DNA from: Pseudooceanicola nanhaiensis DSM 18065
Lineage (GTDB): Bacteria; Pseudomonadota; Alphaproteobacteria; Rhodobacterales; Rhodobacteraceae
NCBI RefSeq assembly: GCF_000688295.1
Contig: NZ_JHZF01000013.1
Coordinates: 62,001 to 126,000, forward strand
Length of the DNA: 64,000 nt
Reading direction: 5' to 3'
In this document: positions 1-64,000 of the stretch, one piece after another
Numbering within the stretch: the first letter of the stretch is position 1
How the letters are laid out: every line of letters begins with the position of its first letter
The notes under the pieces: model-generated
The model's database searches: none
Seen by the model: the letters and a program-made list of their open reading frames with translations, nothing else
What the model was told of the DNA's origin: nothing
Position numbers and translations under genes: made by a program

Positions 1-257
1 TGCGGCACGCGGCTGTCGCCCGACCAGGCCATGATGAAGGGCGCCCAGCCGAATTCGGAAAACCGGAAGAGCAGGATGGCGCAGGCAGAGACGAGGGCGA
101 AGACCCCGAACTCGGCCGGCCCGAGAACGCGGGCAGCGACGATGAAGATCGCGAACTGGGCCGCCTGGGAGACGATCCTCTCGGCAACGGTGATCGCACC
201 GTCGCCCAGCATGGAGCTTCCGCCCCTGCGCGTCTCTGCGGAGGTGTCTGTACTCAT
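1..257 (-). CDS. Polysaccharide flippase (Wzx/MATE-like), partial
   Basis: Only the first 85 or so residues are present; the gene runs off the left edge of the window. The start is the ATG whose complement lies at 255-257. A short polar N-terminus (MSTDTSAETRRGGSSM) leads into a first amphipathic/membrane segment and then AARVLGPAEFGVFALVSACA. The pattern 'R.LGP.EFG.F' followed by a hydrophobic helix is characteristic of oligosaccharide flippases that move lipid-linked repeat units across the inner membrane. The neighbouring ExoY-type transferase and two glycosyltransferases support a role in exopolysaccharide export. It is transcribed away from them, so the 258-554 gap must hold divergent promoters. 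The family call rests on a short fragment. Confidence 0.7.
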   Translation of the reverse strand, partial: MSTDTSAETRRGGSSMLGDGAITVAERIVSQAAQFAIFIVAARVLGPAEFGVFALVSACAILLFRFSEFGWAPFIMAWSGDSRVP

Positions 258-554
258 GAATGTGGCAGTCTGATGGCGATGGCTGGCGGCGTGTCTGAAT
301 GTGGGCAAGTTAATGGCCGATTTCGCGCCAAGTAAGGACGCATCGCGTTTAAATTATGGCAGTGGTTTCACATATCGAAACGAAGCGTTCTTGGTGACAG
401 CGGCTTAACCTTAGTTTACAGGGCCCGTGTTGCCGAAAGCGAAACGCTGTGTCGCGGAAAGAAAAAAGTCACTCCGCCACAATCGTCTATCTTCAGAACT
501 GGCATGATTCGGCACGTAAATTTGGGGGTGGGGTAAGTTTTACCCTGACTTAGT
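258..554. promoter_or_regulatory. Divergent promoter region of polysaccharide genes
   Basis: This 297-bp gap is visibly richer in A/T than its neighbours and separates the minus-strand flippase from the plus-strand sugar transferase, so it should carry promoters in both directions. It contains an inverted repeat with arms GTTTC (365-369) and GAAAC (377-381) around a 7-bp spacer, a plausible regulator site. No obvious RNA gene or additional ORF was recognised. The regulator is unknown. Confidence 0.35.
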
Positions 555-1262
555 ATGACTTTTCAGTTGTCGGATCGCACCGACCGGGCAGGCTTCATCG
601 GAAGCAGCTTCGGGGTGCTCGTTGCGGAGAGAGCTGCCCTCTCCCGCCCGCACAATCCAAGGGCCAAGGCCGCCTTCGACAAGGTGCTCGCCCTGCTGGC
701 GCTGCCGGTGCTGCTGCCGGTCGGGCTGATCGTGGCGCTGGTGCTCGTCATCGCCGATGGCGGGCCGGTGCTCTATTTCCAGCGCCGGGTCGGACGGCAC
801 GGCAAGACGTTCCGCTGCTGGAAGTTCCGCACCATGGTCCGCGACGCCGACGCGGCGCTCGAACGCGCGCTCAAGGCCGACCCGGCGCTGCGGATCGAGT
901 GGCTGGCGAACCGCAAGCTCAGGAACGACCCGCGGATTCACCGCGTCGGCCACTTCCTGCGGAAGAGCTCGCTCGACGAGATCCCGCAGCTCTGGAACGT
1001 GCTGAAGGGTGACATGTCCTTCGTCGGCCCCCGCCCCGTGGTCGCGGACGAGCTGCATTTCTACGGCCCCTTCGCTGCCGATTACATGTCGGTGCGCCCG
1101 GGCTTGACCGGCGCATGGCAGGTCAGCGGCCGCAGCAACACCACCTATGACGAGCGGGTGGCGCTGGATGTCGACTACGTCCGCAACATGACATTCGCGA
1201 ACGACTTGAAGATCGTGGCCAAGACGGTGAAGGTGGTGCTCGCGCAGACCGGCGCCCGGTAA
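555..1262 (+). CDS. ExoY-type undecaprenyl-phosphate sugar phosphotransferase
   Basis: This 235-residue protein belongs to the bacterial sugar transferase family (ExoY/WcaJ C-terminal domain). It transfers a hexose-1-phosphate from a UDP-sugar to undecaprenyl phosphate, the first step in building an exopolysaccharide repeat unit at the inner membrane. Visible hallmarks are one hydrophobic segment (about residues 35-60), VLYFQRRVGRHGKTFRCWKF, the KSSLDEIPQLWNVLKGDM block, SFVGPRP and RPGLTGAWQVSGRS, followed by a conserved DVDYV stretch. It lacks the four-helix N-terminal extension of WbaP/WcaJ, so it is the short ExoY form. The following GT2 starts 8 bp after its stop and GT4 overlaps GT2, so the three probably form an operon. 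Confidence 0.9.
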   Translation: MTFQLSDRTDRAGFIGSSFGVLVAERAALSRPHNPRAKAAFDKVLALLALPVLLPVGLIVALVLVIADGGPVLYFQRRVGRHGKTFRCWKFRTMVRDADAALERALKADPALRIEWLANRKLRNDPRIHRVGHFLRKSSLDEIPQLWNVLKGDMSFVGPRPVVADELHFYGPFAADYMSVRPGLTGAWQVSGRSNTTYDERVALDVDYVRNMTFANDLKIVAKTVKVVLAQTGAR

Positions 1263-1270
1263 CCTTCCGC

Positions 1271-2179
1271 ATGATGATGGCCCGCCCCGTTCCCGACCTG
1301 GCCGACCCGGCACCCCTGATCGTGGCGATCGCCACGACGGGCCGGGCCCCGGTGCTGCGGGAGACGCTGCGCCACCTCGCCACCTTGCCCGACCGGCCCG
1401 ATCTCGTGGTCCTGTCCGTCGCCGACCCCGCCGATCACGACGGAGACACCGCGGCGCTGCCCTTCCCCCTGACGGTGATCGAGGCGCCGCGCGGGCTCTG
1501 CGCCCAGCGGAACGCGGTGCTCGACGCGGTCGGCGGCTCGGGCGTCCTCGTCTTCCTCGACGATGATTTCCTGCCCGCGCCGGGCTTCATGGCGGCGACC
1601 CGCGCCGTCTTTGCCGCCGAACCGGACGTGGTGATGGCCACGGGCCGCGTGCTCGCCGATGGCATCCTCGGCCCCGGGCTGGACCACGCCGAGGGGCTGC
1701 AGCTGCTCGCCGCCGCGGACGACACCGCCGCGGCGCCCGAAGAGGTCTACAACGGCTACGGCTGCAACATGGCGATCCGCCTGGGCGCGGTGGCCCGGAC
1801 CGGCTTGCGGTTCGACACCGCCCTGCCCCGCTACGGCTGGCTCGAGGACGTGGACTTTTCGCGCCGGCTCGCCGCCGAGGGCCGGATCGTGAAGGCGCCC
1901 GCGATGCAGGGCGTGCATCTGGGCACCAAGACCGGACGCTCGCGCGGCGTGCCGCTCGGCTATTCGCAGATCGCCAACCCCGTCTACCTGATGCGCAAGC
2001 GCACGATGGCGCCGCGCCGCGCGCTGCGGATGATGCTGCGCAACTGCCTCGCCAACCTCGCCCGCGCCCCCCGCCCCGAGCCCTGGGTCGACCGGCGCGG
2101 GCGGCTGAAGGGCAATCTCCTCGGGCTGCGGGACCTCCTGCTCGGACGGATCGCGCCCGGCCGGATCGACCGGCTGTGA
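1271..2179 (+). CDS. Family 2 glycosyltransferase
   Basis: This 302-residue GT-A fold glycosyltransferase has an N-terminal nucleotide-binding start (PLIVAIATTGRAPVLRETL), a DxD-type metal motif in VFLDDDF near residue 97, and the acceptor/catalytic WLEDVDFSRRL near residue 195. It probably adds one sugar from an NDP-donor to the lipid-linked repeat unit begun by the upstream ExoY-like protein. There are three ATG codons close together at the start (1271, 1274, 1277) and only a weak ribosome site, so the exact start is uncertain by two codons. The stop overlaps the GTG of the next gene by four bases, which indicates translational coupling. The sugar specificity cannot be read from sequence. 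Confidence 0.85.
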   Translation: MMMARPVPDLADPAPLIVAIATTGRAPVLRETLRHLATLPDRPDLVVLSVADPADHDGDTAALPFPLTVIEAPRGLCAQRNAVLDAVGGSGVLVFLDDDFLPAPGFMAATRAVFAAEPDVVMATGRVLADGILGPGLDHAEGLQLLAAADDTAAAPEEVYNGYGCNMAIRLGAVARTGLRFDTALPRYGWLEDVDFSRRLAAEGRIVKAPAMQGVHLGTKTGRSRGVPLGYSQIANPVYLMRKRTMAPRRALRMMLRNCLANLARAPRPEPWVDRRGRLKGNLLGLRDLLLGRIAPGRIDRL

Positions 2180-3426
2180 GCGCCGCCGGCCCTGCGCCGG
2201 GCAAGGGGCGCGTCGTCATCCTCAACGATTCATCGATCGCGCGGGGCGGGGCCACCGGGCTCGCGCTGATGTCGGCCCGGATGCTGCGGGCACGCGGCCA
2301 CGCGGTGAGCTTCATCAGCGGCGACACCGGCGACGGCGGCGCGCTTGCGGCGGAGGGGATCGAGGCGCTCGCCCTCGGGGGTCGGCTGCTGCTCGACCGC
2401 AAGCGGATCGAGGCGGTCCGCAGCGGGCTCTACAACCGCGCCATGGGCCAGCGCATCGCGGCAGAGATCGCCGCGCGCGACACGGCCCAGACGGTCTATC
2501 ACCTGCACGGCTGGTCCCGGATCCTCTCGCCCGCCGTGTTCGATGCGCTGCGGCCGGTGGCAGCCCGGACCTACGTCCACGCGCATGACTACTTCCTCGC
2601 CTGCCCGAACGGCATCTACTTCGACTATCGCCGGGGCGAGGTCTGCGGCCGCGTTCCGCTGTCGGCGAGCTGCCTCGGGACGAATTGCGACCGGCGGTCC
2701 TATGGCCACAAGCTCTGGCGCGTGCTGCGCCAGCGGGCGCTGCGCCGCGCCTTCGGGCCCGGGGCGCCATGGGCGGGGGTGATCTCGCTCGGGCCGTGGA
2801 TGACGGAGCCTCTGGCGCGCGGCGGCGTGCCCGAACGGCTGATCACGCCGGTCGGCAACCCGGCGAGGGCCTTCACCACCGAACGGGTGCGGGCCGAGGC
2901 GGCGGAGCGGTTCTGCTACATCGGCCGGACCGAGCGCGGCAAGGGGGTCCGCACCCTCTGCGAGGCCGCGCGGCTCGCGGGCGTGAAGCTGCGGGTGATC
3001 GGCGATACCGCGCTTCAGCCCGACCTGCCGGACGCCTTTCCCGAGGTCGCCTTCACCGGCTGGGTCGATCAGGGCGACATCGGCCGCCACCTTGCCGATT
3101 GCCGCGCGCTCGTCGTGCCCTCGCGCTACCCCGAGCCTTTCGGCCTGGTGGCGGCAGAGGCGTCCCGCAGCGGGCTTCCTGTGCTCATCTCGGACGTGAT
3201 GCCGCTGGCGCGGGAGGTGGCCGACCGCCGGCTCGGCCTTGCCGTGAACAGCCGCAGCGCCGAGGCCCTGGCCGACGACCTCCGCCGAGCCGCCGCCCTG
3301 CCGGCGGCGGAACTGCGCGACATCTCCATCCGCGCCTTTGCCGCGGAGGACACGTTCAGCCTGACCCCCGAGGCCTGGATGGACCGGCTGGAAGCGCTCT
3401 ACGCCCGCGCCGCGGGCGCCGGCTGA
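2176..3426 (+). CDS. Family 4 glycosyltransferase
   Basis: This 416-residue GT-B fold enzyme uses a GTG start that overlaps the previous stop. The N-terminal Rossmann half starts with VVILNDSSIARGGATGLAL. The C-terminal donor-binding half has FCYIGRTERGKGV, the conserved VPSRYPEPFGLVAAEA signature (E-x7-E type motif of GT4 retaining transferases) and GLPVLISD. A cysteine-rich stretch in the middle (residues about 150-180, CPNG/CGR/SCLGTNCDRRS) resembles the insertion seen in many exopolysaccharide GT4 proteins. It is the last gene of the three-gene transferase operon and is followed 9 bp later by a strong hairpin. Acceptor and donor sugars are unknown. Confidence 0.87.
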   Translation: MSAAGPAPGKGRVVILNDSSIARGGATGLALMSARMLRARGHAVSFISGDTGDGGALAAEGIEALALGGRLLLDRKRIEAVRSGLYNRAMGQRIAAEIAARDTAQTVYHLHGWSRILSPAVFDALRPVAARTYVHAHDYFLACPNGIYFDYRRGEVCGRVPLSASCLGTNCDRRSYGHKLWRVLRQRALRRAFGPGAPWAGVISLGPWMTEPLARGGVPERLITPVGNPARAFTTERVRAEAAERFCYIGRTERGKGVRTLCEAARLAGVKLRVIGDTALQPDLPDAFPEVAFTGWVDQGDIGRHLADCRALVVPSRYPEPFGLVAAEASRSGLPVLISDVMPLAREVADRRLGLAVNSRSAEALADDLRRAAALPAAELRDISIRAFAAEDTFSLTPEAWMDRLEALYARAAGAG

Positions 3427-3435
3427 AGAACGGAA

Positions 3436-3463
3436 AATGCGGCGCCGGGAGCAGCGCCGCATT
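3436..3463. terminator. Bidirectional intrinsic terminator
   Basis: A perfect 10-bp stem (AATGCGGCGC at 3436-3445 with GCGCCGCATT at 3454-3463) surrounds an 8-base loop between two convergent genes. Read on the minus strand the stem runs into TTTT; on the plus strand it is followed by CCCTTTC, a weaker tail. It probably ends both the glycosyltransferase operon and the HdeD-like gene. Confidence 0.75.
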
Positions 3464-3494
3464 CCCTTTCGACCGGGGGCCGGAGCCCCGCGGT

Positions 3495-4031
3495 TCAGAC
3501 CTCGACGGTCGGGTTCACGACCTCGGGGTTGTTCTTCAGCGCAAGGCCGAAGGTCATCAGGGCGACGCCCGTGGTCAGCAACTCGACCGCCAGCAGGATG
3601 CCCAGCGAGACGACGGCGGAGCCCGGGTAATTGGCGAAGATCATGATCGCGAGGATGATCGAGATCGCCCCCGAGAGGACCATCATCCAGCGATATTGCG
3701 TCATGCTGAAAGCGTAGAAGATCTTCGCGATGCCGCTCGCCAGGAACAGGATCGCGGCCACGAAGGTCAGGGTCAGCACGCCCGCCAGCGGGTTGGCGAG
3801 CAGGGTGATGCCCATCCAGATGTAGACCACGGCCAGGAAGATGTTCCAGAGCCGCGCGCCCCAGCCCGAGACCTGGAAGATCGCGATGACCTGAAGGATG
3901 CCGCCGATCAGGAAGAACCAGGCGACGAGCTGTTCGGCAGTGACGCTCGCCGCGAAGGGATTGAACAGGGCCAGCACGCCGCCGACCACGCTGAGGACTC
4001 CGAGTCCGAACCACAGATACCAATAGCGCAT
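3495..4031 (-). CDS. HdeD-family membrane protein
   Basis: This 178-residue protein consists almost entirely of six hydrophobic segments with short loops (MRYWYLWFGLGVLSVVGGVL at the N-terminus, then five more), matching the DUF308/HdeD acid-resistance membrane protein family. The chosen ATG at 4029-4031 (minus) has a good GAAGGAAGG ribosome site; the longer reading frame upstream lacks membrane character. HdeD in enteric bacteria is linked to acid resistance at high cell density, but the function in alphaproteobacteria is largely unassigned. It is a single-gene unit convergent with the glycosyltransferase operon. Confidence 0.85.
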   Translation of the reverse strand: MRYWYLWFGLGVLSVVGGVLALFNPFAASVTAEQLVAWFFLIGGILQVIAIFQVSGWGARLWNIFLAVVYIWMGITLLANPLAGVLTLTFVAAILFLASGIAKIFYAFSMTQYRWMMVLSGAISIILAIMIFANYPGSAVVSLGILLAVELLTTGVALMTFGLALKNNPEVVNPTVEV

Positions 4032-4178
4032 ATTGAGCCTTCCTTCTGAACGCGGAGACATCCGCGGAGACCACTCAACCTTGATGCGAATTGGACATTC
4101 GGTCAACGGCTCGGAATGGCGAAGTATTTTCACTGTTACCCAACGGCACCTAACCCAGCGTCATGCAGGGCGGCAGAT

Positions 4179-5201
4179 CTACCCGAGGTTGCGGTCGGAC
4201 GGGGGCGGTGCGGCGCTGCCGCGCGCGATGAACTCGACCTCGATCACGTCCGATGGCCCGGTCAGCGCGGCGGTGTCGATGAGGCCCAGCAGCAGCTCGG
4301 CCGCGCTCTCTCCGATGCGGGTGCGGGGCTGGCGGATCGTGGTCAGCCGCGGCGTCAGGTGCTGGGCCATCTCGATATTGTCGAACCCCACGACCGAGAC
4401 GTCCTGCGGCACCCGCAGCCCCGCCGCCTGCACCACGCCCATGAAGCCCACGGCCATCTCGTCGGACGACAGGAAGAGCGCCGAGGGCCGGTCCGCCATC
4501 CGCAGGAAGGCCCGCGCGGCGGCGGCCCCCGAATCCATGGTGAAATCGCCCTCGAGCACCCAGTCCTCCCGCAGCGGAAGACCCCGGGCGGCCAGGCCGC
4601 GGGTGAACCCCTCAAGCCGTGTCTCGGTCAGCACGTTGCCCCGCGGCCCCGTGACATGCCCGATCGCCCGGTGGCCGAGACCGGCAAGGTGATCCACCGC
4701 CATCTCGGCGCCGCGCGCGTTCTCGACCGTGACCGAGGGCAGGTCGCTGCCCATCCATTCGCAGGCCATCACCACCGGCGGGCGGCCCGGCGTCCGCAGC
4801 ACCTCGGGCGAGAGCGTGCCGTCGAGCAGGATCAGCCCGTCCGCCTGGCCGGAGGTCAGGTAATGCGCCAGCCGCTCGTCGGGATCGGGCCCGGACTGGG
4901 TGTCGGCCACCAGAAGCCCGTACTGGGCGGGCGTGAGCACCGAGGAGAGTCCGGCGAGGATCTGGGAGAAGAACGGGTTGGCAAGGTTGGGCACCAGCAC
5001 GATCACCGACCCGGTGCGCTGGCGCCGCAGGTTGGAGGCGGTGGCGTTGACCCGGTAGCCGGTCTCGGCAATGGCCGATTGCACCGCCTCCCGAGTCGCG
5101 GGCGCGACCACCGAGGGTTTCGAGAGCGTCCGGCTGACCGTCGCCGTGGAGACGCCGGCCGTGCGGGCAACGTCCTGAATAGTCGCAATTTTCCGATCCA
5201 T
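4179..5201 (-). CDS. LacI-family repressor of the sugar operon
   Basis: This 340-residue regulator begins with a textbook LacI helix-turn-helix (TIQDVARTAGVSTATVSRTL, residues 7-26) and the hinge helix around residues 48-60. A periplasmic-binding-protein-like sugar-sensing domain follows (VIVLVPNLANPFFSQILAGL; DGLILLDGTL; LFLSSDEMAVGFMGVVQ; VSVVGFDNIEMAQHLTPRLT). It is divergent from the isomerase/oxidoreductase/ABC cluster. Two LacI-type operators lie in the intervening 130 bp, so autoregulation and repression of the divergent operon are the natural reading. The ligand is probably the imported sugar or a phosphorylated derivative; its identity is not evident. Confidence 0.93.
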   Translation of the reverse strand: MDRKIATIQDVARTAGVSTATVSRTLSKPSVVAPATREAVQSAIAETGYRVNATASNLRRQRTGSVIVLVPNLANPFFSQILAGLSSVLTPAQYGLLVADTQSGPDPDERLAHYLTSGQADGLILLDGTLSPEVLRTPGRPPVVMACEWMGSDLPSVTVENARGAEMAVDHLAGLGHRAIGHVTGPRGNVLTETRLEGFTRGLAARGLPLREDWVLEGDFTMDSGAAAARAFLRMADRPSALFLSSDEMAVGFMGVVQAAGLRVPQDVSVVGFDNIEMAQHLTPRLTTIRQPRTRIGESAAELLLGLIDTAALTGPSDVIEVEFIARGSAAPPPSDRNLG

Positions 5202-5247
5202 GGGGTCTCCGCCGCTGAGGCGCCAATCTGGGCCATGAAAAAGATGT

Positions 5248-5293
5248 TGTAAACGATTTCATCTTTTGTCACGCTCCCGTGCAAACGATTACA
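5248..5293. promoter_or_regulatory. Pair of LacI-family operators
   Basis: Two near-identical imperfect palindromes are visible: TGTAAACGATTTCA at 5248-5261 and TGCAAACGATTACA at 5280-5293. Both contain the AAACGATT core with a central CG, typical of LacI-family operators. Their centres are 32 bp apart, about three helical turns, so both could be contacted from one DNA face by a tetramer or by two dimers. They sit between the divergent LacI-type gene and the sugar operon, 39 bp upstream of the GTG start at 5332. Confidence 0.8.
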
Positions 5294-5331
5294 TGCGCCC
5301 CGGAGGAGACCCGGCGCATGGGGAGGACATA

Positions 5332-6384
5332 GTGAAGACGATCAAGGGCCCGGCGCTCTTCCTCGCGCAGTTCGCGGGAGACGAGGCGCCGTTCAACGAC
5401 TGGCCGGGAATCACCCGCTGGGCGAAGGAAGCCGGCTATGACGGCGTGCAGGTGCCAAGCTGGGACAATCGGCTGGTGGACCTCGACAAGGCGGCCGAGA
5501 GCAAGGGCTATTGCGAGGAATGGGCCGGTCAGGCCGCCGAGGCCGGGATCGAGGTCACGGAGTTCGCCTGCCACCTGCAGGGCCAGCTCGTCGCGGTCCA
5601 CCCGGCCTATGACGCCGCCTTCGACGGTTTCGCGACCGAGGCCGTCCGCGGCGACCCGAAGGCGCGGCAGGCCTGGGCGGTCGATCAGGTCCGCAAGACG
5701 ATCAAGGCCTCTGCCAACCTCGGGCTCACTGCCGTGCCGACCTTCTCGGGCGCGCTGGCCTGGCCCTACATCTATCCCTGGCCGCAGCGCCCGCAGGGTC
5801 TGGTCGAGATGGCCTTCGACGAGCTTGCCACCCGCTGGCAGCCGCTGCTCGATTACGCGGACGAGCATGGCGTGAACCTCTGCTACGAGATCCACCCGGG
5901 CGAGGACCTGCACGATGGCGTCAGCTACGAGATGTTCCTCGAGCGGGTGAACAACCACCCCCGGGCGATGATGCTCTACGACCCGAGCCATTACGTGCTG
6001 CAATGCCTCGACTACATCGACAACCTCGACATCTACGCCGAGCGGATCGGGGCCTTCCACGTGAAGGACGCCGAGTTCAACCCGACCGGGCGCCAGGGGG
6101 TCTACGGCGGCTACCAGTCCTGGGTGAACCGGGCCGGCCGCTTCCGGTCGCTGGGCGACGGGCAGGTCGATTTCGGCGCGATCTTCTCGAAACTCGCCGC
6201 GATGGATTTCGACGGCTGGGCGGTGGTCGAATGGGAATGTGCCCTCAAGCACCCCGAGGACGGGGCCCGCGAGGGCGCGCAGTTCGTCCGCGACCACATC
6301 ATCCGCGTCACCCCGCATGCCTTCGACGATTTCGCCGACGGCGGAGCGGATGATGCGGCCAACCGGAGGATGCTGGGGCTGTGA
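5332..6384 (+). CDS. Sugar phosphate isomerase/epimerase (TIM barrel)
   Basis: This 350-residue protein of the xylose-isomerase-like TIM barrel family (AP endonuclease 2 / IolE-like) has metal-ligand style motifs spread through the barrel: NLCYEIHPGED, MLYDPSHYVLQ, IGAFHVKDAEF and WAVVEWECALKHPEDGA. I chose the GTG at 5332 because GGGAGGAC lies just upstream. A start further upstream would overlap the operator pair. It probably isomerises or epimerises the sugar or its keto-derivative made by the downstream dehydrogenase. Its stop overlaps the next gene by four bases, and it heads a five-gene operon with an RbsABC-type importer. The exact substrate is not identifiable. Confidence 0.88.
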   Translation: MKTIKGPALFLAQFAGDEAPFNDWPGITRWAKEAGYDGVQVPSWDNRLVDLDKAAESKGYCEEWAGQAAEAGIEVTEFACHLQGQLVAVHPAYDAAFDGFATEAVRGDPKARQAWAVDQVRKTIKASANLGLTAVPTFSGALAWPYIYPWPQRPQGLVEMAFDELATRWQPLLDYADEHGVNLCYEIHPGEDLHDGVSYEMFLERVNNHPRAMMLYDPSHYVLQCLDYIDNLDIYAERIGAFHVKDAEFNPTGRQGVYGGYQSWVNRAGRFRSLGDGQVDFGAIFSKLAAMDFDGWAVVEWECALKHPEDGAREGAQFVRDHIIRVTPHAFDDFADGGADDAANRRMLGL

Positions 6385-7522
6385 ACAGGTTCGAAGGACG
6401 CGAGGGGCCGATCCGGCTCGGCATGGTCGGCGGCGGACAGGGGGCGATGATCGGCTCAGTCCACCGGATCGCGGCGCGGCTCGACGGGCATTTCTCTCTG
6501 GTGGCGGGGGCGCTGTCCTCGACGCCCGAGAAGGCGCTGGCCTCGGCCCGCGAGGTCGGCCTGCCGGAGGACCGGACCTATACCGACTACGTCGAGATGG
6601 CGAAGCGCGAGGCGCGGCTGAAGGACGGGATCGAGGCGGTGGCGATCGCCGCGCCCAACCACATGCACTACCCCGTCGCCCGCGAATTCCTGAAGCGCGG
6701 CATCCACGTGATCTGCGACAAGCCGCTGGCCGGCACGCTCCAGGACGCGAAGAAGCTCGCGAAGGCGGCCGAGAGCTCCGAGGCGCTCTTCGTTCTGACC
6801 CACAATTACACCGGCTACCCGATGGTCCGCGAAGCGCGCGAGCGGGTGGCAAGGGGCGATCTCGGCGAGATTCGCCTCGTGCAGGTCGAATACCCGCAGG
6901 ACTGGCTGGGCGACGTTCCGGCGCCGGACAACAAGCAGGCCGCGTGGCGCACCGACCCGGAGCGCAGCGGGCCCGGCGGGGCGACCGGCGACATCGGCAC
7001 CCACGCCTACAACATCGCCCGTTTCGTCACCGGGCTGGAGCTCGAGGCGCTGGCCGCCGACCTCCAGGCCTTCGTGCCGGGGCGGCCGATCGACGACAAC
7101 GCCCACGTGATGCTGCGATTCAAGGGCGGCGCGCGGGGGATGCTCTGGTGCTCCCAGGTCGCCGCCGGCTGCGAAAACGCGCTGCGGCTGCGGGTGTTCG
7201 GCACGAAGGCAGGCGTCGAGTGGCGCCATGACGAACCCGAACGGCTGCGTGTCACGCCCATGGGCGGCCCGGTCAGCATCGTCACGCGCGGCTCGGCGTC
7301 TTCCGGTGAGGCCGCCGGGCGCCTGACCCGCATCCCTGCCGGTCACCCCGAGGGCTTCTTCGAGGCCTTCGCCAACATCTACGCCGAGGCCGCCGCCGCG
7401 ATCCGCGCCGCGCGCACCGGCGCGGCCCCCGACGCGGCGGTCACCTACCCCACCATCGCCGACGGGGTCGAGGGCGTGGCCTTCGTCGACGCCTGCGTCC
7501 GCTCGTCGAAACGCAACGCCGC

Positions 7523-7538
<16 letters not shown>
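6381..7538 (+). CDS. Gfo/Idh/MocA-family oxidoreductase
   Basis: This 385-residue NAD(P)-dependent sugar or cyclitol dehydrogenase has a GTG start coupled to the preceding gene. The N-terminal Rossmann domain opens with [17 protein letters not shown]. The EKP-type catalytic motif appears as [12 protein letters not shown], and the C-terminal domain has [15 protein letters not shown], where the His is the usual catalytic residue. Family members oxidise inositols, 1,5-anhydrohexoses or sugar carbons C1/C3. Paired with the TIM-barrel isomerase it fits inositol-like or 3-keto-sugar pathways. Its 3' end overlaps the ABC ATPase gene by 16 bases. Confidence 0.9.
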
Positions 7539-9027
<1,489 letters not shown>

Positions 9028-9031
<4 letters not shown>

Positions 9032-10032
9032 CCGACACCACCGCCACCGAGACCCGCGCCACCCCGCGCCGGAGGCTCAATCTCCAGGTTCTCGGCCCCG
9101 TGATGGCGCTGATCGTGCTGATCATCCTCGGGGCCTCGCTGAACTCCAACTTCCTGAGCTACGGCAACGTGACCAACGTGCTCGCGCGCTCGGCCTTCAT
9201 CGGGATCATCGCGGTCGGCATGACCTTCGTGATCACCGCCGGGGGGATCGACCTGTCGGTCGGCTCCATGGCGGCCTTCATCGCGGGCGTGATGATCATG
9301 GCGATGAACTACATGATCCCGACGCTCGGGATCGGCATGCCGCTGGTGCTGGCGGGGATGGTCGTGGCCCTGCTGACGGGGCTCGCGGCGGGGCTGCTCA
9401 ACGGCTTCCTGATCGCCAAGGTCCAGATCGAGGCCTTCATCGTCACGCTGGGCGCCATGGGCATCTACCGCAGCCTCGTGACCTGGCTGGCCGACGGGGG
9501 CACGCTGTCGCTGAACTACGACGCGCGCAGCTTCTACCGCCCGGTCTATTACGACGGCCTCTTCGGCGTCGCCTGGCCGATCATCGTCTTCGCCCTCGTC
9601 GCGATCCTGGGCGAGCTGGCGATGCGCAAGACGCCGTTCGGCCGGCACTGCGCCTCGCTCGGGGCCAACGAACAGGTCGCCCGCTACTCGGCCGTGAAGG
9701 TCGACCGGGTGCGCATGGCCACCTACGTGCTGCTCGGCCTGCTCGTCGGCGTGGCGACGATCATGTACGTCCCGCGCCTCGGCTCCGCCTCCGGCTCGAC
9801 CGGCGTGCTCTGGGAGCTCGAGGCCATCGCGGCCGTCATCATCGGCGGCACAGTCCTCAAGGGCGGCTTCGGCCGGGTTTGGGGCACCGTGATCGGCGTG
9901 CTGATCCTGAGCCTCATCGACAACATCCTGAACCTCGCCTCGATCGTCTCGCCCTATCTCAACGGCGCGATCCAGGGGGTCATCGTCATTCTCGCTGTCG
10001 TCTTGCAGCGCGAAAGCAAGTCCGCCGACTGA
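9028..10032 (+). CDS. Sugar ABC transporter permease (RbsC-like)
   Basis: This 334-residue inner-membrane permease of the BPD_transp_2 (RbsC/XylH/AraH) family has eight to ten hydrophobic segments. The conserved GMTFVITAGGIDLSVGSMAA is seen early (around residue 70) and the ATPase-contact loop GANEQVARYSAVKVDRV around residue 220. The C-terminal part carries EAIAAVIIGGTVLKGGFGR. The start ATG overlaps the ATPase stop. It forms the translocation channel with the ATPase upstream and receives substrate from the binding protein encoded 23 bp downstream. Confidence 0.94.
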
Positions 10033-10055
10033 GCGGCAATCTGGGAGGAAACCAC

Positions 10056-11009
10056 ATGAAACGCAGAGACATCTTCAAGGGCGCGGCGCTCGCCGCGACG
10101 ATGGCACTGGCGGCGCCCGCCGTGGCGCAGGACAAGCAGACCATCGGCGTCGCCATCCCCTCGGCCACCCACGGCTTCATGGGCGGGCTGAACTGGCACG
10201 CGCAGGCGGCCATCGACCGGCTGAAAGAGACCTACCCCAACCTCGACTTCGTCCTCTCCACCGCCGGGGACGCGGGCAAGATGGTCAACGACATCGAGGA
10301 CATGGTCGCCACCCGCAACATCGACGCTCTCGTCGTGCTGCCCTTCGAATCCGAGCCGCTGACCGCGCCGGTGCAGGCGGTCGCGGACCAGGGCATCTGG
10401 GTGACCGTCGTCGACCGCGGCCTCAGCCAGGAGGGGATCGAGGACCTCTACGTCGCCGGCGACAACCCGGGCTTCGGCCGCGCGGCGGGTGAGTACTTCG
10501 CCGAGAACCTGCAGGAAGGCGACAACATCGTCGTGCTCCGCGGCATCCCGACGACGCTCGACAACGAGCGGGTCGAGGCGTTCCAGGCGGCGATCGAGGG
10601 CTCCGGCATCAACGTGCTCGACATGCAGCACGGCAACTGGAACCGCGACGACGCCTTCAACGTGATGCAGGACTTCCTGTCCAAGTATGACGACATCGAC
10701 GCGGTCTGGGCCTCGGACGACGACATGGCCGTCGGCGTGCTGGAAGCGATCGACCAGGCGGGCCGCAACGACGAGATGTGGGTCGTCGGCGGCGCCGGCA
10801 TGAAGGAGATCATCAAGCGCATCATGGACGGCGACCCGATGCTGCCGGTGAACGTGACCTACCCGCCCGCGCAGATCGCCACCGCGATCGAGCTGACGGC
10901 GCTCGGCCTCGTCTCCCCGACCCCGGTCTCGGGCCGCTTCATCATCGGCTCGCAGCTGGTGACACCGGAGAACGCCGAACAGTTCTACTTCCCGGACAGC
11001 CCGTTCTGA
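10056..11009 (+). CDS. Sugar-binding periplasmic protein (RbsB-like)
   Basis: This 317-residue substrate-binding protein of the Peripla_BP_4 group starts at the ATG preceded by GGGAGGAAACC. A signal peptide (KRRDIFKGAALAATMALAAP) probably ends at AVAQ-DKQ. The mature domain shows the family features IGVAIPSATHGFMGGL at the first ligand loop, NIDALVVLPFES, VVDRGL, AVWASDDDMAVGVLEAI and a late NVTYPPAQIATAIEL. It captures the sugar in the periplasm and delivers it to the RbsC-like permease. It is the last gene before a strong terminator, whereas in many CUT2 operons the binding protein comes first. Confidence 0.93.
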   Translation: MKRRDIFKGAALAATMALAAPAVAQDKQTIGVAIPSATHGFMGGLNWHAQAAIDRLKETYPNLDFVLSTAGDAGKMVNDIEDMVATRNIDALVVLPFESEPLTAPVQAVADQGIWVTVVDRGLSQEGIEDLYVAGDNPGFGRAAGEYFAENLQEGDNIVVLRGIPTTLDNERVEAFQAAIEGSGINVLDMQHGNWNRDDAFNVMQDFLSKYDDIDAVWASDDDMAVGVLEAIDQAGRNDEMWVVGGAGMKEIIKRIMDGDPMLPVNVTYPPAQIATAIELTALGLVSPTPVSGRFIIGSQLVTPENAEQFYFPDSPF

Positions 11010-11029
11010 TCCGACCCGCCCGAAACGCG

Positions 11030-11066
11030 GTCAGCCCGGGTCGATGTGCCCGGGCTGACTTGTTTT
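11030..11066 (+). terminator. Intrinsic terminator after the sugar ABC operon
   Basis: A perfect 11-bp stem (GTCAGCCCGGG at 11030-11040 with CCCGGGCTGAC at 11049-11059) encloses an 8-base loop and is followed by TTGTTTT (11060-11066). It lies 20 bp after the binding-protein stop and separates the transport operon from the glucokinase gene. Glucokinase is therefore expressed by read-through or its own promoter. Confidence 0.9.
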
Positions 11067-11114
11067 CGGCGCCCCGAACGGGCAGATGAAACGGATGCAG
11101 GCAGGAGAGGCGAG

Positions 11115-12032
11115 ATGCGGCTGATCGCGGACGTGGGCGGAACCAACACGCGGATGGCGCTGTCGTCCGCCGGAGAGGTGCTTCCCGGCACGGTGCGCAG
11201 CTTCGTCAACCGGGACTTCCCGGATTTCGAAACCCTCCTGCGGGATTTCCTCACGATGGCGGGCGAACGCCCGGACGAGATCGTGGTCGCCATCGCGGGC
11301 CCGGTGAACCCCGGCCGCGCCCGGCTGACGAACCATGACTGGAGCTTCGACGCCCGCGCGCTCTCGGCCGGGTTCGGCGCGCGCCACGTGGCCTTCGTGA
11401 ACGACCTCAAGGCGCTCGGCCACGCGCTCCCGGCGCTGGATGCCGAGGGGCTGATCCCCGTGGGCCACACCGGCGGCGCAGGCCGCGGCTCGCAATCGCT
11501 GGTCGCGGGCATCGGGACCGGCTTCAACGTCTCGCCGGTGCTCTGGACCGGCGGCACCGCGCAATGCCTGCGCTCCGAACACGGCCACCTCGCCCTGCCC
11601 GACGACGTGGCCACGCCGCTGCGGGCGGAACTGGGCGAGCGCGCCGGGCATTTCGGGACCGTCGAGGATGTCTTCTCCGGCAGCGGCCTGGCCCGGATCC
11701 TGGCCGCCATGACCGGCCGGAGCGGCCTGCCGGCCGAGATCCTCGCGGACGAGGCGGCGGCGGACGTTCAGCAGGCCCGCGCCTTCTATGCCGGGCTGAT
11801 CGGCCGTCTCGCGCGGAACCTGAAGCTGGCCTTCATGCCGGATGCGGGGCTCTATTTCTCGGGCTCGGTCGCGCGGGCGATCCTGACCTCTCCGGCGCGG
11901 GCGGATTTCCTGCGGGAATACGACCGGGCGATCCCGCTGGAATTCGACCTGGTGACCCCGATCTGGATCATCCGCGACGATTCGGCCGCGCTGAAGGGCT
12001 GTGCCCGGCTCGACGCCGCGCGCGAGGCCTGA
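11115..12032 (+). CDS. glk: Glucokinase
   Basis: This 305-residue ATP-dependent glucokinase of the Glk (COG0837) type phosphorylates glucose to glucose 6-phosphate in the cytoplasm. Diagnostic stretches are the phosphate loop LIADVGGTNTRMAL at residues 3-16, AIAGPVNPGRARLTNHDWSF (substrate binding with the conserved N-H), VNDLKALGHA (the catalytic Asp in N-D), AGIGTGFNVS and LRSEHGHLAL (glucose-binding E-H-G-H). The ATG at 11115 follows GGAGAGG. It sits directly behind the sugar importer but past a terminator. It may phosphorylate the imported hexose, so specificity could be broader than glucose. Confidence 0.92.
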   Translation: MRLIADVGGTNTRMALSSAGEVLPGTVRSFVNRDFPDFETLLRDFLTMAGERPDEIVVAIAGPVNPGRARLTNHDWSFDARALSAGFGARHVAFVNDLKALGHALPALDAEGLIPVGHTGGAGRGSQSLVAGIGTGFNVSPVLWTGGTAQCLRSEHGHLALPDDVATPLRAELGERAGHFGTVEDVFSGSGLARILAAMTGRSGLPAEILADEAAADVQQARAFYAGLIGRLARNLKLAFMPDAGLYFSGSVARAILTSPARADFLREYDRAIPLEFDLVTPIWIIRDDSAALKGCARLDAAREA

Positions 12033-12176
12033 CACCGCGCCGCGCCACCCTTGCGGTCTCGCGCCACAGGCGCTCAACGGAGAGTTGCCGCGCGGCGCGC
12101 ACGGTGCTCTACTCCATCCGACGACGCTCGCGTCCACCGGGTGCGCCCGCCGGGACGCCCTTTCGGGACATTGTGG

Positions 12177-13019
12177 ATGGACACGACCACTCTCGCCGAG
12201 GCCTATTCGGGGATCACCCTGAACAGGTATTCCCTGATCACCGCCGAACTGATCCTGCTCATCATCCTGCCGCTCTGCGCGCTGACGGGGGTGCTGGTCG
12301 GGCGCTGGCAGCGCGGCTGGCGCATGTCGCGCGGCCTCGATGTCGACGTGAGCGTGGGCGACACGACGCTCGGCGCCATCCTCGCCCTGCTGGGCCTGAT
12401 CCTCGCCTTCACCTTCGGCAATGCGCTCAGCACCTTCCAGGGCCACAAGGAGACGCTGCTGCGCGAGGCCAACGCCCTTGGCACCGCCTTCCTGCGCACC
12501 GACTACCTGCCCGAGCCCGGGGCGACCGAGCTGAAACGGGCGCTCTACGATTACGCCAATTCCCGCATCTTCCCGGATCAGCCGCTGGCCGGCGACCGCG
12601 CGGCGCTCTTCGCCTTCATCGGCCGGACACTCGAGGCGCAATCGAAGCTCTGGCCGCTGACCGTCGAGGCGACACAGCGCGACGATGTCCCGGCCCCGGT
12701 CCGGACCTTCATGGCGGGGGCCATGAACGACGTGCTCGACGCGCATCTGATCCGGGTCCAGTCGTTCAACGTGCCCGTGGCCGACGCGAGCCAGTCGATG
12801 ACCCTGATGATCGCGATCATCGCGCTCCTGCTGCTCGGAGGACGCGAGGGGCTGGCGGGCCACAGCATCAACTGGCGGACCTTCGTCTTTCCCGCGATGC
12901 TCTGGGTGGTCATGTGCACGATCCTCGACACCCAGCGCGGGCAGGAAGGGCTGGTGCAGGAAGATGACGGGGTGATGCTCGCCACCATCCGCGACATGGA
13001 GCAGGCCCTGGCGCGCTGA
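12177..13019 (+). CDS. DUF4239 (bestrophin-like) membrane protein
   Basis: This 280-residue membrane protein resembles the DUF4239 family. It has two N-terminal membrane segments (about residues 20-42 and 60-85) joined through LGLILAFTFGNALSTFQGHK, then LREANALGTAFLRTDYLPEP, a long soluble helical region, and two C-terminal membrane segments (about 198-220 and 228-247). The motif linking the second membrane helix to 'REANALGTAFLR' is highly typical. The fold is considered bestrophin-like, hinting at an anion-channel architecture, but no function is established. It stands alone between glk and a convergent gene 18 bp from its stop. Confidence 0.82.
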   Translation: MDTTTLAEAYSGITLNRYSLITAELILLIILPLCALTGVLVGRWQRGWRMSRGLDVDVSVGDTTLGAILALLGLILAFTFGNALSTFQGHKETLLREANALGTAFLRTDYLPEPGATELKRALYDYANSRIFPDQPLAGDRAALFAFIGRTLEAQSKLWPLTVEATQRDDVPAPVRTFMAGAMNDVLDAHLIRVQSFNVPVADASQSMTLMIAIIALLLLGGREGLAGHSINWRTFVFPAMLWVVMCTILDTQRGQEGLVQEDDGVMLATIRDMEQALAR

Positions 13020-13037
13020 GAGCGCGGCGCCCCGTAC

Positions 13038-13478
13038 TCAGCCCCCCGTCGGCCGGCCCCGGAGGCCGACCAGCTCGGCCACGATGGCGCGCAATTCGTC
13101 GAAGGCGCGGGTCATCGCGCGGTCGATCAGCGCATCCGGATCGGCCTGCACCCTGGCGATGGTCCCGGTCACGGCTTCAAGCTGCGCCTCGATCCGGTCC
13201 AGCCGCTCGGCGAGCCCCGCGGCGGCGGCCGCACCTTCCGCGCTCCGCAGCTCCGCCAGATCGGATCGCGCCCCCGCGATCTCGGCCGTCAGGGCGGCGA
13301 CGTCCTCGCGCAGCGGCAGCACCGCCTCGGTCGCCTGGTTCAGCTGGGCCGAGACGCCTTCCGCGGCGTCCAGCACCTTCCACGCCAGCCAGAGGCAGAT
13401 GATGACGAGGATCAGCGTCGCGTTGATCAGCGCGAGCAGAAGGTTCTTGGCGGTGGTGCCGACGGTTCTTTCTGCCAT
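13038..13478 (-). CDS. Membrane-anchored coiled-coil protein, function unknown
   Basis: This 146-residue protein is not recognised as a named family. Residues 10-35 form one membrane anchor (LLLALINATLILVIICLWLA). The remainder is Ala/Glu/Leu-rich heptad-like sequence (about 40-115, e.g. GLAERLDRIEAQLEAVTG) that should form a parallel coiled coil facing one side of the membrane. It has a strong third-position GC bias on its own strand, supporting real coding. It is convergent with the DUF4239 gene. Confidence 0.6.
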   Translation of the reverse strand: MAERTVGTTAKNLLLALINATLILVIICLWLAWKVLDAAEGVSAQLNQATEAVLPLREDVAALTAEIAGARSDLAELRSAEGAAAAAGLAERLDRIEAQLEAVTGTIARVQADPDALIDRAMTRAFDELRAIVAELVGLRGRPTGG

Positions 13479-13687
13479 GCGCTGACCCGAACTCAGGATT
13501 GCAACCGGGCTCAGGTTTGCACGCTCAGGTTTTTCCGTCCAGTGCGGACGCCGCAGGGGCCCGGCGGCGATGCATCACGGGCTGCGGGAAATCGGCCACT
13601 GACTTCCCCTGCGTCACCTATTCGATTGTCACAACACAATTCCTACGGTATCCAAAATACATCTACGCAATCTCCGGAGAACCCGCC

Positions 13688-14089
13688 GTGCTGAAGATGA
13701 TCTACTCCCTTCTGGCCTATCTACTTGCCAACGCGGCGGGTCTGCTGCTCGCCACGCTGCTGCTTCCCGGGTTCCGCATCGACGTCCTCTCCTTCGTCTT
13801 CGCCGTCGCCCTCTTCTCGGGCATCCAGACGCTGCTCGGGCCGCTGGTGACCAAGACGGCGATCCAGTACATCCCGCAGATCCGCGGCGGCATCGCGCTG
13901 GTGACGATCTTCGTCGTGCTCTTCATCGTCGACATCCTGATGGACGGCTTCCACATGGGCGGGCTGTCCAACTGGCTCGCCGCCACGCTGCTGGTGTGGA
14001 TCGGCAGCCTCGTCGCGGCGATTCTCCTGCCGATCTATGTCTTCAAGGAACTGGTCCAGCACCACCGGGAAGAGCGTCGCGACCTCTGA
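13688..14089 (+). CDS. Holin-4-like / superinfection-immunity membrane protein
   Basis: This 133-residue protein has four predicted membrane helices (LLAYLLANAAGLLLATLLLP; VLSFVFAVALFSGIQTLLGP; GGIALVTIFVVLFIVDILM; WLAATLLVWIGSLVAAILLP) and a charged tail (HHREERRDL). Layout and the GFRID...LGPLV pattern match the YvlD/Phage_holin_4_2-like group. These proteins are widespread in chromosomes and need not be phage derived. I chose the GTG at 13688 because CCGGAGAA lies 8 bp upstream; an ATG three codons later is possible. It may be co-transcribed with the PLD-family gene that starts 93 bp downstream. Confidence 0.65.
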   Translation: MLKMIYSLLAYLLANAAGLLLATLLLPGFRIDVLSFVFAVALFSGIQTLLGPLVTKTAIQYIPQIRGGIALVTIFVVLFIVDILMDGFHMGGLSNWLAATLLVWIGSLVAAILLPIYVFKELVQHHREERRDL

Positions 14090-14182
14090 TCAACCTGCGG
14101 CGCGGGCCGCCGCGACGGTCGCCCGCCCGGAGACACCCTTTGCCCCGGGGTCCGACGCCCCCCCCAGCTGAGAGGCCTTCCC

Positions 14183-15724
14183 ATGCGCGTGATCCGCTTC
14201 CTTTTCGTCATCGTCGTGCTGCTCGTCGTCTTCGTGATCGGCATGGGCTACCTCTTCCCCCTGCCGGACAAGAGCGGGGTGGAGACCTCCGAGGGCGTGC
14301 CCGCCTCCGAGAACACCACCCTCGGCGCGCTTTCGTTGTCCGAATCCGAGAAGAACCCCGGCCTGAGCGGTGTCTACCCGCTGGCGGACGGGCCCGAGGC
14401 TCTGGCGGCGCGCGTCCTGCTGGCCCGCAACGCGGAAGAGACGATCGACGCGCAATATTACATCTGGCAGATGGACACGACGAGCTTCCTGCTGCTGGAC
14501 GAACTGCGGCAGGCCGCCGAGCGCGGCGTGCGGGTGCGGCTCCTGCTGGACGACAACGGCATCCCCGGGCTGGACGACATGCTCTCGGGGCTGAACGCGA
14601 TGGAGAATTTCGAGGTCCGCCTCTACAATCCGTTCACCCTGCGCAGCCCGAAGCTTCTGTCCTACACGTTCAACTTCTCCCGCCTGAACCACCGGATGCA
14701 CAACAAGTCGATGACCGCGGACGGCGCCGTCTCGGTGATCGGGGGCCGCAACATCGGCGACATCTATTTCGAGTTCGGCGAGGGCGCGCATTACTTCGAC
14801 TTCGACGTCATCGCCATGGGCCCGGTCGCGCAGGCCACGCAGGAGACCTTCGACGCCTACTGGTCCAGCGCCGCGGCCTACCCGGCGGAGCTGCTGCTGG
14901 AGGACGCGCCGGACGGGGCACAGCAGGTGGCCGATGCGGGCGCGGCCGCGCGCGAGTCGGTGGACGGGTCGGCCTATGTCGAGAAGATCCGGACCTCCAA
15001 CCTGATGGCCGACCTGACTTCGGAGGAGGGCTTCTTCGACTGGACCGAGGTGCAGCTTCTGACCGACGATCCGGCGAAGACCCAGAAAGAGGTCGCCCGC
15101 GAGGATCTGCTCGTCAGGAAGCTGGGCCAGATCCTCGCCACGGCGGAAGAGAAGGTCGACCTGATCTCGGCCTATTTCATCCCGGCCGACGAGGGGACCG
15201 CCCTTCTGACATCGCTCGCCGAGAAGGGCGTCGACACCCGCGTGATGACGAACTCGCTTGAATCGAACGACGTGGCCCCGGTGCACAGCGCCTACATGAA
15301 GTACCGGCCCCAGCTGCTGGAAGACGGCGTGAAGATGCTCGAGCTCCGCTCGGATTCGCCGAACGAGAACACCGCGCTGGTGCCCGATCCGCTGGGCGTG
15401 AGCTCGAGCCTGCACGCCAAGTCCTTCGCCATCGACGGCCGGCGGGTCTTCATCGGGTCGTTCAACTTCGACCCGCGCTCGGCCTCGCTCAACACCGAGA
15501 TGGGCTATCTGATCGACAGCCCCGAGATCGCCGCGAACATGGCCGCGGCGCTGGACGACGTCGAGGATTACTACCGCGTCACCTTCGACGACGACGGCCG
15601 GATCGTGTGGTTCCTGACCCGCGACGCGACGGACGAGCAGTTCGAGGTCGAACCCAACACCAGCGCCTTCCAGCGCGCCGTCGTGACCTTCATGAGCTGG
15701 CTGCCGGTCGAGTGGATGCTCTGA
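14183..15724 (+). CDS. Phospholipase D / cardiolipin synthase-like protein
   Basis: This 513-residue PLD-superfamily enzyme has an N-terminal membrane anchor (about residues 4-26, FLFVIVVLLVVFVIGMGYLF), so the catalytic part is probably periplasmic. It carries two complete HxKxxxxD motifs: HNKSMTAD (about residue 173), followed by VIGGRNIGD, and HAKSFAID (about residue 412), followed by FIGSFNFDPRS. The two-HKD monomer layout fits YmdC/ClsC or phosphatidyltransferase enzymes. It could make or turn over cardiolipin or act as a phosphodiesterase on phospholipids. It should not be confused with the unanchored PLD-motif protein at 57658-59991. Confidence 0.85.
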   Translation: MRVIRFLFVIVVLLVVFVIGMGYLFPLPDKSGVETSEGVPASENTTLGALSLSESEKNPGLSGVYPLADGPEALAARVLLARNAEETIDAQYYIWQMDTTSFLLLDELRQAAERGVRVRLLLDDNGIPGLDDMLSGLNAMENFEVRLYNPFTLRSPKLLSYTFNFSRLNHRMHNKSMTADGAVSVIGGRNIGDIYFEFGEGAHYFDFDVIAMGPVAQATQETFDAYWSSAAAYPAELLLEDAPDGAQQVADAGAAARESVDGSAYVEKIRTSNLMADLTSEEGFFDWTEVQLLTDDPAKTQKEVAREDLLVRKLGQILATAEEKVDLISAYFIPADEGTALLTSLAEKGVDTRVMTNSLESNDVAPVHSAYMKYRPQLLEDGVKMLELRSDSPNENTALVPDPLGVSSSLHAKSFAIDGRRVFIGSFNFDPRSASLNTEMGYLIDSPEIAANMAAALDDVEDYYRVTFDDDGRIVWFLTRDATDEQFEVEPNTSAFQRAVVTFMSWLPVEWML

Positions 15725-15851
15725 GCCGCGGGCGCCGCGCGTCCCGGCTGGATCCGCCGAATGACGCGGGCTGGACCTGTCGCGGCGCCCGCCGCTCGTC
15801 TTGACTGGACCATGGGCAGCCCTGCCCGATGAAGCCACGACAGGACATTCC

Positions 15852-17492
15852 ATGCCGACCACGATCTACGCCGCGAAGAAGATCCACACGATGAGCCATG
15901 CGCGCCCGGTGGCAACCCATGTCGCGGTGCGGGACGGCCGGATCCTCGGGGCCGGAACGCTGGAAGAGCTGGAACGCTGGGGCGCCTACACGCTGGACGA
16001 GACCTTCGCCGACAAGGTGCTGATGCCCGGTTTCGTCGAGGGGCACGCCCATTCGAGCGCCGGATCGACATGGGACGGCACCTACCTCGGCTGGTTCGAC
16101 CGGACGGACCCGGACGGGAGGGTGTGGGACGGGCTGAAGTCGATCGACGCCATCGTCGAGCGGCTGAAGACCGCGGCCGAGGCGAGGCCCGACGAGCCGC
16201 TCGTCATTGGCTGGGGGCTCGATCCGATCTACATGGACAACGTCCGCGTCACCCGCGAGGACCTCGACCGGGCCTGCGCTGACCGGCCGATCGTGATCAT
16301 GCACGCCTCGGGCCACATCATGAACATGAACAGCGCCGCGCTGGAAAAGGCGGGCCTCCTGAAGCCCGGCATGAACCACCCGGGCATCCCCCTGGGCGGC
16401 GACGGGCTGCCCATGGGCGAGCTCAGGAGCCCCGAGATCATGGGCCCCGCCGGCGCCAAGGTGGGCTTCGACCGCGGCAAGGCGATCGAGGGCTCGTCCG
16501 AGGGGCTGATCTCCTACGCCCGGCTCTGCGTCCGCGCCGGGGTCACCACCGCGACGGACCTCGCCCGCGCGCTGACGGACGAGTCGGTCGAGCAGGCGCT
16601 GAAGGTCACCGGCGCGAAGGATTACCCGCTCTGCCTCGTGCCCTTCCGGATCATGCTCGGCATGTCGCCTGAGGACCTGGTGACCTTCACCGCCGGGCTG
16701 AAGGCGAAATCCACCGAACGCTGCGACCTCGGGCGGATCAAGGTGGTCGCCGACGGTTCCATCCAGGGCTTCACCGCCCGGCTGCTCTGGCCCGGCTACC
16801 AGAACGGCGCGCCGAACGGCCTGTGGTACATCGCGCCCGAGCAGATGGCCGAGATCTATGAACGCGCGCTCGAGGCCGGTGTTCTGGTCCACACCCACAC
16901 CAACGGCAACGAGGCGACCGAGCTCGCCATCGAGACGCTCGAAGCCGCGCTGAAGAAGAGCCCCTCGCGGGACCACCGCTTCACGCTCCAGCACTGCCAG
17001 CTCGCCACGCCCGCGCAGTTCAGGCGGATGGCGCGGCTCGGGATGTGCGTGAACCTCTTCGCGAACCACCACTTCTACTGGGGCGACGAACACTACAGGT
17101 ACACCGTCGGGCCGGAGCGCGCCGAGCGGATGAACGCCTGCCGCACCGCGCTCGACTCGGGCGTGCCGATGACGATCCACTCCGACGCGCCGGTGACCCC
17201 GCTCGGGCCGCTCTTCACCGCATGGGCCGCCGTCACCCGCATCACCGCCTCGGGACGGGTTCAGGGCGAGGGCGAGAAGATCACCGTGGCCGAGGCGCTC
17301 GAGGCGATCACCCTCGGCGCGGCCTTCACGCTGGGCATGGACCACCTGATCGGCTCGATCGAGGCCGGCAAGCGCGCCGATTTCGCCGTGCTCGAGGACG
17401 ACCCCTACGAGGTCGCCCCCGAGGCGCTGAAGGACGTGGCCGTCTGGGGCACCGTGCAGGGCGGCCGCATCTTCGCGGCCGAAACGATCTGA
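15852..17492 (+). CDS. YtcJ-type amidohydrolase
   Basis: This 546-residue metal-dependent hydrolase of the amidohydrolase_3 group has the N-terminal composite strand region (VAVRDGRILGAG), the first metal motif PGFVEGHAHSS, later LVHTHTNGNEAT and FTLQHCQLA, and the final catalytic MTIHSDAPVTPLGP. A C-terminal small beta domain follows (GSIEAGKRADFAVLEDDPYE). Family members hydrolyse N-acyl or formamide-type substrates or cyclic amides, and substrate cannot be assigned. I chose the ATG at 15852; in-frame sequence upstream lacks family features. It is monocistronic, followed by a GC-rich hairpin at 17518-17538. Confidence 0.88.
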   Translation: MPTTIYAAKKIHTMSHARPVATHVAVRDGRILGAGTLEELERWGAYTLDETFADKVLMPGFVEGHAHSSAGSTWDGTYLGWFDRTDPDGRVWDGLKSIDAIVERLKTAAEARPDEPLVIGWGLDPIYMDNVRVTREDLDRACADRPIVIMHASGHIMNMNSAALEKAGLLKPGMNHPGIPLGGDGLPMGELRSPEIMGPAGAKVGFDRGKAIEGSSEGLISYARLCVRAGVTTATDLARALTDESVEQALKVTGAKDYPLCLVPFRIMLGMSPEDLVTFTAGLKAKSTERCDLGRIKVVADGSIQGFTARLLWPGYQNGAPNGLWYIAPEQMAEIYERALEAGVLVHTHTNGNEATELAIETLEAALKKSPSRDHRFTLQHCQLATPAQFRRMARLGMCVNLFANHHFYWGDEHYRYTVGPERAERMNACRTALDSGVPMTIHSDAPVTPLGPLFTAWAAVTRITASGRVQGEGEKITVAEALEAITLGAAFTLGMDHLIGSIEAGKRADFAVLEDDPYEVAPEALKDVAVWGTVQGGRIFAAETI

Positions 17493-17517
17493 GGCGACGG
17501 TCGTGACCAGGCGCCCC

Positions 17518-17538
17518 CGATCCGCCGGGGGCGGATCG
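17518..17538 (+). terminator. GC-rich hairpin after the amidohydrolase
   Basis: An 8-bp inverted repeat (CGATCCGC 17518-17525, GCGGATCG 17531-17538) with a 5-base loop lies 25 bp after the amidohydrolase stop. There is no T-tract, so it is a weak or factor-assisted terminator at best. Confidence 0.3.
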
Positions 17539-17675
17539 GTGCCTCGTGGTGAGGGATGCACCCAGGTCTCCACGGTCCGTGATCCACGAACCGGCCGATT
17601 GCGGTCCCTCGCCCCCCGGTCCCCCTCTCATCACCCGATCCCGCGCTCCAGAAGCCCCATCCGGACAGGCACCCC

Positions 17676-18584
17676 ATGCCCATGACCCCAACCCTCCCCG
17701 TCACGATCATCGGCGGCTATCTCGGCGCCGGAAAGACCACCCTGGTCAATCACCTGCTCAGGACCTCGGGCCTGCGCCTCGCGGTGATGGTGAACGAATT
17801 CGGCGCCCTGCCGATCGACCGCGACCTGATCGAGGCCGAGGGGGACGCGCTCATCTCCATCGCCGGCGGCTGCGTCTGCTGCGAATACGGCGACGACCTC
17901 GTCGGCGCGCTGATGCAGGTGCAGCAGATGACGCCGCCGCCCGACCAGGTCCTGCTGGAAAGCTCGGGCGTGGCGATCCCCGGCTCGATCCTCGCCTCGC
18001 TGATGTTCGTGGACGGGATGCGCGGGGACGGCGTGGTGGTGATGGCGGATGCGGCCGGGATCCGGACCACGGCCGCCAACCGCTACCTCGCGGACACGAT
18101 CCTGCGGCAGCTCGCGGATGCCGATATCCTCGTGCTGAACAAGACGGACCTCGTCCCCGAGGCGGAGCTCGAGGCGGTCACGGCGTGGCTGCGCGAGGCG
18201 GTGCCCGGACCCCGGATCATCCCCTGCACGCAAGGCCAGGTGCCGCACGAGGCGCTCCTCGGCTCGGTCCCCCTGCCCCGGCGCGGACACCGGGTGAGCG
18301 GTCATGCGGAGGGCCTCTTCCGTTCGGTCGTGCTGCAGCCCGAAGGCGCGGTGGATGCCGTCGCGCTGGCGCGGGAGCTGGCCGAGGGCGGGCACGGGCT
18401 GGTCCGCGCGAAAGGCTACGTCCGGAATGCCGAGGGCGGGCTGGTGCTGATCCAGGTCGTGGGCGAGAGATGGGCGGTGGAGCCGATCTCCGGCCCGCAC
18501 GAGACAGGCGTGGTCTGCATCGGGCTGAAGGCGGGATTCGACCCGGCGGGACTTGCGGGGCTGGGGCGGATCGAGGCCGCCTGA
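17676..18584 (+). CDS. CobW/ZNG1-type GTPase metallochaperone
   Basis: This 302-residue G3E-family GTPase has the P-loop GGYLGAGKTTLVNHLLR (residues about 10-26), the family-defining metal site GGCVCCEYGDDL (CxCC, about residues 66-77), LESSGVAIPG, and the guanine-specificity motif ILVLNKTDLV. The C-terminal CobW_C domain is short and carries no His-rich tail. Such proteins load Zn, Co or another metal into client enzymes using GTP. An amidohydrolase lies directly upstream (183 bp gap); that enzyme class needs divalent metals, so it is a possible client. Confidence 0.9.
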   Translation: MPMTPTLPVTIIGGYLGAGKTTLVNHLLRTSGLRLAVMVNEFGALPIDRDLIEAEGDALISIAGGCVCCEYGDDLVGALMQVQQMTPPPDQVLLESSGVAIPGSILASLMFVDGMRGDGVVVMADAAGIRTTAANRYLADTILRQLADADILVLNKTDLVPEAELEAVTAWLREAVPGPRIIPCTQGQVPHEALLGSVPLPRRGHRVSGHAEGLFRSVVLQPEGAVDAVALARELAEGGHGLVRAKGYVRNAEGGLVLIQVVGERWAVEPISGPHETGVVCIGLKAGFDPAGLAGLGRIEAA

Positions 18585-18778
18585 ACCGCAAGGGCTTCGG
18601 CCATCCCGCGCACCGGAAGATCGGCAAGCGCCGCGCAGGGAACGACGAGGGACCGCCGGGTCCTGGCCGGGCCCGCCTCCCGGGCCGGGCGCTCCGGCAA
18701 CAGCCCGGGGCGCGCGCGGGTCCACCCCGCCCCGTCCCGACCGCCCCGGGGTGCGTGACCTGCACGCAGCGCCCGGCC

Positions 18779-19789
18779 TCAGGCCGCGCGCCTCAGTTCC
18801 GGGATCGGCGGCTCCAGCTCGCCCGCGTAGTGGCAGGCGACCCGGTGCCCCTCGCCGAACCCGCGCAGGGCGGGCTTCTCCGCCCGGCAGCGCTCGGTCG
18901 CGAAGGGGCAGCGGGCGGCGAAGCGGCAGCCTGGCGGCGGGGCGGTCGGGCTCGGCGGCTCGCCCCCCAGGAGCGGCCGTTTCGCCAGGGTCCCGCGCTC
19001 GGCCTCGGGCGACAGCGCCGCCGACATCAGCGACCAGGTGTAGGGATGCATCGCCGAGGAGAAGAGCTTCGCCGCCGGCGCCTTCTCGACGAATTCGCCG
19101 AGATACATCACCGCCACCTCGTCGCAGACATATTGCACCACCGCCAGGTCGTGCGAGATGAAGACGTAGGACAGCCCCATCTCGGCCTGCAACTGCCGCA
19201 GCAGGTTCAGGATCTGCGCCTGGATCGCCACGTCGAGCGCCGAGACCGGCTCGTCGCAGACGATCAGCTCGGGCCGCGAGGCGAGCGCCCGCGCGATGCA
19301 GAGCCTTTGCCGCTGCCCGCCCGAGAACTGGTGCGGGAAGAGCCGACCGGCCTCGCGGTGCAGCCCCACGGCCGCCAGCATGTCCTCGGCCACCTTGTCG
19401 CGGCCCTTCTCGTCACCGATCCCCAGGAGGTCCAGCGGCTCGCGGATCGCCGCGCGGGCCTTCTTGCGGGGGTTGAGCGAGGAGAACGGGTCCTGAAACA
19501 CCATCTGGAAGCGGTCGCGGACGGCCCGCAGGCTCTGCCCCTCCAGCCCCGAAATCTGGTGTTCCTTCAGGAAGATCGACCCCTCGGTGATCGGCACCAG
19601 CCGCATGATCGCCTGCGCGATGGTCGACTTGCCCGACCCGCTTTCGCCCACGATGCCGTAGCTCGTGCCCTTCCTGACCGAGAAATCCACCCCGTCCACC
19701 GCGTGCACCGTCCGGCGCCCGCCGCCGGGCGCGCGGCCCGCGTCGAAATGGACCTTGAGGCCGTTCACCCTGAGAAGTTCGTCGCTCAT
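18779..19789 (-). CDS. Peptide ABC transporter ATPase (DppF-like)
   Basis: This 336-residue ATPase has Walker A GIVGESGSGKSTIAQAI, signature FSGGQRQRLCIARALA, Walker B LIVCDEPVSALDV, and the OppF/DppF C-terminal region with a Cys cluster (CRFAARCPFATERC) that is diagnostic for oligopeptide-type ATPases and may bind an Fe-S cluster. It is the last gene of an operon and its start overlaps the DppD-like stop by four bases. It pairs with that subunit as a heterodimeric motor for the importer. Confidence 0.93.
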   Translation of the reverse strand: MSDELLRVNGLKVHFDAGRAPGGGRRTVHAVDGVDFSVRKGTSYGIVGESGSGKSTIAQAIMRLVPITEGSIFLKEHQISGLEGQSLRAVRDRFQMVFQDPFSSLNPRKKARAAIREPLDLLGIGDEKGRDKVAEDMLAAVGLHREAGRLFPHQFSGGQRQRLCIARALASRPELIVCDEPVSALDVAIQAQILNLLRQLQAEMGLSYVFISHDLAVVQYVCDEVAVMYLGEFVEKAPAAKLFSSAMHPYTWSLMSAALSPEAERGTLAKRPLLGGEPPSPTAPPPGCRFAARCPFATERCRAEKPALRGFGEGHRVACHYAGELEPPIPELRRAA

Positions 19790-20787
19790 GCCATGACCTC
19801 CGTTTCGGCTTTCCAGCAGGCGGCCGCATGGGCCGGGCCGACCTCCACGTCGGGGGGCATCACGCTCCGGCAGCGGTCGTCGGCCAGCGGGCAGCGCGGC
19901 GCAAAGCGGCAGCCCTGCGGCATCCTGCCCAGCTGGGGCACCATGCCGGGGATCTCGCGCAGCACCGCCGCGCCGTCCCGCGCGGCCGCGCTGAGGCGCA
20001 GGCGCGGGGTGCAGGACATCAGCCCCGAGGTATAGGGATGCGCGGCGTGGCGCAGGATCGCGCCGGCCGGGCCGCTCTCGATCCGTTTCCCGGCGTAGAA
20101 GACGGCGACGTCGTCGGCCAGCTCGGCCACCGCGCCGAGGTCGTGGGTGATGAGCATGATCGCCGTCCCCGTCTCCTGCTGGAGCTCGCGCATCAGGGCG
20201 AAGATCTGCGCCTGCACCGTGACGTCCAGCGCCGTCGTCGGTTCGTCCGCGATGATCAGCCGGGGCTGGCAGGCGAGCGCCATGGCGATCATCACCCGCT
20301 GGCGCATCCCGCCCGAGAACTCGTGCGGATAGGCATGCAGCCGCGCCTCGGCCCCGGGGATCTGCACCGCCTTCAGCATCTCGATCGCTCGCTGCTCGGC
20401 CGCCCCGGCATCAAGCCCCTGGTGCTGCTTCACCGCCTCGGCGATCTGGTCGCCCACGGTGAAGACCGGGTTGAGCGAGGTCATCGGCTCCTGGAAGATC
20501 ATCGAGATGTCGTTGCCCCTCAGCGCCCGCATCCGGGCCTCGGGCACACGGGTGATGTCCTCGCCCTCGACCAGCACCTGCCCGGCGGTGATCTCGAACC
20601 CCGGCGGCAGCAGGCGCATGATGGCGAGCGCGGTCATCGACTTGCCGCAGCCGCTCTCGCCCACGATGCCCATCGTCCTGCCGCGTTCGATCCTCAGCGA
20701 GACGTCGTCGAGCACGCGGATCGCGCCGCTTTCGCCCTTCATCTCGACGGTGAGGTTGCGGACCTCAAGGAAGGGAGTGCCGGTCAT
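19786..20787 (-). CDS. Peptide ABC transporter ATPase (DppD-like)
   Basis: This 333-residue ATPase has Walker [18 protein letters not shown], signature [16 protein letters not shown], Walker [14 protein letters not shown] and the C-terminal oligopeptide-type Cys cluster [14 protein letters not shown]. The start is the ATG whose complement lies at 20785-20787, overlapping the permease stop by four bases. Together with the DppF-like subunit it powers uptake through the DppB/DppC-like permeases. Confidence 0.93.
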
Positions 20788-21689
20788 CCGCGTTTCCTCG
20801 CTCTGGGGTTCAAGGCGTCGTTGATGCCGTCGCCGATCAGGCTGATCGCGAGCACCGTGAGGAAGATGGCGATGCCCGGGCAGGTCACGGTCCACCAGGC
20901 GTCCATCAGGTAGTTCTGGTTCTGCCCGATGATCAGCCCCCAGCTCAGCTGGTTCGGATCGCCGAGGCCGAGGAACGAGAGCCCCGCCTCGAAGAGGATC
21001 GAGGCGCCCGTCACCAGCGCCGAGGCCACCACGATCGGCGGCAGCGACCCCGGCAGGATCACCCGGAACATCAGGTAGCCGTCCCTGGCCCCCGCCGCGC
21101 GGGCGGCCTTCACGTATTCGAGGCTGGCGATCCGCATGAACTCGGCCCGGGTCAGGCGGGCGATCTGGGCCCAGCCGACGATGCCGATGGCGAAGATGAT
21201 GGTCCCGAGGCTGGGCGAGAAGATCGTCACCATGACCATGGCCAGCAGCAGCGAGGGCAGCACCTGGAAGAATTCGGTGAACTTCATCAGCGCCGCGTCC
21301 ACCCGTCCGCCGAAGAACCCGGCGAAGGACCCCACGACGAGCCCGATCACGATGGTCATCACGGCCGAGACGGCGCCCACGATCAGCGTCACCCGCCCGC
21401 CCACGAGGATCCCGGCCAGGATGTCACGCCCGATGTAATCGGTGCCGAGCGGGGTGCCGTCTCCGGGGGGCGAGAGCGGCATCCAGACCATCTCGTAGGG
21501 GTCGACCCCGTAGATCGCCGGCCCGAAGATCGTCGCGAAGAGGATCAGCCCGAGCAGGATCAGCCCGCCCGCCGCCGACCTGTTCTTCAGGAAGATCTTC
21601 AGCGTCTCCCGCATCGGGTGGTCGGGCTTCGCGGCGGGCGCGGCCTCGACCGGGGCGGCGGTGGCCTGCATCGGTTCGCTGCTCATCAT
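20784..21689 (-). CDS. Peptide ABC transporter permease (DppC-like)
   Basis: This 301-residue inner-membrane permease has the N-terminal OppC_N helix (FLKNRSAAGGLILLGLILFA) followed by five membrane segments of the binding-protein-dependent transport fold. The EAA loop reads EYVKAARAAGARDGYLMFRV and the typical C-terminal SFLGLGDPNQLSWGLIIG is present. It overlaps both neighbours by four bases. It forms the heteromeric channel with the DppB-like permease. Confidence 0.93.
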   Translation of the reverse strand: MMSSEPMQATAAPVEAAPAAKPDHPMRETLKIFLKNRSAAGGLILLGLILFATIFGPAIYGVDPYEMVWMPLSPPGDGTPLGTDYIGRDILAGILVGGRVTLIVGAVSAVMTIVIGLVVGSFAGFFGGRVDAALMKFTEFFQVLPSLLLAMVMVTIFSPSLGTIIFAIGIVGWAQIARLTRAEFMRIASLEYVKAARAAGARDGYLMFRVILPGSLPPIVVASALVTGASILFEAGLSFLGLGDPNQLSWGLIIGQNQNYLMDAWWTVTCPGIAIFLTVLAISLIGDGINDALNPRARKRG

Positions 21690-22672
21690 GTCCGGGCCTT
21701 TCTCATGCGGGGGTCGATCCGGCGGTAGGCGATGTCGGTCAGCAGGTTGGCGATCATCACCAGCACGGCCGAGAACAGCAGGATGCCCAGAAGGGTCGGG
21801 TAATCGCGCCGCAGGATGGATTCGTAGGCCAGCCGCCCGAGGCCGGGCCAGTTGAACACCGTCTCGACCAGCACGGCGCCGGCGAAGAGCTGACCGAACT
21901 GGAGGCCCACCATGGTCACGATCGGGATCAGCCCGTTGCGGAGCGCGTGCTTCCAGATGACCTTGTTCTCGGGCAGGCCCTTGGCGCGGGCGGTGCGGAT
22001 GTAATCCTGGCCCAGAACCTCGATCATCGAGGTCCGGGCGAGGCGGGAGTAATAGGCGATGTAGATCATCGCCAGCGTGATCGTCGGCAGCACGAGGTGG
22101 TGCAGGATGTCGAGGTAATAGGCGAACCCCGAGGGTTTCCTGAGCGACTGCATCCCGGCCACCGGGAAGATCGGCCAGACCGAGGCGAAGAGGATCAGCA
22201 GCATCATCCCGATCCAGAAGACCGGCGCCGAATAGCCCACGAGCGAGATCACCGTGACGATGTGGCTGCCCGCCCCGTCGGGCTTCCGCGCCGAGAAGGC
22301 GCCGGCGAAGGTGCCGACCAGCACCGCCACGAAGAGCGCCGAGAGGCAGAGCAGCACGGTGGCCGGCACGCGCTGCAACAGCAGGTCCAGCACCGGCGTG
22401 TTGAAGTAGTAGGAATAGCCCAGGTCCCCCGTCAGCACCTTGCCGAGGTAGATGCCGAGCTGGTGCAACACGGGCTGGTCCAGCCCGTATTGCTGGCGCA
22501 GCTGGGCGATCAGCTCTTCCGAGGCGCCGCCCATCTCGCCGACGATGACCTCGACCGGATCGCCCGGGGCCATCTGGATCAGCAGGAAGTTGAGGATCAC
22601 CACCGCCATCACCAGCCCGAAGGCCTCGAGCACGCGCTTGAACGCGGGTGTCAGTTTTCGCAGGGTCTGCAT
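21686..22672 (-). CDS. Peptide ABC transporter permease (DppB-like)
   Basis: This 328-residue permease has the conserved N-terminal MAPGDPVEVIVG, a membrane core with GDLGYSYYFNTPVLDLLLQR, the EAA loop DYIRTARAKGLPENKVIWKH and the C-terminal AGAVLVETVFNWPGLGRL. These are the standard DppB/OppB hallmarks. It sits 38 bp downstream of the binding-protein gene and overlaps the DppC-like gene, in the canonical A-B-C-D-F order. Confidence 0.93.
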   Translation of the reverse strand: MQTLRKLTPAFKRVLEAFGLVMAVVILNFLLIQMAPGDPVEVIVGEMGGASEELIAQLRQQYGLDQPVLHQLGIYLGKVLTGDLGYSYYFNTPVLDLLLQRVPATVLLCLSALFVAVLVGTFAGAFSARKPDGAGSHIVTVISLVGYSAPVFWIGMMLLILFASVWPIFPVAGMQSLRKPSGFAYYLDILHHLVLPTITLAMIYIAYYSRLARTSMIEVLGQDYIRTARAKGLPENKVIWKHALRNGLIPIVTMVGLQFGQLFAGAVLVETVFNWPGLGRLAYESILRRDYPTLLGILLFSAVLVMIANLLTDIAYRRIDPRMRKART

Positions 22673-22710
22673 CGGTGGGATCCTCTCCTTCCTAGGGGGT
22701 CAGGCCGGGC

Positions 22711-24276
22711 TCACTCTGCCCAGTGAAGGTCGTCCATCGGAGAGACGGCGCCCCAGATCCCGTCCGGCACGCCGGCGAGGCCCTTCTTGTAGACGGTGGC
22801 GTAGGGGATCACGTTGATGAAGTAGATCGGGCTCTCGTCCACGACGATTTCCTGGAACTCGTCGTAAAGTGCCTTCCGCTTCTCCTGATCGGTCTCGAGC
22901 GCCGCTTTCTCCAGAAGCTCGTCCACCTTGGCGTTGGAATATTGCTGGGTGTTCGACCAGATCACCCCCTCGCGGATGTTCGAGGACATGTAGGTCCGGT
23001 TCACGCCGATCACCGGGTCACCCCAGTTGAACACCTGGTCCATGGTCACGTCGAAATCGTGGCTCGAGATCCGCCCGGCCCAGGTCGGGAAGTCGGGGGC
23101 GATGCGCAGCTCGACACCGATGCCGACCTTGCGGAGCTGGGACTTCATGTATTCGAGGACGTTGCGGCCCATCTCCTCGTTCGCCGCGGTGGTGTCCGCG
23201 GTGATGGTGAAGCGCAGCCCGTCGGCCCCCGGCGCCAGCCCGGCCTCGTCGAGCAGCGCGTTGGCCTTGTCGAGGTCGAGGTCGTAATTCTCGACACCCG
23301 CGTTGGCGAGCGGCGAGCCCGGCACGATCGGGCCGGGGGCCACGGGCGCCTGGCCCTGGAGCAGCGCCTTCAGGATGAAATCGCGGTCGATGGCGTAGTT
23401 GATCGCCTTGCGGACACGCACGTCGTCCAGCGGGGCCTTCCTGGTGTTGTAGGCGAGCCAGTTGATCGGCCCGATGGCCTGTCCGAGATCGCTGTCGACC
23501 ACGAGGTCGGAATTCCCGCTCAGCCGTTTCAGCTCACGCGGCGAGCTGACGAAGGGCACCATGTCCAGATCGCCACGCTCCAGCGCGAGCATCAGGGAGT
23601 TGGTGTCGGGGAAGATCTGGACATAGACCTCGTCGAGGATCGGCTTGCCCTCGATGAAGAAATCCTCGTTCTTCACCATCTTGTAGTATTCGCCCTGCTT
23701 GTACTCCTCCAGCTTGAAGGGGCCCGCGCCGATCGGCTTCAGGTTCGCGGGGTTCTGCTGGATGTCGCCGTTCTCGGGGCCGTAGACGTGCTCCGGCAGG
23801 ATCGGCATCAGCACCGGGGACATCGCCAGCAGCAGCGCCGGGTGCGGGTGGTCGAGGTGGATCACGACGGTGGTGTCGTCCGGCGTGTCGACCGAGGCGA
23901 CCGGGGCCAGCATGGTCTTGAACGGGTGGTTCGCCTTGATCGTCTCGATCGAGAACTTCACGTCGGCCGAGGTCAGCGGCTCGCCGTCATGGAATGTCAC
24001 GTCGTCGCGCAGCTTCAGCGTGACGGTCAGCCCGTCCTCCGAGGTCTCCCAGCTTTCCGCGACATAGGGCTCGGGCTCCCAGCTGTCCGAGTAGCGCAGC
24101 GGCGAGGCGTAGATGTTGGACGAGGGCATGAAGGTGAAGATGCCCGACTGGATCGCCCCGTTGAAATGGCGCGGCACGCCGGTGGAGCCGATCACGACCG
24201 AGCCTTCCGCCATCGCCGAACCGGCGCTCAGCGCGGCCATGCAGGTGGCGGCGAGCAGGGATTTCCAATGTTTCAT
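22711..24276 (-). CDS. Peptide/nickel-type ABC substrate-binding protein
   Basis: This 521-residue SBP_bac_5 protein has a signal peptide (HWKSLLAATCMAALSAGSAM, cleavage near AMA-EGS), an early WEPEPYVAESWETSEDGLTV block, DVKFSIETIKANHP, and a late AINYAIDRDFI region, all family markers. DppA-like proteins bind dipeptides, oligopeptides, opines, nickel chelates or small zwitterions. In this operon the exporter and aldehyde dehydrogenase genes lie upstream and an aminotransferase is nearby, so the ligand could be an amino-organic acid rather than a peptide. That is inference from context only. Confidence 0.92.
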   Translation of the reverse strand: MKHWKSLLAATCMAALSAGSAMAEGSVVIGSTGVPRHFNGAIQSGIFTFMPSSNIYASPLRYSDSWEPEPYVAESWETSEDGLTVTLKLRDDVTFHDGEPLTSADVKFSIETIKANHPFKTMLAPVASVDTPDDTTVVIHLDHPHPALLLAMSPVLMPILPEHVYGPENGDIQQNPANLKPIGAGPFKLEEYKQGEYYKMVKNEDFFIEGKPILDEVYVQIFPDTNSLMLALERGDLDMVPFVSSPRELKRLSGNSDLVVDSDLGQAIGPINWLAYNTRKAPLDDVRVRKAINYAIDRDFILKALLQGQAPVAPGPIVPGSPLANAGVENYDLDLDKANALLDEAGLAPGADGLRFTITADTTAANEEMGRNVLEYMKSQLRKVGIGVELRIAPDFPTWAGRISSHDFDVTMDQVFNWGDPVIGVNRTYMSSNIREGVIWSNTQQYSNAKVDELLEKAALETDQEKRKALYDEFQEIVVDESPIYFINVIPYATVYKKGLAGVPDGIWGAVSPMDDLHWAE

Positions 24277-24328
24277 GAGTGCAGTCTCCTGTTGGGTCTT
24301 TTGTGGTTATCGCTAAGTGAAATCGGCC

Positions 24329-25084
24329 TCAGACCAGCCCCGCCAGCCCGCGCAGGCCCGAGGCGATGGCGGTCGCCAGCAGCACCAGCATCGCCATGCG
24401 GCGGAACCCGCTCTCGCTGGTGCGGGCGAAGGCGCGGCCCCCGGCCCAGGTGCCGAGCAGCATCAGCGGCAGGGCGATCAGCGCCATGACGACGCTCGGC
24501 CCCGTGACCACCCCGCCCCAGATCAGCCCCGGCAGGGCCAGCAGGGAGGTGGCGAAGAAGAAGATGATCAGCGAGGCGCGGGTGCGGATCGCCGGGGTGT
24601 CCGTGGTCAGGAAATAGGCGACCGCGGGCGGCCCCGGCATCGCGGCGAAGCCGCCGAAGAGCCCCGCGACAAGCCCCGCCAGCATGGCCAGCGGCATCGA
24701 CGGCGGGCCGAAGCCCGCGCGCGGCTTCCACATCAGCATGGCCAGCCCCACGAGGATCAGCGCGGCGATGGCCAGCCGCGTCACCGTGGGGTCCAGCACC
24801 AGGAGCAGCGCGACCCCGAAGGGCGTGCCGACGACCGCCCCCGCCACCATCCGCTTCAGGATCGGTCCGTCCCAGGTGCCGCGAAGCGTCACGCTGTCCT
24901 TCAGCCCGGCAAGGGATTGCAGCAACACCGCCATGGCGACCGCCTGCGAGGGCGGCAGGAAGAACGACATCGCCGGCACCGCCGCGAGGGCGAAGCCGAA
25001 GCCCGTCAGCCCCCGCAGGAACCCGGCCGCAAGGACCGAGAGGCAGACCAGAGCCGTCTCGGCCCATGGAAGCGCGTTCAGCAT
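24329..25084 (-). CDS. TauE/SafE-family anion exporter
   Basis: This 251-residue membrane protein has about eight hydrophobic segments arranged in two repeats, each beginning with a glycine-rich turn (GFLRGLTGFGFALAAVPAMS and GLVAGLFGGFAAMPGPPAVA), the signature of the TauE/SafE sulfite/sulfoacetate exporter family. It lies between an aldehyde dehydrogenase (24 bp gap upstream) and the dipeptide-type importer (52 bp downstream). Presence beside a Tpa-like aminotransferase and a TauR-like regulator suggests export of sulfite released from a C2 sulfonate or sulfinate. Other family members carry different anions, so the substrate is inferred. Confidence 0.85.
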   Translation of the reverse strand: MLNALPWAETALVCLSVLAAGFLRGLTGFGFALAAVPAMSFFLPPSQAVAMAVLLQSLAGLKDSVTLRGTWDGPILKRMVAGAVVGTPFGVALLLVLDPTVTRLAIAALILVGLAMLMWKPRAGFGPPSMPLAMLAGLVAGLFGGFAAMPGPPAVAYFLTTDTPAIRTRASLIIFFFATSLLALPGLIWGGVVTGPSVVMALIALPLMLLGTWAGGRAFARTSESGFRRMAMLVLLATAIASGLRGLAGLV

Positions 25085-25108
25085 ATGTCGGCCCCGCCTT
25101 CATCCGCC

Positions 25109-26614
25109 TCACATCGCCATCACGATGGTCTTCTTGCGGGTGAAATGCTCCAGCATCGCCTCGAGGCTCGCCTCCTTGCCGAGGCCCGAATTCCCGAAGC
25201 CGCCGTAGCTGAGGTTCGGCTGGATGGTCAGGTTCTGGTTCACCTGCACGTAGCCCGCGTTGATCCGGCGCGTCGCATCGAGCGCGGTGGCGAGGCTGTC
25301 GGTCCAGACCGTCGCCGCAAGCCCGTAGGGCGAATCGTTCGCCGCCGCGATCACCGCCTCGTAATCGCTCCACCGCTGGATCATGCAGACCGGGCCGAAG
25401 ATCTCCTCGCGCGCGGCCGGGCTGTCCTCGGGCAGGTCCAGCAGCAGCGTCGGCTGCATGAAGAGGTCGGGGGCGAGGTGATCCTCCGTCGGCAGGGTCC
25501 CGCAGCGGAGGACGCTGGCGCCCGGCGTCTGCTCGGCGATGCGGACATAGCGGTCGATGGTCGCCTTCTGCCGCGGATTGATGATGGTCCCGATCTCGGT
25601 CGCCTCGTCCAGCGGGTCGCCGATGACCATCGCGTCGAGCTTCGTCTTCAGCGCCGAGAGGAAAGCGTCGTAGAGGCTTTCGTGCACGTAGATCCGCGAG
25701 GCCGCGGTGCAGCTCTGCCCCTGACGGGTGAAGCGCATCCCGTTGATCGCCCCGGCCACGACCTTGCCGAGGTCCGCATCCGCGCAGACGATCATCGGGG
25801 ACTTGCCGCCCAGCTCCAGCGACACCGGCACGATCCGCTGCGCGCCCGCGCCATAGACGATGCGGCCCGCATTCTCGGATCCCGTGAAGGTGATCTTGGC
25901 GATGTCCGGATGCGCGGTCAGCGCCGCGCCGCAGCTCGGGCCGTCGCCCACGACCACGTTCACCACGCCCGCGGGCAGGTAACGGTCGAGGATCACGGCG
26001 CAGGCGAGGGTGGCAAAGGGGGCTTCCTCGGACGCCTTGATGACGACGGTGTTCCCGGCGACCAGGGCGGGCGCGATCTTCAGCATGGTCAGCACCAGCG
26101 GCACGTTCCACGGCACGATCGCGCCCACGACGCCGAGCGGTTCGCGCGTGGTCGTGGCGAAGACGGAGGGGTCGAAGGGCACGGTCTCGCCCTTCAGCTC
26201 GGAGCCGAGCCCGCCGTAGAATTCGAGCAGGTCCGCGGCGACCGCCAGCTCTCCCCTGCATTCGGTGGCGACCGCCTTGCCGGTCTCGCGGGCCAGCAGT
26301 TTCGCCAGCACCGCGGCCTCGGCGATGATCGCGCGGCCCGCTTCGGCCACCATCTTGCCGCGCTTGCGGGCGTTGGTGCCCGCCCATCCCGGCTGCGCCG
26401 CCTTCGCGGCGGCGACGGCGGCGGAGACCTCGGCCTCTCCGGACGCGGCGGCGGAGCCGAGCACCCGCATCAGCGCGGGTTCCATCACGTCGAGCGAGGC
26501 GGCGGCCCCGGTCAGCGCACCGCCGATGAAGTTGCGATCGGCCAGGACGGCAAGCCAGTCCTCGGCGGTGGTTGCGTCCTCGGGACGCGTCGGGGTGGGG
26601 AGTACCTTGTCCAT
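25109..26614 (-). CDS. NAD(P)-dependent aldehyde dehydrogenase
   Basis: This 501-residue classical non-acylating aldehyde dehydrogenase has Asn170 in PWNVPLVLTMLK, nucleotide loop FTGSENAGRIV, general base Glu267 in VSLELGGKSP, and nucleophile Cys302 in GQSCTAASRIYV. The start ATG is at 26612-26614; a longer frame exists upstream but reads into the promoter region with the direct repeats. It is first in the operon with the TauE/SafE exporter and the importer. In the proposed pathway it would oxidise acetaldehyde or a related C2/C3 aldehyde from the transaminase product to the acid. Substrate range of this family is broad. Confidence 0.9.
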   Translation of the reverse strand: MDKVLPTPTRPEDATTAEDWLAVLADRNFIGGALTGAAASLDVMEPALMRVLGSAAASGEAEVSAAVAAAKAAQPGWAGTNARKRGKMVAEAGRAIIAEAAVLAKLLARETGKAVATECRGELAVAADLLEFYGGLGSELKGETVPFDPSVFATTTREPLGVVGAIVPWNVPLVLTMLKIAPALVAGNTVVIKASEEAPFATLACAVILDRYLPAGVVNVVVGDGPSCGAALTAHPDIAKITFTGSENAGRIVYGAGAQRIVPVSLELGGKSPMIVCADADLGKVVAGAINGMRFTRQGQSCTAASRIYVHESLYDAFLSALKTKLDAMVIGDPLDEATEIGTIINPRQKATIDRYVRIAEQTPGASVLRCGTLPTEDHLAPDLFMQPTLLLDLPEDSPAAREEIFGPVCMIQRWSDYEAVIAAANDSPYGLAATVWTDSLATALDATRRINAGYVQVNQNLTIQPNLSYGGFGNSGLGKEASLEAMLEHFTRKKTIVMAM

Positions 26615-26645
26615 GGTGCCACTCTGCCGCGTCGCAGCGTGGCCC

Positions 26646-26678
26646 ATAGGTCCAGCCAGCGGGATTGGAGGGTTCCAG
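26646..26678 (-). promoter_or_regulatory. TauR-box-like direct repeats upstream of the dehydrogenase operon
   Basis: On the minus strand CTGGACCTAT (26646-26655) and CTGGAACCCT (26669-26678) form two direct repeats 23 bp apart start to start, about two helical turns. MocR-type TauR is known to bind direct repeats, and as I recall its reported boxes begin CTGGAC. The location between the MocR-like gene and the aldehyde dehydrogenase operon fits. The match is short and the second copy is imperfect. Confidence 0.4.
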
Positions 26679-26785
26679 AGCCCCGGCGCCCTTGTTTCAC
26701 GGCAAGGGCGGGAGGGAACGCGCGGACCGGCGCCTGTTTATTGTGCAGCATTCCGCAGCGATGCCCGCCTGGACGCCAAGGCGCG

Positions 26786-28258
26786 TCAGCGGCCCTGCAG
26801 ATACCGCGCGGCCGTGGCGATCTCGGCAATGCCGGGCGCGATGAGTCGCTGGTCGATGGCGCTCAGACCCAGCCGGAAGAACCGCCCGCCCAGATGCGGC
26901 GCGACGAAGGGATCCCCCTTCTCGACCAGCACGCCGCGCTCCGCGCAGGCGGCGATCAGCTCCGTGGCCTCGAGGTCGGGCGGACATTCGATCCAGAGGC
27001 TCGAGCCCCCGATGCTCCGGCTCATGCGGAAGTCCGGCAGCTCGCGCCGCACGCAGGCGACGGCCTCCTGCCAGCGGTGCGACAGCGCCTCCCGGACGAC
27101 CCGGACCATGCCCTCGTAATGCCCGTTCGCCAGAAGGATCGCCGCCGTCCGCTGGTTGTTCAGCGGCGCCGAACGGTGCATCAGCCGCCGCATCGCGCGG
27201 GCCTCGGCGATCAGCGGGGCGGGGGCGACGATGTAACCGATCCGCACGCCCGGCGCGAGGATCTTGGACATGGTGCCGATGTAGACGACCCGCCCCGAGC
27301 GGTCGATCGACTTCAGCGCGGGCGGCGTCTCGGCCGAGCGGATCTCGCCCTCGTAATCGTCCTCGAGGATCAGGAAATCCTCGCGCTCCGCGAGGTCCAG
27401 AAGCTGCGACCGCCGCTCGTGGCTCATCGTCACCATGGTCGGGCAATGGTGCGCGGGCGTGACGAAGACGAGGCCCGCGCCCCGCAGTTTCGCCTGCGCC
27501 GCGCCGTCCAGCACCACCCCGTCGTCGTCGACGGCGAGGCGGCGGATCTCGGCCCGGTGCGCCTCGAAGATGTTCTGCGCGTCGGGATAGCCCGGGTCCT
27601 CCACCGCCACCGGGTCGCCGGGGCGCAGCAGCAGTTGCGACAGCAGGAAGATCCCGTGCTGGGAGCCCAGCGTCACCATCACCTCGTCGCGCCGGGCGAA
27701 GATGCCCCGCTGCGGCAGGACGTGGCGGCAGAGCTGTTCGACCAGCAGCGGATCGTCCTCGAGCGCGCGGTCCGAGGCCCAGTAGTCGATCGCCGACCGC
27801 CCGAGCGCGTCCCGCGAACAGGCGCGCCACTGGTCGACCGGGAAGAGGTTCCGGTCCACCTGGCCGTAGACGAAGGGATACTTGTAATCGTGCCAGTCCC
27901 ACGGCTTCTCGATGTGCCGCATCCGGGAGGGGGCGAATTTCAGGTGCCGGTCCCAGGCGACCTCGGTCCCCGTGGGCGCGTTGGCCTCCGCCTCGACGGG
28001 CAGGTGCTGCTCGGTCGCGCCGACGAAGAAGCCCATCCGCTCGCGGGATTCGAGGAACCCCTGCGAGACGAGTTCCTCGTAGGCCGCCGTCACCGTGTTC
28101 CGCCCGATGCCGAGGCTCTTGGCCAGATGGCGGGTCGCCGGCATCCGCTGGCCGCCCTGCAGCTTGCCGTCGAGGATCGCGTTGACGAGCGACTGGCGGA
28201 TCCATGACTGGAGCGGGGTCCCCGGAGCACGGGGCTGGAAGAGAGCGTTGTCGAGCAT
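26786..28258 (-). CDS. MocR/TauR-like GntR-aminotransferase regulator
   Basis: This 490-residue regulator joins an N-terminal GntR winged helix (about residues 15-85, with MPATRHLAKSLGIGRNTVTA) to a class I aminotransferase-like domain. That domain keeps the PLP-lysine context YIGTMSKILAPGVRIGYIV and VEDPGYPDAQNIFEAHRAEI. This is the MocR subfamily (PdxR, GabR, TauR), which senses amines or PLP adducts. It lies between a taurine/hypotaurine-type aminotransferase gene and the dehydrogenase-exporter-importer operon, all on one strand. The arrangement resembles the tpa-tauR neighbourhood described in Rhodobacter capsulatus. A TauR or HypR role is inferred from position and family only. Confidence 0.88.
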   Translation of the reverse strand: MLDNALFQPRAPGTPLQSWIRQSLVNAILDGKLQGGQRMPATRHLAKSLGIGRNTVTAAYEELVSQGFLESRERMGFFVGATEQHLPVEAEANAPTGTEVAWDRHLKFAPSRMRHIEKPWDWHDYKYPFVYGQVDRNLFPVDQWRACSRDALGRSAIDYWASDRALEDDPLLVEQLCRHVLPQRGIFARRDEVMVTLGSQHGIFLLSQLLLRPGDPVAVEDPGYPDAQNIFEAHRAEIRRLAVDDDGVVLDGAAQAKLRGAGLVFVTPAHHCPTMVTMSHERRSQLLDLAEREDFLILEDDYEGEIRSAETPPALKSIDRSGRVVYIGTMSKILAPGVRIGYIVAPAPLIAEARAMRRLMHRSAPLNNQRTAAILLANGHYEGMVRVVREALSHRWQEAVACVRRELPDFRMSRSIGGSSLWIECPPDLEATELIAACAERGVLVEKGDPFVAPHLGGRFFRLGLSAIDQRLIAPGIAEIATAARYLQGR

Positions 28259-28437
28259 GGCCCGAGGGTCGCGTCGGGGGCCGCGCCCGTCAATATGCCG
28301 CGCCGCGGCGCCGGGTCACGATACGCGAAGGTCCGGGCGCGCCGCCGGACTCTGCCTGTTATTCGGGCGGAGCTCACGCGCCCACCCCGCGTGAGCCGGG
28401 CATCGGGAAAGGCTCGGCCGCCGGAGCGGCCGGCTCC

Positions 28438-29805
28438 TCAGCCCGCCACCTCGCCGATCGCCGCGTCGATCGCCTCGACGATCATGTCGATGTCATCGCC
28501 CGTCGAGATCAGCGCGGGCGACAGGCAGAGCGTGTTGTTGAACCCGGGGATCGAGCGGTTCGTCATCCCGATGATCACGCCGCGCCTGTCGCAGGCGCCC
28601 ACCACCTGCGCCACGAGCTTCTCGTCCATCGGCTCCCGGGTCTTGCGGTCCGCCACCAGCTCGGCCCCGGCGAAGAGCCCGAGCCCCCGCACGTCACCGA
28701 CGCAGGCGTGCTTCTCCTTCAGCCCCTCGAGCCCGGCCATCAGCCGCGCGCCCATCTCGGTCGTGTTGGCCAGAAGCCCCTCGGCCTCGATGATCCGCAT
28801 GTTCTCGATCGCCGCCGCCGGGCCGGCGGTGCAGCCGCCGAAGGTCGAGATGTCGCGGAAATGGTCCAGCGGATCGCCCGCGTCGGTCCGGAACAGGTCG
28901 AACACCGCCTCGGTGGTCACGAGGCAGGCGATGGCGGCATAGCCCGAGGCCACGCCCTTCGCCATCGTCACCATGTCGGGCTTCACGCCGTAATGCTGGT
29001 AGCCGAACCATTCGCCGGTCCGGCCCACGCCGCAGACGACCTCGTCGATATGCAGCAGGATGTCGTACTTGCGGCAGATCTCCTGCACCCGCTCCCAGTA
29101 ACCCTTCGGCGGCACGATCACCCCGCCCCCCGCCGTCACCGGCTCCAGGCACAGGGCACCGACGGTCTCGGGCCCCTCCCGCAGGATGACCTCCTCGATG
29201 GCATCTGCCGCCCGCTCTCCGTAATTCTCCACGTCCCATTGCGCCCGGTATTCCAGGCAATGCGGCACCTCGACGAAATCCGGCGCGAAGGGGCCGTATT
29301 GCGCCGCCCGCTGCTGCTGCCCGCAGGCCGAGAGCGCGCCGATGGTGGTGCCGTGGTAGTCCCGCTCGCGGAACAGCACCTTCGTCTTCTTCCCGCCGTA
29401 GCGCTTGTGCGCGATCTGGCGGACCATCTTGAAGGCCTTCTCGTTCGCCTCGGATCCGCTGTTCGTGTAATAGACCCGGGTCATCCCGGGCATCTTGTCG
29501 GTCAGCATCTCGGCAAAGCGCGCGCCGGGGATCGAGCCCGCGCTGCCGGCGAAATAATTCATCCTCACCACCTGGTCGCGGATCGCGTCGCCGATGCTCT
29601 CGCGGCCGTAGCCGACGTTGACCGTCCAGACCCCGCCCGAGACGGCGTCGAGGAACTCGGTCCCGTTCTGGTCCCAGACCCGCAGGCCGCGGCCCTCGAC
29701 GATGATGCGGGGGTCCTTCGCGTCGAAGGCGCGGTGCTGCATGAGGTGGTGCCAGACATGGGCGCGGTCGGCCTCGACGATGCCGCTCAGATCGTTGTCG
29801 TACAT
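28438..29805 (-). CDS. Taurine/hypotaurine:pyruvate aminotransferase-like enzyme
   Basis: This 455-residue class III omega-aminotransferase closely resembles my recollection of Tpa from Bilophila and Paracoccus: MYDNDLSGIVEADRAHVWHH at the N-terminus, FRERDYHGTTIGALSACGQQ, FAPDFVEVPHCLEYR, LLHIDEVVCGVGRTGEWFGY, and the PLP lysine in MVTMAKGVASGYAA. Tpa moves the amino group of taurine or hypotaurine to pyruvate, giving alanine plus sulfoacetaldehyde or sulfinoacetaldehyde. AAGGAG precedes the chosen ATG. No Xsc gene follows, unlike the standard taurine operon, so a hypotaurine-type role in which the sulfinate is lost spontaneously as sulfite is plausible. Confidence 0.82.
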   Translation of the reverse strand: MYDNDLSGIVEADRAHVWHHLMQHRAFDAKDPRIIVEGRGLRVWDQNGTEFLDAVSGGVWTVNVGYGRESIGDAIRDQVVRMNYFAGSAGSIPGARFAEMLTDKMPGMTRVYYTNSGSEANEKAFKMVRQIAHKRYGGKKTKVLFRERDYHGTTIGALSACGQQQRAAQYGPFAPDFVEVPHCLEYRAQWDVENYGERAADAIEEVILREGPETVGALCLEPVTAGGGVIVPPKGYWERVQEICRKYDILLHIDEVVCGVGRTGEWFGYQHYGVKPDMVTMAKGVASGYAAIACLVTTEAVFDLFRTDAGDPLDHFRDISTFGGCTAGPAAAIENMRIIEAEGLLANTTEMGARLMAGLEGLKEKHACVGDVRGLGLFAGAELVADRKTREPMDEKLVAQVVGACDRRGVIIGMTNRSIPGFNNTLCLSPALISTGDDIDMIVEAIDAAIGEVAG

Positions 29806-29936
29806 GGAATGCTCCTTCGGGAATGGCGTGTTCGGCCCACCAAGCGGGCTCCGGCGGCCAGGGAACAGCGCCAGCCCGGCCGAAACGGAGGTGCCAGCCG
29901 CGGGCCGGCGCGCTGATCCGGGAGCAAGCCGGCCCG

Positions 29937-31034
29937 TCAGGGCCTGCGCGGGTTCAGCGCCGGGACCGGGCCGTAGGCGCGCGGCGCGTCCTGGAAGATC
30001 GCCGCCGGCGCGGGGTAGGAGACCGGGCCGTTCGGCGTCTCGACCGTCACGCGCCTGAGATGCGGATGCGCCGAGAGCCCCGCCATGTCGTTCACGACCG
30101 CGAGCGCCACGTCCGCGCGCAGGAGCGCCGCGATGGCGTCGTCGCGGTCCCGCGCCGCGAACGCCGCGCCCACGATGGCATCCGTCTCGGCCCGGTTGCG
30201 CACCCGCTCCACGTTGGTGGCGAAACGCGCATCGGTCCCGAGCCCCACGTCCTCCAGGAACTCCGCGCAGAGCTTCCGCCACTCCCTGTCGCTCTGGACC
30301 GAGATCAGCACGAGCGTGCCGTCGCGCGTCTCGAAGGCGCCGTAGGGCGCGATGGAGGGATGCGCCATCCCGATCCGCCGCGGGCTCTTGCCGCCCTCGT
30401 GGTTCAGGAGCGGCACGGTCAGCCAGTCCGCCATCACGTCGAACATGGAGATCGAGATATGCGCCCCCTCGCCGGTGATCCCGCGCCGGATCAGCGCCTC
30501 GAGGATCGCGGCATGCGCCGTGGCGCCGGTCGCGATATCGACGATGGAGAGCCCCACGCGGGCGGGTTCCGACGGCCCGCCGGTGATCGAACAGAGCCCG
30601 CTTTCGGCCTGGATCAGCAGGTCATAGGCCTTGCGGTCGGCCATCGGGCCGTCGTCGCCATAGCCGCTGATCCCGCAGGTGATGAGCCGGGGATAGTCGC
30701 GCCCCAGCCGGTCGGTCCCGAACCCGAGCCGCTCCAGCGCGCCGCGCTTGAGGTTCTGGATCAGCACGTCGGCCTCGCCCAGCAGGGCCTCGAGCTCGGC
30801 CTTGCCCTCCGGCGAGGCGAGGTCCAGCGTGACCGAGGTCTTGCCGCGGTTCAGCCAGACGAAATAGCTCGACTGCCCGGCGGCCACGTCGTCGTAGCCG
30901 CGCGCGAAATCACCCTCGGGGCGTTCGATCTTTATGACCTCGGCCCCGGCATCCGCCAGCCGGGACGAGGCGAAGGGCGCGGCCACCGCCTGTTCGATGG
31001 CGACGACCTTGAGACCCGCGAGCGGCAGCACCAT
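29937..31034 (-). CDS. Class III (CaiB/BaiF) CoA-transferase
   Basis: This 365-residue family III CoA-transferase contains the N-terminal LPLAGLKVVAIEQAVAAPFASSRLADAGAEVIKIERPEGD (residues 3-42), YDLLIQAESGLCSITGGP, and a C-terminal region conserved with formyl-CoA transferase. The catalytic Asp expected near residue 165 is present in the LSIVDIATG stretch. The ATG shares one base with the stop of the upstream acyl-CoA dehydrogenase gene, so the two are translationally coupled and should act in sequence: CoA activation followed by a flavin-dependent step. The acid substrate is unknown. Relatives of this gene pair include carnitine and 3-sulfinopropionate pathways. Confidence 0.9.
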   Translation of the reverse strand: MVLPLAGLKVVAIEQAVAAPFASSRLADAGAEVIKIERPEGDFARGYDDVAAGQSSYFVWLNRGKTSVTLDLASPEGKAELEALLGEADVLIQNLKRGALERLGFGTDRLGRDYPRLITCGISGYGDDGPMADRKAYDLLIQAESGLCSITGGPSEPARVGLSIVDIATGATAHAAILEALIRRGITGEGAHISISMFDVMADWLTVPLLNHEGGKSPRRIGMAHPSIAPYGAFETRDGTLVLISVQSDREWRKLCAEFLEDVGLGTDARFATNVERVRNRAETDAIVGAAFAARDRDDAIAALLRADVALAVVNDMAGLSAHPHLRRVTVETPNGPVSYPAPAAIFQDAPRAYGPVPALNPRRP

Positions 31035-32197
31035 CAGAAGGACCTCGGCATGCCGAGCACGTGCTGGCCGACGTAGCTGAGGATCATGTTCGTCGAGATC
31101 GGCGCGACCTGATAGAGCCGGGTCTCGCGGAACTTGCGTTCGACATCGTATTCCTCGGCGAAGCCGAAGCCGCCGTGGAACTGGATGCAGGCGTTGGCCG
31201 CCTCCCAGGACGCCTTGGCGGCGAGGTACTTCGCCATGTTTGCCTGCGCGCCGCAGGGTTCGTCCGCGTCATACAGGCGGCAGGCCTCGAACCGCATCAG
31301 GTCGGCCGCCGCGGTCTCGATGTAGCTTTCGGCGATCGGGAACTGCACGCCCTGGTTCTGGCCGATGGGCCGGCCGAAGACGACGCGTTCCTTGGTGTAG
31401 GCGGTCACCTTGTCGATGAACCACCACGCGTCCCCGATGCATTCCGCCGCGATCAGCACCCGCTCGGCGTTGAGCCCCGAAAGCAGGTGCTTGAACCCCT
31501 GCCCCTCGGTCCCGATCAGGTTCTCGGCCGGGATCTCGAGGTTGTCGAAGAAGAGCTCGTTGGTCTCGTGGTTGACCATGTTGCGGATCGGCTTGACGGT
31601 CAGGCCGTTCCCGAGGGCTTGCTTGATGTCGACCATGAAGATCGACATGCCCTCCGACGGCTTCCGGCACTCTTCGACGGGCGTGGTCCGGGCGAGCAGG
31701 ATCATCAGGTCGGAATGCTGGACCCGGCTGATCCAGACCTTCTGGCCATTGACGACGTATTTGTCGCCCTTCTTCACCGCGGTGGTCTTGAGCTTCGTGG
31801 TGTCGGTGCCGGTCGTGGGCTCCGTCACGCCCATCGACTGGAGCCGCAGGTCGCCCGCGGCGATGGCGGGCAGGTACTTCTGCTTCTGCGCGTCGGACCC
31901 GTACTTGATGAGCGTGTTGATGACGTACATCTGCCCGTGGCAGGCGCCGGAATTGCCGCCCGAGCGGTTGATCTCTTCCATGATGACCGAGGCTTCGGCG
32001 AGCCCCAGCCCCGAGCCGCCGAATTCCTCGGGGATCAGCGCGGCCAACCAGCCTTCCTTGACCAGCGCGTCGACGAACTCTTCCGGGTAGCCGCGCTCCT
32101 GGTCGACCTTGCGGTGGTATTCGTCGGGGTACTGGGCGCAGAGCGCGCGGACGCCGTCGCGGATGTCCTGGTACTGGTCCGGGGCCTGTTCGATCAT
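31034..32197 (-). CDS. Acyl-CoA dehydrogenase-family enzyme
   Basis: This 387-residue flavoenzyme has family blocks MGVTEPTTGTDTTKLKTTAV (FAD/substrate binding), VNGQKVWISRVQHSD, FGRPIGQNQGVQFPIAE and IQFHGGFGFAEEYDVER. The ATG at 32195-32197 has AGAGGAG upstream. The usual C-terminal catalytic Glu of the YEGT motif is missing (here QVAPIST, about residues 363-369), while a Glu lies at residue 245 in SGLNAERVL, the position used by isovaleryl-CoA dehydrogenase. It is coupled to a class III CoA-transferase and divergent from a LysR gene, an arrangement also reported for 3-sulfinopropionyl-CoA desulfinases. Desulfinase versus dehydrogenase cannot be decided by eye. Confidence 0.9.
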   Translation of the reverse strand: MIEQAPDQYQDIRDGVRALCAQYPDEYHRKVDQERGYPEEFVDALVKEGWLAALIPEEFGGSGLGLAEASVIMEEINRSGGNSGACHGQMYVINTLIKYGSDAQKQKYLPAIAAGDLRLQSMGVTEPTTGTDTTKLKTTAVKKGDKYVVNGQKVWISRVQHSDLMILLARTTPVEECRKPSEGMSIFMVDIKQALGNGLTVKPIRNMVNHETNELFFDNLEIPAENLIGTEGQGFKHLLSGLNAERVLIAAECIGDAWWFIDKVTAYTKERVVFGRPIGQNQGVQFPIAESYIETAAADLMRFEACRLYDADEPCGAQANMAKYLAAKASWEAANACIQFHGGFGFAEEYDVERKFRETRLYQVAPISTNMILSYVGQHVLGMPRSF

Positions 32198-32271
32198 GGG
32201 TGTCTCCTCTGGGTCGCGCGGGATGATGCCGTCCGGGGGCATAATGATCAAATATCCGATTTGCCTGTGTC

Positions 32272-32290
32272 CCATATCGAAAATATATGG
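32272..32290. promoter_or_regulatory. LysR-type inverted repeat between divergent genes
   Basis: The sequence CCATAT (32272-32277), a 7-bp A-rich spacer and ATATGG (32285-32290) make a 19-bp inverted repeat with perfect 6-bp arms, centred in the 118-bp divergent gap 35 bp upstream of the LysR start. The size and ATA...TAT character fit a LysR recognition box (T-N11-A type) controlling both directions. Confidence 0.5.
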
Positions 32291-32315
32291 ATAAGGATCC
32301 GGACCGGAGGCGACC

Positions 32316-33233
32316 ATGGACACCAGAAAGCTCCGCTATTTCCTCGCCATCGTGGAGGAGGGCGCCTTTTCGCGCGCCGCCGGGCGGCTCAACGTGGCCC
32401 AGCCCGCGCTCTCGCTGCATGTCCGCCGGATGGAGGAGGCGCTTGGCACGCCGCTCCTGATCCGCGAACCGCAGGGCGTGCGCGTGACCGAGGCGGGCGA
32501 CCTCCTCGCCCGCCGCGCCCGCGCCGTCCTGTCCGAGCTCGACCGGACCGAGGAGGAGCTGAAGAGCTTCGGCCGCGAACCCTCCGGCACCGTCAGGATC
32601 GGCCTGCCCGGCACGATCAGCGGCATCCTCTCGGTCCCGCTGATCGCCGAGACCCGGGCACGCTACCCCCGGATCAAGCTGATCATCGCCGAGGCGATGT
32701 CGGGCTTCGTCCGGGACTGGCTGCACGACGGGCGGGTGGATCTGGCCGTGCTCTACGCCGAATTGCGCGAGCCCGGCGTGCGGTCGGAGGTCCTTTTGCG
32801 CGAGGAGCTCGTGCTGCTGCGCCCGCCCGGCCCGACTGCGGCCCCCCTGCCCCCGGAGGCGCTGAAGGACCTGCCGCTGATCCTGCCCTCGAACCCGCAC
32901 GGCCTGCGCAAGATGATCGAGGCGGACCTGCCCGGCATGACGCTCGATCCGGTGATCGAGGTCGACAGCTATGCCAGCATCAAGAAGCTGGTGGCGGCGG
33001 GATACGGCTGCTCCGTCCTGCCCTATCACACCGTGGTCGACGAGGTCGCCCGGGGCGCGCTGCAGGCCCTGCCCTTCGCCGGCCCGGGGCTGAGCCGTCA
33101 CGCCTGTCTCGCCTATGCCTCCGCCCGCCCGCTGACCGGGGCCGCCGAGGCCGTGAGCCTGCTGCTGAAGGAGGTGGTCGCCGGGCTGATCCGCGACGAG
33201 ACATGGGCCGGCGCCCGGCAGATCGACGGCTGA
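32316..33233 (+). CDS. LysR-family transcriptional regulator
   Basis: This 305-residue LTTR has the N-terminal winged helix (LRYFLAIVEEGAFSRAAGRL; QPALSLHVRRMEEALGTPLL, residues about 6-60) and a C-terminal co-inducer domain (SGTVRIGLPGTISGILSVPL; DLAVLYAE; GYGCSVLPYHTV). It is divergent from the acyl-CoA dehydrogenase/CoA-transferase pair with an inverted repeat in the gap, so those two genes are its most likely targets. The aminotransferase gene 76 bp downstream on its own strand may also be co-regulated. Confidence 0.92.
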   Translation: MDTRKLRYFLAIVEEGAFSRAAGRLNVAQPALSLHVRRMEEALGTPLLIREPQGVRVTEAGDLLARRARAVLSELDRTEEELKSFGREPSGTVRIGLPGTISGILSVPLIAETRARYPRIKLIIAEAMSGFVRDWLHDGRVDLAVLYAELREPGVRSEVLLREELVLLRPPGPTAAPLPPEALKDLPLILPSNPHGLRKMIEADLPGMTLDPVIEVDSYASIKKLVAAGYGCSVLPYHTVVDEVARGALQALPFAGPGLSRHACLAYASARPLTGAAEAVSLLLKEVVAGLIRDETWAGARQIDG

Positions 33234-33309
33234 ACCGGGCCCGTCGCGCCTTTGCCAAACGGCGCCACATCTGTATCACCTGCAGGGACGCTTCCCGAAA
33301 GGACAGGCC

Positions 33310-34647
33310 ATGACCCACGTTTTCCCCCGTCACACCAAGGCAGACCTGCCGGTCGCCGTCCACGGCGACGGCATCTACCTCGTCGACAGCACCGGCAAAC
33401 GCTACCTGGACGGCTCCGGCGGCGCGGCGGTCTCCTGTCTCGGCCACAGCGACGCCGAGGTGCGCGAGGCCGTCCGGCGGCAGGTGGACACGCTGGCCTT
33501 CGCCCATACCTCCTTCCTGACCTCGGAACCCGCCGAGGCGCTGGCCGACAAGCTGATCGAACATGCGCCGAAGGGTCTTGACCGGGTCTACTTCGTCTCG
33601 GGCGGTTCCGAGGCGATGGAGGCCGCGCTGAAGCTGGCGCGGCAGTATTTCCTCGAGATCGGCCAGCCGCAGCGCCATCACATCATCGCCCGGCGGCAGA
33701 GCTATCACGGCAACACGCTGGGCGTCCTGGCCACGGGCGGCAACATGTGGCGCCGCGAACCCTTCGCGCCGCTCCTGATCGGCACCAGCCACATCGCGCC
33801 CTGCTACGCCTACCGCGACCAGCGCGGCGACGAGACCGCCGAGGCCTACGGCCTGCGCGCCGCGGACGAGCTGGAGGCCGAGATCCAGCGCCTGGGCCCC
33901 GACAACGTGATGGCCTTCGTCGCCGAGCCTGTGGTCGGCGCCACGCTGGGCGCGGTGCCGCCGACCCCGGGCTATTTCCGGCGCATCCGCGAGATCTGCG
34001 ACCGCCACGGCGTGCTGCTGATCCTCGACGAGGTGATGTGCGGCATGGGCCGGACCGGCACGCTCTTCGCCTGCGAGCAGGACGGGATCGCGCCCGACAT
34101 CACCGCGATCGCCAAGGGGCTCGGCGCGGGCTACCAGCCGATCGGGGCGATGCTCTGCACCGGCGCGATCTACCGCGCCATCGAACAGGGCTCGGGCTTC
34201 TTCCAGCACGGCCACACCTACCTCGGCCACCCGGTCGCCACGGCGGCGGCGCTCGCGGTGCTGGGCAAGCTGACGGACGGCGGGCTCGTCGCGCGCTCGC
34301 AGGCAATGGGAGAGGTGCTCCAGTCCGCGCTCGAGGCGGCCTTCGGCCAGCATCCGAACGTGGGCGACATCCGGGGCCGCGGCCTCTTCCGCGGCATCGA
34401 GCTGGTCGCCGACCGCGAGACGAAGGACCCCTTCGCGCCCGGTCACAACGTGGCCGCGCGGGTGAAGAAGGCGGCTTTCGAGGCCGGGCTGATCTGCTAC
34501 CCGATGAGCGGCACGGTCGACGGCCGGCACGGCGACCACGTCCTGCTGGCCCCGCCCTTCATCATCGAGGAGGCGCAGATCGACGAGCTGGTCCGGAAAC
34601 TGGGCATCGCGCTCGAGGCCGCGACCGGCACGGGGGCCGCGGCATGA
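33310..34647 (+). CDS. Class III aminotransferase (omega-transaminase type)
   Basis: This 445-residue PLP enzyme has FVSGGSEAMEAALKLARQYF, RRQSYHGNTLGVLATGGN, the cofactor Asp in LLILDEVMCGMGRTGTLFA and the PLP lysine in ITAIAKGLGAGYQPIGA. It belongs to the same fold type as the Tpa-like enzyme at 28438-29805 but is clearly a different subfamily (LGHSDAEVREAVRRQVDTLA, CYAYRDQRGDETAEAYG), so the two are not recent duplicates. It probably deaminates an omega-amino acid or diamine with pyruvate or 2-oxoglutarate. Its stop overlaps the next gene as ATGA, coupling them. Confidence 0.88.
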   Translation: MTHVFPRHTKADLPVAVHGDGIYLVDSTGKRYLDGSGGAAVSCLGHSDAEVREAVRRQVDTLAFAHTSFLTSEPAEALADKLIEHAPKGLDRVYFVSGGSEAMEAALKLARQYFLEIGQPQRHHIIARRQSYHGNTLGVLATGGNMWRREPFAPLLIGTSHIAPCYAYRDQRGDETAEAYGLRAADELEAEIQRLGPDNVMAFVAEPVVGATLGAVPPTPGYFRRIREICDRHGVLLILDEVMCGMGRTGTLFACEQDGIAPDITAIAKGLGAGYQPIGAMLCTGAIYRAIEQGSGFFQHGHTYLGHPVATAAALAVLGKLTDGGLVARSQAMGEVLQSALEAAFGQHPNVGDIRGRGLFRGIELVADRETKDPFAPGHNVAARVKKAAFEAGLICYPMSGTVDGRHGDHVLLAPPFIIEEAQIDELVRKLGIALEAATGTGAAA

Positions 34648-35198
34648 GCAGCGCGCCCGACCTTTCCCCGATCGCCGATGCCGACTGGCCCGAGGCGGTC
34701 GCGGACCTGCTGCCGGGCTTTGCCGGCCAGCTCAACGTCTACCGCACGATGGCGCATGGTCCCGATCTGCTCCGCGCCTGGGCCCCGCTGCGCCAGCACG
34801 TGGTGAAGGACACCGCCCTCGGTCCCGCGCGGTCCGAGGTGGTGATCCTGCGCACCGGCCATGCCCTCGGCTCGCCCTACGAATGGGCGCACCACGTCGT
34901 CCGCGCCCGCGCCTGCGGGCTGAGCGACCGGCGCATCGCCGCGCTCCGCGGCCCGGTCGAGGCGATGGAGCCCGAGGACGCGCTCATCGCCGGCGCGGTG
35001 GACGAGCTTTTCGGGCGGAAGGCGCTCTCGCAGGACACGCAGGCCCGGCTCACCGCGCTCGTCGGCGTGCAGGGCATGCTCGACCTGATCGCCACGGTTG
35101 GGTTCTACTCGGTCCTCGGCTACCTGCTGAACAGCGCCGGCACGCCGATCGACCACGACATCGCGGAGGCGCTGGAGCGCGACCCGCTGGAGGGGTGA
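34644..35198 (+). CDS. Carboxymuconolactone decarboxylase-family protein
   Basis: This 184-residue all-helical protein of the CMD/AhpD-like fold contains the conserved stretch EVVILRTGHALGSPYEWAHH. AhpD-type members carry CxxC here; this protein has no cysteine at that site (GSPYEWAHH), so it is not a classical peroxidatic AhpD enzyme. The family includes decarboxylases and poorly understood small proteins often encoded beside catabolic dehydrogenases. The ATG at 34644 overlaps the aminotransferase stop, so the pair is made together. Confidence 0.85.
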   Translation: MSSAPDLSPIADADWPEAVADLLPGFAGQLNVYRTMAHGPDLLRAWAPLRQHVVKDTALGPARSEVVILRTGHALGSPYEWAHHVVRARACGLSDRRIAALRGPVEAMEPEDALIAGAVDELFGRKALSQDTQARLTALVGVQGMLDLIATVGFYSVLGYLLNSAGTPIDHDIAEALERDPLEG

Positions 35199-35657
35199 CG
35201 GCGGGGGCCGCCGGGCGCGGTGGCGGACCGGACGGAAGAAGGTTCGAACACATTCTTCGACGCACTCGAGAGTCCTGCCGCCGGGCTCTCGGCACCAAAG
35301 GCTCGCAGGATGATCTCTGGCGGCGCGCGGCACCAGCCGCGCCATGTTTGACGCGAACTGCGGACGGACGTCAGTCCCTTCCCACAATCTGAGCGGGAGA
35401 CGAGCGCCGCCCGTCCAGCGGTCGACAGGGCCATGGATCGCACCTGCGCCTGCGCCCACATCGCCAGGACGGGCAAATGCATCGCCTTGCAGCAAGACCT
35501 GCGAAATGCCGCAAAAGCGGACCTTCAGATGGAAGCGGCGGGGCAGGTCCTCTTCGGGGAGGGATCTTGAGGTTTGCGGGCTTTCGCCGCGATTTCATTT
35601 GCCCGGAGGCACCTTACGACAGCATACTGACTTCACCGAGGCCATTCGCGGTGAACC
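35199..35657. other. Intergenic gap, no gene recognised
   Basis: This 459-bp stretch lies between the CMD-family gene and the AraC-type gene. Several frames stay open for 60-130 codons but none shows a family motif, a ribosome site plus consistent codon use, or an RNA-like fold that I recognise. Base composition changes here from strongly GC-biased to more mixed, marking the start of the accessory region. It should contain the promoter of the AraC-type gene. Confidence 0.4.
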
Positions 35658-36641
35658 ATGTTCAACATCCGTGCCAAGCATATCGAACAGGATCTGGCGG
35701 CGGTCCATGCGGCTTACGGCGACGTGGTCGAGGGGCTGACCTTCGACTTTGCCGACCAGGACACCGGCGGCATCCTTGCCACCGGAGGTTGTCTGGGCCC
35801 TCTCGGCATCATGTTGACCTCCTACGAGATCACGGCAGGCTACGCGACCCTGCCAGGCGATGATTTCCTGAAGTTCGAACAGGCCCGGAACGGTAGCATC
35901 GTTCAGGTTCAAGGCGCTTCAGAGCTGATTTCACGAAACGGAACGACCGTGTTGACCGGACCGGGCCTGAACAGGATGGCGTTCCAACCTGACGGTAGGG
36001 CCGTTCGAAGCATGAGTGCGAACCTCTCGGTAACCGTATTGCAGGAGCTACTGGACAAGTCGGAAGAACCGATCGTGCTGGGAAAGGTAACTCAATCCGG
36101 AAACGGCTCACGCCCCGCAAGCGAGGCCCAGCTTTCGGGGCTGGTGCAGCATCTGCTTGAACATTTCCAGGAATATGCCGCTTCGCCAAGGCGCGGCGAG
36201 CTTGCGGAAGCTCTTCTGATGGAGTGCTATTCCGCCTATCTGCGTGACACGGGCTACATTCGCGGGGTCGAGGTCGCCGGTTTGCGCCCGGACACCAGAG
36301 GCGTGAGAGGCAATGCAAGGATCGTTGCCCGGGCCGAGGCCTTCATGCGGTCACACTATCAGCTGCCCCTCACGATGGCCGATGTCGCGGCAAATGCCGG
36401 CGTGAGCCTGCGCAAGCTCCAATCCGTGTTCCGTGAACGCCGCAATTCGACCCCCAGCATGTTCCTCAACGAAACCAGGCTCGCGCAGGCACGACAAAGG
36501 TTACTGCACCCGGAGAGTTCCGACAGTGTAACCTCGGCCGCGCTGGAATCCGGAATCTTCCACCTGGGGAGGTTCTCGAGGGCCTATCTCGCGAAGTACG
36601 GAGAGTTCCCGTCCGAAACCCTGGCCCGTTCGAAACGATAG
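35658..36641 (+). CDS. AraC-family transcriptional regulator
   Basis: This 327-residue regulator has a C-terminal double helix-turn-helix (about residues 222-320) with PLTMADVAANAGVSLRKLQS, FRERRNSTPSMFLNETRLAQ and ESGIFHLGRFSRAYLAKYGE, the last matching the AraC GF.H.S.FSR.Y...G.tP signature. The N-terminal 200 residues look like the OxyR/FeaR-type AraC-binding half-barrel, with no named ligand. Third-position GC is lower than in the upstream catabolic genes. It stands alone, upstream of a convergent set of secreted proteins, which are possible but unproven targets. Confidence 0.88.
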   Translation: MFNIRAKHIEQDLAAVHAAYGDVVEGLTFDFADQDTGGILATGGCLGPLGIMLTSYEITAGYATLPGDDFLKFEQARNGSIVQVQGASELISRNGTTVLTGPGLNRMAFQPDGRAVRSMSANLSVTVLQELLDKSEEPIVLGKVTQSGNGSRPASEAQLSGLVQHLLEHFQEYAASPRRGELAEALLMECYSAYLRDTGYIRGVEVAGLRPDTRGVRGNARIVARAEAFMRSHYQLPLTMADVAANAGVSLRKLQSVFRERRNSTPSMFLNETRLAQARQRLLHPESSDSVTSAALESGIFHLGRFSRAYLAKYGEFPSETLARSKR

Positions 36642-36851
36642 TCCGGATGGGCCCTTCGGCACAGGTTCAGCAGTCGCTGAGCGGCCGGACCCTGCCGCCC
36701 GGACAATGGCCCCCGCTGCGGGAGGTACGGCGAACCAGCCGCCTGCCGGCCCAAGGCAGCAAGCATCTCTCGGCTGGGTGGCGCTTGTCCACCGTCAGGG
36801 CGTCAAGCGGGATCTCCACGCTGAAGCATCCGCCTGCGTCTCTTGACGGTT

Positions 36852-38144
36852 TCAGTTGCCGCTGAAGAAGCCCTTGATCTTCCCGGCATCGTAGGTGTCG
36901 CCGCCATCCGTCGTCACCGTTTCCAGCGTGGTTTCCAGAACGCTGCAGAAATCGGCCTGAGGCATGTCGCTGACATCCTCTCCGTTGACCCGGGCAACCT
37001 TCTCTCCCAGCGTCAGGCCCGCGGACTCGGCCGGGCCGCCTTTCGCGAGGGCACTCACGTAGACCCTCTCGCCGTCATGGGCGAGACCGACCGAAGCGCC
37101 ATCGCCAAGGCGCGGGACGCTGCCATCCTCCGATAGCGGGTCGAGGTACATGGTCCGGGTCGCCCAGTCGAAGGTGACAACGAAGTTCTTCAGGAAACCG
37201 TGCCCCATGTTGCCCTGCGTCGTGGGCGCCATGCCGTCACCGACAATGACGGTCGTGGTGATCTCGGTCTCGCCGAACCGTATGGGAAGCGTCACGCCAG
37301 AGACGGTCGCCTCGAAAGTTCCGGCCGCGCCGCCGGTGAGCGTCGCGCTTGTCGGCGCGTCCTCGGGTACCTTCAGGCCGGTGGCGGCAAAGTCCGCAGC
37401 ATTTACCGTCAGCGGGATGCCGCCCCCGGTGTCCACGATGAACGTCAGTGTCCCCTCGCCGATGCCCAGTTCGACCACGGGCGAAGGCGAGATCGTCTTT
37501 TCGTTCCAGGTGAAGGGCAGCGCAATCGCGCCATCGACATGGTCGAGCTCGTCGACCGTCGCGGCGACATGGATCTCCTGGGCGCCGTAATCCACCTGCC
37601 AGACCGCGTTTCGCATGGCCGGGGCTCCCAGCAGCCCGTTCCGGGTTATGCAGTAGAACGCGCCGGCCGGGGACCAGCCCGTCTCGGCCGAAGCATTCCT
37701 GATCTCCAACCCCCCGATGGTGAGCGAGGGAATCCTGACCATCGGGTTCCACAGGATCCCGCCGCCCCCCGCGGCACTTCCCATTTCGGCCAGAACTTCG
37801 CCGCCATGCGCTGCCGTGATCTCGGGCGTCAGGATCGTCGGCGCGCCCGTATCGAACATCAAGGGCACCGGATCGTCGTCGCCGAAGGCCACGTCGATCA
37901 CGACATGGTTCTGAATTTCGCGATACGGAATGGTGACGGGCAGCGAGGCCGGATCGATCTGGTTGATCGTCGGAATGATGCCGTCGATGTTCTCCAGGAA
38001 GGCGGCGAGCGCTGCCAGTTTCTCCTTGTCCGCTTCCGTGAGGTCGAGCTGCTGGGCCGACAATGCGCTCGATTGCAGCGCCACCATGACGGGAAGGCAG
38101 ACGCTGACGCAGATCGTTCGTTTTGGCGAAGCCTTCGGTGTCAT
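36852..38144 (-). CDS. Exported tandem retropepsin-like protein with PDZ domain
   Basis: This 430-residue exported protein has a signal peptide (about residues 8-30, ending ALSA-QQL), then two retropepsin-like halves. The first has its active-site loop in LMFDTGAPTILT (Asp98) and a flap/return region GLLGAPAMRNAVWQVDYG. The second has FIVDTGGGIPLTV (Asp238) and GNMGHGFLKNFVVTFDWATR. A C-terminal PDZ domain follows (about 350-425, VYVSALAKGGPAESAGLTLG). Both DTG triads are intact, so the two halves could form one intramolecular aspartic protease like pepsin, whereas bacterial retropepsins usually carry a single half. Its role is probably periplasmic or surface proteolysis. The substrate is unknown. 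Confidence 0.85.
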   Translation of the reverse strand: MTPKASPKRTICVSVCLPVMVALQSSALSAQQLDLTEADKEKLAALAAFLENIDGIIPTINQIDPASLPVTIPYREIQNHVVIDVAFGDDDPVPLMFDTGAPTILTPEITAAHGGEVLAEMGSAAGGGGILWNPMVRIPSLTIGGLEIRNASAETGWSPAGAFYCITRNGLLGAPAMRNAVWQVDYGAQEIHVAATVDELDHVDGAIALPFTWNEKTISPSPVVELGIGEGTLTFIVDTGGGIPLTVNAADFAATGLKVPEDAPTSATLTGGAAGTFEATVSGVTLPIRFGETEITTTVIVGDGMAPTTQGNMGHGFLKNFVVTFDWATRTMYLDPLSEDGSVPRLGDGASVGLAHDGERVYVSALAKGGPAESAGLTLGEKVARVNGEDVSDMPQADFCSVLETTLETVTTDGGDTYDAGKIKGFFSGN

Positions 38145-38373
38145 GTTTCCGCTCCTGTTGAAAACTGTTCTGTCTCAGGCGTAGGGACCACCGGCATCGT
38201 CCTGCGGATGCGCGTGACCTGGCTGGCGTTGATCTGAAACCAGCCCCCTGCTCTTGCAAGGTTGGCAGGTATCGCTGCCTTCCGATCGCCGGTGACGAGG
38301 GAAACACCTTTTCGAAAGGCAGCGATCTGGAGCCAGCGAGAATTCGTCCACCGGCCCAAGGGTACGGACGCCG

Positions 38374-38826
38374 CTATTCGGCCATGGTCAGCACGATGGT
38401 CTCCGAGCTTCCTTCGGTCGATCCGACCTCGGCTTCCCCCATTTCGCAGAACAGTTCGGGATTCAGCGCATGCACGGCCTGGCCGGTCGCCATATATGCG
38501 GCCAGCGACATCTGCATCGAAGCCCGGACGACCTGGTAGTCCGCATCACCGCTGTCGTGGCCCTCCAGCGCAGTCCCCAGAAGATCTGCAAGCTTGTCTT
38601 CATCCAGGTCGAGACCATCACAGTTCCGGGCGATGGCGATCTGCATGCCAATGTCTTTCAGCAAGCTGATCTGGTTTGTCTGGAAGTGTTCTCCGATGAA
38701 CTCTTCAACCCAGGCGGTGATCTCCATATCCATCTTGGCGATCGTATCGGCATCATTCGCCAGAGCTGCGCCCGAAGAAAAGAACATCGAGGCAAAGACA
38801 GTGGCGGCACCCAATTTATTGATCAT
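38374..38826 (-). CDS. Small exported protein, function unknown
   Basis: This 150-residue protein has a clear signal peptide (MINKLGAATVFASMFFSSGAALA-ND) and a strong ribosome site (GGAGAGGAG) before the ATG at 38824-38826. The mature part is acidic and mostly helical, with two cysteines (NCDGLDLDEDKLADLL and LNPELFCEMGEA) that could form a disulfide. No family was recognised. It lies in a run of minus-strand secreted-protein genes and could be co-expressed with the small gene upstream, 20 bp away. Confidence 0.6.
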   Translation of the reverse strand: MINKLGAATVFASMFFSSGAALANDADTIAKMDMEITAWVEEFIGEHFQTNQISLLKDIGMQIAIARNCDGLDLDEDKLADLLGTALEGHDSGDADYQVVRASMQMSLAAYMATGQAVHALNPELFCEMGEAEVGSTEGSSETIVLTMAE

Positions 38827-38846
38827 TTCGTATCTCCTCTCCGGCT

Positions 38847-39125
38847 TCAGAATTCGTGCTGGGTCCAGCGGGACGAATAGACCCCGTTCCAGTAGCATTT
38901 CCGGACCTCCGGGAAGCAGCGCACGTTCTTGGCTGCGACATAGGGTTCCCCCCCGGCTTTCTTGTCCTCCTGCACTTCCTTGAGTTTCGAGGCGATCGCG
39001 ATCCCCACCAAGGCGCCCGCCAGCTTCTTCTTCTCGTCGTCTGTAAGGGCATGACTTGCTTGAGGTGCGACTGCGGCAGCAAACAAGGCGGCCGCCGTCG
39101 TCAGCAAAAGAAGTTTCTTTTTCAT
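38847..39125 (-). CDS. Small exported basic protein, function unknown
   Basis: This 92-residue protein has a signal peptide (KKKLLLLTTAAALFAAAVAP, cleavage near SHA-LTD) and a mature domain of about 65 residues with a Cys pair in RCFPEVRKCYWNGVYSSRW. The remaining part is Lys-rich helix (DDEKKKLAGALVGIAIASKL). GGAGA precedes the ATG. It is probably an operon partner of the next small gene. No family recognised. Confidence 0.6.
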   Translation of the reverse strand: MKKKLLLLTTAAALFAAAVAPQASHALTDDEKKKLAGALVGIAIASKLKEVQEDKKAGGEPYVAAKNVRCFPEVRKCYWNGVYSSRWTQHEF

Positions 39126-39217
39126 CCTGAAAGTCTCCTGTTGATTTTGAACTCTATGGAAAACGAGTGGCACTCTTTACGCCAAGGTCCTTGGCCGACG
39201 CGGTGATTGTCCTTTTC

Positions 39218-41290
39218 TCACCAGGCGTTGACCCGTTTTTCCGGTGGCAGCCACATCGGATCGCCTTCCTCGATTCCGAATGCGTCATAGAAGGCGTCGA
39301 CATGCTGCAATGGCGCTGTCGTGCGGAATGTGTCCGGAGGATGGTTGCCGGCCGTGGCGACATTGATCAGGAACTCGTCGGTCGCCTGTTCGGCCCAAAG
39401 CTGCGCCCAGGCGACAAAGCAAAGCTGCTCCTGCGTGAAGCCACCGATTTCGACATCCTCCTCGGGATGCTCCGCGAGGTAGTCCATCAGCGCGGCATGG
39501 CCGAGCGTGATCCCCCCCACATCGGCCATCATCTCGGGCAGCCAGTATTCGCCGCGGCCCGTATAGCCCGCCACGATCTCGGTTTCGTTCGCCTGGTCGA
39601 TCAGCTTCTGCGCTTCGCCCAGGAAGGCGCCGGCGTCCTCGTCGGTCCACCAGTTGCGCAGGTTGCCCTTGGCATCGTACTGCCTGCCGGTCGTGTCGAA
39701 CCCATGCGTGGTTTCATGCCCGATGATCGCGCCGAAAGCGCAATACCGCACCGCCGGGATCTCCGGCTGGTAGGCCGGTGCCTGCGCGATGGCCGTGGTG
39801 ATCTCGAAGCCGTTGATCCCGAAATTGTAGGCGGCGTTCATGGCGATCGGGAAGGTGCTGTTGCCGAAGAACTTGTCGCGCACGACAGGGCCGCCGAACT
39901 GGTCGAGAGAGCGTTGCCATTCGAATTCGGCAACGACCATCAGGTTGGCCACCGGGTCGTCGGGAACGATCGTGAGTTCGCTGTAATCCACCCAGTCCTC
40001 TTCGTCGGGATAGCCGACGGCAACGGAGAAGGAGTCCACCTTGGCCAGGGCCTCGGCCTTGGTTTCCTCCGACAGCCAGTCGCGGGTCGGGATCCGCTCG
40101 CGGAAGGTCGTGAGAACATCGTCGATCATGACGAGGAGGTCGGTGCGCGTCTCCTCCTCGAAGACCGCTTCGGCGTAGATCCGGCTGATCGGGTGGCCGA
40201 GCGATTCCGTGAGAAGCGCAAGGGCACGGTCCTTCAGCGGATCGAGTTCGGCGACGCCCTCGAATGCCAGGCTCAGGGTCCGTTCCGGTGCCTCGAAGTC
40301 GGTCGACAGGACATTGGAGAAACTCTTGATCAGCCGGTAGGTCGCGTAAACCTTGAAATCCTCGAGGGGGCGCTCGTCGAGCATCGAGGACAGGACCGGG
40401 AAGAACCTCGGCTCGACCAGGATGACCTGCTCGGGAAGCTCGAAGCCGAGCTCGTCGAGATAGACCGAGAAATCCAGGTTGGGGATCTGGGCCTGCACCT
40501 CCGCCGGCGGGGTCAGGTTGTAGAAGTTCCGGGGATCGCGCGATTCCTCATCGGTCAGAAGGGCCGCGTTCAGCTCCGTTTCCATCTCCAGAATGGTGTC
40601 GGCCATTCCGGATGCAACATCCGCCTCGTAGCCCGCGACCGTCAGCAGCTCTTCGATATACGCCCGGTAGGCCACCCGGCGCGGCGCATCATCGTCCGAC
40701 GTGTAGACATCGCGTTCCGTCTCCAGCCCCAGGCTCGTTCCGGCGGCAAGGACGGCGTATTTCGTCCCGTCGGCCAGGTCGGGCCAGGGTCCGAAGCCGA
40801 GGAACAGCGGCGCAGCGGCAATCGTCTGGAAACGGGCGGCATAGCGGGCGAGATCGTCGATGGAGGAAATCGCGGCAATCCTGTCGAGATCCTCCTGCAG
40901 CGGGGCCATGCCCTGTGCATCCCGGTGCGCGGTGTCCATGTAGGCCTTGTAGAAGTCACCGACGAGTTGCGTCACGCTGCCCTTCGGCGCCTCGGGCGCG
41001 TCTTCGACCACCGTGTCGAGAAGCGCGAAGGCTTGTGCCTTGATCCGCTCCGACTGGATCCTGGCGAAGCCGTAGGACGCGAATTCGGCCGGACGTTCCA
41101 CCCGGTCGATCCACCCGCCGGCGGCAAACCGGGCGAAATCCTCCGCCGGATCGGCGTTCAGGTCCATGTTCTCGATCGCAAACATCAGATCGTCCGGCCC
41201 GAGCTCCGGCAGGTCGATCTCCTGAGACGCCGCCAGATTTGCCATAAGGGCCATGGCGCTGGTCGTCATCGCGACACCAGTGAATTTCAT
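39218..41290 (-). CDS. M13-family zinc metallopeptidase (neprilysin-like)
   Basis: This 690-residue exported endopeptidase has a signal peptide (residues about 1-22, ending LAAS-QEI), a long helical N-terminal M13_N domain, and the catalytic domain with zinc motif IGHETTHGFD (HExxH), the second metal region WLPEMMADVGGITLG (E-x3-D) and a late substrate-binding arginine stretch (PPDTFRTTAPLQHVDAFYDA). M13 enzymes (PepO, neprilysin) cleave small peptides up to about 5 kDa. The C-terminus ends PPEKRVNAW, where the family usually ends xxRCxVW. It lies among other exported proteins that may act on peptides outside the cytoplasm. Confidence 0.93.
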   Translation of the reverse strand: MKFTGVAMTTSAMALMANLAASQEIDLPELGPDDLMFAIENMDLNADPAEDFARFAAGGWIDRVERPAEFASYGFARIQSERIKAQAFALLDTVVEDAPEAPKGSVTQLVGDFYKAYMDTAHRDAQGMAPLQEDLDRIAAISSIDDLARYAARFQTIAAAPLFLGFGPWPDLADGTKYAVLAAGTSLGLETERDVYTSDDDAPRRVAYRAYIEELLTVAGYEADVASGMADTILEMETELNAALLTDEESRDPRNFYNLTPPAEVQAQIPNLDFSVYLDELGFELPEQVILVEPRFFPVLSSMLDERPLEDFKVYATYRLIKSFSNVLSTDFEAPERTLSLAFEGVAELDPLKDRALALLTESLGHPISRIYAEAVFEEETRTDLLVMIDDVLTTFRERIPTRDWLSEETKAEALAKVDSFSVAVGYPDEEDWVDYSELTIVPDDPVANLMVVAEFEWQRSLDQFGGPVVRDKFFGNSTFPIAMNAAYNFGINGFEITTAIAQAPAYQPEIPAVRYCAFGAIIGHETTHGFDTTGRQYDAKGNLRNWWTDEDAGAFLGEAQKLIDQANETEIVAGYTGRGEYWLPEMMADVGGITLGHAALMDYLAEHPEEDVEIGGFTQEQLCFVAWAQLWAEQATDEFLINVATAGNHPPDTFRTTAPLQHVDAFYDAFGIEEGDPMWLPPEKRVNAW

Positions 41291-41336
41291 TCTCGAAGTC
41301 TCCCTATCGTTGAACGAATTGGTACAAGGCGGCCCA

Positions 41337-42293
41337 TCATCCGCCGTAGATCACGGCGTCGGGAATCTCGTAGCGTTCGATTCCGTCGATGAAGATCAGG
41401 TTCAGGTCTCCCAGGCGTTCCTGGTGGGTTGCCTTGCCGGGGTCGGAGCCGACGAGATTGCCCTCCCTGAAATCGAGGTAGCGTTCGCCTCCGGCCGGAA
41501 GCGCCACCCACAGGCTGGCGGTGCCACCGCTTCCGCGCGACACGCGAAAGGCGCAGCGGCCCATCGGCTGGCTTTGGGAGACCGCGCAGGGTATCGATCC
41601 GCTGGCCCCGTTCACGGGCGGGGCCGCCGCCTCGACGAGATACCGCCCCGCGACCCAGCCGCGCACAGGCTGGTCGCCCGGCATCTCGACCCGGCACCAG
41701 CGGGTCGACCCGTTCATGGCGCATCCGAGGTTTCGCACCCGGTCGCCGTTTCCGAACGCCCCGATGACGGAATTCCCGATCCCGGCGCCCGTGCGGACGT
41801 TGAGCGTGTCATTGGCGGCCAATCCGGTCACTTCCCACCAGTCCGGCCCGCCGGACAGACCGTCAGCGAAATCGCCCGAGGGAGGCGCGGCAGCCGCGGA
41901 TTGCCCGGCGATGGAAACGCGCAACGTGTAGTATGCGACCTCGTTCCGGCGGGCCGCGTTGCGCATGAGGTAGACGCGAACCCGGTAATCCCCGGACGCC
42001 GGAAGCGCACCGTCGAACCTGTTGCCGGCTATGGAACCGACGTGCAATGCGGCAGGATCATTGCCGCGCATCAGATTGAAATAGGCCGAAGGATTGTCCG
42101 TCGTGAAATCCACCGTCATCCGCTGGCCTTCCGAGGCGCCAAGCAGATAGTCGACCGAGGAATGGCCCTGAATCCGCCCCTCGATTGTCGTTCCCGAACT
42201 GCCGGGAGAGAATTCGATCCGTTTCTCGACGGTATCCTGCGACCACGCGGCGTAGGGCAAGGCCGACAGCAACAAGAGAACTAAGTACCTCAT
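41337..42293 (-). CDS. Exported SH3-domain protein
   Basis: This 318-residue protein has a signal peptide (MRYLVLLLLSALPYAAWS-QD). The first domain is about 120 residues of beta structure (SPGSSGTTIEGRIQGHSSVD; ALPASGDYRVRVYLMRNAAR), resembling PPC-type or inhibitor-I78-like beta sandwiches. A bacterial SH3b domain follows (DTLNVRTGAGIGNSVIGAFG; TRWCRVEMPGDQPVRGWVAG), then a C-terminal domain ending in VIYGG with a predicted disulfide (CAVSQSQPMGRCAF). SH3b domains often bind peptidoglycan or protein ligands. It is 46 bp upstream of the M13 peptidase gene on the same strand, so a joint transcript is likely. Confidence 0.8.
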   Translation of the reverse strand: MRYLVLLLLSALPYAAWSQDTVEKRIEFSPGSSGTTIEGRIQGHSSVDYLLGASEGQRMTVDFTTDNPSAYFNLMRGNDPAALHVGSIAGNRFDGALPASGDYRVRVYLMRNAARRNEVAYYTLRVSIAGQSAAAAPPSGDFADGLSGGPDWWEVTGLAANDTLNVRTGAGIGNSVIGAFGNGDRVRNLGCAMNGSTRWCRVEMPGDQPVRGWVAGRYLVEAAAPPVNGASGSIPCAVSQSQPMGRCAFRVSRGSGGTASLWVALPAGGERYLDFREGNLVGSDPGKATHQERLGDLNLIFIDGIERYEIPDAVIYGG

Positions 42294-43078
42294 GGAGGGA
42301 CTCCAGGGTTTGGGAGCAGCAGCCCCGCCGGCAAGCCGGACAGAAGCCGGGAACTGCATAGTAAGTTCGCACAGATTCGCTTCTTAAGATGTTTGATCTT
42401 AGCCGTTGCCTCATGGCGGCCGCCAAAGCATTCGATATCCAGATCGCGCGGAAACCTATCCAGATTGCGCGCCTTGCCTGCAGGCGTATCCTCACGCCCA
42501 TTACCCCGCCCCTTTCAGGCTGTTTCAAGGAAGCGCTCGCAAAGAAATCGCAACGGTCAGGATGACAATTGCCCGATTTCCTTTTGGCGTCTTGTGGGGC
42601 TGATCAACGGGTCATCATGACCGACGCGAAAAAACGCCTGCGAGAACGCCATTCTCGCTTTTGCGGTGAATGGCGGAACTGACGGGCAGCTTCGCAGCGA
42701 CAATCGGGCCGGATGTCGGGCGACTCCGAGACATGGCCGGACTTTGGCAGCGAGATGCAAGAAAGTCCGAACCGGGCGGGCATGATGTTGAAATGGTTGC
42801 CGGGGTTCGAAGTCTTCAGATCGACGACCAGACGCCAGGCTGCGCTGGCCTGCAGTCGATCCCTCCATACCCGGTGATGCTGTCCCGAATGACAGTGCCG
42901 CACGTCCCCGCATCGAACCGCATCTGCCGGATCGCCATCTGCCGGCTCAGCGCCGCGCGTTTGGATCGAAGCCTCATGCAAGACCGCCTCGACCGGAAAT
43001 CGGGAGCGATCATCCGCGGCCCGCAAGTGCGGTGGCTGCGCCCGGTCGGGCGCGGCGGAAAGGAAGGCAGGCGCTGTC
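42294..43078. other. 785-bp intergenic region with hairpin
   Basis: No gene is supported in this interval between two minus-strand genes. Frames on both strands are open for 80-120 codons but show no family motif, and their codon positions do not show the third-position GC bias of real genes here. The interval must carry the promoter of the SH3 gene and the end of the type I secretion operon. A hairpin at 42640-42658 is the only clear structure seen. Confidence 0.4.
42630..42658 (-). terminator. Probable terminator downstream of the secretion operon
   Basis: A 7-bp perfect stem (GCGAGAA 42640-42646 with TTCTCGC 42652-42658) has a 5-base loop. Read on the minus strand it is followed 5 bases later by TTTTTT (complement of the A-run at 42629-42634); on the plus strand it is followed directly by TTTT. 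It lies about 420 bp beyond the stop of the repeat-protein gene, so it may end a long 3' untranslated tail or an unannotated short transcript. Confidence 0.45.
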
Positions 43079-45823
43079 TCATCCCTGGTGGTCGTCCTGC
43101 GACGGATCCGCTGGGTCGGTGTCGACAATGTCCTCGGCCGGTGAGATCTCGGGGTCCGCCAAGGGCTCTCCATCGACGGCCGCCCCCGCATCGAGCTCGA
43201 CCAACCGGGCGCCATCCACGCCGTCATGCGGCAACGCCTCGCCCGCGGGAATGCCGAGAGCGTCTGCGTAGGGATCCTCGGTCGCATCGGGCAACCGGTC
43301 GGTCAGCGCGGTCTCCGGCGGAGCGGTGCTCGCTATCGCGCCGAGATACGGGTCACCCGGTTCAGGCGACACCACAGGAGCCTCGGGCGCCTCCGACTCC
43401 CCTGACAAGGAGGAGATGGCGACGTTTGCATCCCCTTCCGGAACCGTCACGTCGCCCACGTCCGTCGCCCTGTGCTGCTCCGCATCGGCATCACCGATGT
43501 GGCCCGAGAGGTCGAGCGCGCTCGGCTGATCCTCGATGGCGTCGATCGACACCTCGGAGGGTCCGGCCGAGGCCGTTTCCGTGGCTGTCTGCCCGGCCGC
43601 CACCGACTGCACCGACAGGGTCGGTGCGTCGAGTCCGCCTTCGATGGTGATCGTGACCTCACTGCGATGGCCGTCGACGGTGGTGACCCCGATCACCTCG
43701 GTCAGATGCTGATCAGGACCAAGCGCCTGTATCGCTCCCTGGCTTTCGCGCGCGGCGTAGCGCCACTGGCCGTCGGCGGTGATTTCGAGCGTGCCGTATT
43801 GGCCGTCGATCCGATCGGCCTGAAAGGCCTGATCGCCGGTATCGGCATCCCGGATCGTCAGCTGGCCGGTGATCTCGATACATTCCTCCGCAGCCGCCGG
43901 CGCATCGACAATGGCACCCGATCGGGAGGCGGCCAGCGCCTGAGTGTCGACCAGCCCCTGCCCCATGGACGGGTGATAGCCCAGGTCTTGCAGTTTCTGC
44001 AGGACGATATCGTTGATCGTGTCCGACCAGCGCGCAACGAATTTCGGCTCGAGGTCCGCAAGATGCATCGCCTGTCCCGGCGGTATGTCGAAGTCCTTCG
44101 GGTTCTGCTGGATCTCCCAAAGCACCTGCTGCGCGACGGCTTCCTGCACCTGAGGCGGCACCTGTTGCAGGTGCAGACCCAGGTCCGGGTTTCCACCATC
44201 GGTCAGCCCGCCGATCAAGGCATCGACGTTCGGGTCGAACGCGCTGATCGTCACTGTGCCCTGCGCGATCGGCTGAGGCTCAGGTGTGGGTGTTCCCGTG
44301 TCCGCCGGTTGCGGCTGCGGTTCCGGGGTGACTTGCGGGAGCGGCTGAGGCTCCGGTCTGGGCGCTCCCTGGTCCACCGGTTGCGGCTGCGGTTGCGGCA
44401 CCGGGGTGCCTTGCGGGATCGGCTGAGGCTCCGGCCTGGGCGGGCCCTGGTCCACTGGCTGCGGCTGCGGCACCGGGGTGCCTTGCGGGAGCGGCTGAGG
44501 CTCCGGCCTGGGCGGGCCCTGGTCCACTGGCTGCGGCTGCGGCACCGGGGTGCCTTGAGGGAGCGGCTGAGGCTCCGGTCTGGGCGGGCCCTGGTCCACC
44601 GGCTGCGGCTGCGGTTCCGGGGTGCCCTGCGGGAGCGGCTGAGGCTCCGGCCTGGGCGTTCCCTGGTCCACCGGCTGCGGCTGCGGCTGCGGGGTGCCCT
44701 GCGGGAGCGGCTGCGGCTCCGGCGTGGGCGGACCCTGGTCCACCGGTTGGGGCTGCGGCACCGGGGTGCCTTGCGGGATCGGCTGGGGCTCCGGCGTGGG
44801 CGCTCCCTGGTCCGCCGGCTGCGGCTGCGGTTCCGGGGTGCCCTGAGGGAGCGGCTGCGGCTCCGGCGTGAGCGCTCCCTGGTCCACCGGCTGGGGCTGC
44901 GGCACCGGGGTGCCTTGCGGGAGCGGCTGAGGCTCCGGCCTGGGCGCTCCCTGGTCCACCGGCTGCGGCTGCGGCACCGGGGTGACTTGCGGGAGCGGCT
45001 GAGGCTCCGGCGTGGCCGCTCCCTGGTCCACCGGTTGCGGCTGCGGCACCGGGGTGCCCTGCGGGATCGGCTGAGGCTCCGGCCTGGGCGCTCCCGGGTC
45101 CACCGGCTGCGGCTGCGGTTCCGGGGTGCCTTGCGGGAGCGGCTGAGGCTCCGGCGTGGCCGCTCCTTGGTCCACCGGTTGCGGCTGCGGCACCGGGGTG
45201 CCTTGCGGGAGCGGCTGAGGCTCCGGCCTGGGCGTTCCCGGGTCCGCCGGTTGCGGCTGCGGTACCGGGGTGCCCTGGGGGATCGGCTGGGGCTCCGGCG
45301 TGGCCGATCCCTGGTCCACCGGTTGCGGCTGCGGTTCCGGGGTGCCCTGCGGGAGCGGCTGAGGCTCCGGCTTGGGCGCTCCCTGGTCTGCCGGTTGCGG
45401 CTGCGGTTCCGGGGTGCCCTGAGGGAGCGACTGAGGCTCCGGCCTGGGCGCTCCCTGGTCCACCGGCTGAGGCTCTGGCGCCGGGGTGCCTTGCGGGACC
45501 GGCTGCGGCGTGACGGGCGGCGGTAGATGGGGATCGGTGGTCGGGCCCAGGGGAACGTCGTCGGGCAAGCCCGGCTCCAGACCGCCTTCTCGCTGCGTGC
45601 GGTCCTGGTCCGGCGGAACGAGGCCCGGGGTTCGAGGGGGCGTCGTCTCGACCGCGTCGCCGGGCGTATCGGGCGCCTTCGTCCCGGTACGCCATCCGAA
45701 CGCCTCTTCGGACTGACCATGACGGGGATCCCTCGCATCCTCCGGCGTTCCGGCCAGACGCGACCAGAGCCGGTGCAGAAGGCCGGTCGCGGGTTTGTCG
45801 TCCTCGGGCGATGATCCGGTCAT
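43079..45823 (-). CDS. Pro/Gln-repeat protein with VCBS domain, type I secretion operon
   Basis: This 914-residue protein has no signal peptide. Residues 1-111 are a charged, proline-rich leader. Residues 112-521 are 17 tandem repeats of 24 residues of the form GTPxPQPQPVDQGxPxPEPQPLPQ. Residues about 522-640 are a non-repetitive globular segment (VDALIGGLTDGGNPDLGLHL onward). About 645-735 is one VCBS-type beta domain (ITGQLTIRDADTGDQAFQAD; GTLEITADGQWRYAA; VDGHRSEVTITIEG). The C-terminus is acidic and disordered. It is the last gene of a four-gene operon with two ABC exporter subunits and an HlyD adaptor, 8 bp after the adaptor, so it is the likely cargo or a surface spacer protein. No RTX GGxGxD repeats are present, which is unusual for a type I substrate. 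Confidence 0.85.
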   Translation of the reverse strand: MTGSSPEDDKPATGLLHRLWSRLAGTPEDARDPRHGQSEEAFGWRTGTKAPDTPGDAVETTPPRTPGLVPPDQDRTQREGGLEPGLPDDVPLGPTTDPHLPPPVTPQPVPQGTPAPEPQPVDQGAPRPEPQSLPQGTPEPQPQPADQGAPKPEPQPLPQGTPEPQPQPVDQGSATPEPQPIPQGTPVPQPQPADPGTPRPEPQPLPQGTPVPQPQPVDQGAATPEPQPLPQGTPEPQPQPVDPGAPRPEPQPIPQGTPVPQPQPVDQGAATPEPQPLPQVTPVPQPQPVDQGAPRPEPQPLPQGTPVPQPQPVDQGALTPEPQPLPQGTPEPQPQPADQGAPTPEPQPIPQGTPVPQPQPVDQGPPTPEPQPLPQGTPQPQPQPVDQGTPRPEPQPLPQGTPEPQPQPVDQGPPRPEPQPLPQGTPVPQPQPVDQGPPRPEPQPLPQGTPVPQPQPVDQGPPRPEPQPIPQGTPVPQPQPQPVDQGAPRPEPQPLPQVTPEPQPQPADTGTPTPEPQPIAQGTVTISAFDPNVDALIGGLTDGGNPDLGLHLQQVPPQVQEAVAQQVLWEIQQNPKDFDIPPGQAMHLADLEPKFVARWSDTINDIVLQKLQDLGYHPSMGQGLVDTQALAASRSGAIVDAPAAAEECIEITGQLTIRDADTGDQAFQADRIDGQYGTLEITADGQWRYAARESQGAIQALGPDQHLTEVIGVTTVDGHRSEVTITIEGGLDAPTLSVQSVAAGQTATETASAGPSEVSIDAIEDQPSALDLSGHIGDADAEQHRATDVGDVTVPEGDANVAISSLSGESEAPEAPVVSPEPGDPYLGAIASTAPPETALTDRLPDATEDPYADALGIPAGEALPHDGVDGARLVELDAGAAVDGEPLADPEISPAEDIVDTDPADPSQDDHQG
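44261..45490 (-). repeat. 17 tandem 72-bp coding repeats
   Basis: A 1230-bp array of 17 in-frame units encodes Pro/Gln-rich 24-mers. Sixteen are 72 bp; the sixteenth unit in reading order carries an extra Gln-Pro (78 bp). Variation is concentrated at fixed columns: residue 4 (V/E/A/Q), residue 10 (V/A), residues 14-16 (AP/PP/TP/SA/AA/AL then R/T/K) and residue 22 (L/I). Several units are identical, pointing to recent duplication or gene conversion. Because the unit is a multiple of three and GC-rich, other frames also stay open by chance. Confidence 0.95.
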
Positions 45824-45831
45824 GTCGTCCC

Positions 45832-47214
45832 CTACCGCTCGGTCAGTGCAAGATCGAGATTGGTGAAGACCGGCTTCCAGAGATACGCGAAGACGGTCTT
45901 GCTGCCGGTGGTGATATCCGCCTCGCCCGTCATGCCCGGCAGCAAGGCAAAGCGCTGTGGATCCTCGCCGAAGAAGGCCTGCGGCAGGTCGATCAACACC
46001 TGGTAATGAGACGCCCCTTGGTCATCGTTCACCGTGGTTGGAGAGACCTCGGCGACCCGCCCCTCGAGTGCGCCGAACCGGCTGAAATCGAAGGTATCAA
46101 TCTTCACCCTCACCGGCTGGCCAACCGTCACGAAGCCCACGTCACGCGGGCTGAGCGCGCCCTCGAAGCGCAGCGACACGTCACGGGGGACGATCTCGGC
46201 CACCAGTCCGCCCGCCTCGATGAAGCGGCCGACCACGGTTTCCGGCAGGCTCTGGACGGTGCCTGCCACCGGCGTTCTGAATTCGGTCTGGGCAAGGCGC
46301 CTGATCAGCCGCGCGATGCGCTCGGCCACTTCGAAAAGGTCGCGGTTGACGTCGGCGATCCGGGCGCTGGCGATGTCTGCCTCGCCCACGTCGATCTCGG
46401 AAAGGCGCTGTTCGAGCTCGGTCTTGCGGGCGCGCAGGACCGCGGCGCGCCCGGTCAGTTCGGCCAACTGGAATTCGTAGTCCGCCTCGATCTGGATCGC
46501 CTCGACGAGATCGGCCTGTGGCGTGAGGCCTCGCTCCTGCAGCTGCTCCAGCTTGTCCACGCGGTCGCCAGCCGCGGCGCGCTGCCGCTCCACCGCCGGC
46601 CGCTCCGTGGCGATCGCGTCAAGTTCCGCGCTGGCCGAAATGATCTGCTGCTGCACGAGGTTGCGCGCATTGTCGAGATAGTCCTTGCGGGCTTCGAACA
46701 CGGCCATCTCGCGCGCGATCGCTTCGTCCACATCGTCTTCCGGCAGGCCAAGGTGGCGCGCACTGGGAACCTCCGGCAGGGAGGGGAAGTCGGGATCGAC
46801 GGCGCGCGCCCTGATCGGTTCGAAATCCGGCGTCCCGCCCTCGACGAGCGCGGTCAGGCGCTCGCTCTCCAGCGCCATCCCGAAGGCCTGGCTGCGCGCC
46901 TCGCGCAGTTGCGACAGAAGTTCGGCCGCATCGAACTCGACGATGAGCTGTCCCGCCTCGACCTGCTCACCAAGCTCCACGTGCACCGCTCCGACGGCAC
47001 CGCCGAATTCGCTCTGCAAACGCTGCGTGGAGCTTTCGGGCTCCACCACGCCGCGCGCACGCACGACTTCATCCACCGGGGTGATCATCGTCCAGCCGAG
47101 CAGCAGGACGAGGCACCCGAGCACAGCAAGGCTGGCGATCCGCGCCAGCCGCGCCACCGGCGCGTCGTTCAGCTCGAACCGCTCGAGCGGGGAGGTTTCG
47201 TCTCGATCGGCCAT
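45832..47214 (-). CDS. Type I secretion membrane-fusion protein (HlyD-like)
   Basis: This 460-residue periplasmic adaptor has a short cytoplasmic N-terminus, one membrane segment (about residues 25-47, IASLAVLGCLVLLLGW), the biotinyl-lipoyl-like half motif RARGVVEPESSTQRLQSEFG, a long coiled coil (about 130-285) and the returning lipoyl/beta-barrel half (TPVAGTVQSLPETVVGRFIE; GFVTVGQPVRVKIDTF). The C-terminal LLPGMTGEADITTGSKTVFA matches HlyD/PrtE adaptors. It should link the two ABC subunits encoded upstream to an outer-membrane TolC channel, which is not encoded in this window. It starts 4 bp after the upstream ABC gene. Confidence 0.92.
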   Translation of the reverse strand: MADRDETSPLERFELNDAPVARLARIASLAVLGCLVLLLGWTMITPVDEVVRARGVVEPESSTQRLQSEFGGAVGAVHVELGEQVEAGQLIVEFDAAELLSQLREARSQAFGMALESERLTALVEGGTPDFEPIRARAVDPDFPSLPEVPSARHLGLPEDDVDEAIAREMAVFEARKDYLDNARNLVQQQIISASAELDAIATERPAVERQRAAAGDRVDKLEQLQERGLTPQADLVEAIQIEADYEFQLAELTGRAAVLRARKTELEQRLSEIDVGEADIASARIADVNRDLFEVAERIARLIRRLAQTEFRTPVAGTVQSLPETVVGRFIEAGGLVAEIVPRDVSLRFEGALSPRDVGFVTVGQPVRVKIDTFDFSRFGALEGRVAEVSPTTVNDDQGASHYQVLIDLPQAFFGEDPQRFALLPGMTGEADITTGSKTVFAYLWKPVFTNLDLALTER

Positions 47215-47218
47215 GCTG

Positions 47219-49288
47219 TCAGGCTGCCCCCTGTTCGTTGTGCTCGCCGCGACGGGCGGGGCCGAAATGACGCAGTAGCCCGTCGTCGAGATAGATCGCG
47301 TTGTCCGCGGCCGGGACCAGCGAGAGATCATGGGTGGAAAAGAAGACCGTGGCGTGACCTCGAACGCTGCGCAGGTAGGCCAGGAAGGCCTCGCGCTCGG
47401 CGGGATCGGCACAGCCGGTCGGATCGTCCAGCAGAACCAGGACCGGATCGCATCCCGAGGGCGCAGGGCTGTCCGGCGGCGCCGCATCCGGCGCCAGTGC
47501 ATCGGCCAGTACAGCGTCCATGGCGGCGCGCGGAGACCACGCGCCCGCCTCCGACAAGGACCAGGGCGCCCCGCTTCCCGATCCGCGCTCAGCAAGCGCG
47601 GGCAGGATCAGGGAGGTCAGCGCAAGCTCTGCGGGATCGTATTGGCGCAGCGTGACACCGTCCAGCAGCACCTGCCCCGATTGCGGAGCGAGGCTGCCGG
47701 AGAGCAGCCGCAGAAGCGTGGTCTTGCCAGCCCCATTGGCCCCGATGATCACGTTGACGCTTCCTGGCGCGACGCTGAATGACACGTTGTTCAGCGCCGG
47801 TTCGGTTTCGGCATCATAGCGAAAATAGGCGCCCTGCAGGGCGATATCCGGCGCGCCGCGCGGCGCCGACTGAAGGCCCGCCGGAGCGGGGCCCGCAAGC
47901 TCGCTCGCGACCGGCGTCTTCAGCGAGCGCAGGGCAAGACGAATGGCCTGCAGCCGCGGCAACGCGATGAAGAGCGCCTGCGCCGGGCCGGTGATCCGCC
48001 AGGTCAGCAACATGGTTGCCACGAGGGCGCCCGAGCTCATCATGCCGCCGATGGCAAGCCAGACACCGACAGCCAGTGTTGCCAGCGCCGCGCCGGTCCC
48101 GAGGATCGCTCCCAGCGCCATGATGCCGGCCGAGCGCAGCCCGCGCGCGTAGCTCCCACGGGCCGCATGCGCGGCCTGTTCCGCCAACCGCCCCAGCCAG
48201 ACGGCGCCAAGCCGGTTTTCCATGATCTCGGGAGCCTTTACCCCGACCTCGTGCAGCATCGCAGCGCGTTCCCTGCCGGCTTGCGCCAGCATCGGGTCAG
48301 CGCCGAAACGGTCCCGCGACACCAGCAGGGCCACCCCCATCATGAGCAGCAGGTAGAGCGCCGGGACCAGGACGAGGATGCCGCCGAGCAGCCCGATCGC
48401 GAGAAGCGACAGCAGCACGAAGGGCGCGTCAAAAACGGCGGCCGTATTCGCCGATGCAAAGACATCCGCACCCCGCCGCGCCGCCGTGATGCGTGCCTCG
48501 ATGCTCTCTCTCGACTGGGCCAACACCGCCTGCAACGGCAAGCTCAGGAGCCGGGCCTCGGCGGCGGCACCGGCAAGCGCGGCCAGTCTGGCGTGCTGGG
48601 CGGCGAGATAGCGCGCGCGCACCAGCCGCAGCAAGGCGACACAGGCCACCGCGAGGGCCGCCCCCGAGAGGATCGGCCACAGCGAACCGGCCGCCCCCAC
48701 CCCCAGCACCCGGTCGAAGACGGCCATGATGAAGAGCGGCACGAGCACCGCCACGACATGGATGAAGAAAGAGAGCGCCAGCCCCGTCCGCAGGCCCTGG
48801 CGCAGGCGGCGCAATAGCATGTCGCGCGTGATGCGGTCGCGGTCCGCCTCTGCCGACCGGTAGACAAACAGCACGCGTTCGGCTTGGCGGAGCGTCCTGC
48901 GGATATCCGGTCGCGGAGTATCCGTACTGGCGAGGACGATCTCCTGACCGTTGATCCGGGCCATGGCGACCGCTTCCTCCCCCGAAAGCGCCAAGATCGC
49001 TCCGTCGCCGCCATCCTGCCACGCGCGCGGCGGAGCGCTGCCGACCTCGCTCGGCAGGCAGAGCCCGGTCAGAAGCATCGAGGCGTCATCGAGCGAGGCC
49101 AACGCATGCTGCGGCGGCAGGGCGCTATCGAACACGACCGGCGCTCGCTGCCATCCCAGGCGGCCCAGCACCTCCGGCAGAAGATGCTCGAGCGGGCTGC
49201 GACGTCGACCGGGACGCTCAGGCCGAGGCGGTTGCGCTGGCTCGGGCATCCTGGCATCCGCTGCCGCGCTACCGTGGGCGACATTCAT
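47219..49288 (-). CDS. Type I secretion ABC subunit A (Walker A kept, signature lost)
   Basis: This 689-residue ABC exporter subunit has an N-terminal domain (about 30-145) reminiscent of the inactive C39-like domain of type I transporters, a six-helix membrane domain (about 165-440) and an NBD (about 480-689). The NBD keeps Walker A GANGAGKTT (516-524), Walker B VLVLLD (to Asp621) and the switch His653 (FSTHDLS). The usual catalytic Glu is Asp622, and no LSGGQ-like signature is present between 530 and 615, where a Gly/Ser/Ala-rich stretch replaces it. The partner gene overlaps its start by four bases. It should pair with the following subunit, which has the reverse set of defects. Confidence 0.88.
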   Translation of the reverse strand: MNVAHGSAAADARMPEPAQPPRPERPGRRRSPLEHLLPEVLGRLGWQRAPVVFDSALPPQHALASLDDASMLLTGLCLPSEVGSAPPRAWQDGGDGAILALSGEEAVAMARINGQEIVLASTDTPRPDIRRTLRQAERVLFVYRSAEADRDRITRDMLLRRLRQGLRTGLALSFFIHVVAVLVPLFIMAVFDRVLGVGAAGSLWPILSGAALAVACVALLRLVRARYLAAQHARLAALAGAAAEARLLSLPLQAVLAQSRESIEARITAARRGADVFASANTAAVFDAPFVLLSLLAIGLLGGILVLVPALYLLLMMGVALLVSRDRFGADPMLAQAGRERAAMLHEVGVKAPEIMENRLGAVWLGRLAEQAAHAARGSYARGLRSAGIMALGAILGTGAALATLAVGVWLAIGGMMSSGALVATMLLTWRITGPAQALFIALPRLQAIRLALRSLKTPVASELAGPAPAGLQSAPRGAPDIALQGAYFRYDAETEPALNNVSFSVAPGSVNVIIGANGAGKTTLLRLLSGSLAPQSGQVLLDGVTLRQYDPAELALTSLILPALAERGSGSGAPWSLSEAGAWSPRAAMDAVLADALAPDAAPPDSPAPSGCDPVLVLLDDPTGCADPAEREAFLAYLRSVRGHATVFFSTHDLSLVPAADNAIYLDDGLLRHFGPARRGEHNEQGAA

Positions 49289-50877
49289 GCCGCCACCTGC
49301 GCGGGCGCACCCCTGTCGCCGCCATCGGTGGCGGAAAGATCACGCCCGTCAAGCACGCCTTCGCGCGTCAGGACGACGACCGTGGTGCTGGCCGAAACCT
49401 TCCGCAGAAAGGCAAGGAGCCGGTCGACGCCGTCCTTGTCGAGTGCATAGGTCGGGTGGTTCAGCACCACCAGACCGGGTGCGCCGGCGAAGGCGCGAAC
49501 CAGACCGATCCGCTTGATGGCACCGCTCGACAGCGGCGCACCAAGCCGGTTGCCGACCTCTGTCTGGTAGCCGTTGGCCAATCGTCCCACAGGCCGCTGC
49601 AAGCCGAGTGTTTCGCTTATCTGCATGGCGACGGTGGTCCGCGACGGATCGAAGCCTGTGATGTTGCCCAGGATCGTGCCGCGAAACAGGCTGGGCATCG
49701 CCCGCACCATGGCGATCCGGGACGCATGAGCATGCGGCACTGCCTCGCCGGTCCCGGCGAGCTTCAGCGAGAACGGATCGATCCCGTCGTGCCGCGCCTC
49801 GCGCAGCGCATCATGGAAGGCGACGAAAGCCGCATCCGCATCGTCGAAGCTCGGGAATGTCACGACCGTCAGCGCACCCGCAGCGACCTCGATCCGGCGT
49901 CCTTCCGGCCCGACCCAGGACAGGCCAAGCGGGGCGGCCAAGGCCGCTTCGTCCATTGCGGGCGGGATGAGTGGGGCCGTATCGGCCATCACCGCCTGCA
50001 GCATCCGATGCGCCGAGGCGGCTGTCTGACGACGCGCCAGCCCGGCCAGGAGCCCGACCAGCCCGGCCACCGCGCGCTGACCAAGGATGAGGCATGCCGC
50101 CAGGGCGCCGACGGTCATGTTTCCCTCAAGCACCTGCACGGCCCCAAGGCCAAGCACCGACACCGCCGTTGCCAGGCTGGAAATCTGCGTCAGGTCGGTG
50201 AGCCGCCCGGTCTGGCGCTCGGAGCGCTCGGTGGCCGCCGCCCCGGCTCTGGCGGTCTGGCGCAGTCGGGCCATGAGCCGCCCCGGCAGGCCCTGCGTGC
50301 GCAGCAACTCGATGCGATTGAACGCCACCGTCAGCAACGACGTCCACTTGGAATGTTCCGCGAACCGCTCCGCGACGGCCTGCCTGTTGAGATATGCAGC
50401 GCGAAAGGCCAGCGCGCCGATCACGCCGATCACCGCAAGCGGCGCAAGCACGACTGCTCCTCCCAGAAACCAGACAAGGGCAAGAAAGGCGAATGCAAAA
50501 GGCGCGTCGAACAATCCCATCAGGGACCGCGCCTCGAGGATCTCGCGGGATCGGGCGATGGTGGCGAAAAGCCCGTCGATCCGTCCAGCCCCCATGCGAC
50601 CGAACCTTTCGCGCGGCATGGTGAGGACATGTTTCGCGACGCGAAGGGAAAGGCGATGCTCCTCCACGCTGCCGATCCTGGCAAAGATGGCCGACCGGGC
50701 AAATCGCGCGAGACCATCCAGCAGGAGTGCGATCAAGACCGCGGAAAACAGCACCGCCGCCGTGCCAAGCGACTGGTTCGGGATGATGCGATCATACACC
50801 TGGATGAGCGCCAGGGGCAGTGCCAGGCCGAGAATATTCGACAGAAGCGACAGCGCAACAATCCAGACGCGTGACAT
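49285..50877 (-). CDS. Type I secretion ABC subunit B (Walker A lost, signature kept)
   Basis: This 530-residue ABC exporter subunit starts at the ATG preceded by GGAGG. The first membrane helices read VALSLLSNILGLALPLALIQ and VYDRIIPNQS, typical of type I exporters (PrtD/HlyB class). Six membrane segments are followed by an NBD from about 315. The Walker A loop is absent: ALTVVTFPSFDDADAAF (335-351) stands where GxxGxGKS/T should be. The Q-loop region is recognisable (PSLFRGTILGNITGFD) and a signature LSSGAIKR (449-456) remains. Walker B is altered to VVLNHP (Asn473, His474) and the switch His is Arg505. Thus it cannot bind ATP by itself but can complete the site of subunit A. Confidence 0.87.
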   Translation of the reverse strand: MSRVWIVALSLLSNILGLALPLALIQVYDRIIPNQSLGTAAVLFSAVLIALLLDGLARFARSAIFARIGSVEEHRLSLRVAKHVLTMPRERFGRMGAGRIDGLFATIARSREILEARSLMGLFDAPFAFAFLALVWFLGGAVVLAPLAVIGVIGALAFRAAYLNRQAVAERFAEHSKWTSLLTVAFNRIELLRTQGLPGRLMARLRQTARAGAAATERSERQTGRLTDLTQISSLATAVSVLGLGAVQVLEGNMTVGALAACLILGQRAVAGLVGLLAGLARRQTAASAHRMLQAVMADTAPLIPPAMDEAALAAPLGLSWVGPEGRRIEVAAGALTVVTFPSFDDADAAFVAFHDALREARHDGIDPFSLKLAGTGEAVPHAHASRIAMVRAMPSLFRGTILGNITGFDPSRTTVAMQISETLGLQRPVGRLANGYQTEVGNRLGAPLSSGAIKRIGLVRAFAGAPGLVVLNHPTYALDKDGVDRLLAFLRKVSASTTVVVLTREGVLDGRDLSATDGGDRGAPAQVAA

Positions 50878-51828
50878 AGGCGACCTCCACAACCCACGGA
50901 AATACACTACGCAGTCAAGGCGCCGAAGCAATTGAAAGTGACCCCATCTTGCCCCCGAAAATAACCGGCTAGGCGAACTCCATCTCCGCTCGTCCCCGCG
51001 GTGATCCTGAACGCGCTCGCCGGCACAAGGCACACGGAACAAGTGTGACCTGCGCCTTTGGGCAGCCGGTCATTGCTCGGTCTCCCGCAACGGTAGCTCT
51101 CACTCCGCTCGCAAGATGACATCGGCACATGTCCATCCTGCCCGAAGGACGCACGTTTGCGAGGCCGCAGTATGGCATCTGCACCAGATTGAGGCGATCC
51201 GGGGCCCCTGAAGCGCCAGCGGTGCCGGACGGTTTTTCGTAACGGGTTTCGACGGGGGATCGGGATGCGAAACCACCCACACAATCCGGAACTTTACGCT
51301 GGCATCCCGAACAACGCGCCTACTGTGTCTTCCGTCTATGCTGCCATTCATATCACTCGGAACGCGCGTTTGGGTGTTGGCGGGGTTCGGCAGCATAGTG
51401 TTGGAATATAAGGACCGAACCGGAACGAGCGATGTTCCCAAACCGAGACTGAGGCCCATCCTGAGCCCAGCTTCGGCCGGGCGGCGCGTCTATAAGGTTC
51501 GGCCGGTTCTTGCAAACCCCTTTGATAACACGGAAAAAGCCGTGCCCGTCAAATCGCTGTCACTGGTTCGGCAGGGTGATGATGGCGGGCCGAAGCCGAC
51601 GAAACGGAGAACTACACCTACGCTATAGCCCTCTAAATTGCGGCACGAGCGAATGACTAGCTGCGTGCGAGTCAAACTCCGAGGGTGGGGACTGCCTAGC
51701 CGCGCGAGCTGTCCACCCAATCCAGAGTCGATTTGCATGCAAATCGCGCGGCACTTTAAAGATTATGATGTATCGTTGGCGCAACGACTGTAGTGACCCA
51801 GTGATGCCACGGAATGGGGGGCGATAAC
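50878..51828. other. 951-bp intergenic region between secretion and protease operons
   Basis: This is a divergent gap between the minus-strand secretion operon and the plus-strand protease operon, visibly less GC-rich than flanking genes. Open frames of 80-125 codons occur on both strands but none has a recognisable domain or ribosome site. Several GGTTCGG/CCGAACC-type short motifs recur between 51410 and 51580. Promoters for both operons should lie here. The one clear element is an 18-bp palindrome at 51729-51746. Confidence 0.4.
51729..51746. promoter_or_regulatory. Perfect 18-bp palindrome upstream of the protease operon
   Basis: CGATTTGCATGCAAATCG is its own reverse complement over all 18 bases and lies 82 bp before the protease start at 51829. 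Uninterrupted palindromes of this size are typical operators for dimeric HTH regulators. A second short inverted repeat (CGTTG gcg CAACG) follows near 51773-51787, and a T/A-rich stretch between the two could hold the -10 element. Confidence 0.55.
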
Positions 51829-52803
51829 ATGGAATATTCGGATGCCTATCTGCGCGAATACCTGCCGCGCGAGAACCCGCCGATGGAGTTGGTTCCGGGC
51901 GATGTCATCGACGAAGTCGAGCGCTGGGGTGATTTCATCGGCGAGGATCGCGAACTGATCGCACGGTCCACCTTCTGGACCTATGCAATCTTCTCTGAAC
52001 TGGGCCTAGGTCGCTATCGATCCGAACGTTTGCATGACCGCTTCTGGCGGGTCAGGCCGTGGTTCACGCTGGCTGGAACAGACTTCAATATGAAGCGGGT
52101 CACATTCGGTCTTTTCGACAAGGACCGAGAAAAGGCGGGGATCGGGTTCGCCATCGACGTTCCCCAGTGGGACGGGCCGGAATTTGCAATCATTGACAGG
52201 CTAAGCTTTCCGCTCCTCGGGGGTGTAACCTTCCCTTTCGCGATCCGACAGAACGAGATCGAGCATCATGTGGCGCATCCCAGCGGGGCGACCAGCGCTT
52301 GTTGGGCACAGTGCAGGACGACATCGCTCTGGGGCGTGCTCACCGCAGGCCATGCGGTCAATGGCAACCGACCCGGCCGGGCCGTGTCTATGGCGTCGGG
52401 CGACACCGCCTCGCTCGGCCGCTCCTACTTCCAGCCGGTTGATGCCGCCTTCGTGCTGACGCCAGCACCGAGCCACAAGCCGACGCAGCTTCCTTTCATG
52501 AGCTTTGCCTCAATGGGACTACCGGTCATCATCGACTGTCAGTCTGGTTCGGTCTCACGCACCGTCGTCGATGTGCAGAACAATTGCGGAGTCCTCAACA
52601 CGCGCGAGGTCGGCGTCACGCTCTGCCTCGACCAACCTGTCTCCAAAGGCGATTCCGGGGCGCTTATTCGCGTCGCAAATGGCGACGCCGTTGGCCTCTA
52701 TCGCGGTTCGATGAAGGCGCCGAGCGCGCCGAATGGTTTTCGCGGCCTCGCCCAGAATTTCGAGCAGGCGATCCTCGCCCTCGATGTCTTTCCCTATCTG
52801 TAG
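51829..52803 (+). CDS. Cytoplasmic trypsin-like serine protease
   Basis: This 324-residue protein without a signal peptide has a chymotrypsin-fold catalytic triad: His175 in GVLTAGHAVNG, Asp205 in QPVDAAFVL and Ser276 in VSKGDSGALI. The first 140 residues are a separate domain of unknown type. The ATG at 51829 follows a GGGGGG run suited to ribosome binding; an in-frame ATG 15 bases upstream is possible. It is the first gene of an operon with a Trypco1-like small protein (11 bp downstream) and a GNAT-like protein. Cytoplasmic trypsin-like effectors with Trypco partners are known from NTP-dependent conflict systems. This version shows no NTPase neighbour. Confidence 0.85.
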   Translation: MEYSDAYLREYLPRENPPMELVPGDVIDEVERWGDFIGEDRELIARSTFWTYAIFSELGLGRYRSERLHDRFWRVRPWFTLAGTDFNMKRVTFGLFDKDREKAGIGFAIDVPQWDGPEFAIIDRLSFPLLGGVTFPFAIRQNEIEHHVAHPSGATSACWAQCRTTSLWGVLTAGHAVNGNRPGRAVSMASGDTASLGRSYFQPVDAAFVLTPAPSHKPTQLPFMSFASMGLPVIIDCQSGSVSRTVVDVQNNCGVLNTREVGVTLCLDQPVSKGDSGALIRVANGDAVGLYRGSMKAPSAPNGFRGLAQNFEQAILALDVFPYL

Positions 52804-52814
52804 AGGAGCATCCC

Positions 52815-53204
52815 ATGACCGAGCCTGCGCAGGACGAATTCGAGATCTCGATCTTCGTGCCCGAGGAGGGTACGGCCGTGCCGTTGCCGCCCGATCCATC
52901 GGTCGAGCATCATTCGATGCGCGACTGGGTGCCGGGTCTTGGCCGGGTCGCCAAGGTCCGTGCAGGGCAGGTCCAGGAGCAATGGACCCGCACTGTCGAT
53001 ACGCTTATGAAATTGAGTTCAACCACCGCCGCCCGCTCGAAGGAATGGTCGATCGAGGAAATCGAGGTCGGCCTGACCCTGAGCGCCAAGGGCGAGCTGT
53101 TATTCATCGCTGAGGCGGGCGCTGAGGCGAGCATCAAGTTCAAGCTGACCCGCAAGGGCGAGTCCGCGCCCCAGGCGCCTACGCTCTTGCCGTCAGGAAA
53201 TTGA
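52815..53204 (+). CDS. Trypsin-co-occurring domain (Trypco1-like) protein
   Basis: This 129-residue protein has GAGGAG before its ATG. The C-terminal half, EWSIEEIEVGLTLSAKGELL followed by FIAEAGAEASIKFKLTRK, has the pattern I associate with Trypco1 (CU044_2847 family): 'E.e.GL.lsa.g...ia.ag.ea.f.v.l'. That domain is typically encoded next to trypsin-like proteases, exactly as here. The N-terminal half is a short beta-strand region (FEISIFVPEEGTAVPL) plus helix. It probably binds or regulates the protease encoded 11 bp upstream. Family recognition is from memory of the motif and not from a search. Confidence 0.7.
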   Translation: MTEPAQDEFEISIFVPEEGTAVPLPPDPSVEHHSMRDWVPGLGRVAKVRAGQVQEQWTRTVDTLMKLSSTTAARSKEWSIEEIEVGLTLSAKGELLFIAEAGAEASIKFKLTRKGESAPQAPTLLPSGN

Positions 53205-53209
53205 CGCCG

Positions 53210-53707
53210 ATGGCAGCAATGACCGATCCGGGCAATGCGCTGGCGCTCTATCAGCAGGCGTTTGCGGCCGGCGTGATTCCGCTGCAACCCTGCCGGCTCG
53301 ACCCGAGCCTGTTGATGGCGGTCGATCACCCCAACGGCAAGAAGCGCTTCTCCTATATGCGGTTCACGGGGACGAAGATGACTGCTCTGGTCATGTTCGC
53401 GCAGGACGGGATGGAGGAGGGCGGCCCGATCTTTAACATCGGTTATGCCGTCGATGATTGCGCGCGCGGGCGCGGTCTTGCCCAATCGACACTGGTCGCA
53501 GCCCTTGCTGAACTCGAGCATGGACTGAAAGGTGCGAATGTGCCTGTGCTTAATGTTGAGGCGGTGATCAACATTGATCACATCGTCTCGCAGCGCGTCG
53601 CCGCAACGATCTTCCCCGATGCGCCCAAGCCCATAATCGACAGCGGATCGGGCCTGCCAGCGCTCCATTATTACCGATCGATTCTGCTCAACGCGCCGCG
53701 CGCGTGA
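53210..53707 (+). CDS. GNAT-like acetyltransferase in the protease operon
   Basis: This 165-residue protein has the core layout of the GNAT fold: strand FNIGYAVDDCARGRGLAQST carrying the Q/RxxGxA/G-type acetyl-CoA loop (ARGRGLA), then a helix (LVAALAELEHG) and LNVEAVINIDHIVSQRVAA, where Asn-Ile-Asp/His follows the usual 'v...N..a..l' motif. The ATG at 53210 is 11 bp after AGGA; a TTG at 53201 overlapping the Trypco1 stop is the alternative. It is third in the operon. Acetyltransferases are known as toxins or modifiers in conflict systems, but the role here is inferred only from position. Confidence 0.6.
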   Translation: MAAMTDPGNALALYQQAFAAGVIPLQPCRLDPSLLMAVDHPNGKKRFSYMRFTGTKMTALVMFAQDGMEEGGPIFNIGYAVDDCARGRGLAQSTLVAALAELEHGLKGANVPVLNVEAVINIDHIVSQRVAATIFPDAPKPIIDSGSGLPALHYYRSILLNAPRA

Positions 53708-54319
53708 AGAAGGCCCTCAGTTGCACGCTAAACCCGAAGGCTGAGGTGCGGCGATAGAGAACCATGAGGCACAGCGAGCAAGACATCTTCGCCAGTCGCA
53801 GCAGCGCTGCTATCCTAAAAATGCTGGGACGACAACTCATGACATATCCGGACCTTTACGCCTAGGCCGGCGAGAGTTGATATCTGGTCAAAAGCATCCG
53901 CACTACTGACCCGGACATGCTGGTATCGGACAATAGCGTGGAATCGGCGGTTCGTTATACGGCATGGTGGCGTGCCGTAATCGGCGGCAATATCGCGCCA
54001 TAGAGAGCAATCGGCGGCGTTTGGCGGAGGGGATGGGCCTGATATCCAACCTTCTTTTGTGGATGCAGCTCGGTTTGCAAGGAATTTCTGATCGTCTGGG
54101 CATGTGATCGAGTGCGAACTTTTGTCAGGCCTGTTCGTGCGGCCGACTGGCGCCGCTGGCCGGGATGGTGATGCGCGGAGCGGGGCCAAATCTCCAAGAG
54201 CGAGCTCGAGGCTCGGAGAAGGTTTCTGGTTTGCCCGACCCGGATCATATCGATCATTTGCCCATACTGATCATGCCTTCCTCACAACTCGGTGGCCCGA
54301 GTGCCCCTTCGGTGCCCGA
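53708..54319. other. Non-coding tail of an IS110-family remnant
   Basis: This 612-bp stretch has no supported gene. It begins after the GNAT-like gene and ends at the stop codon of the IS110-type transposase fragment (minus strand), so at least the part nearest 54319 should be the 3' non-coding side of that element. In the IS1111 branch of the family this side carries the bridge-RNA locus. The left element boundary is not visible to me; a change in sequence character near 53880-53960 is only a guess. Confidence 0.4.
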
Positions 54320-54406
54320 TCAGGCGCCGATCAGCACCGGGCCACGATAGCTTTCACCGCGCGTCAGCATCGCCCAGATGCCGCGCGCCATCTTGTTCGC
54401 CAGGGC
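54320..54406 (-). pseudogene. IS110-family transposase, C-terminal fragment
   Basis: Reading the minus strand from 54406 to the stop at 54320-54322 gives ALANKMARGIWAMLTRGESY and then RGPVLIGA-stop. 'ALANK.AR..WA.L.....Y' is the conserved extreme C-terminus of IS110/IS1111 (DEDD) transposases. Everything upstream of this (the catalytic domains) is missing: the fragment stops abruptly at the position where plus-strand recombinase coding begins (GLDMEFNSLDAQ from 54403). The element is therefore a dead end-piece, retained after a deletion or recombination event. Confidence 0.75.
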
Positions 54407-55653
54407 TCGACATGGAGTTCAACAGCCTCGATGCGCAGCGGGAGGCTTGCGAGGCCTACATTGCCAGCCAGCGCGCCGAGGGGTGGGCCTGCCTGCGCGA
54501 ACGCTACGATGACGGCGGCGTCTCGGGCGGCACGCTGGACCGCCCCGCGCTGAAGCAGCTGATTGCCGATGTCGAGGACGGGCTGATCGACGTTGTCGTG
54601 GTCTACAAGATCGACCGCCTCAGCCGCGCGCTGATGGACTTCTCGAAGCTCGTCGAGATCTTCGACCGCCACGGAGTGACCTTCGTGTCCGTCACCCAGT
54701 CCTTCAACACCACCACGTCGATGGGCCGCCTGACGCTGAACATCCTGCTCAGCTTCGCCCAGTTCGAGCGCGAGGTGATCGGCGAACGGATCCGCGACAA
54801 GGTCGCCGCCTCGAAGAAGAAGGGCATGTGGATGGGCGGCTACGTGCCGCTCGGCTACGATGTGGTCGACCGCAAGCTGATCGTGAACGAGGCCGAGGCC
54901 GCGCAGGTCCGGACCATGTTCGAGCTCTTCGCGCGGTCCGATTCCACCGCCGCCGTGATCCGGGAACTGAACGCCCGCGGCATCCGGTCCAAGCGCGGCC
55001 GGCCCATCGACCGCGGGGCGCTCTACAAGCTTCTGCACAACCGCATCTACCGCGGCGAGATCACCCACAAGGGCGAGACCTATCCCGGCATGCACGAGCC
55101 CATCGTCGATGCAGAGCTGTGGGACGCCGCCCACGCTGTGCTGGCCGGCAACCGGAACCAGCGCGCCGGGCGCACCCGGAGCACCGAACCGGCGCTGCTG
55201 CGCGGGCTGATCTTCACCGAAACCGGCGCCGCGATGACCCCGCACCACACGAAGAAGGGGAACAGGCGGTACTGCTACTACGTCTCGATGGACGTGATCC
55301 AGAAGCGGCCGACGGCCGAGTTGCGCGGGCCCCAGCGGCTCCCTGCGGCCATGGTGGAGGAAGCGGTCATCGGCGAGACCCGGCGGCTGCTGCGTACGCC
55401 GGAGATCATTGCGCGGACCGCCCGCGCGCTGAAGAAGGAACGGCCTGACCTCGACGAGGGCACCGTCACCGCGGCGCTGACGCAGTTCGACGATCTTTGG
55501 AAGGCGCTGATCCCAGCCGAGCAGGCTCGTATCGTCCAGCTGCTCGTGGCGCGCGTGACAGTGGGCGAGGACGGGTTGGACATCGATCTTCGCCATGACG
55601 GGCTCGGCGCACTGGCGAGCCTGATGGCGCCCACGCGGGTGGACGCTGCCTGA
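54403..55653 (+). pseudogene. Large serine recombinase lacking its catalytic N-terminus
   Basis: About 415 residues of a resolvase/invertase-type large serine recombinase. Present are EFNSLDAQREACEAYI, YDDGGVSGGTLDRPALKQLI, VVVYKIDRLSRALMDFSKLV, FAQFEREVIGERIRDKVAAS, then the recombinase and zinc-ribbon regions and C-terminal helices. Normal relatives begin with about 15 residues containing YTRVSS/YTRKSS, where the Ser is the nucleophile. Here that segment is replaced by IS110-derived sequence and no in-frame serine in that context exists. The frame is otherwise intact to a coupled HTH gene. It may be translated from ATG 54412 as a non-catalytic DNA-binding protein, or be decaying. Confidence 0.85.
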
Positions 55654-56036
55654 TGCCCGCGAACGAGACGATCCGCGTCCACATCCCGCTCACGGTCCGC
55701 AAGCGCGGCGGTCGCCCGCGCATCCTGCCGCCGCGGGATATCGAGACTTCGGACCCGCCGCCGGGGCAGGATCCGCGCGTGCTGCGCGCCATCGGCCGGG
55801 CATGGGCGTGGCGGCAGCGGATGGAGCGCGGCGAGGTCACCACCATCGCCGATCTCGCTGCCGAGGAAGGCCTCTCCGACCGCTATGTCAGCCGCCTGCT
55901 GCGCCTCGCATGGCTGTCGCCGGAGGTTCTCGAGCGACTGGTCGTGCGCCGCGAGCCCTGCGCAATTAGCCTCTACGACCTGTGCTTCGTGGCCTCTCTG
56001 CCGTGGGACGAGCAGCAGGCGCAGGTTTTCGACTGA
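55653..56036 (+). CDS. Small HTH protein coupled to the recombinase
   Basis: This 127-residue protein's ATG shares one base with the recombinase stop. A basic N-terminus (VRKRGGRPRILPP) is followed by a helix-turn-helix (EVTTIADLAAEEGLSDRYVS RLLRLAWLSP, about residues 68-97) resembling the ParB/KorB-like HTH. Genes like this commonly follow serine recombinases in alphaproteobacterial integrative elements and probably assist site recognition or regulation. It has retained an intact frame even though the recombinase has lost its nucleophile. Confidence 0.7.
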   Translation: MPANETIRVHIPLTVRKRGGRPRILPPRDIETSDPPPGQDPRVLRAIGRAWAWRQRMERGEVTTIADLAAEEGLSDRYVSRLLRLAWLSPEVLERLVVRREPCAISLYDLCFVASLPWDEQQAQVFD

Positions 56037-56101
56037 GCCACTCCCAAAAGACCATTCAAAGGATCCAGATTCGAGGCTACCGTTGGCAAAAGTCACCTTA
56101 C

Positions 56102-57661
56102 TTGAGGTTTGTTTTGCTTGCCGAAAATGCACTGGGGCCTGGCTTTCCCGAATGGACGGAACTAGGGCAGGAAACGGGTCTTGATCCACTTGGGATGCAG
56201 CGACCAATCGAGGTCGTCTATCAATCCCTTTTGCCGGGCATCAGCACCATCACACTTCGGCTTCGCTACTATTCGTTCTTTCCCTGGCTTCTGGACTCGT
56301 ATGCGCGACGCAATGGAAGCACCGATATGCAGGAGTTTCGGTTCTTTCAGCGAAAGGCGGAAGCTCTCTATGCACTACTCTGCGCCCATCGTGACTATGA
56401 GCTCGGCATCGCCGGGATACTTTGGGCCAGTCGGGAACTGCAGAGTCTGGCCGAAGAAACCGATCCGAATGCCATAGTTGATTTCGCGTCATCCGCAGAC
56501 CCGGATTCCCGTCAGAACCGCTACCTTGAGAACAAGGGAGGTGCCTTCGGCGGCATCTACGCCAGCCAGCTTCGTGAGATGGGCCTCGTGCGTGTCGATG
56601 ACCCCAACATACCCATTCCGTATTGTACAAATGCTGCGATGGACCTGGCAGACGCCATGTCTGATCAGCTTGGTGATCTCGCAGAGGTCTTTCTCAGTGC
56701 TGTTGAGAAGGGCCAGGTAACGGTTGAAACGCTCGACCGGCTTGCGCTGATGAAACCGTCGAGAGTGCCCGCCGACAGCGTTGAGCAAGAGGCGCTGGCA
56801 GCGGTCTTGATGGGACGACAGCAGAACGCGCGCGAGCCAGATGTCATGAGGCGCCAAACGCTCATTGAACTGCTGCGGTTAGCCGGCGAGCTACAAAGAA
56901 TTCCGCGGGCCGATGACGCGAAGTGGGCGTGGTTCAACGAGGGAAATTCACAAGAGACCGACCGTATCGATGTTCTCGGGCTTTGGTCTCTGTATCAAGC
57001 CAGCGACCTTTGCCGCCTGGCATATGAAGGCTTTCTGTCGGCAGCGCTTCAGTCGCTCGAGGCCGCCCCGTACCGCAGGAAAACACTTCGCGAGATTGTC
57101 GCCGACCTGATCGAGCCAACGGATTTGGAAAATACGACAACGCTCGCGGAATATCTTCGGAATCAGACGGCAGACGAAGAACCGGAAACCTTGGCGAAGC
57201 AGGCTGCTTCCGAACTTCTCGAGGCTGAAAAGACTGGCGACGTCGACGGTGAGGTCAGAGCGTCGATTCGTCTGCTTTCGGCGCTTTGGCGAAAGAGCTC
57301 GGATTATTCGAGTTCCGTTCTCAGACGGCTCCGCTCGGCTGATCACTTCCAGTCGTATGCTACCGAGATACGCTTTCTTGAGCAGCGATTGTCGACGCCG
57401 GCAAGAACAGCATTCGAGGAGATGATTTCCTCCCGCGTGATCAAGCGCCATCTCTGGGTGGCCTCGCGCAAGTTTCGCAATCAGAAGGCCTACACATTCC
57501 TCATGGAACCGGACGACGGCCAGTTGCGCTTCCGCAGCCGGTTTTCCGTCTCTCCCAGTAGTCCGCGCATCGACCAGGCAGTTCAGTTTCTGCACGACGC
57601 AAAATTGTTGGACGACAAAGGCCCAACATCCCTTGGAATTGCTGAAATCGAGCGTCAATGA
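56102..57661 (+). CDS. Putative defence protein with DUF6361-like motif (partner of PLD protein)
   Basis: This protein is about 519 residues if started at the TTG at 56102; the frame stays open back to the previous gene, and no good ribosome site is evident, so the start is uncertain. Near the N-terminus LDPLGMQRPIEVVYQSLLPG then ISTITLRLRYYSFFPWLLDS resembles the 'G...i...f...lfPG.STi..R.RYf.fvPw' motif that I associate with DUF6361 proteins. The rest is mainly helical with no recognised catalytic motif (no Walker A, HNH or methylase). Codon use is much less GC-biased than core genes. Its stop overlaps the PLD gene's ATG by four bases, so the two products are made together. Confidence 0.65.
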   Translation: MRFVLLAENALGPGFPEWTELGQETGLDPLGMQRPIEVVYQSLLPGISTITLRLRYYSFFPWLLDSYARRNGSTDMQEFRFFQRKAEALYALLCAHRDYELGIAGILWASRELQSLAEETDPNAIVDFASSADPDSRQNRYLENKGGAFGGIYASQLREMGLVRVDDPNIPIPYCTNAAMDLADAMSDQLGDLAEVFLSAVEKGQVTVETLDRLALMKPSRVPADSVEQEALAAVLMGRQQNAREPDVMRRQTLIELLRLAGELQRIPRADDAKWAWFNEGNSQETDRIDVLGLWSLYQASDLCRLAYEGFLSAALQSLEAAPYRRKTLREIVADLIEPTDLENTTTLAEYLRNQTADEEPETLAKQAASELLEAEKTGDVDGEVRASIRLLSALWRKSSDYSSSVLRRLRSADHFQSYATEIRFLEQRLSTPARTAFEEMISSRVIKRHLWVASRKFRNQKAYTFLMEPDDGQLRFRSRFSVSPSSPRIDQAVQFLHDAKLLDDKGPTSLGIAEIERQ

Positions 57662-59991
57662 AGTATTACGAAGCTTTCTCGGGAAGTGGATACGACTCTG
57701 CTTTCATGACGACCTACGCCTTCTCGGCACAGGCATTTGAAGATGTGCCGTTTCCGAGGCTGCGGGGTGGCGGATGCCGGAACATCACCGTTCTGGCGGA
57801 CCGCGGAATGCTCAACATGAGCTTTGATGAGTTCGGACCGCCGCGCTATGCCGGCACACTCTACCATGTGGTGAAGGCCACGATGCCTGGCGCCTTCCAC
57901 CCCAAGATCGCTCTTCTGGCAGGTGCCGCGAAGGGCCGATTGATGATCGGTTCCGCAAACCTGACTGGATTGGGACTTGGCGGAAATCGAGAATTGGTAG
58001 CCGATCTCGCCTACACCACAGACAACCCTGAATTCACCTCACTTTTCGGACAGGCAATGCGGTACATAGCGCGCCACGTGCCCAACGACGATCCGTGGTT
58101 TTCCTCGGCACTTGACCGAGCCTTGAGGCACGCCTCCTGGCTGCGAACGGCCATGGCCGACGAGTCCGTGACAGAACGGGACGACATCCGTCTAATAATC
58201 GACCGTTCCGAGGGCACCATTCTTGATCAGATCGCGGCCAGTATCGGTACTGACCCGATCCGCCGCCTCATTGTTCTTTCGCCTTATTGGGACGAACGAC
58301 TGGAAGGATTAAGACGGCTACGATCGGTCTTGGGGATGCCGCCAACGGACATCCTTATCCAACCCGCAGCAGGTTTGTTTCCGGCTGAAAGCCTCGGCAG
58401 GCATGACAATCTGCGGCTGTTCAATTCTGGGTCTGAGCGTTCGTCGCGCTTCATTCACGCCAAGCTCTTTGTGGCCCTTGGTGAAGAATCGGATCATTTG
58501 ATCTCAGGCAGTATGAATTGCTCGGCCCCTGCATTGCTTGGTTCTGCCGATGTCTCGGGCAATGCCGAGGCCGGGATCTACAAACGCGTTCCAAGCGGCA
58601 CGGCGCTGGCCGCGCTCAACCTGGAGGGATACGAAGAAAACCCCGTCAGCCTGTCAGATTTGCCTGCACGCGAAGAGCGGGAGCGATCCTCATCTGCTGA
58701 AGCATTGCCTGCCGATGCAGGCAACTTCGAACTGCGTGGTGGAGAATTGTTCTGGCGCCCCCCGAACGATGGTGCGTTGGATGCCTCCGAGATCCGGTTG
58801 TTTGACCGCGACTACGAGGAACTGGCGCAAGTACTTCAAATCGAAGCTGGCGGAACCAACAGGTGGGCCATTGATCCTGACCTCCGACGCCCGAGGGTCG
58901 CACGCCTGGTTGGCCATGCCGGAACGTGGTCTGCACCAGCCTCAATCGTTGATCTTGAGATACTGTCGTCCTCCACGCTTCCTGTCCGAAGGGGGCGGAA
59001 GCGAACGCTCGTCGATAGCCTGGCCGAGCTCGACCAGGAAGATCTGACAATTCTAGAAGCCCTCAACGAACTGGAGATGCTCGAGGAAACCGAGCACAGC
59101 AAGAACCCGGGCACCGTTTCATCCCGCAGCCAGACACCGACGACGCAGAGGGACACAGAGCAGCTCCATCAGGTGCTGCCCTACGAGGTGTTCGTGGCTG
59201 CACGCAATCGATCACGAGCAGAGAAGGACGGACGGACTGCGTGGTCCCGTGCGCGCGAGGATGACCCGGCCGGGATGATCAATGCCTGCCTGAATCGCCT
59301 GGTCGGCCTTGTATCTGAAGATCTGTCAGAAGACGAAGAGCGCGCCATGCTGGAAGACGCCGCGACCGACCTGCGAACTACCGAACCGGCCAAGGCTGAG
59401 GACACAGATGCCGAAGGACTGAATTCTGCAGACAATTCAATCAGTCCAGCTCGGCGAGCTCACGTCACGGCAACAGCAAAGAAATATGTCGACGCTGTGA
59501 AGGCCTTTGAGAAGCGAACGACGGCGCTGAAGGGCAGCCCGATAACAACGGCTGAACTGGTTCGGTTGCGGGCCCTCCTGCAAATTGTCCTGGCTGGGGC
59601 GATGCCCGTTGCCGGACAGGCGAAAGAACATCAGGTGCTTCCATTGGAAACGAAGGATAGCACTGAGTGGCCGCGTCTGATTGGGCGATTGCTGCGCCAG
59701 CATTTTGGGACGATCCGCGCGCTACAGTCCCTTCAGGTCGAAGACGATGAGAGCGAGCACACGCGGGTTCTGGATTACCTTGCAACGGCGAAATTCGCAG
59801 CACAGATGGCTGTTCGAGGGGCTCAGTCGAGTCGGTCGCTTGCTCCAATTCAGAAAGCCCTCGGCGCGCTTTCTGCAGACTTGGAAACTCAGATCAAGGC
59901 GATCGCCGCCTCCGACGAAGCTGACCTCGCCCGGCTGCAAGAACTGGATGGCAAACTGGCCTCGCGGTTTGGACCAGCGCTCGGGATATGA
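57658..59991 (+). CDS. PLD-fold (HxK) phosphodiesterase, putative defence nuclease
   Basis: This 777-residue soluble protein carries two PLD-type half-sites: motif 1 is AFHPKIALL (His81, Lys83) with LMIGSANLTGLGLGGN, and motif 2 is RFIHAKLFVAL (His267, Lys269) with LISGSMNCSAPALLGS. The Asp of HxKxxxxD is not at its usual place in motif 1, while S/N residues follow as in PLD nucleases such as BfiI/Nuc relatives. Residues about 330-450 form a beta domain and 480-777 a long helical region without Walker motifs. There is no signal peptide. It is coupled to the upstream DUF6361-like gene in a mobile region ending at tRNA-Ser, so a nucleic-acid-targeting defence role is a reasonable inference. Confidence 0.75.
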   Translation: MKYYEAFSGSGYDSAFMTTYAFSAQAFEDVPFPRLRGGGCRNITVLADRGMLNMSFDEFGPPRYAGTLYHVVKATMPGAFHPKIALLAGAAKGRLMIGSANLTGLGLGGNRELVADLAYTTDNPEFTSLFGQAMRYIARHVPNDDPWFSSALDRALRHASWLRTAMADESVTERDDIRLIIDRSEGTILDQIAASIGTDPIRRLIVLSPYWDERLEGLRRLRSVLGMPPTDILIQPAAGLFPAESLGRHDNLRLFNSGSERSSRFIHAKLFVALGEESDHLISGSMNCSAPALLGSADVSGNAEAGIYKRVPSGTALAALNLEGYEENPVSLSDLPAREERERSSSAEALPADAGNFELRGGELFWRPPNDGALDASEIRLFDRDYEELAQVLQIEAGGTNRWAIDPDLRRPRVARLVGHAGTWSAPASIVDLEILSSSTLPVRRGRKRTLVDSLAELDQEDLTILEALNELEMLEETEHSKNPGTVSSRSQTPTTQRDTEQLHQVLPYEVFVAARNRSRAEKDGRTAWSRAREDDPAGMINACLNRLVGLVSEDLSEDEERAMLEDAATDLRTTEPAKAEDTDAEGLNSADNSISPARRAHVTATAKKYVDAVKAFEKRTTALKGSPITTAELVRLRALLQIVLAGAMPVAGQAKEHQVLPLETKDSTEWPRLIGRLLRQHFGTIRALQSLQVEDDESEHTRVLDYLATAKFAAQMAVRGAQSSRSLAPIQKALGALSADLETQIKAIAASDEADLARLQELDGKLASRFGPALGI

Positions 59992-60170
59992 AACTGACTT
60001 CGCTCCCCGCATCTGCCGTCATCATCACGTTGGTTTACGACCAACTGCGCCTCTCGCCTGTTGCGGCTCTGTTCTCCTCGAAGGCGATGGAAACAGGGGG
60101 CGAAGTTTTGGCGGAGTTGAAACTCAGGTCATTGGAAAAGCGTGAAAAAATCCGACCGAACCGAATTTAG
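59988..60170 (+). CDS. Possible small or truncated third gene of the PLD operon
   Basis: A 60-residue frame whose ATG overlaps the PLD gene's stop (ATGA), the usual signature of translational coupling. It begins MKLTSLPASAVIITLVYDQL, with a mildly hydrophobic stretch, and ends with KREKIRPNRI before an amber stop. It could be a genuine small protein or the 5' remnant of a larger gene cut at the tRNA-proximal island end. No family recognised. The sequence from 60171 to 60325 holds nothing else that I can identify. Confidence 0.3.
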   Translation: MKLTSLPASAVIITLVYDQLRLSPVAALFSSKAMETGGEVLAELKLRSLEKREKIRPNRI

Positions 60171-60325
60171 CGAGGTTCGCCTGAACAGAGACGGAGGGCC
60201 ATTCAGAGCCCGAAACAGGCTTGGCGCGCAGTCTCCGAGGTTCGCATGGGGGAAGCAAAGCCCTTTGAAAACACGACTATTTCAGCGCGGCGATGGGCGT
60301 CTGTCCGTGTTCGCAACTGGGATAG

Positions 60326-60415
60326 TGGCGGAGGAGGTGGGATTCGAACCCACGGTACGCTTGCACGCACGACGGTTTTCAAGACCGCTGCATTCGACCA
60401 CTCTGCCACTCCTCC
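60326..60415 (-). tRNA. tRNA-Ser (anticodon UGA)
   Basis: On the minus strand the sequence starts GGAGGAGTGGCAGAGTGG at 60415 and ends with CTCCTCC, discriminator G and an encoded CCA at 60326-60328. The anticodon stem-loop reads GCGGTCTTGAAAACCGTC with anticodon TGA. A long variable arm (CGTGCGTGCAAGCGTACG-like) and GGGTTCGAATCCC T-loop make it a class II serine tRNA of 90 nt. Its 3' end faces the PLD-containing mobile region, a common integration arrangement. Confidence 0.97.
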
Positions 60416-60645
60416 GGGTCCGGACCCGATTAGACGGGCCGGATCGATTCGGCAAACCCCCGCCGGCGGTGCAAAGACGTCACGCCGGGCGGGGCCCGGG
60501 GTGGCGGGCCGCGGGCAGGCTTCCCAAGTTCGCGGGAAAAGGCTACACTCGCTGCCAAACAACGCCCGAAAAGGGCGATCCTATCGGCAGCGCCGGGGCA
60601 ACCGGCATCGCGCGGCGCAGACCGCGACAGGCAAGAGGCAAGGGC

Positions 60646-61575
60646 ATGATTGCAGGGACTTCCGACGATTTCGGGGCCGTACGGGCCATTTCCGGCCGCA
60701 CGCTGCGCGCGGCAGGGGCGGCGGCCCTGGTGCTGGGCCTGAGCGCCTGCGTCGACGGCGGCGACTTCCCGATGTTCAAGTCCGAGGCCACGGACAGCGG
60801 CGACGAGGTCGCCACCCGCCGGGCCACGCGGCTGATCGAACGCGACATCGAGGCGCCCGAGGTCTTCCAAGTCACCGAGGCCGGGCTCTGGGACGGGCGG
60901 CCCTCGCTCGGCGGTGTCTGGGTCGCGCATCCGGACGTGAAGGAGCCCGAACGGGTCCTGATCCGCAACACCGCCAACGACAAGTTCGTCATCGGCGCCC
61001 TGTTCCGCCGCGAACGCGAGAACCCGGGCCCGCGGGTGCAGGTGTCCTCCGACGCCGCCGCGGCGCTCGGCATGCTGGCGGGCGCGCCGCAGAACCTCAA
61101 CGTCACCGCTCTCCGCCGGGAAGAGGCGCCGAAACCGGCCGCGGCCGCGGCAGAGAACACGGGATCCGCGGAGCCCGCGGCCGATCCGGCCGCGCAGGGC
61201 GCCGAGGGCGGCGCCATGGCGCTGGCCGCACCCGAGGTGAACACCGTGCCGCTCGCCTCGCCCGCGGCACCGGCGGCGCAGGTCCGCCCGCAGCCCGCCT
61301 CGGTCCCCGCGGCCCCGGCCCCGAAACCCGCGGCCTCGTCGCTGACGCGGCCCTATCTCCAGATCGGCATCTTCAGCGTCGAGGAGAACGCCCGCAACAC
61401 CGCCACCGCGATGAGCCAGCAGGGCATGGTGCCGACGGTCCGCAAGCAGTCGAGCAAGGGCAAGACCTTCTGGCGCGTGCTGATCGGCCCGGCGACGACC
61501 GAATCCGAGCGCGACGCGCTTCTCGATAAAGTGAAGGCGACGGGCTTTACCGACGCCTATGCTGTGACAAACTAG
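60646..61575 (+). CDS. SPOR-domain lipoprotein with degenerate RlpA-like barrel
   Basis: This 309-residue outer-membrane or periplasmic lipoprotein has a lipobox LGLSAC near residue 34. The middle domain (about 85-165: WDGRPSLGGVWVAHPDVKEP, RVLIRNTANDKFVIGALFRR, VQVSSDAAAALGMLAG) follows the RlpA double-psi beta-barrel pattern. The catalytic NDRGP stretch is replaced by FRRERENPGPR, so lytic transglycosylase activity is doubtful. An Ala/Pro linker leads to a C-terminal SPOR domain (YLQIGIFSVEENARNTATAM; FWRVLIGPATTESERDAL) that binds denuded septal peptidoglycan. Its position before the D-Ala-D-Ala carboxypeptidase, tmk and holB is the usual rlpA locus in Rhodobacterales. Confidence 0.85.
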   Translation: MIAGTSDDFGAVRAISGRTLRAAGAAALVLGLSACVDGGDFPMFKSEATDSGDEVATRRATRLIERDIEAPEVFQVTEAGLWDGRPSLGGVWVAHPDVKEPERVLIRNTANDKFVIGALFRRERENPGPRVQVSSDAAAALGMLAGAPQNLNVTALRREEAPKPAAAAAENTGSAEPAADPAAQGAEGGAMALAAPEVNTVPLASPAAPAAQVRPQPASVPAAPAPKPAASSLTRPYLQIGIFSVEENARNTATAMSQQGMVPTVRKQSSKGKTFWRVLIGPATTESERDALLDKVKATGFTDAYAVTN

Positions 61576-61641
61576 GCCGCCCGTGCCAGTATGGCGGGAC
61601 AACCGGACCCGCCGGAGGGTCCGGGACAGACGGAGACATTG

Positions 61642-62877
61642 ATGACCAAGACCAGAGCACAGCGCGCGCCGCGTGCGATGCTGGCAGCCCGGTGGACCTC
61701 CGCCGGGCTGAGCCTCGTTTCGGCCTGCCTTCTCACGCTCGCGACCGCCCTGCCGGCCAGCGCCTTCGACACCTCGGCCCGGGCGGCCTACGTGATCGAC
61801 GTCACGACCGGGACCGTGCTGCTGTCGAAGAACGCCGACGAGCCGCTGCCGCCCGCCTCCATGTCGAAGCTCATGACCCTCTACGTGGCCTTCGAGGCGC
61901 TCAAGGACGGCCGCCTGACGCTGGACGAGAAGCTGCCGGTCTCCTCGCACGCGATGAGCTATGGCGGCTCGACCATGTTTCTCGACACCACGGACAAGGT
62001 CGCGGTCGAGGACCTCCTGCGCGGCATCATCGTGCTGTCGGGCAACGACGCCTGCGCCGTGATCGCCGAGGCGCTCTCGCCCGACGGGACCGAGGCGGGC
62101 TTCGCGCGCTACATGACCCAGCGGGCGCAGAAGATGGGGCTCGACCATTCCACCTTCCAGAACTCCAATGGCTGGCCGGCCGAGGGTCACCGGATGTCGG
62201 TCCATGACCTCGCCCTGCTGGCGACGCACATCATCCGCGACTTTCCCGAATACTACCCGCTCTTCGCCGAGACCGAGTTCGCCTTCGATGGCCGGGCGCC
62301 GCAGAACGTGCACAACCGCAACCCGCTCCTGGGCATGGGCATCGGCGCCGACGGGCTGAAGACCGGCCATACGTCCGAGGCAGGCTACGGCCTCGTCGGC
62401 TCGGCCAAGCAGGATGACCGGCGGATCGTCTTCGCCTTCACGGGGCTCGACAGCACCACCGCGAGGGCCGAGGAGAGCCGTGCCATCGTCAACTGGGCCT
62501 TTCGCCAGTTCGCCGAGAAACAGATCGCGACATCCGGACAGGTGATCACCAGCGCCGAGGTCTTCATGGGCGCCTCGCCCGCCGTCGGCCTCACCCCGCG
62601 CGAGGATCTCGTGACCCTGCTGCCGGTGCTGGTCGGCGACACCCTCGATGCGGAGGTCGTCTACAACGGCCCGATCGTCGCGCCGGTCAAGGCGGGCGAC
62701 GAGCTGGCCGAGCTGATTCTGAAGCCCGAGGGCCTGCCCGAGACCCGCGTGCCGCTGGTCGCCGCCGCGGATGTCGCGAAGGGCGGCTTCCTCGTGAAGC
62801 TGCGCACCGCGTCGCAGCACCTGATGGAACGTTTCGGCGGAGCGGCCGAGCCTGTCCCGGCGGCGGACGCCTCTTGA
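61642..62877 (+). CDS. D-alanyl-D-alanine carboxypeptidase (PBP5/6 type)
   Basis: This 411-residue exported serine peptidase S11 has a signal peptide (about residues 12-42, ending LPASA-FDT), the SxxK nucleophile motif PASMSKLMTLY, SGN in IIVLSGNDACAV, and KTG in DGLKTGHTSEAGYG. A C-terminal PBP5-associated beta domain and an amphipathic anchoring helix (LRTASQHLMERFGG) follow. It trims the terminal D-Ala from pentapeptide stems of peptidoglycan in the periplasm. The start ATG at 61642 follows CGGAGACATT. The stop overlaps the tmk start by four bases. Confidence 0.95.
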   Translation: MTKTRAQRAPRAMLAARWTSAGLSLVSACLLTLATALPASAFDTSARAAYVIDVTTGTVLLSKNADEPLPPASMSKLMTLYVAFEALKDGRLTLDEKLPVSSHAMSYGGSTMFLDTTDKVAVEDLLRGIIVLSGNDACAVIAEALSPDGTEAGFARYMTQRAQKMGLDHSTFQNSNGWPAEGHRMSVHDLALLATHIIRDFPEYYPLFAETEFAFDGRAPQNVHNRNPLLGMGIGADGLKTGHTSEAGYGLVGSAKQDDRRIVFAFTGLDSTTARAEESRAIVNWAFRQFAEKQIATSGQVITSAEVFMGASPAVGLTPREDLVTLLPVLVGDTLDAEVVYNGPIVAPVKAGDELAELILKPEGLPETRVPLVAAADVAKGGFLVKLRTASQHLMERFGGAAEPVPAADAS

Positions 62878-63506
62878 GCCCTGCCGGATCCGGGCTCTTC
62901 ATCTCCTTCGAGGGGATCGACGGGTCCGGCAAGTCCACCCAGGCCCGGCTGCTGGCCGAGGCGCTGGAACGCTCCGGCCGCGAGGTCGTCCTGACGCGCG
63001 AGCCCGGCGGCTCTCCGGGCGCCGAGGACATCCGCAAGCTGGTGCTCGAGGGCGACCCCGACCGCTGGTCGGCCGAGACCGAGATCCTGCTCTTCACCGC
63101 CGCGCGCCGCGATCACCTCGAACGGACGATCGAACCGGCGCTCGCCGCCGGCAAGGTGGTGATCTGCGACCGCTTCGCCGATTCCACCCGGGTCTACCAG
63201 GGCGTCTCCCGGGGGGATCTGCGCGGCCTGGTCGACCGGCTGCACGCGCTGATGATCGGCCGCGAACCCGACCTGACCGTGCTGATCGACATGGACCCGG
63301 CGCAGGGCCTCTCCCGCGCGCTCGGGCGGCAGGGCACCGAGGAGCGGTTCGAAAGCTTCGGCGAGGGACTCCAGCAGAAGATGCGCGCCGCCTTCCTCGC
63401 GCTGGCCGAGGAATTTCCCGCGCGCTTCCGCAGGATCGACGGCAACCGCGGGATCGAGGCGGTGGCCAGGGATGTCCTCGCCCTCGCCGCGACGGAGCTG
63501 GCCTGA
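62874..63506 (+). CDS. tmk: Thymidylate kinase
   Basis: This 210-residue dTMP kinase makes dTDP for DNA synthesis. The P-loop is FISFEGIDGSGKSTQARLL (residues 9-27), the DR(Y/F/H) motif is VICDRFADSTRVYQG, and the substrate loop is LTREPGGSPGAEDIR. The TTG start (62874) overlaps the carboxypeptidase stop in TTGA. A LID region with DMDPAQGLSRALGRQG lacks extra catalytic arginines, as in type II enzymes. holB follows after a 251-bp gap. Confidence 0.95.
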   Translation: MSPAGSGLFISFEGIDGSGKSTQARLLAEALERSGREVVLTREPGGSPGAEDIRKLVLEGDPDRWSAETEILLFTAARRDHLERTIEPALAAGKVVICDRFADSTRVYQGVSRGDLRGLVDRLHALMIGREPDLTVLIDMDPAQGLSRALGRQGTEERFESFGEGLQQKMRAAFLALAEEFPARFRRIDGNRGIEAVARDVLALAATELA

Positions 63507-63614
63507 CGGCCGGCCCCCCCGCCCGCCACCGTCCTCGCAGGGCCCGAGGGGCAGCTGCGACCACCAATACCCTGCACCTTCCTCTGGTCCATGTATCCCC
63601 GCCGGAGGCACACC

Positions 63615-63635
63615 GCGATTTGCCCCGCAAATCGC
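63615..63635. other. Palindromic hairpin upstream of holB
   Basis: Perfect 9-bp arms GCGATTTGC (63615-63623) and GCAAATCGC (63627-63635) surround a CCC loop, 122 bp before the holB start in the 251-bp tmk-holB gap. There is no T-tract. It could be an operator, an RNA hairpin or a copy of a small dispersed repeat. Confidence 0.4.
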
Positions 63636-63757
63636 AAGGCATCGCGTGCGCGCCAAGGGCGCGCGCCTTTCGACACCGCCCCCTCGCGCCGTCCGACGAG
63701 GTCTTCACCTCCCGCCCCATCCCCCCTATCCTCCGCCCGACCAAGCCGGACCGATCC

Positions 63758-64000
63758 ATGACCGACGACACGATCCCCCAGCCCGACCGCATCGACGGCG
63801 CGCCCCATCCGCGCGACACGCCCCGGATCTTCGGGCAGGACGCCGCGCAGCAGGCGTTTCTCGAGGCGTTCAACACCGGCCACCTGCATCACGCCTGGCT
63901 GATCACCGGCCCCAGGGGCACCGGCAAGGCGACGCTCGCCTGGGCCATCGCCCGGTTCCTGCTCGCCACGCCGCCCGACGCGGGCGACGCCCTGTTCGGA
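63758..64000 (+). CDS. holB: DNA polymerase III delta-prime subunit, partial
   Basis: The first 81 residues of the clamp-loader delta-prime subunit are present before the window ends. Visible features are the N-terminal RIFGQDAAQQAFLEAFNTGH, HHAWLITGPRGTGKATLAWA (P-loop form of this ATPase fold) and IARFLL. It acts with DnaX and HolA to load the beta clamp. The position after tmk is the conserved alphaproteobacterial order. The ATG at 63758 is the only one that gives the family N-terminus. Confidence 0.93.
   Translation, partial: MTDDTIPQPDRIDGAPHPRDTPRIFGQDAAQQAFLEAFNTGHLHHAWLITGPRGTGKATLAWAIARFLLATPPDAGDALFG

Follow-up and report, generated by a model that had tools for sequence, protein, structure and literature searches.

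The PLD fold is shared by lipases, phosphatidylserine synthases and polyphosphate kinase, and metal-free phosphohistidine chemistry is that of BfiI/Nuc-type enzymes. Two PADLOC entries, Zac (ZacA PDLC03828, ZacB PDLC03829, ZacC PDLC03830) and the candidate PDC-M27 (A/B/C), contain relatives of the gene pair presented here. In the three Zac loci that we read, ZacC follows ZacA/ZacB and matches Pfam Helicase_C in all three and DEAD in two. A literature search, run mostly without subscription journals, found no paper on Zac or on the gene pair described below; the word "zac" is absent from the PADLOC paper (PMC8565338), and DUF6361 and ZacA are absent from the available parts of a BREX paper (PMC12839542). 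In the excerpts available, the active site of BfiI (H105-K107-N125-E136) is built from two subunits (PMC4081073), YprA-type helicases are part of DISARM, Dpd and BRIGADE (PMC12458937; DISARM also PMC9142583), and in pAgo-AgaP (APAP), which targets plasmids and a virus, the toxicity that the PLD protein shows by itself is suppressed by its partner (PMC11442185).

We analysed a 64,000-nucleotide stretch (the window) of contig NZ_JHZF01000013.1 from Pseudooceanicola nanhaiensis DSM 18065, in which two coupled genes, A and B, lie on a small island beside tRNA-Ser. On balance, and with modest confidence, we read the pair as a horizontally moving defence module of two genes built on a PLD nuclease; it would be related to Zac but lack ZacC, and A would control or aim B.

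A mobile island at tRNA-Ser

The island covers ~ 8.7 kb and ends at tRNA-Ser. Its features outside the pair are:

51293 to 51588, no strand: left-hand segment, resembles the island right end and abuts a possible degenerate tRNA-Ser 3' end
51814 to 52803, + strand: cargo, candidate trypsin-like protease of 329 aa (Peptidase_S29 18.7 bits, cutoff 25)
52584 to 53204, + strand: cargo, Pepco/Trypco1-domain protein (PF24393 E = 1e-12; PF19493 24.9 bits, cutoff 24.6), real start probably near 52815
53201 to 53707, + strand: cargo, GNAT-like protein, weak (Acetyltransf_3 18.6 bits, cutoff 25.4)
54292 to 55653, + strand: serine recombinase remnant (Pfam Resolvase, profile 14-145, 7e-37; Recombinase 1e-17)
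55653 to 56036, + strand: small HTH partner of the recombinase (phrog_14161, E = 2.3e-24)
60105 to 60325, no strand: element right end, abuts the tRNA-Ser 3' end; similar sequence in pair-bearing loci L007, L026 and L117
60326 to 60415, - strand: tRNA-Ser (TGA), insertion site (ARAGORN)

Near-identical island DNA occupies a different tRNA-Ser gene in each of two species: identity between the window and locus L007 is 92%, falls to 67% inside tRNA-Ser, and is 31% in the 100 nt beyond. The left-hand segment is 77% identical to positions 12360-12667 of L026, which abut tRNA-Ser in another pair-bearing genome, and 70% identical to the right-end segment over 123 nt; it may mark where an older, tandemly inserted element ended. 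The recombinase is called degraded because its frame lacks the in-frame N-terminal catalytic part that is present in its L117 relative, upstream of the pair there. The HTH gene ends 77 nt before gene A, a homologue of it also precedes the pair in L117, and homologues of both recombinase and HTH gene lie upstream in L026 and L049. The first-pass annotation had placed the pair between recombinase debris and tRNA-Ser and had noted a lower GC content, both of which we could reproduce: GC is 0.565 in A and 0.586 in B versus 0.683 for the window outside 51293-60415. It had also reported no helicase or methylase beside the pair, which holds for the seven ORFs of the island that the Pfam scan covered, small ORFs not being among them.

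The tRNA-Ser region was matched in 22 genomes, our own included, and five siblings among these were read. All five are syntenic to the right of tRNA-Ser, and their left sides have no match to window positions 36000-60325, which makes the island's left boundary approximate, and no clean empty site was found among them; nor did the right-end sequence left of the tRNA match any of the five. No perfect direct repeat was found flanking the island.

A conserved pair in defence-rich surroundings

The pair itself comprises:

56104 to 56107, + strand: GAGG, Shine-Dalgarno-like, 6 nt upstream of TTG 56114
56114 to 57661, + strand: gene A, ~ 515 aa, mainly helical partner, distant DUF6361/ZacA relative
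57658 to 57661, + strand: ATGA overlap, A stop and B start
57658 to 59991, + strand: gene B, 777-aa PLD-superfamily protein
57898 to 57993, + strand: B half-site 1, H81, K83, N101, E112; spacing 2/18/11 in 54/54 rows
58456 to 58569, + strand: B half-site 2, H267, K269, N287, E304; spacing 2/18/16-18 in 54/54 rows
58723 to 58953, + strand: B beta-rich region, residues 356-432 (AlphaFold2 model secondary structure)
59299 to 59457, + strand: B acidic linker, residues 548-600, partly disordered in the model
59458 to 59988, + strand: B C-terminal helical region, residues 601-777 (model)

Gene A had been annotated from 56102, a start that we revise. TTG 56102 overlaps the GAGG, and TTG 56114 is the likelier start given the GAGG spacing, the same GAGG-N6-TTG arrangement in the L007 copy (92% identical), and the aligned N-termini of A relatives. 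The length of ~ 515 aa follows from this choice.

The ATGA overlap had been noticed from the window; A ends at 57661 and B starts at 57658, and a 4-nt overlap occurs in 57 of the 70 loci with A sequence. The co-occurrence of the two genes elsewhere, which the annotation had put up for checking, is nearly universal. B has an adjacent A in 65/66 genome loci, which is more than chance, in 16/16 plasmid loci read (of 25 matching records), and in 6/7 viral-contig loci; no match to B was found in phage records. Two plasmids carry the genes in reversed order, still adjacent. The odd loci are an in-frame A-B fusion (L053), a broken A (L054), and a contig edge holding the end of A only (L041). Hosts span three bacterial phyla, with Bacteroidota and Actinomycetota among them, and one archaeon. 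The distribution is patchy: among 292 genomes of the order, 10, including our own, gave strong matches (E < 1e-90). Purifying selection is indicated by dN/dS values of 0.12-0.18 (0.125 for A against the L007 copy).

The proposed neighbourhood survey showed that the two-gene unit is conserved and that defence and mobility genes abound around it. Of 71 loci, 52 of which include 4 kb or more on each side, 11 were left out as redundant or broken; the remaining 60 gave a pool of 218 ORFs of >=150 aa, taken from at most two neighbours on each side, and 111 of these were sampled at random under a residue cap and scanned. The control was 111 of 142 ORFs from 12 stretches elsewhere in eight genomes. 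PADLOC models matching at 1e-15 numbered 186 among the neighbour ORFs versus 4 among the controls, figures that count redundant models (many GajB) and not proteins, and the control set itself has one strong SduA match. ORFs were called by length, so spurious ones are possible in GC-rich DNA in neighbour and control sets alike. The Pfam tally covers the neighbour ORFs alone, and the PADLOC tally both sets, each listing no more than the 25 commonest families.

These surroundings bear on whether the pair is a housekeeping unit or a mobile-element hitchhiker with no defence role. Mobile islands and plasmids carrying the pair do bear other cargo too, but its patchy occurrence, defence-rich neighbours and purifying selection argue against this explanation, which we consider very improbable.

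They also bear on whether the pair is an accessory that supplies a nuclease in trans to Type I restriction, Zorya, helicases or host motors. In Myroides the pair sits between the Type I restriction genes hsdS and hsdR; in Polaromonas it follows Zorya-like genes, and in L034 and L066 an AAA/RNase H-type gene, such a protein being found beside several pairs; among the matches listed, UvrD-type helicases were 5/111 and ResIII 3/111 of the neighbour ORFs, and the cousin system Zac has its helicase-type partner ZacC. Co-operation with nearby helicases or Type I subunits in those loci is possible. The partners vary by locus, however, with the commonest third neighbour clusters present in only 7/71 loci, and no such gene was found among the seven scanned island ORFs. 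An accessory role appears unlikely to us.

The PLD protein and its partner

B is 777 residues long and has the two HxK/GSxN half-sites first reported for it, HPK 81-83 with GSAN 98-101 and HAK 267-269 with GSMN 284-287. Its predicted structure is a PLD fold (Foldseek and structure comparison, VIA), so that B belongs to the PLD superfamily as defined by two HxK...GSxN half-sites in that fold. Together with the mobile tRNA-proximal island, the conserved two-gene unit and the defence-rich neighbours, this supports the annotation in part; the defence activity that it proposed is a prediction. Alignments of A and B comprised 54 sequences each, and all eight catalytic positions of B are invariant in 54/54, an invariance that describes intact copies because broken, cut and duplicate loci had been removed before counting. 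The acidic linker has a net charge of -10 in B and of -5 or lower in 53/54 rows, and pLDDT is below 50 at residues 570-594.

The fold comparison raises the question of whether B acts on lipids or nucleotides, in membrane damage or metabolism, and is not a DNA nuclease. F13, phospholipase D and PssA score as high as or above the nucleases against B, with Z equal to or above that of Tdp1 or PLD3/4, and F13 and polyphosphate kinase stand above SauUSI and BfiI in the Foldseek ranking. Against this, K-to-N spacing is 18 in both half-sites in 54/54 rows, as in BfiI, whereas the motif HxK(x)4D(x)6GSxN, as given in the available portion of PMC11442185, corresponds to 15. Hydropathy reaches at most 1.02 in A, with a single window just above 1.6 in B, near residue 634, and the PADLOC matches to ZacB and PDC-M27B and the weak DrmC matches are to defence candidates. 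We regard a lipid or nucleotide substrate as improbable.

A carries the motif LLPGISTITLRLRYYSFFPW, which had been read from the sequence and is indeed there. Its predicted model has a pLDDT of 88.8, and a structure search with it returned no clear PDB or fold match, so any role for A is a guess. A Pfam scan found no Argonaute match in A.

Under the preferred reading of a nuclease defence module, A and B are probably co-produced in a fixed ratio. B would be a single-chain PLD phosphodiesterase with one composite active site, made up of its two HxK...N...E half-sites, and it should cut DNA metal-free through a covalent phosphohistidine. A most likely binds B and holds it idle, and entry of foreign DNA, phage or plasmid, would lead A to release or aim B; the conserved acidic linker of B may add self-inhibition by DNA mimicry. 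That A and B form a complex, that B acts on DNA, that A has an inhibitory or sensing role, and that the pair defends its host are all inferred from the features described above.

A toxin-antitoxin or abortive infection system would work differently, with B a toxic nuclease degrading any DNA, A its antitoxin, and infection freeing B so that the cell dies. The coupled genes and fixed pairing fit this, as does the precedent of pAgo-AgaP in the accessible text of PMC11442185. However, an antitoxin of ~ 515 aa would be large, A keeps with B in either gene order, and the same text describes AgaP immunity without noticeable abortive infection. We give this account a low probability. It overlaps with the defence module reading.

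Should the pair alone protect, the two genes would make up a very small immune system, whose nuclease must be controlled by a protein family (A) without a clear fold match. With hosts among bacteria and one archaeon, and with an invariant motif in A that can be mutated, it becomes directly testable how a nuclease without methylase or motor spares self-DNA.

Comparison with known defence systems

BfiI, NgoAVII and SauUSI have a PLD fold as in B, and B carries both half-sites in one chain. The 2/18/11 spacing of the BfiI active site, as numbered in the available part of PMC4081073, is the same as that of B half-site 1 in 54/54 rows. No cognate methylase or DEAD ATPase for a system of this kind was found among the seven scanned island ORFs. 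A Type IV-like restriction system, in which foreign DNA that is modified or structurally unusual is recognised by A, by the C-terminal part of B or by both, and is then cut by B, would make methylation for self-protection unnecessary. Given that no recognition domain was found in the pair and that it is without an ATPase, unlike SauUSI, we judge this an unlikely alternative.

DISARM DrmC is likewise a PLD nuclease in a defence setting, and its match to B scores 16.1 bits; no DrmA helicase, DrmB or methylase was found among the seven island ORFs in the Pfam scan. Dpd and BRIGADE also place a PLD nuclease in a defence setting, but the YprA-type helicase assigned to them in the excerpted source is absent from the scanned island ORFs. 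pAgo-AgaP resembles the pair in joining a PLD protein to a partner, except that the partner is an Argonaute, unlike A, and that, in the part of the source available, HxK and GSxN of AgaP are ~ 50 residues apart, unlike B.

By sequence, the pair has relatives in Zac, PDC-M27 and DUF6361. The annotation had called A DUF6361-like, which is right for a divergent cousin with ~ 82 residues in common with DUF6361/ZacA, but membership is ruled out by score. In the proposed HMM searches, DUF6361 (PF19888) reached 15.6 bits against a cutoff of 25, at residues 28-70, the N-terminal motif region of A that resembles it, and the PLDc_2 match of B sits at its cutoff. The DUF6361 model matches 2/200 genomes, both at genes also matched by ZacA.

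As in the pair, A-type and PLD B-type genes are adjacent in Zac. PADLOC matches were ZacA at E = 1.4e-8 over 84 residues of A, and ZacB at 2.5e-13 and PDC-M27B at 4e-8 for B, the last covering residues 78-330. A has a FPGTSTIQTRLRY...PW-type segment in common with Zac, and B both HxK half-sites. The Zac models are shorter, with 396 (ZacA) and 586 (ZacB) positions, and A is alignable over only ~ 82 residues (hhalign 77.9%, 82 columns, with a ZacA profile from three rows only). B agrees with a ZacB-type PLD protein over the PLD domain and not full length (hhalign 97.8% over 280 columns), and in the tree its family separates from the three ZacB sequences, with support of 100/96 and long branches.

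For the third gene, a model from three ZacC proteins found no clear ZacC beside the pair in 71 neighbourhoods. It gave weak matches to an SNF2-type gene 5 kb away in L056 and to an SNF2-related gene in plasmid locus L158. ZacC had no match in our own genome in a search that was positive in 6/14 controls. The M27C models match ZacC, whose clear homologue is lacking beside the pair, and PDC-M27A was found in 0/1 for our own genome in a search that matched nowhere.

The suggestion that the module may be undescribed is thus only half true, as homologues (ZacA, ZacB, PDC-M27B) are already in PADLOC. We tentatively propose, at somewhat less than even confidence, that A and B are a complete undescribed immune system of bacteria and archaea, a two-protein PLD nuclease that distinguishes foreign from self-DNA and does so without a methylase, helicase, ATPase, guide or second messenger. 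It would be a minimal relative of Zac/PDC-M27, carried in part by small elements that integrate at tRNA-Ser genes. If the pair protects on its own, it would also reveal the function of the core common to the Zac and PDC-M27 candidates and the contribution of their helicase.

Genes A and B

The proposed defence pair consists of gene A, encoding a mainly helical partner, and gene B, encoding a PLD-superfamily protein:

56114 to 57661, plus strand: gene A, from its probable TTG start to its stop, about 515 aa
57658 to 59991, plus strand: gene B, 777 aa

The first-pass annotation had reported an ATGA overlap between A stop (57661) and B start (57658) as well as low GC, and both were borne out: A has a GC of 0.565 and B one of 0.586, vs 0.683 in the window outside 51293-60415. 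Its start for A, TTG 56102, was replaced, as that codon overlaps the GAGG ribosome-binding site lying 6 nt before TTG 56114; judged from the sequence, the latter is most probably the start. The predicted structure of A is mostly helical (mean pLDDT 88.8), structure searches of the model against known folds gave no match above noise, and hydropathy indicated no membrane segment. Many invariant columns of the A alignment fall in the segment GLDPLGMQ...LLPGISTITLRLRYYSFFPW. Against a Defluviimonas copy (L007), dN/dS was 0.18 for B and 0.125 for A, and the pair is therefore under purifying selection.

Pairing and spread

A and B belong together as a unit: in 65 of the 66 loci obtained from a single scan of genome contigs, an A-like sequence was found directly 5' of B, L072 being without A. 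Counted among the 65 are loci with a broken A (L054), with only the end of A visible at a contig edge (L041), with B broken or cut (L026, L027), and with part of A fused in frame to B (L053). In this last locus, from Pseudovibrio (370-3327), the end of A runs into B, and the fusion apparently arose by a junction deletion that included the B N-terminus. The 4-nt overlap was present in 57/70 loci with A sequence (plasmids L002-L006 counted). B homologues were observed in 25 plasmid records; 16 were opened, and A adjoins B in all 16, two of which carry the reversed order:

L153, 5983 to 9833: B then A, Sphingopyxis sp. 113P3 plasmid
L159, 5761 to 10017: B then A, Rhizobium gallicum plasmid

Given these two plasmids, the pairing survives rearrangement. 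Two actinobacterial plasmids had weak A-matches (E=3e-5 and 1e-4). A was present in 6/7 viral-contig loci, and no B match was found in phage records.

Hosts include the archaeon Halorussus, Bacteroidota, and Actinomycetota. Among 60 relatives searched, 5 genomes matched, strongly in 2 (window genome included); order-wide, 10/292 genomes had a strong match (E below 1e-90; window genome included), and a further 12 had weaker, partial matches only. In a tree of 69 rows, in which long branches (ZacB, several plasmid rows) leave deep joins unsure, three ZacB rows split from the remainder (100/96), families and orders are intermixed, and close copies occur in different families. A MAG labelled Opitutia (Verrucomicrobiota; L008) has, on a contig of 5 kb, a pair with 90% identity, possibly through a binning error rather than inter-phylum transfer.

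Mobile island and neighbours

Roughly 51.59 to 60.325 kb: island, its right end abutting the tRNA-Ser 3' end
54292 to 56036 (L117, 5747 to 7608): serine recombinase and small HTH protein (phrog_14161)

Window 56011-60416, covering the pair and the stretch to the tRNA with the recombinase excluded, is 92% identical to L007, where the copy comes after an IS240-type transposase gene and sits at a tRNA-Ser of another anticodon (GCT). Identity drops to 67% within the tRNA and 31% over the next 100 nt. Near-identical DNA at two different tRNA-Ser genes is read as putative site-specific insertion. Across 58 loci scanned, a tRNA-Ser lies 206-990 nt 3' of B in 6, on the minus strand in all 6, and a tRNA-Met lies 160 nt 3' of B in two more. 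The recombinase and phrog_14161 HTH are associated with insertion at tRNA-Ser genes; they precede A-B in L117, and L026 and L049 each carry a homologue of either gene upstream of the pair. The N-terminal catalytic part of the recombinase is kept in L117 and lost in the window, consistent with the recombinase debris noted earlier. Segment 51293-51588 resembles the island right end, which suggests an earlier tandem insertion. Within the same island (51814-53204), a gene for a Pepco/Trypco1-domain protein (Pepco E=1e-12) comes after one for a candidate trypsin-like protease that scored below cutoff, together a putative second conflict-type gene pair unrelated to A-B.

The commonest other neighbour clusters reach 7/71 loci; 52 of the 71 extend 4 kb or more beyond the pair in each direction. 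In Myroides, a Type I operon has the pair between its hsdS and hsdR genes; in Polaromonas, it follows OmpA/EH-signature/SNF2 genes, which we take to be Zorya II. MmeI-type IIG, GajB, SoFic, HmaC, HipA, and transposase genes lie beside or near other pairs. Scanning 111 of 218 listed neighbour ORFs and 111 of 142 control ORFs, we found 186 PADLOC models matching at 1e-15 in the former vs 4 in the latter (mad3, mad2, SduA, PDC-S07), which, the models being redundant, shows direction and not number of systems. The pair may instead help neighbouring systems. The first-pass proposal of a self-contained module is weakened in its strict form by UvrD-type (5/111) and ResIII (3/111) helicases near some pairs and AAA/RNase H proteins adjoining several. 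One cluster of about 1,130 aa (7/71 loci: L034 4967-8383, L061-L064, L066 2174-5623, L067), with RNase_H_2, AAA_11/12, and PD-(D/E)XK matches in its L034 representative, adjoins the pair directly, in either orientation, in L034, L061-L064, and L066 and is a possible occasional partner.

Relation to known systems

The window pair matched PADLOC models of candidate systems: ZacA (1.4e-8), ZacB (2.5e-13), and PDC-M27B (4e-8). Profile comparison gave 97.8% for B-ZacB over 280 columns and 77.9% for A-ZacA over 82. ZacA was found at 1e-10 in 3/299 genomes of the phylum, each with ZacB adjacent and ZacC alongside (Helicase_C 3/3, DEAD 2/3). The DUF6361 model matched in 2/200 genomes, both at ZacA genes. 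At one of the three Zac loci (L113, 1-8130), DrmA and DrmB genes adjoin the Zac genes, making it a mixed DISARM-Zac locus. ZacC had no match in the window genome; searches of 71 pair neighbourhoods (1059 ORFs) and of the plasmid loci each gave one weak match, an SNF2-type gene 5 kb off in L056 and an SNF2-related gene in L158. The pair thus shares a PLD B-type protein with Zac, has an A that resembles ZacA over a short stretch, and shows no clear counterpart of the ZacC helicase of the three Zac loci; it is a relative of Zac, not a member. The literature searched held no paper on Zac or the A-B pair.

We infer every mechanistic step: B would probably cut DNA via a covalent phosphohistidine, and A would probably bind B, then restrain or direct it. 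Type IV-like recognition and suicide of the infected cell are possible alternatives. Among tested systems, pAgo-AgaP comes nearest in spirit: its PLD protein is reported to be toxic by itself and its partner to suppress this toxicity (PMC11442185).
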